A stretch of 13,389 nt of DNA from Erysipelotrichia bacterium (lineage in GTDB: Bacteria; Bacillota_I; Bacilli_A; Erysipelotrichales; Erysipelotrichaceae): the NCBI GenBank assembly GCA_009929095.1, contig SABF01000022.1, positions 1 to 13,389 of the forward strand, in the 5' to 3' direction. Each line of letters opens with the position of its first letter. Position 1 is the stretch's first letter. This document shows, piece by piece, positions 1 to 13,389 of the stretch. The translations under genes were made by a program, and so were the position numbers. The notes beneath the pieces are model-generated. The model had not been told where the DNA came from. It saw only the letters and a program-made list of their open reading frames with translations, and made no database searches.

Positions 1-120
1 CATCTGATCAGTGCAGTGATTTCAGCTACAGGTGAACTGATCATCGATCCCCTGGAAGGAACGCTGAATCACAGAATTAATCCGGAGACCGGACTCAACG
101 AATGGGATCTGAACCGTTGA
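1..120 (+). CDS. C-terminal end of an unidentified protein (partial)
   Basis: An open frame runs from the first base to a TGA at 118-120 and gives the last 39 residues of a protein that begins upstream of the window. The visible part reads like a compact globular C-terminus, with stretches such as ELIIDPLEGTLNHRINPE. I do not recognise the family. The stop codon overlaps the likely start of the following acetyltransferase gene by one base (TGATG), which suggests translational coupling and a shared transcript. The frame is clean and the codon use matches the next gene, so it is probably a real gene end. Confidence 0.6.
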   Translation, partial: HLISAVISATGELIIDPLEGTLNHRINPETGLNEWDLNR

Positions 121-650
121 TGTATCTGATTGCAGATCGACTGATCATTCGGCCGTTTAGGCATGCGGATGTCAAAGATATATTTGCGTACTGCTGCCAG
201 GAGGATGTCGGGCCGCATGCAGGCTGGAAGCCAATCTGTTCAGAACAGGAAACTGCTGCTGCACTGTGCGGCTGGATTGCGGAAGGACACCGGCATGCAC
301 TGGAGCTGAAATCTACAGGCAGGGTCATTGGTCATATCAGCATTAATCCAGATTCTGAAGAAGGACGCAGTGATACACGAGAACTTGGGGCAGCATTGAA
401 TGATGACTTTCATCATCAGGGATATATGTCAGAAGCAATTCAGGCAGTATTGAACCAGCTGTTTGGGAAAGAGAATGAAGTGAAGATCATATGGGCGTGC
501 TGCTTCAAGGATAATGTGGATTCCAGAAAGATGATTGAGCGCAATGGATTTCACTATATGCAGGATGGCTTATTTCATTCCATCAGTCTGAATCAGGACT
601 TTCCGTCGCGAGAATATCGAATAACCAGACAGGAGTGGCTTAATCAATAA
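120..650 (+). CDS. GNAT family N-acetyltransferase (RimJ/RimL-like)
   Basis: The product is 176 residues from the ATG at 120. It has the layout of an Acetyltransf_3 (RimJ/RimL-type) GNAT enzyme, which moves an acetyl group from acetyl-CoA to an amine. The N-terminus has the typical RLIIRPF start of the fold (residues 7-13). Residues 88-105 carry the acetyl-CoA binding motif A, with ELGAALNDDFHHQGYMSEA in place of the usual Q/RxxGxG/A loop. Residues 132-145 (NVDSRKMIERNGF) match motif B. I chose ATG 120 because it begins just before the family's conserved N-terminus and overlaps the upstream stop; an in-frame ATG at 102 would add six residues. The substrate cannot be told; small GNATs of this group modify ribosomal proteins, antibiotics or metabolites. 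Its last codons lie inside a perfect hairpin. Confidence 0.82.
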   Translation: MYLIADRLIIRPFRHADVKDIFAYCCQEDVGPHAGWKPICSEQETAAALCGWIAEGHRHALELKSTGRVIGHISINPDSEEGRSDTRELGAALNDDFHHQGYMSEAIQAVLNQLFGKENEVKIIWACCFKDNVDSRKMIERNGFHYMQDGLFHSISLNQDFPSREYRITRQEWLNQ

Positions 651-664
651 GCCACTCCTGTTCT
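630..664 (+). terminator. Perfect 13-bp hairpin covering the acetyltransferase stop codon
   Basis: CAGGAGTGGCTTA (630-642) is perfectly complementary to TAAGCCACTCCTG (648-660), with a five-base loop. The TAA stop codon is the first three bases of the right arm. Only a weak T-tract (TTCT) follows, so it is a probable but T-poor intrinsic terminator that could also protect the transcript's 3' end. Confidence 0.6.
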
Positions 665-1521
665 CAGCATCGCTGACCAATGATCTAGGCTTTCTGTTCT
701 GCGGCAGTGCTCGGATTTGAATAGGGCTATTATATTTGCTCTTTTAAGAATAAATACCGATTCTATCCGGGTATGCACTGGGATGAACATCCAGAACCGA
801 GGTGTTCCGCAGCATTTGTGTACGAGGTGATTGATATGCTTAATCAAGAATTTATAATGCCCTGTCACCAATTCCACTGCAGTTCTTCCAGTCTTGTACT
901 TATAAGCTTGTATAGGAAAAAGTCACTGAATACGGACATCGAATTACGAGAATCTTTCTCTGAACGCCTGTGAATGTCCTATATGCCGTTTTATAACAGT
1001 CAGAAGAAATGGGACGAGGAACAGGCGTCAGAGATTTGAATGCATGAATCAGGAATGTCAGCACAGATATTCTGCAGCAAAAGGAACATTATTGTATCGC
1101 AGATGTCTCATGCATGAACACAATGAAACTGGCACTGAAGTTTATTGGACAGCTGATATCTGCCATTTCTAAAATTGGGTGATCCTGATGGAATTATAGC
1201 GGTTCAGCTTTTGTCAGATATTGATGCGGGTCATATTCCAAACTTGCAGCTCAGAGAGAGTTCAAGCAGCTTTGGAATAATATCATTTGCTGAATATTCG
1301 TCGATGACAGCCTTTTTCCGGTTTTCTTCAATTCGTTCATTCTGATAATTTCAGCGGCATATCGCTTTCTTTTGCTGTATGTGTTCAGCCGTCTTTCAGC
1401 GGTTATTATTGCGCTGATAACCGTTTTGACTGGGTGAATTTCTATTGATAGGAATCAGAAGTGTTCCTTCTGCTACTAACCGTTCTTTTTCTGAATTGCT
1501 CTATCAATGGTGATCATTCTG
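661..1521. other. Gene-poor stretch with degenerate coding remnants
   Basis: About 860 bases hold no gene I would call intact. There are short open stretches, none with a ribosome site or full-length domain. One, at 930-1172, reads as a transposase-type zinc ribbon and is listed separately. At 1169-1337 and 1302-1436 two further open stretches look protein-like: the first contains GDPDGIIAVQLLSDIDAG and the second is very hydrophobic, like a membrane segment. I cannot name either. A small hairpin (CAGAAG...CTTCTG, 1457-1473) lies within a spaced inverted repeat, ATTGATAG (1445-1452) and CTATCAAT (1501-1508). The pattern fits old mobile-element debris between two live genes. Confidence 0.5.
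930..1172 (+). pseudogene. Remnant of a transposase-type zinc ribbon (IS1595/IS1-like)
   Basis: Read in the frame that includes 963, this stretch encodes a zinc-ribbon pattern: CPIC at 975-986, then RRNGTRNRRQRFEC with Cys at 1041, then Cys at 1056 followed by QHRYSAAKGTLLYRR. The CxxC - RNGxxxxxxQRFxC - C - HRYSAxxGTxLYR order is what the N-terminal zinc-binding domain of IS1595/ISXO2- or IS1-type transposases looks like. The frame ends at a TAA at 1170-1172, with no DDE/DDNK catalytic domain after it. There is no start codon with a ribosome site. I infer a fragment of a dead insertion sequence; a cellular zinc-ribbon protein remnant is possible. Confidence 0.45.
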
Positions 1522-2481
1522 TCAGAGAGCGCCGACAATTCGATGAGGAACATACGGTTCTTCAAGTGACTTGATTTCCTCTTCGCTCAATGTAATTTCA
1601 AGTGCTTTGCAGGCATCATCAAGATAGTTCAGTTTAGTGGCACCGATAATCGGAGCAGCCACTCCCTTTGCATACTGCCACGCGAGAGATATCTGGGTCA
1701 TGGTTGCACCATGCGCTTCTGCAATCTCATTTACTCGTTGAACAATTGGATAATCATCTTTTTCAGTGCTGTCATATTTCATATGCGCGGTTTTATCTGT
1801 TTCTGAACGCAGGGTATTGGTCATCCACTCCATGCGGCTCAATCTGCCGGCAGCCAGCGGACTGTACGGAGTCTGGGATACATTCATCTGGCGGATAATC
1901 GGAATGAGTTCACGCTCATCTTCCCGATACAGCAGATTGTAATGATCCTGCATCGATACAAACGGTGTGAAGCCATGATCTCTTGCACAGATCTGCATGT
2001 TATGGAACTGGTAACCATACATGGCAGATGCGCCAAGGGCTCGGACCTTTCCCTGCTTAACCAATTGATCCAGCGCTTCCATCGTTTCTTCAATCGGGGT
2101 TTCCTTATCAAAGCGATGGATGATATACAGATCAAGATAATCGGTATTCAGACGCTTCAGTGTGCCCTCTATTTCACGATTGATTGCCTCTTTGGAAAGA
2201 TGCCCGTCATTGAAATAGACCTTGCTGGCAAGAACGACGGAATCACGCGGGACACCCCTGAGTGCGTATGCCAGATACTCTTCACTGGTTCCTGCCGAGT
2301 AGCTGTTGGCAGTATCAAAGAAACTGATGCCAAGATCAAGTGCGTGGTGAACAATTGTGCTGGTTTCTTTCGGGTTCAGAGTCCAGGCATGCATCTGCGA
2401 TGCGGGATCGCCGAAGGACATGCAGCCTAGACAGAGACGGGAAATCTCAATGCCGGAATTACCGAGTTCTGTATATTTCAT
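1522..2481 (-). CDS. Aldo/keto reductase, YajO-like
   Basis: The product is 319 residues, close to the usual length of about 320 for the family. It is an NADPH-dependent aldo/keto reductase with a TIM-barrel fold, acting in the cytoplasm on an aldehyde or ketone. The catalytic tetrad is visible: Asp56 (FFDTANSY), Tyr61, Lys87 (VVLASKVYF) and His122 (LYIIHRFD). The segments RLCLGCMSFGDP, HAWTL, FVSMQDHYNLLYREDERE, YSPLAAGRLSR and VAAPIIGATK match the E. coli YajO group, and the ending PYVPHRIVGAL is also like it. YajO has been linked to xylulose and thiamin-precursor metabolism, but the substrate here is not known. A ribosome site (AGGAGGTG) lies ten bases ahead of the ATG on the minus strand. 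It is transcribed alone, facing away from the decayed export locus. Confidence 0.9.
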   Translation of the reverse strand: MKYTELGNSGIEISRLCLGCMSFGDPASQMHAWTLNPKETSTIVHHALDLGISFFDTANSYSAGTSEEYLAYALRGVPRDSVVLASKVYFNDGHLSKEAINREIEGTLKRLNTDYLDLYIIHRFDKETPIEETMEALDQLVKQGKVRALGASAMYGYQFHNMQICARDHGFTPFVSMQDHYNLLYREDERELIPIIRQMNVSQTPYSPLAAGRLSRMEWMTNTLRSETDKTAHMKYDSTEKDDYPIVQRVNEIAEAHGATMTQISLAWQYAKGVAAPIIGATKLNYLDDACKALEITLSEEEIKSLEEPYVPHRIVGAL

Positions 2482-2726
2482 AGACTGATTACACCTCCTG
2501 TCCTTTAATCATACATTTCTGAAGCCTGCTGGTGTCGGGTAATTATTCTACTGATGAGCTTTTGTTTGGGGATCGAATGAATCACTGCGATCCAATAAAG
2601 CAATTCGATACGATATTGCAGGATTTACAAAAGATAAGGGTTCAGCTGCCGAATAATACAATATTGAGGTATTTCATGTATAAATCAGGCTGCCTGAAAG
2701 GATTCTCAGCCTTGGAAGATAACAGT

Positions 2727-2948
2727 ATTTTCAGAAAAGAAAGCCTGGAGAGGGTTTCCTCTCCGGAGCAGCTTAATGACTATATCAAGGTATCCAATTC
2801 GGGCGTCTGGATGATACTTATCGCTATCATTGTGCTTCTGATCGGTGTTTTTGTCTGGAGCTTTTTTAGCCGCCTTGATACTAAACTGACGGCATCTGCT
2901 CAGGTGACCGGAAGAAATGCAGTCTGCTCTGCCATGAATCTCTATTGA
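2727..2948 (+). pseudogene. Truncated HlyD-like secretion protein of an NHLM-type bacteriocin exporter
   Basis: The frame opens at a GTG at 2532 with no ribosome site, but recognisable homology starts at 2727 with IFRKESLERVSSPEQLNDYI. This is the N-terminus of the membrane-fusion (HlyD-like) protein of NHLM bacteriocin systems. A single membrane segment follows (roughly 2808-2867, WMILIAIIVLLIGVFVWSFF), then the start of the extracytoplasmic part (SRLDTKLTASAQVTG). The normal protein runs for several hundred residues, with a long coiled coil and beta-barrel. Here the frame leaves homology near 2925 and stops at 2946-2948. The 60 or so residues before 2727 are unrecognised and may be a remnant of another gene. 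I infer a deletion-truncated pseudogene. Confidence 0.72.
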
Positions 2949-3020
2949 TCGGCGGCTGCCAAATCAGAATCCGGAATGGGCAGATCCTTTTATTACCGTT
3001 CTTTCAGCAATGGCGGTTAT
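2941..3020 (+). pseudogene. Fragment of a first NHLM-type ABC transporter (transmembrane start)
   Basis: In the frame of 2941 this short stretch reads SIDRRLPNQNPEWADPFITV followed by LSAMAVI and a TAG at 3021. It resembles the beginning of the transmembrane domain of the peptidase-containing NHLM ABC transporter, where an FxDxxL...W..P pattern precedes the second helix. Only about 27 residues remain out of some 700. The fragment overlaps the end of the HlyD-like frame and continues, past the TAG, in the same frame into the linker of the second ABC transporter. A large deletion therefore probably joined the two genes. The assignment rests on a short pattern and is tentative. Confidence 0.4.
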
Positions 3021-3023
3021 TTA

Positions 3024-3807
3024 GCTGATTCTGGATGCTGTACCGGAGATCTCTGTTGGCAAACAGGTTATCACAAAGCTGTCCGGCCGAATTGAATGAC
3101 ATTTCCTTTGGCTGCAGCAAGAATATGCCGCTGGTGCTTGAGAACTTTTCACTGAAGATCAATCCTGACCAGTATGTTGCCATTGTCGGAACTATCGGAT
3201 GCGGAAAGTCCACTCTGATGAGAATTATGCTTGGCTTTGAGACTCCTTCAAAAGGGCGGTGTATTATGATGGCAGAGATCTGAAATCGCTGAGGAGAAAG
3301 ATTGGCACGGCAATGCAGGCTGGCAGGCTGTTCCAAGGAGATATCTATTCCAACATTACAATCTCAGCTCCATGGCTGAAGATGAATGAAGCCTGGGAAG
3401 CTGCGGAACTGGCTGGCATTGCCGATGACATTCGTCGCATGTCAATGACTATGAACACGATGATTTCAGAAGGATCCGGGGACATTTCCGGCGGCCAGCG
3501 GCAGAGACTCATGACTGCCAGGGCGATTGCACCAAAGCCAAAGATTCTGATGTTTGATGAGGCAGCCAGTGCTCTGGATAATCTGACTCAGAAAAAAGTG
3601 TCATCCTCTCTGGATGCACTGAAATGAACGCATATTGTAATTGCTCACAGACTCTCCACAATCAAGCAGTGCGATCACATTGTCGTAGTGGATAAGGGAA
3701 AGATAATTGAAGATGGCAGATATGAGGAACTGATTGCAAAAGGAGGTTTCTTTGCCGAACTTATTGCAAGACAGCGTATTGATGATGAGAGCAGTGCTGC
3801 AGTTTAG
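3024..3807 (+). pseudogene. Broken NHLM-type ABC transporter, ATP-binding domain only
   Basis: This is the nucleotide-binding half of an exporter of the second NHLM bacteriocin ABC family, spread over three frames. 3024-3096 gives the linker LILDAVPEISVGKQVITKLS. 3095-3255 gives LNDISFGCSKNMPLVLENFS and Walker A (GTIGCGKST, near 3187-3213). 3256-3807 gives AVYYDGRDL, the Q-loop (GTAMQAGRL), EAWEAAELAGIADDIRRM, the signature SGGQRQRL, Walker B (ILMFDEAASALD) and the switch histidine (VIAHRLST). Two frameshifts (near 3091-3097 and in the G run at 3254-3256) and an in-frame TGA (3625-3627) break it. The transmembrane domain is missing. The LGFE, EAWEAA and ADDIRRM-SMTMNTMISEG stretches are the family fingerprint. 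It cannot make a working transporter, but the conserved motifs suggest fairly recent decay. Confidence 0.85.
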
Positions 3808-3871
3808 GAGATTCAGCAGGCATAAGCAGACAGAAGACTTAATTAATGATAATTTTGTGAACTGAGTTGGA

Positions 3872-4084
3872 ATGTTTTGTTTATCTGCAGATAATCAGCT
3901 GGATGATGTAAGCGGTGGAATAGGCAGAATGGATTTAAATGTGAATTTAAACGGGATAGAGGAAATTAAGAGCAATATGCCAGTCGTTCGTGTTCCTGGT
4001 CTCGAAAAGAATAATCAGAAACTGACGAAAGAGAAAAATGATCGTATTAGAAACGATCTTAGCAAGAGGATAATTAAGGCTTAA
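3872..4084 (+). CDS. Small ORF with a double-glycine leader ending (possible RiPP precursor or remnant)
   Basis: The 70-residue product begins MFCLSADNQLDDVSGGIGR. The LSxxxLDDVSGG pattern is the usual end of leader peptides in NHLM/Nif11-type and other double-glycine peptide precursors, which a C39 peptidase cuts after GG before export. The remaining 54 residues are charged and contain no cysteine; they include NVNLNGIEEIKSNMPVVRVP and a lysine/arginine-rich tail. The leader is very short (16 residues against the usual 40-70), a TGA sits in frame at 3863-3865, and no clear ribosome site is present. It lies 64 bases after the broken ABC gene. I infer either a precursor that has lost its 5' end or a remnant; a coincidental match is less likely given the neighbours. 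Confidence 0.45.
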   Translation: MFCLSADNQLDDVSGGIGRMDLNVNLNGIEEIKSNMPVVRVPGLEKNNQKLTKEKNDRIRNDLSKRIIKA

Positions 4085-4279
4085 CTGACCTGCTTCATGG
4101 TTTTATGACAACTGGTATAAATACTCAGGAAACAGAGTATTCCTCTGATATTTATTCTGCATATGGAATGTTTTTTTAATAACAAGAACAATTGCTGATA
4201 CCTGCAGAGATGCTGAAACTGAACGGACAGCCATATCTTAATTGCAGGTTAAGAATAGATTTCTTGCATATGGTATGAA
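4085..4279. other. Intergenic stretch after the decayed export locus
   Basis: No convincing gene. A 24-codon ATG frame (4105-4179) starts MTTGINTQETEYSSDIYSAY but has no ribosome site. A seven-base-pair hairpin (AATACTC 4120-4126, GAGTATT 4135-4141) is not followed by a T-run, so I do not call it a terminator. Confidence 0.35.
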
Positions 4280-4308
4280 TTGAAGCAGTATGTGAACGCT
4301 TATATAAT
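4280..4308 (+). promoter_or_regulatory. Sigma-A type promoter for the large lipoprotein gene
   Basis: TTGAAG (4280-4285), a 17-base spacer and a perfect TATAAT (4303-4308) form a strong housekeeping promoter. Transcription would begin near 4315, essentially at the ATG at 4316, so the mRNA may be leaderless. Confidence 0.6.
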
Positions 4309-4315
4309 GGTATTT

Positions 4316-5554
4316 ATGACAAATAAAAGAAAATATAGAAAAGATGCATGTCTGTTAGTGGCAAGTGTATTGATGCTGGGCGGATGCTCATCCGGCAGAA
4401 AAACTTCCTCTGCTGTGCCGTCTGTCTCGGCAGATGCGACAGTGACAGCTGTTTCGGGTATTGTGACTGGATATGAGAATTATGCGGCTGCTCTGGGGTC
4501 AGTTAAGGTCGCTGACAGCTACAGTGCCGGAGTGAAGTGCAGTTATGATATGAAGTACTCAGATGGATCTGTTCAGACCTATGATCTGGACGGGGTTCTG
4601 CAGGTACAGAATATCTCTTCGGCTCCTGCTGCGCATATGACTCAGAATATAAATGGAAATGGAATGGAATCCGCCATTGATGGCTTCTATTATGACGGAA
4701 GGCTGTACAACACATACAACAATGTTACTTATTATGAAGACATGGAATTCTCGGATCTGAAGTCGGCAATGCTGGTACCGATAGACGCGGTATCAATCAA
4801 AAGAGAAGAAATTCAGTCGATTACATCTGTGCAGACTGACAATGGCATGAAGTATTCTATTGCCCTGAAACCGGAGGCTGCACAGTCATACTTCAATAAC
4901 CGATATGATTTCAATTCTCTGAAGGGTTATGACAATTTTGCGGTGAATTCCGGAATGATCGCTCAGACGTTTTCTGAAGATGGCTATCTGATGCAGCAGA
5001 CAGCCGACTTTGCGGTTTCTCTGAGTTCTGGGAATGTGACTGTCGATGTGACTTATAGTTCCAGTGTAGGATTTGTTAAATCTGACAGCACTTCAGTGAC
5101 TGTCTCAGATACACAGAAGACAGCTTTTGCCAAATATGTAAACTATCGCGATATTGATACAGATGCCATCAGCCCGAAGGATACTTCCTCAGATGCTGAA
5201 GAGGCAACTGTTACTGCTACCTTCCAGAAACGTCTGGTTAATCGTTTGGACTATACGAAAGAATCTGATAGCAGCTATAAGACATCCTTCAATGATACTG
5301 AATCATATACAATAGATTTTGCGAATGACATCTTCACATATACCAACAGATCTTCCTCCTATACCTATAACTGGAAAGGAGATACCGGAGGATTTGGCAA
5401 TTCCTGCAACTATAACTTTGAAACAGACAGTTCAATGACCGGCTGTGACAGTGATGTGCTGGATATGGTTAAAAACGTCAAGACATTCTTTGAGATGGAA
5501 TTGTATTACTGCGGTCTGTCTCTGGATGATCTGGCAGCGGAGGTAAGGAAATGA
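4316..5554 (+). CDS. Large predicted surface lipoprotein, function unknown
   Basis: From the ATG at 4316 the product is 412 residues. It starts with a basic stretch (TNKRKYRKD), a hydrophobic core (residues 11-23) and a lipobox LGGC with Cys24 as the predicted lipidated residue, so it should be anchored on the outer face of the membrane. The rest is rich in Ser, Thr, Tyr, Asp and Asn and has alternating beta-strand patterns. Stretches such as NGMESAIDGFYYDGRLYNTY resemble LolA/LppX-fold or DUF6612-type lipoproteins, but I cannot assign a family. An acidic Ser/Asp linker (SPKDTSSDAEEA) divides an N-terminal domain of about 280 residues from a C-terminal one of about 110. The frame can be extended to a TTG at 4280, but that codon is the -35 box and would put extra residues ahead of the signal peptide. 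The stop overlaps the next gene by four bases. Confidence 0.8.
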   Translation: MTNKRKYRKDACLLVASVLMLGGCSSGRKTSSAVPSVSADATVTAVSGIVTGYENYAAALGSVKVADSYSAGVKCSYDMKYSDGSVQTYDLDGVLQVQNISSAPAAHMTQNINGNGMESAIDGFYYDGRLYNTYNNVTYYEDMEFSDLKSAMLVPIDAVSIKREEIQSITSVQTDNGMKYSIALKPEAAQSYFNNRYDFNSLKGYDNFAVNSGMIAQTFSEDGYLMQQTADFAVSLSSGNVTVDVTYSSSVGFVKSDSTSVTVSDTQKTAFAKYVNYRDIDTDAISPKDTSSDAEEATVTATFQKRLVNRLDYTKESDSSYKTSFNDTESYTIDFANDIFTYTNRSSSYTYNWKGDTGGFGNSCNYNFETDSSMTGCDSDVLDMVKNVKTFFEMELYYCGLSLDDLAAEVRK

Positions 5555-6276
5555 ACAGTTCAGCGGCATTCTTTGATATTGACGGAACGATTTATCGTGA
5601 AGGACTGATTACCGAAGTATTCAAGAAGATGGTCACACATGAAATTATTGCGCCTGAGCGATGGACAGATGATGTGAAACCAGCATACATGGCATGGGAC
5701 AGAAGAACCGGAGACTATGATGATTATCTTTCCCGCATGGTAGAAATTTTTAAAGAAGCAACCAAGGGGATGTCCAGCGAACATATTGAACTGATTGCGA
5801 GAAAAGTAATTGAACAGAAGGGTGAACGGGTCTATCTGTTTACCAGAAATGAAATCGAACGACATCGCAGAGAAGGCCGAAAGATAATTGCAATTTCCGG
5901 TTCTCCGGATGCACTGGTTCGCTGCATGGCGGAGAAGTATCATTTTGATGACTGGCGCGGAACTGTTTATGAAACAGATGATAAAGGCATTTATACCGGC
6001 GTGATCACTCCGATGTGGGACAGTGTATCTAAAAAGAAGTCGATCATAGAAATGAAGGATCTGTATCATCTGGATCTATCAGAGTGCTATTCCTATGGAG
6101 ATACCAATGGGGATCTGACAATGTTTGAACTCACCGGTCATCCGACAGCAGTCAACCCAACCAAGGAGCTGCTGACTAATATTCGCAGTGATGCAGAACT
6201 GCTGAAGCGTATCCGGGTGATTGTAGAACGCAAAGATGTGATTTATCACATCGATCCCAATACTGTGACTATATGA
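5551..6276 (+). CDS. HAD-IB family hydrolase (SerB-like phosphatase)
   Basis: The product is 241 residues and has all four HAD motifs. Motif I is FFDIDGT, with nucleophile Asp9 and acid/base Asp11. Motif II is ISGSP (Ser116-Ser118). Motif III is a lysine around Lys161-163. Motif IV is GDTNGDLTMF (Asp184, Asp188). Residues 15-110 form the helical C1-type cap of subclass IB, the group that includes phosphoserine phosphatase and various hypothetical phosphatases. The HPTAVNPTKEL stretch near residue 198 is also typical of IB members. It should remove phosphate from a small phosphorylated metabolite in the cytoplasm; the substrate cannot be read from sequence. A GGAGG site lies about eight bases ahead of the ATG, and the start overlaps the lipoprotein stop (ATGA). 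Confidence 0.88.
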   Translation: MNSSAAFFDIDGTIYREGLITEVFKKMVTHEIIAPERWTDDVKPAYMAWDRRTGDYDDYLSRMVEIFKEATKGMSSEHIELIARKVIEQKGERVYLFTRNEIERHRREGRKIIAISGSPDALVRCMAEKYHFDDWRGTVYETDDKGIYTGVITPMWDSVSKKKSIIEMKDLYHLDLSECYSYGDTNGDLTMFELTGHPTAVNPTKELLTNIRSDAELLKRIRVIVERKDVIYHIDPNTVTI

Positions 6277-6866
6277 GTGATGATGAACTGAACAGACTGA
6301 TCAGGCAGGCAAGGGATCATCAAATTCCGGTTATGAAAGAGGAAGGAATAGCCTTTCTCAGACAATTGCTACAGGAACGGGAAGAGATACAGAAGATTCT
6401 GGAAGTTGGTACAGCAGTAGGATGTTCGAGCATGGAGATGGCATCGGTCAGGGAAGATATCATGATTGATACTTTGGAACTGGATCCTGAACGGGCACAG
6501 CAGGCAGTGAAAAATATCCATGACTGCGGATACAGTGATCGCATCTTTGTCCATGTGGGAGAAGCTGCGGAGTATATTACCATGGCTGTATATGATCTGA
6601 TTTTCATTGATGCGGCTAAATCTCAGTACGGACGATACACGGAGCACTTCATGGAGAATTCTCATATTGGCACATTATTTGTCTATGACAATCTGTCGTT
6701 TCATGGCATTGTAGATGATCCGGCATTATCGCATAATCGCAGTACTCTGCAGATGACAAGAAAGATCAGAGAATTCCGTGAGCATCTTCTGAATGATAAA
6801 CGCTTTCATACCATCTTCTATGAGGAGATCGGGGATGGCGTTGCAGCAGCAGAACGCATTATATAA
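6273..6866 (+). CDS. SAM-dependent O-methyltransferase, TrmR/YrrM-like
   Basis: The product is 197 residues of the Methyltransf_3 (catechol O-methyltransferase-like) family. SAM-binding motif I is ILEVGTAVGCSS (residues 42-53), the acidic ribose-contact region is TLELDPERA (67-75), and the metal-binding set is Asp113 (LIFIDAAKSQY), Asp139 and Asn140 (VYDNLSFHG). The QIPVMKEEGIAFL start and ending GDGVAAAERI fit YrrM/TrmR, which in Bacillus methylates 5-hydroxyuridine in tRNA to make 5-methoxyuridine. It is about 20 residues shorter at the N-terminus than Bacillus YrrM. The ATG overlaps the HAD stop (ATGA) and there is no ribosome site of its own, so translation is probably coupled. The tRNA substrate is inferred from family likeness only; small-molecule methylation is possible. 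Confidence 0.78.
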   Translation: MSDDELNRLIRQARDHQIPVMKEEGIAFLRQLLQEREEIQKILEVGTAVGCSSMEMASVREDIMIDTLELDPERAQQAVKNIHDCGYSDRIFVHVGEAAEYITMAVYDLIFIDAAKSQYGRYTEHFMENSHIGTLFVYDNLSFHGIVDDPALSHNRSTLQMTRKIREFREHLLNDKRFHTIFYEEIGDGVAAAERII

Positions 6867-6929
6867 TTTGAGTCAAGTACTATATGTGAATTTGTAGGAT
6901 AATGAAGTAAACACAGGAGGACAGAACTA

Positions 6930-7370
6930 ATGAAACGGCTGCTTGCATTCACTATGATCATTTCCGTGCTGCTGAGCGGATGCCAATCCAAAACAATTTC
7001 TCATACCTGCAAATTCAGTGATGATGATTCCGGGGCGGGATATCATACTGACACAGAAGTGATAATTAGCGGAGACCGGAAAACAGATTCTATTGACACA
7101 GTAACAGTGAACACGGTGCTTGATAGTTCGTCCGGCAGTCTGGATGAGGAAACAAAGAAACTGATGGACGAATTCTTTTCCGGTTTCAATAATCTGGCGG
7201 GTGTCACCAGTGTAACAGAGGAACAGAATGACAGTTATTCCATCAAGCTTGTATTTGATGTGGCAAATAGCAAGGAAGCACTGGAATATCTGTTTCCTGA
7301 TTCGCTGCTTGGCAAGACTGCTTCGGAAGCAGTCAGTGAGTTTGAAAACGAAGGATATACCTGCAAATAG
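6930..7370 (+). CDS. Small lipoprotein, possibly DUF1307/YehR-like
   Basis: The product is 146 residues with a clear type II signal: MKRLLAFTMIISVLLSGCQS, lipobox LSGC and predicted lipidated Cys18. The mature part has alternating strands (TEVIISGDRKTDSIDTVTVN), a helical middle (DEETKKLMDEFFSGFNNL), another strand pair (NDSYSIKLVFDV) and a C-terminal helix ending in EFENEGYTCK. This order resembles the DUF1307 (YehR) family of small lipoproteins, but the match is weak. AGGAGG lies nine bases ahead of the ATG. A TATAAT at 6862-6867 with TTGCAG 15 bases upstream is a possible separate promoter. Two Cys residues remain in the mature part, near its start and end. Confidence 0.72.
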   Translation: MKRLLAFTMIISVLLSGCQSKTISHTCKFSDDDSGAGYHTDTEVIISGDRKTDSIDTVTVNTVLDSSSGSLDEETKKLMDEFFSGFNNLAGVTSVTEEQNDSYSIKLVFDVANSKEALEYLFPDSLLGKTASEAVSEFENEGYTCK

Positions 7371-7699
7371 AATCATGTTTTCATGAAGCTGAAAGTATCA
7401 TTCATCGATTTCTGCAATCCTCTGGAAGACTGGCAGACACTTCTTTTTGTGTGCTTTCAGGAAGAATGTTTGCCGGTATGAATAATAAACACAGCAAGTA
7501 GGATAAGTTAAAGCAGCTAAGCTGCGCTGTAGGCATCAGATTCTGAAGACAATTGTCATGATTGCATCACCTGTCTCACGGCGAGCAGCCAGAAACGGAA
7601 TTCAAGGATCCGTCTGTGGAAACGCAGAAGTATTGTAAGTCACAGATTGCATCGGTACTGTAAGGCGCAATGATGCCAGAAGGGTTATGTCCGAAATTG
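7371..7699. other. Intergenic stretch with a short coding remnant
   Basis: No intact gene. A small hairpin (GCAGC TAA GCTGC, about 7514-7526) is present. The frame ending at 7663 reads ETQKYCKSQIASVL before a TAA. The 12 bases encoding part of KYCK recur at 11450-11461 in another debris stretch. Confidence 0.4.
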
Positions 7700-7734
7700 A
7701 AAACCACCGGCGGGGGCCGATGGTTTTTAGTATT
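7700..7734. terminator. Strong bidirectional intrinsic terminator
   Basis: AAAACCACCGGC (7700-7711) pairs with GCCGATGGTTTT (7716-7727) with one mismatch around a GGGG loop. T-rich tails lie on both sides (TTTTTAGTATTTT on plus, TTTTCAATTT on minus). It sits 52 bases past the end of the minus-strand TPM gene and probably ends that transcript while also blocking read-through from the left. Confidence 0.85.
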
Positions 7735-7785
7735 TTAGGTTTCAGCTGTACTGGCAGAGAACAGTTCTATGCCCATTTCAGCAGC

Positions 7786-8652
7786 TTAGAAGTGGCGACC
7801 GGTAGAACCGCCGCCGCCTGAGAAGCCGGAGTTATGATAGCCGCCGCTGCTGCTGTCATGATCACGCTCGATATGGACGCGAGAAATTGTGGTTCCGATA
7901 AAGTAGTCATACTGAGCGGTCAGACGCACACCGTTATCCTTGATGTATTCGCCGGCGCTATGTCTGATCCCGATGTTCTTCAGCTGAGAGCGCAAGATCA
8001 GGGTGACTGCCAGGGCTGCTATGATACTGACAATTGCCGCACCAAGGAAATATATGCCGGGATTGGCTTTCAGATACTCCTGAACAGTCGGCTCGTAGCC
8101 GCCATTGGTAGAAGGACTTGGTTCATCAGTATAGACTGGCTCATAGTAGTAATACCCTTCTGATACAATCAGGGATTCACTTTCCTTCAGAAAGGTACTG
8201 AGACCGTCATACCAGCTGCCATCACCGAATTTAGATGTGACATCATCGAGAATGCTGTTGATTGCACTGACAGTAAATACATCGGAGGCAGCACCGTAGG
8301 CGCACATATCGACAAATCGATCTGTAATATTCAAACCGATCAGTACGCCGGACTTGCCATCGCTGTAGCCGAGTTCATTGTTCTTATAGAGATCTCGGAC
8401 ATAGTTGTCTTCACTGGATCCTTCATAGCCGTCTGTCACAATAATGTACACACCGCATTGATAAGCTTTTGTGATTCTGGCGGCTTCATCATTGAGCGTC
8501 TGAATCTCATCGCTGCTCAGAAGATCTGCTTTATCAATGACATAGGTGCCATCGGAGATGGCCAGAACAGCAAGCGGAGAAGCAAACACTGCCAGAGCAG
8601 TGAATATGGATAACAGCACAGTCAGAGATTTTCTTATCATGTTCTTCATCAT
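7786..8652 (-). CDS. TPM-domain membrane protein (YdjH/YgcG-like)
   Basis: The product is 288 residues. An N-terminal signal or membrane helix (about residues 8-32) is followed by a TPM domain (about 37-163) with the family landmarks VIDKADLLSSDEIQTLNDEA, GVYIIVTDG, GKSGVLIGLN and the acidic region DMCAYGAASDVF. A Tyr/Pro-rich linker (167-187) leads to a second helix (about 200-220) and a basic domain. The tail is Gly/Ser-rich and ends SGGGGSTGRHF, the usual ending of such proteins. I start it at 8652, because ATGA there overlaps the upstream stop; the open frame extends to 8835, but that part is inside the upstream gene. The TPM domain is extracytoplasmic; its role is linked to membrane stress or quality control in relatives. 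It is third in a minus-strand cluster with the zinc-ribbon and SPFH genes. Confidence 0.82.
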   Translation of the reverse strand: MMKNMIRKSLTVLLSIFTALAVFASPLAVLAISDGTYVIDKADLLSSDEIQTLNDEAARITKAYQCGVYIIVTDGYEGSSEDNYVRDLYKNNELGYSDGKSGVLIGLNITDRFVDMCAYGAASDVFTVSAINSILDDVTSKFGDGSWYDGLSTFLKESESLIVSEGYYYYEPVYTDEPSPSTNGGYEPTVQEYLKANPGIYFLGAAIVSIIAALAVTLILRSQLKNIGIRHSAGEYIKDNGVRLTAQYDYFIGTTISRVHIERDHDSSSGGYHNSGFSGGGGSTGRHF

Positions 8653-9743
8653 GCCGCCCTCACAATCCACAGAAACCAGACAGCAGCAGAAATCGCCATG
8701 ACAATTGCAATGACAATTGCAAACCAGAACAGAAATTTCCGGCTGTCCATTGGCAGACTGCCGACCATCTTGCCGGTCTGACCATTCATTGTGAACAGAT
8801 ACTGCCTGTCCTGATATTTTGTAGACAGCACCCATACTGGAAGCAGTGCATATACGGCTTCGCCGGCAATGCGTCTGGCATAAGTTCTTTCCGGCACTAC
8901 CGACTCATATCCTATGACAGTGGATGACAGAAGTGCAACGGTACTGTTTTTCATGCGGCTGTCAGCTCGAATCTCATCTTCCTGATCGGAGACATCATAG
9001 CGGTCAGCCAGATACCCGGGCAGGTAGGACATCTTGAAGTTCTGAAGCTCGGTCCAGTCAAATGGTTCCAGAGCGTCCATGTACTTGTCAGACATCTTTT
9101 GTGAGGCATCAGCAGGAACCTTCTCAAATTCCACTTCGCCTCTTCTGACAGCCTGATAATTGGAAGTTTCCGTGACCTGATAATCACCTTCTTGATACGT
9201 TCTGGATCGGGTCGCGTGGAAAGCCATATCAGCATCAATCGTTCCGTTATACAGCCAGAAGGGAACGTACACGCCTTTGATCTCTTCGATGTGATTATCA
9301 CTTTTGAAAGCAGTGGGCAGAAGTGTTTTGCCCTGATAGAATGCCTTCAGTTTCTCCATTGCCTGCTGCTTCTCCAACTGAAAGGGAATGATGTATTTTG
9401 GCTTCAGAGCTCCGGCAAACTGTGCCGGAACAATTGTTGGATTGCTGCAGTATGGGCATGAGGTTGCCGCTGTAGTATCATCACAGACGATCTGAGCTCC
9501 GCAGCTGGGACAGGAGTATGCTTTCAGATGGGCTGCTTCCTCATCGGTCCAGCCCATCTCTTCCTGGGTAAACTGAGCCGGAGCAGCTGCAGCCTCTTCG
9601 TTTTTGACGGCATAATACTGCTCGACTTCGTCATTGGTAAAGGAGGACTTGCAGTATTCACATGTTAGTTTCTGCGAGGCCGCATCAAACTTAAGCGGAC
9701 CGCCGCAGTTGGGACATTTGTAATTGGTGACATTTCTTGTCAT
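8649..9743 (-). CDS. Double zinc-ribbon membrane protein (YdjG-like)
   Basis: The product is 364 residues. The first zinc ribbon uses Cys10, Cys13, Cys28 and Cys31 (CPNCGG...CEYC); the second uses Cys78, Cys81, Cys96 and Cys99 (CPSCGA...CPYC). A long beta-rich middle region follows (about 115-335, with KPKYIIPFQLEKQQA, VYVPFWLYNG and LPVWVLSTKYQDRQYLFTMN), then a C-terminal membrane helix (about 337-360). This is the TFIIB-type zinc-ribbon family found beside SPFH and TPM genes, as YdjG in Bacillus. The start is the ATG at 9743, six bases after AGAGGTG; the frame also allows a GTG at 9752, but that codon is part of the ribosome site. It has four-base coupling to the TPM gene downstream. The biochemical role is unknown. 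Confidence 0.8.
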   Translation of the reverse strand: MTRNVTNYKCPNCGGPLKFDAASQKLTCEYCKSSFTNDEVEQYYAVKNEEAAAAPAQFTQEEMGWTDEEAAHLKAYSCPSCGAQIVCDDTTAATSCPYCSNPTIVPAQFAGALKPKYIIPFQLEKQQAMEKLKAFYQGKTLLPTAFKSDNHIEEIKGVYVPFWLYNGTIDADMAFHATRSRTYQEGDYQVTETSNYQAVRRGEVEFEKVPADASQKMSDKYMDALEPFDWTELQNFKMSYLPGYLADRYDVSDQEDEIRADSRMKNSTVALLSSTVIGYESVVPERTYARRIAGEAVYALLPVWVLSTKYQDRQYLFTMNGQTGKMVGSLPMDSRKFLFWFAIVIAIVMAISAAVWFLWIVRAA

Positions 9744-9759
9744 TGGATTCACCTCTGTT

Positions 9760-9800
9760 CAATAGAAGAAAGAGGCTCAGCCCCTGCGGGCAGAGCCTCA
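9760..9800 (-). terminator. Intrinsic terminator or attenuator between the SPFH and zinc-ribbon genes
   Basis: GAGGCTC (9772-9778) pairs with GAGCCTC (9793-9799), and inside it GCCC pairs with GGGC around a four-base loop. On the minus strand a T-rich tail (TTTCTTCT) follows. It lies about 15 bases after the SPFH stop, so part of the transcription would end here, lowering the downstream genes. Confidence 0.7.
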
Positions 9801-9814
9801 ATGACTGGATATCG

Positions 9815-10927
9815 TTATTCCGGTTTTTTATTGCCGCAGTTGACGCAGAAATTTCCGTTGTTTTTTGTGCCGCATTTCGGGCAGTACCACTCATTGCCAA
9901 CAGCCGGAGATGCATTCTTCTGAGCCTGACCAGCCTGGAAGAAAGCGTTGGCGTTGGCACCGCCGGCATTAGCAGCGGCGTTCATTCCCATAAATCCCAT
10001 CATTGAACCGTTTGGATTCTTTGCGGCGTCCTGCATTGCCTGTGCCTGTGCGTTGACCAGTGTTGCAGCGGCCATATTCGGATCTCTGTTGATGGCAGCC
10101 TGCTGGGCCTGCTTAATGATCTTCTCATCTTCTTCGCTGGCGGTGAGACTGGAAACGCCGAAGGATGCAATTTCAATGCCGCGGAGTTCCTTCCACTTTT
10201 TGGACAGCTGTTCATTCAGTGCGTCCGCAAGTTCCAGAGCATGTCCCGGCACTGCTGAGTAGCGTATGCCCATATCACTGATCCTGGCAAATGCCGGTTG
10301 CAGTGCGGTCAGCAGTTCCGTGCGGAGCTGTCCGTCAATCATATCAGAGGTATACTCGTCTTTAACATTGCCGCATACATTGGTATAGAACAGAATCGGA
10401 TTGGTGATCTTGATGGAGTATTCACCGAAGCATTTTACGCTGATATCGAGATCGAGTCCGATGTTTTTGTCGACAACTCTGAACGGCACCGGATTGGCAG
10501 TGCCATACTTCATTCCGGTCAGTTCCTTGGTATTGAAGAAGTAGATGCGCTGATCTTCAGCTGGCTGTCCGCCAAAAGAGAAACGCTTGCCGATCTGGCC
10601 GAATACCTGTTTGATAGAATCACCAAGGTTTCCGACAAAGACAGAAGGCTCGGATTTGTTATCGTATTTGTATTCACCCGGTTCAGCACATACATCAACA
10701 ACTTTCCCCTGCTCGACAATGATCATGCACTGGCCATCGGCCACGGCAATAACGCTGCCGTCAGTAATGATATTGTCACTGCCATGGTTAGAAGAAAAAC
10801 CGCTTACTCTCTTCTTCCCTTTGGACACCATAACACTGGCTGGCATTGCCTCACAGTAGAAATACTCCTTCCAGGTATCACGCAGCGAACTTCCAGCTGC
10901 AGATAAGGCGGCTTGAATCAGACCCAT
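9815..10927 (-). CDS. SPFH-domain protein with C-terminal zinc ribbon (YdjI-like)
   Basis: The product is 370 residues and belongs to the YdjI ('virion core protein'-like) SPFH group, related to flotillin/stomatin scaffold proteins. The N-terminal region (about 21-80) has the family pattern with YCEAMPASVMV and SNHGSDNIITDGSVIAVADG. The SPFH fold extends to about residue 265 (VPFRVVDKNIGLDLDISVKC, GIEIASFGVSSL), followed by an Ala/Gln-rich helix (270-305) and a Gly/Ala/Met/Asn-rich linker. A C-terminal zinc ribbon uses Cys349, Cys352, Cys361 and Cys364. In Bacillus, YdjI works with YdjG, YdjH and PspA in membrane-stress responses. It has no obvious membrane helix, so it probably docks on the other two proteins. 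AAGGAG lies nine to ten bases ahead of the ATG. No pspA is in the window. Confidence 0.88.
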   Translation of the reverse strand: MGLIQAALSAAGSSLRDTWKEYFYCEAMPASVMVSKGKKRVSGFSSNHGSDNIITDGSVIAVADGQCMIIVEQGKVVDVCAEPGEYKYDNKSEPSVFVGNLGDSIKQVFGQIGKRFSFGGQPAEDQRIYFFNTKELTGMKYGTANPVPFRVVDKNIGLDLDISVKCFGEYSIKITNPILFYTNVCGNVKDEYTSDMIDGQLRTELLTALQPAFARISDMGIRYSAVPGHALELADALNEQLSKKWKELRGIEIASFGVSSLTASEEDEKIIKQAQQAAINRDPNMAAATLVNAQAQAMQDAAKNPNGSMMGFMGMNAAANAGGANANAFFQAGQAQKNASPAVGNEWYCPKCGTKNNGNFCVNCGNKKPE

Positions 10928-10978
10928 AGAATTATTCTCCTTCCATATATAGCGAATATATGATATTTATCCTACAAG

Positions 10979-11014
10979 TATTCTAGCAGAAATCGGATAA
11001 AAAGACATTATCCG
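10979..11014 (-). promoter_or_regulatory. Putative -10 box and palindromic operator upstream of the SPFH gene
   Basis: A perfect inverted repeat, CGGATAA (10994-11000) and TTATCCG (11008-11014) with a seven-base spacer, lies just upstream of a minus-strand TAGAAT (10979-10984). It sits at the place of the -35 region, with no good -35 hexamer. A regulated promoter is a fair inference but is not proven. Confidence 0.4.
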
Positions 11015-11052
11015 GCAAGGGTATTCATGTATTTAAAAACGTTATAAAAATG

Positions 11053-11081
11053 TTGCATTCAATTTGCGATGCGTGTATATT
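11053..11081 (+). promoter_or_regulatory. Promoter of the tRNA-Asn gene
   Basis: TTGCAT (11053-11058), a 17-base spacer and TATATT (11076-11081) give a sigma-A type promoter whose start site would fall just before the tRNA 5' end at 11092. Confidence 0.65.
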
Positions 11082-11091
11082 ATAGAAGCAC

Positions 11092-11167
11092 GCCTTAATA
11101 GCTCAGTCGGCAGAGCGAGCGGCTGTTAACCGCTAGGTCACAGGTTCGAGCCCTGTTTAAGGCGCCA
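11092..11167 (+). tRNA. tRNA-Asn (anticodon GTT)
   Basis: The 76-base gene folds into a full cloverleaf. The acceptor arm is GCCTTAA with TTAAGGC. The D-stem is GCTC with GAGC. The anticodon stem is AGCGG with CCGCT around loop CTGTTAA, which holds anticodon GTT (11125-11127). The T-arm is ACAGG TTCGAGC CCTGT. The discriminator base is G, and CCA is encoded at the 3' end. It delivers asparagine to AAC and AAU codons. Confidence 0.97.
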
Positions 11168-11180
11168 TATAAATACTGAA

Positions 11181-11212
11181 ACATGACTGCGTCGATGCGG
11201 TCATGTTTTTTA
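11181..11212 (+). terminator. Terminator of the tRNA-Asn transcript
   Basis: ACATGACTGC (11181-11190) pairs with GCGGTCATGT (11197-11206) with one T-G wobble and a six-base loop, followed by a run of six T. It is a classic intrinsic terminator 14 bases past the tRNA. Confidence 0.88.
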
Positions 11213-11560
11213 CTGCGTTCAGCATGGCCGGGAGTACAAAGCAGCTAATGGCCCTATACTGCAGGGAATACGATGTAATAGATGATGCAGGTATACGAAG
11301 AGATACGCATTGTTTCCTGCCTGAAACATGTATCAAAAAGAAAGTCCGCACAATTGTAAATGAAAGACGCGCAATGCGAAGCGATACAAGCAGCAATAAA
11401 ACATAGGAGTCAGAATATTTTAGACAAGTCTGGCTGTAAGCAGCGTACAAAGTATTGTAAGCACCGTGTGGGCAAAACCATAGCCACGATACTGAAAGAG
11501 GGCAGAAACTAAACTGCTCCTGCTGCTCGATTGCTGAAATGATATGAATGTAACAAAATG
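11213..11560. other. Intergenic debris between tRNA-Asn and the liv operon
   Basis: No intact gene. A 67-codon frame (11203-11406) starts inside the tRNA terminator without a ribosome site and is unlikely to be expressed. A second open stretch (about 11376-11512) ends in CKQRTKYCKHRVGKTIATIL followed by KEGRN and a TAA. It looks like the C-terminal remnant of a basic, cysteine-containing protein, and part of it recurs at 7628-7639. I cannot name it. Its place downstream of a tRNA gene would suit remains of an integrated element, but no attachment-site repeat was seen. Confidence 0.4.
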
Positions 11561-11562
11561 TA

Positions 11563-11598
11563 AATTTTCATAAAATAGTGCTAAATTTTCTGAAAATA
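11563..11598 (+). promoter_or_regulatory. Two CodY-box-like operators upstream of livJ
   Basis: The CodY consensus is AATTTTCWGAAAATT. AATTTTCTGAAAATA (11584-11598) matches 14 of 15 positions, and AATTTTCATAAAATA (11563-11577) matches 13 of 15. They are 21 bases apart, on the same face of the helix, and the second ends four bases before the -35 box. CodY bound to branched-chain amino acids would be expected to repress here. Confidence 0.65.
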
Positions 11599-11602
11599 TT
11601 TA

Positions 11603-11631
11603 TTGCAATTGTGAAAGACATTTCATATAAT
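11603..11631 (+). promoter_or_regulatory. Promoter of the liv operon
   Basis: TTGCAA (11603-11608), a 17-base spacer and a perfect TATAAT (11626-11631) form a strong sigma-A promoter with a predicted start near 11638, giving a 5' leader of about 40 bases before the ATG at 11677. Confidence 0.8.
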
Positions 11632-11676
11632 TGTTTACAACATCTAGTAAATCAAGGATGGAATGGAGGAAAAGAG

Positions 11677-12906
11677 ATGGAATTCACAAAAGTAATCAAA
11701 GGAGGACTTGCTGTTGGTATGGCAATCACCATGACCGCCTGTTCCGGCAGCACGGCATCTACCAGCACAGCTCCAGCAGCAGCTTCATCAGCTTCAACCG
11801 CAGCAGGAACATCCGCAGCAGGAAAGTTCAAGCTTGGCGGCTCCGGCCCGATTTCCGGTGACGCAGCAGTTTACGGCCAGGCAGTTATGAATGCAGCCCA
11901 GATTGCGGTTGATGAAATCAACACAGCTGGCGGACCTGTACAGTTTGAATTTAAGTTTGAAGATGACCAGGCTGACGGTGAAGCTGCCGTTAATGCATAC
12001 AACGCACTGTCTGACTGGGGCATGCAGATGTCACTCGGCACCGTCACTTCCGGCGCCGGCCAGTCTGTTTCTCCTCTTTACAGCCAGGATAATATCTTTG
12101 CAATTACACCATCAGGTTCTTCTACTGCAATCATTTACCAGGACACAGAAAATTCGGCTGACCCGTACGGCAATATTTTCCAGATGTGCTTCACTGATCC
12201 GAACCAGGGTGTCGCTTCTGCTGATTACCTCGCAGCTCATACGGATCTCGGCACAAAGGTCGCAATCATTTATCGAAACGATGACAACTATTCCAACGGA
12301 CTCTATACAAAGTTCAAGGAAGAAGCTGCTGCCAAGGGACTTGAAATCGTTGATGAAGAAGCGTTCCAGAATGGAACAACAGATTTCTCCGTTTATGTGA
12401 AGAAAGCCCAGGATGCAGGTGCTGATGTTGTGTTCCTGCCGATCTATTACCAGCCGGCTTCCCAGATTCTTGTGGCTGCCAAGGCAGCAGGCTATGCTCC
12501 GACATTCTTCGGATGCGATGGCATGGATGGCATCCTGACTCTTGAGGGATTCGATCCAACTCTTGCTGAAGGTCTGTACATGCTGACACCGTTCTCTGCA
12601 GATGCTTCTGATACAAAGACAGCATCATTCGTAAAGGCATATAAAGACAAATTCGGCGATGTTCCTAACCAGTTCGCAGCCGATGCTTATGATGCAGTCT
12701 ATGCTGTCAAACAGGCACTTGAAAATGCTGGCGCCACAGCAGATATGTCTACAGCAGATATCACTGCAGCTCTTGTCGCTCAGTTCACTTCAATGACATT
12801 CGACGGTCTGACCGGAACCGGTGTCACTTGGGATGCAAGCGGCGAAGTCTCCAAGGATCCTAAGGCAGTTGTCATTACAAACGGAACCTACGTAACTGCT
12901 GAATAG
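11677..12906 (+). CDS. livJ: Branched-chain amino acid ABC transporter, substrate-binding lipoprotein
   Basis: The product is 409 residues. It is the extracellular receptor of a HAAT-type uptake system that captures leucine, isoleucine or valine and hands it to the permeases. A signal with lipobox MTAC (Cys22) anchors it to the membrane. A Ser/Ala/Thr-rich flexible linker (23-48) leads to a Peripla_BP_6 domain starting KFKLGGSGPISGDAAVYGQA, the standard N-terminal ligand loop. Later landmarks are GQSVSPLYSQDNIFAITPSG, VAIIYRNDDNYSNGLYTKFKEEA, GADVVFLPIYYQPAS and FAADAYDAVYAVKQALENAG. The start is set by GGAGGA six bases ahead; the frame stays open to 11578, but that part covers the promoter and has no ribosome site. 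Amide or peptide ligands are also known in this family, so the exact substrate is inferred from the livH neighbour and the CodY-like sites. Confidence 0.92.
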   Translation: MEFTKVIKGGLAVGMAITMTACSGSTASTSTAPAAASSASTAAGTSAAGKFKLGGSGPISGDAAVYGQAVMNAAQIAVDEINTAGGPVQFEFKFEDDQADGEAAVNAYNALSDWGMQMSLGTVTSGAGQSVSPLYSQDNIFAITPSGSSTAIIYQDTENSADPYGNIFQMCFTDPNQGVASADYLAAHTDLGTKVAIIYRNDDNYSNGLYTKFKEEAAAKGLEIVDEEAFQNGTTDFSVYVKKAQDAGADVVFLPIYYQPASQILVAAKAAGYAPTFFGCDGMDGILTLEGFDPTLAEGLYMLTPFSADASDTKTASFVKAYKDKFGDVPNQFAADAYDAVYAVKQALENAGATADMSTADITAALVAQFTSMTFDGLTGTGVTWDASGEVSKDPKAVVITNGTYVTAE

Positions 12907-12927
12907 TAGTAAAGCGATATGCGGACA

Positions 12928-12965
12928 AAGGCTGCCTTAGGCACATAAGTGGCAGCTTTTGTTTC
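12928..12965 (+). terminator. Terminator or attenuator between livJ and livH
   Basis: AAGGCTGCC (12928-12936) pairs with GGCAGCTTT (12951-12959) with one G-T wobble, followed by TTTTGTTT. It lies 22 bases after the livJ stop. Partial stopping here would make more binding protein than permease, the usual ratio in such operons. Confidence 0.75.
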
Positions 12966-13001
12966 TGTTATGATTACTTGGATAAAAGGGAGGGAGAGTT
13001 T

Positions 13002-13389
13002 ATGGCGTTTCTGTCATATCTGATCAGCGGACTCAGTCTGGGGAGTGTTTATGCCATTATCGCAATTGGCTATTCCATGGTTTATGGAATTGCCAAGATG
13101 CTTAACTTTGCACACGGAGATATTATCATGGCAGGTGCCTATGCGGCATTCTTTGCAATCGGATCATTTCATCTGCCGGTGTTTGTTTCGGTGCTGCTTT
13201 CAATGGGTGTATGCACTGTACTTGGTGTTGTCATCGAGCGCCTGGCTTACAAGCCGCTTCGCTCTGCCAGTTCTCTGGCTGTTCTGATTACAGCGATCGG
13301 TGTCAGCTATTTTCTGCAGAATGCAGCAATGCTGATGTACGGCTCGGATACCAAGATCTTTCCTTCTGTGCTGAGCGGCTCTCTTAAAC
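13002..13389 (+). CDS. livH: Branched-chain amino acid ABC transporter permease LivH (partial)
   Basis: The first 129 residues are present and the frame runs off the end of the window. It is one of two membrane subunits of the LivJHMGF-type importer. The start has the family hallmark GLSLGSVYAIIAIGYSMVYG, followed by the conserved loop MLNFAHGDIIMAGAYAAF, which is diagnostic of LivH. Later, ERLAYKPLRSASSLAVLITA and IGVSYFLQN are also typical. At least three membrane helices are visible (about residues 4-28, 38-54 and 59-78), and a fourth begins near 92. AAGGGAGGGAG lies about six bases before the ATG. livM, livG and livF probably follow beyond the window. It is separated from livJ by 95 bases containing a partial terminator. 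Confidence 0.93.
   Translation, partial: MAFLSYLISGLSLGSVYAIIAIGYSMVYGIAKMLNFAHGDIIMAGAYAAFFAIGSFHLPVFVSVLLSMGVCTVLGVVIERLAYKPLRSASSLAVLITAIGVSYFLQNAAMLMYGSDTKIFPSVLSGSLK

Follow-up and report, generated by a model that had tools for sequence, protein, structure and literature searches.

Probable pseudogene remains of a peptide export operon of the NHLM/NHLP type in an Erysipelotrichaceae genome

A decayed export operon in native gene order

The stretch of DNA analysed here (13,389 nucleotides of contig SABF01000022.1 from a gut-dwelling Erysipelotrichia bacterium, hereafter the window) carries, with a probability that we put at about 0.93, a peptide export operon of the NHLM/NHLP type that survives as a pseudogene. 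When whole, it comprised a dwarf HlyD-like adaptor, a transporter with a C39 leader peptidase (ABC1) and a second ABC transporter (ABC2); a GG-leader precursor gene is probably still present downstream. Profile searches and alignments placed the start of the HlyD-like gene, a scrap of ABC1 and the ATPase end of ABC2 at positions 2715–3807, in native order and all on the forward strand (Table 1). The relic is of an ordinary kind, gene loss in an already known type of system, namely the export system that Haft et al. (2010; PMC2887384) associate with the families TIGR03794, TIGR03796 and TIGR03797. As in that system, the HlyD-like, peptidase-ABC and ABC genes are recognised by family and keep their order; unlike it, the window holds fragments only, and the adaptor of the gut operons belongs to a dwarf class. 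The interest of the locus lies in the presence of the relic in two strains, in an independent second collapse and in dwarf adaptors that score far under the current family cut-off.

The relic spans about 1.1 kb, against 4.9 kb for the same three genes in an intact Lachnospiraceae operon (L042, 5685–10573). What is kept amounts to the first 70 or so codons of the HlyD-like gene, 28 codons of ABC1 and an ABC2 ATPase end that changes frame twice, lacks five codons and is interrupted by an in-frame TGA (3625–3627). A first-pass annotation had described positions 2532–3807 as three successive NHLM-type genes surviving as fragments in their usual order. This is borne out by the TIGR03794 and TIGR03797 matches with the ABC1 scrap between them, and the coordinates fit except at the upstream end: the HlyD homology begins near 2715, and no convincing match to 2532–2714 was found among the proteins compared. 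In the open reading frame that carries the HlyD relic, about 60 codons precede the homology.

Table 1. Features of the relic in the window, with examples of dwarf HlyD-like genes from other loci.
Feature	Position	Strand	Support
Dwarf HlyD-like adaptor remnant (N-terminal motif, transmembrane segment, outer-domain start), about residues 3–71 of 157	2715–2936	+	TIGR03794 positions 1–47 (E 7.2e-8); profile built from ten short relatives, positions 2–74 of 157 at 2718–2936 (E 4.8e-31); alignment to L042 residues 3–71
ABC1 (C39 peptidase/permease/ATPase transporter) remnant, 28 codons, residues 195–222 of 727	2938–3021	+	Ungapped matches to several ABC1 proteins, including L042; 0/2000 shuffles as good
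ABC2 remnant, linker ahead of the ATPase domain, residues 468–490 of 736	3028–3096	+	Alignment to L042 ABC2
ABC2 remnant in a different frame, with Walker A, residues 490–545	3089–3262	+	TIGR03797 453–510; L042 alignment
ABC2 remnant, first frame again (Q-loop, signature, Walker B), five codons short relative to relatives, internal TGA at end, residues 544–673	3250–3627	+	TIGR03797 511–635, 178 bits; L042 alignment; second contig
ABC2 C-terminal remnant with switch histidine and the gene's stop, residues 675–731	3628–3807	+	TIGR03797 637–685; L042 alignment
70-aa ORF with GG leader (LSADNQLDDVSGG), probable orphaned precursor peptide gene	3872–4084	+	Sole ORF of the pattern in the window; near-identical copy on second contig
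Dwarf HlyD-like gene examples	L022:5908–6132; L042:5685–6158; L184:10920–11345

The ABC1 fragment is bounded by two stops, and its best six matches among ABC1 proteins had E values of about 2e-6 to 1e-5 in a small local set. Its score of 68 compares with a maximum of 45 for shuffled versions of the fragment. The peptidase part of ABC1 is entirely lost from the window. In this respect, the locus differs from the AMS/PCAT transporters, such as LahT of Lachnospiraceae C6A11 as described in PMC6363468, with which the ABC1 of the intact relatives shares the C39 peptidase, permease and ATPase build and the use of GG leaders.

For ABC2, TIGR03797 was the best family for all three pieces scanned (68, 178 and 71 bits), the middle piece reaching 178 bits against 95 for the runner-up family. 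No piece attained the curated family cut-off, as expected for fragments. ABC ATPase domains are broadly similar, and the same profile also picks out some ten further long ABC exporters of the source assembly, so that the remains of a generic lipid or multidrug exporter could be considered instead; the TIGR03797 best matches, together with the start of an NHLM-type HlyD gene and a piece of ABC1 in the correct order, rule this out for practical purposes and leave it a negligible chance. The first-pass annotation had named two outcomes that would speak against an NHLM locus, namely no match to the NHLM families, or best matches to such exporters with no HlyD-type neighbour; all three NHLM families were matched in native order, and both objections fail.

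Walker A is read in one frame; a second frame supplies the Q-loop, signature and Walker B, and the switch histidine is found only past the TGA. The ATP-binding motifs listed in the first-pass annotation are thus all present, but not on one chain, and since they are spread over separate reading pieces no working domain is left. Similarly, the large deletions it proposed stand for nearly all of ABC1 and for the ABC2 membrane domain, which is missing in the window, but not for the HlyD body, which was never large (see below). Family cut-offs are unreached, the three components are without open frames and the C39 leader peptidase is absent; judged from these features, the locus no longer exports any peptide.

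The same broken reading frame in a second strain

A protein search identified a separate contig of 4337 bases encoding a 122-aa piece of the middle of ABC2, 120 of whose 122 residues are identical to the window. Its start and its five-codon gap are the same, and its end coincides with the internal stop. A 70-aa protein identical at 69 of 70 positions to the peptide encoded at 3872–4084 comes from a contig of equal length, presumably this very one. The occurrence of the same broken frame on a second contig argues for a real, inherited pseudogene, and at least the lesions of the 122-aa frame appear to be common to a second, slightly different strain. The comparison was made through these two encoded proteins, and the HlyD/ABC1 and ABC1/ABC2 junctions are known from the window alone.

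An intact operon wrongly collapsed during metagenome assembly, or a sequencing artefact, has to be weighed because the source assembly is fragmented (2.14 Mb in 507 contigs, 74.6% complete). It is very unlikely: an error of this kind would have to account for a stop, frame changes and the loss of five codons on top of two large deletions, and the second contig has the 122-aa piece with identical start, gap and end, yet with two differing residues, as well as a peptide copy differing by one. It is also extremely unlikely that the locus, though trimmed, still works, with the cell producing and using either the 122-aa ATPase piece or the 70-aa peptide. Both frames are indeed open and almost unchanged on the second contig, but short frames would stay open by chance between two close strains, the ATPase motifs are divided among separate pieces, the membrane domain is lost, and no C39 peptidase was detected in the 74.6% complete source assembly by a search that was positive in 8/14 control genomes. 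We therefore keep to an inherited relic. The first-pass annotation had supposed that the lineage once made and exported a ribosomal peptide and is now losing this ability. For the system at this locus, the loss already lies in the past, with several lesions present and at least some of them common to the second contig; the part of the claim that concerns the lineage is taken up below. The two strains provide a clean example of the death of a peptide export operon, with the ends kept, the middle lost and a probable precursor gene remaining, and they are a caution that a short NHLM match in a metagenome bin may mark a relic and not a cluster.

A candidate precursor peptide downstream

The 70-residue frame begins 64 bases after the ABC2 stop and carries the GG pattern near its start. 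No other ORF in the window has this pattern, which occurred once in 140 kb from 10 control loci of the genus and three times in total in 200 mononucleotide shuffles of the window. Among the 74 relatives with at least 1 kb of downstream sequence, a GG-pattern ORF within 1.5 kb after ABC2 and on the same strand was found in 14, compared with 1 of 48 control stretches. The first GG pattern was too narrow, having no match even in the window, and was widened after the window ORF had been seen and then applied equally to the controls; the motif search was therefore not blind.

From its position and leader, this frame is probably a precursor peptide gene that has been orphaned. This is the weakest part of our reading, because the leader of 16 aa is far shorter than the 66–85 aa given for NHLP/Nif11 precursors of anaerobes in PMC4289311, and because no GG-pattern ORF was found in 166 kb around the 11 intact operon loci of the genus, though a precursor would be expected beside every operon. 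In its favour, L011 and L022 are examples of loci with a short leader behind an intact ABC2 gene, and PMC6363468 describes a C39 domain, LahT150, for which the last 13 leader residues suffice. A protein search for homologues of the peptide returned only the copy of the second strain.

An independent collapse in the same genus

A second collapsed operon was found in a different species of the same genus. The genomes G004 (L177:4909–6596) and G050 (L184:6533–11345) are collinear and 90–95% identical around the operon, which in G050 encodes an HlyD of 141 aa, an ABC1 of 728 aa and an ABC2 of 728 aa. In G004, about 3.1 kb are missing from the HlyD start to the middle of ABC2, as read at the junction in that one draft assembly, and the HlyD start is fused to the ABC2 gene. 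A third genome, G042, has the same neighbours with the genes whole. The comparison of G004 with G050 shows loss by internal deletion with the operon ends kept. The alignments overlap by 10 bases at the G004 junction; microhomology was considered there and set aside, as the letters fit each parent imperfectly.

Like the window, G004 has an internal deletion that unites the HlyD start with the ABC2 gene. Unlike the window, it has a single deletion and an ABC2 that is mostly still open (516 aa). Its ABC2 belongs to another tree group and lies in another genomic place, so the event is independent of that in the window, which must have undergone an internal deletion of this type more than once.

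Going by the families, in the whole operon ABC1 would have cut the leader after GG, and ABC1, ABC2 and the membrane-anchored adaptor would together have exported the core peptide. Two large internal deletions, one from HlyD into ABC1 and one from ABC1 into ABC2, may then have been followed by drift, the five-codon loss, the two frame changes and the internal stop further destroying the operon, and the peptide gene would have been left as an orphan.

Dwarf HlyD-like adaptors

The intact HlyD-like partners in these operons are 72–172 aa long, not about 420, and fall into size classes of 72–81, 137–144 and 154–172 aa (loci L009–L088 and L167–L185). As the native partner is a dwarf, only about half of the HlyD-like gene has been lost from the window. 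The classes share the N-terminal motif, most members carry a P-x-(S/T)-(F/Y)-like tail, and they match only the first 50 or so of the 421 TIGR03794 positions, far below the family cut-off. Of 92 loci, 12 gave no dwarf-HlyD match; in each of these the ABC2 match lies no more than 3.5 kb from where the locus begins, too near to include the gene.

A predicted model of the 157-aa adaptor resembles the beta-barrel domain of membrane-fusion proteins. A Foldseek search with the model gave no match at E 0.001 or better, and a sequence search of the PDB gave a single, unconvincing match (E 0.58). We consider it likely that the NHLM exporters of gut monoderms work with a dwarf membrane-fusion protein lacking the lipoyl and coiled-coil parts, reduced either to the anchor and only the beta-barrel domain of the classical adaptors (about 137–172 aa) or to little beyond the anchor and a short conserved tail (about 72–81 aa); that the decayed copy in the window is one of the class of about 157 aa; and that the genus has repeatedly acquired such operons and lost them again through internal deletion. 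Of the by-products of this work, the dwarf adaptors are the most interesting, and they open up the question of the role of an adaptor in a cell without an outer membrane.

Two further observations concern these genes. In addition to the main-operon copy, L042 (14793–20381) and the same region of L037 each carry a further dwarf HlyD-like gene, of 157 and 160 aa respectively, with no ABC1 motif directly after it. In L086, the gene is split into reading pieces of 47 and 108 aa ahead of ABC1; this may be a further case of early decay, or the sequence may be in error.

Genomic context and history of the operon

No intact ABC1 or ABC2 above the family cut-offs was found in the source assembly, which is 74.6% complete, so that an intact copy could be absent from it. 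No peptide-modifying enzyme was recognised among the window proteins scanned, and the product class of the former system cannot be named. The O-methyltransferase encoded at 6273–6866 was considered for this role and rejected: homologues occur near the same lipoprotein gene (4280–5554 in the window) in 4/10 loci (L157, L163, L164 and L166), none of which shows the relic, and it was therefore taken as a common neighbour. The lipoprotein gene itself has homologues in 66/70 genomes of the genus, with a variable gene order upstream of it.

The search for an intact cluster in close relatives, which had been proposed as a check, was successful in part. Intact operons of the same build were found in relatives, but none beside the lipoprotein gene: in the 18 genomes having both this gene and a TIGR03797 match (E 1e-100 or better), the two were on one contig in 0/18, a set that includes matches of just 343 and 373 bits in G064 and G067, that of G067 being to its ABC1. 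The collinear genomes G004, G050 and G042 served as the comparison in its place. Matches above cut-off were found in 9/70 genomes of the genus for TIGR03797 and in 17/70 for TIGR03796; short-HlyD matches were found in 20/70, the source genome and G004 included.

In a tree of 122 ABC2 residues, the window and the second strain group together (100/100), and weakly (82/84, 90/90) with L065, L042 and L037 from Lachnospiraceae. The copies from the genus are spread over several groups, with the relic apart from the intact ones. Given the length of the alignment, 44/102 inner branches left open and bootstrap values that had not settled, this tree permits a weak statement only. The grouping with Lachnospiraceae copies suggests acquisition followed by loss; gain from elsewhere would fit the data but is not proven.

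Intact Lachnospiraceae operons (such as L042 and that of Murimonas intestini, L012) have the gene order of the relic, and the nearest sequence relatives of its ABC2 are among them; unlike the window, they have all genes open, precursors after ABC2 and modifying enzymes close by. L042 holds a Nif11-type leader (TIGR03798, 28.4 bits, below the cut-off of 32.3). In M. intestini, the operon is accompanied by LanM-type and radical SAM enzymes and by an ORF that resembles a precursor. The reading as export of a peptide natural product is upheld by such relatives, as intact operons of the same order adjoin GG-leader ORFs (the 14/74 above) and, in L012, the LanM-type and radical SAM enzymes. We are less sure that the lineage itself made the product for long than that this locus was once able to, owing to the weak grouping with Lachnospiraceae copies and to the lack of both a recognised modifying enzyme and a nameable product class.

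Finally, a second, more distant pair of an ABC1-like (about 595–613 bits, below cut-off) and an ABC2-like gene recurs in the genus (G012:C23, G013:C243, G022:C17, G026:C12, G027:C70, G030:C277, G055:C25 and G063:C43) and is perhaps a sister export system.
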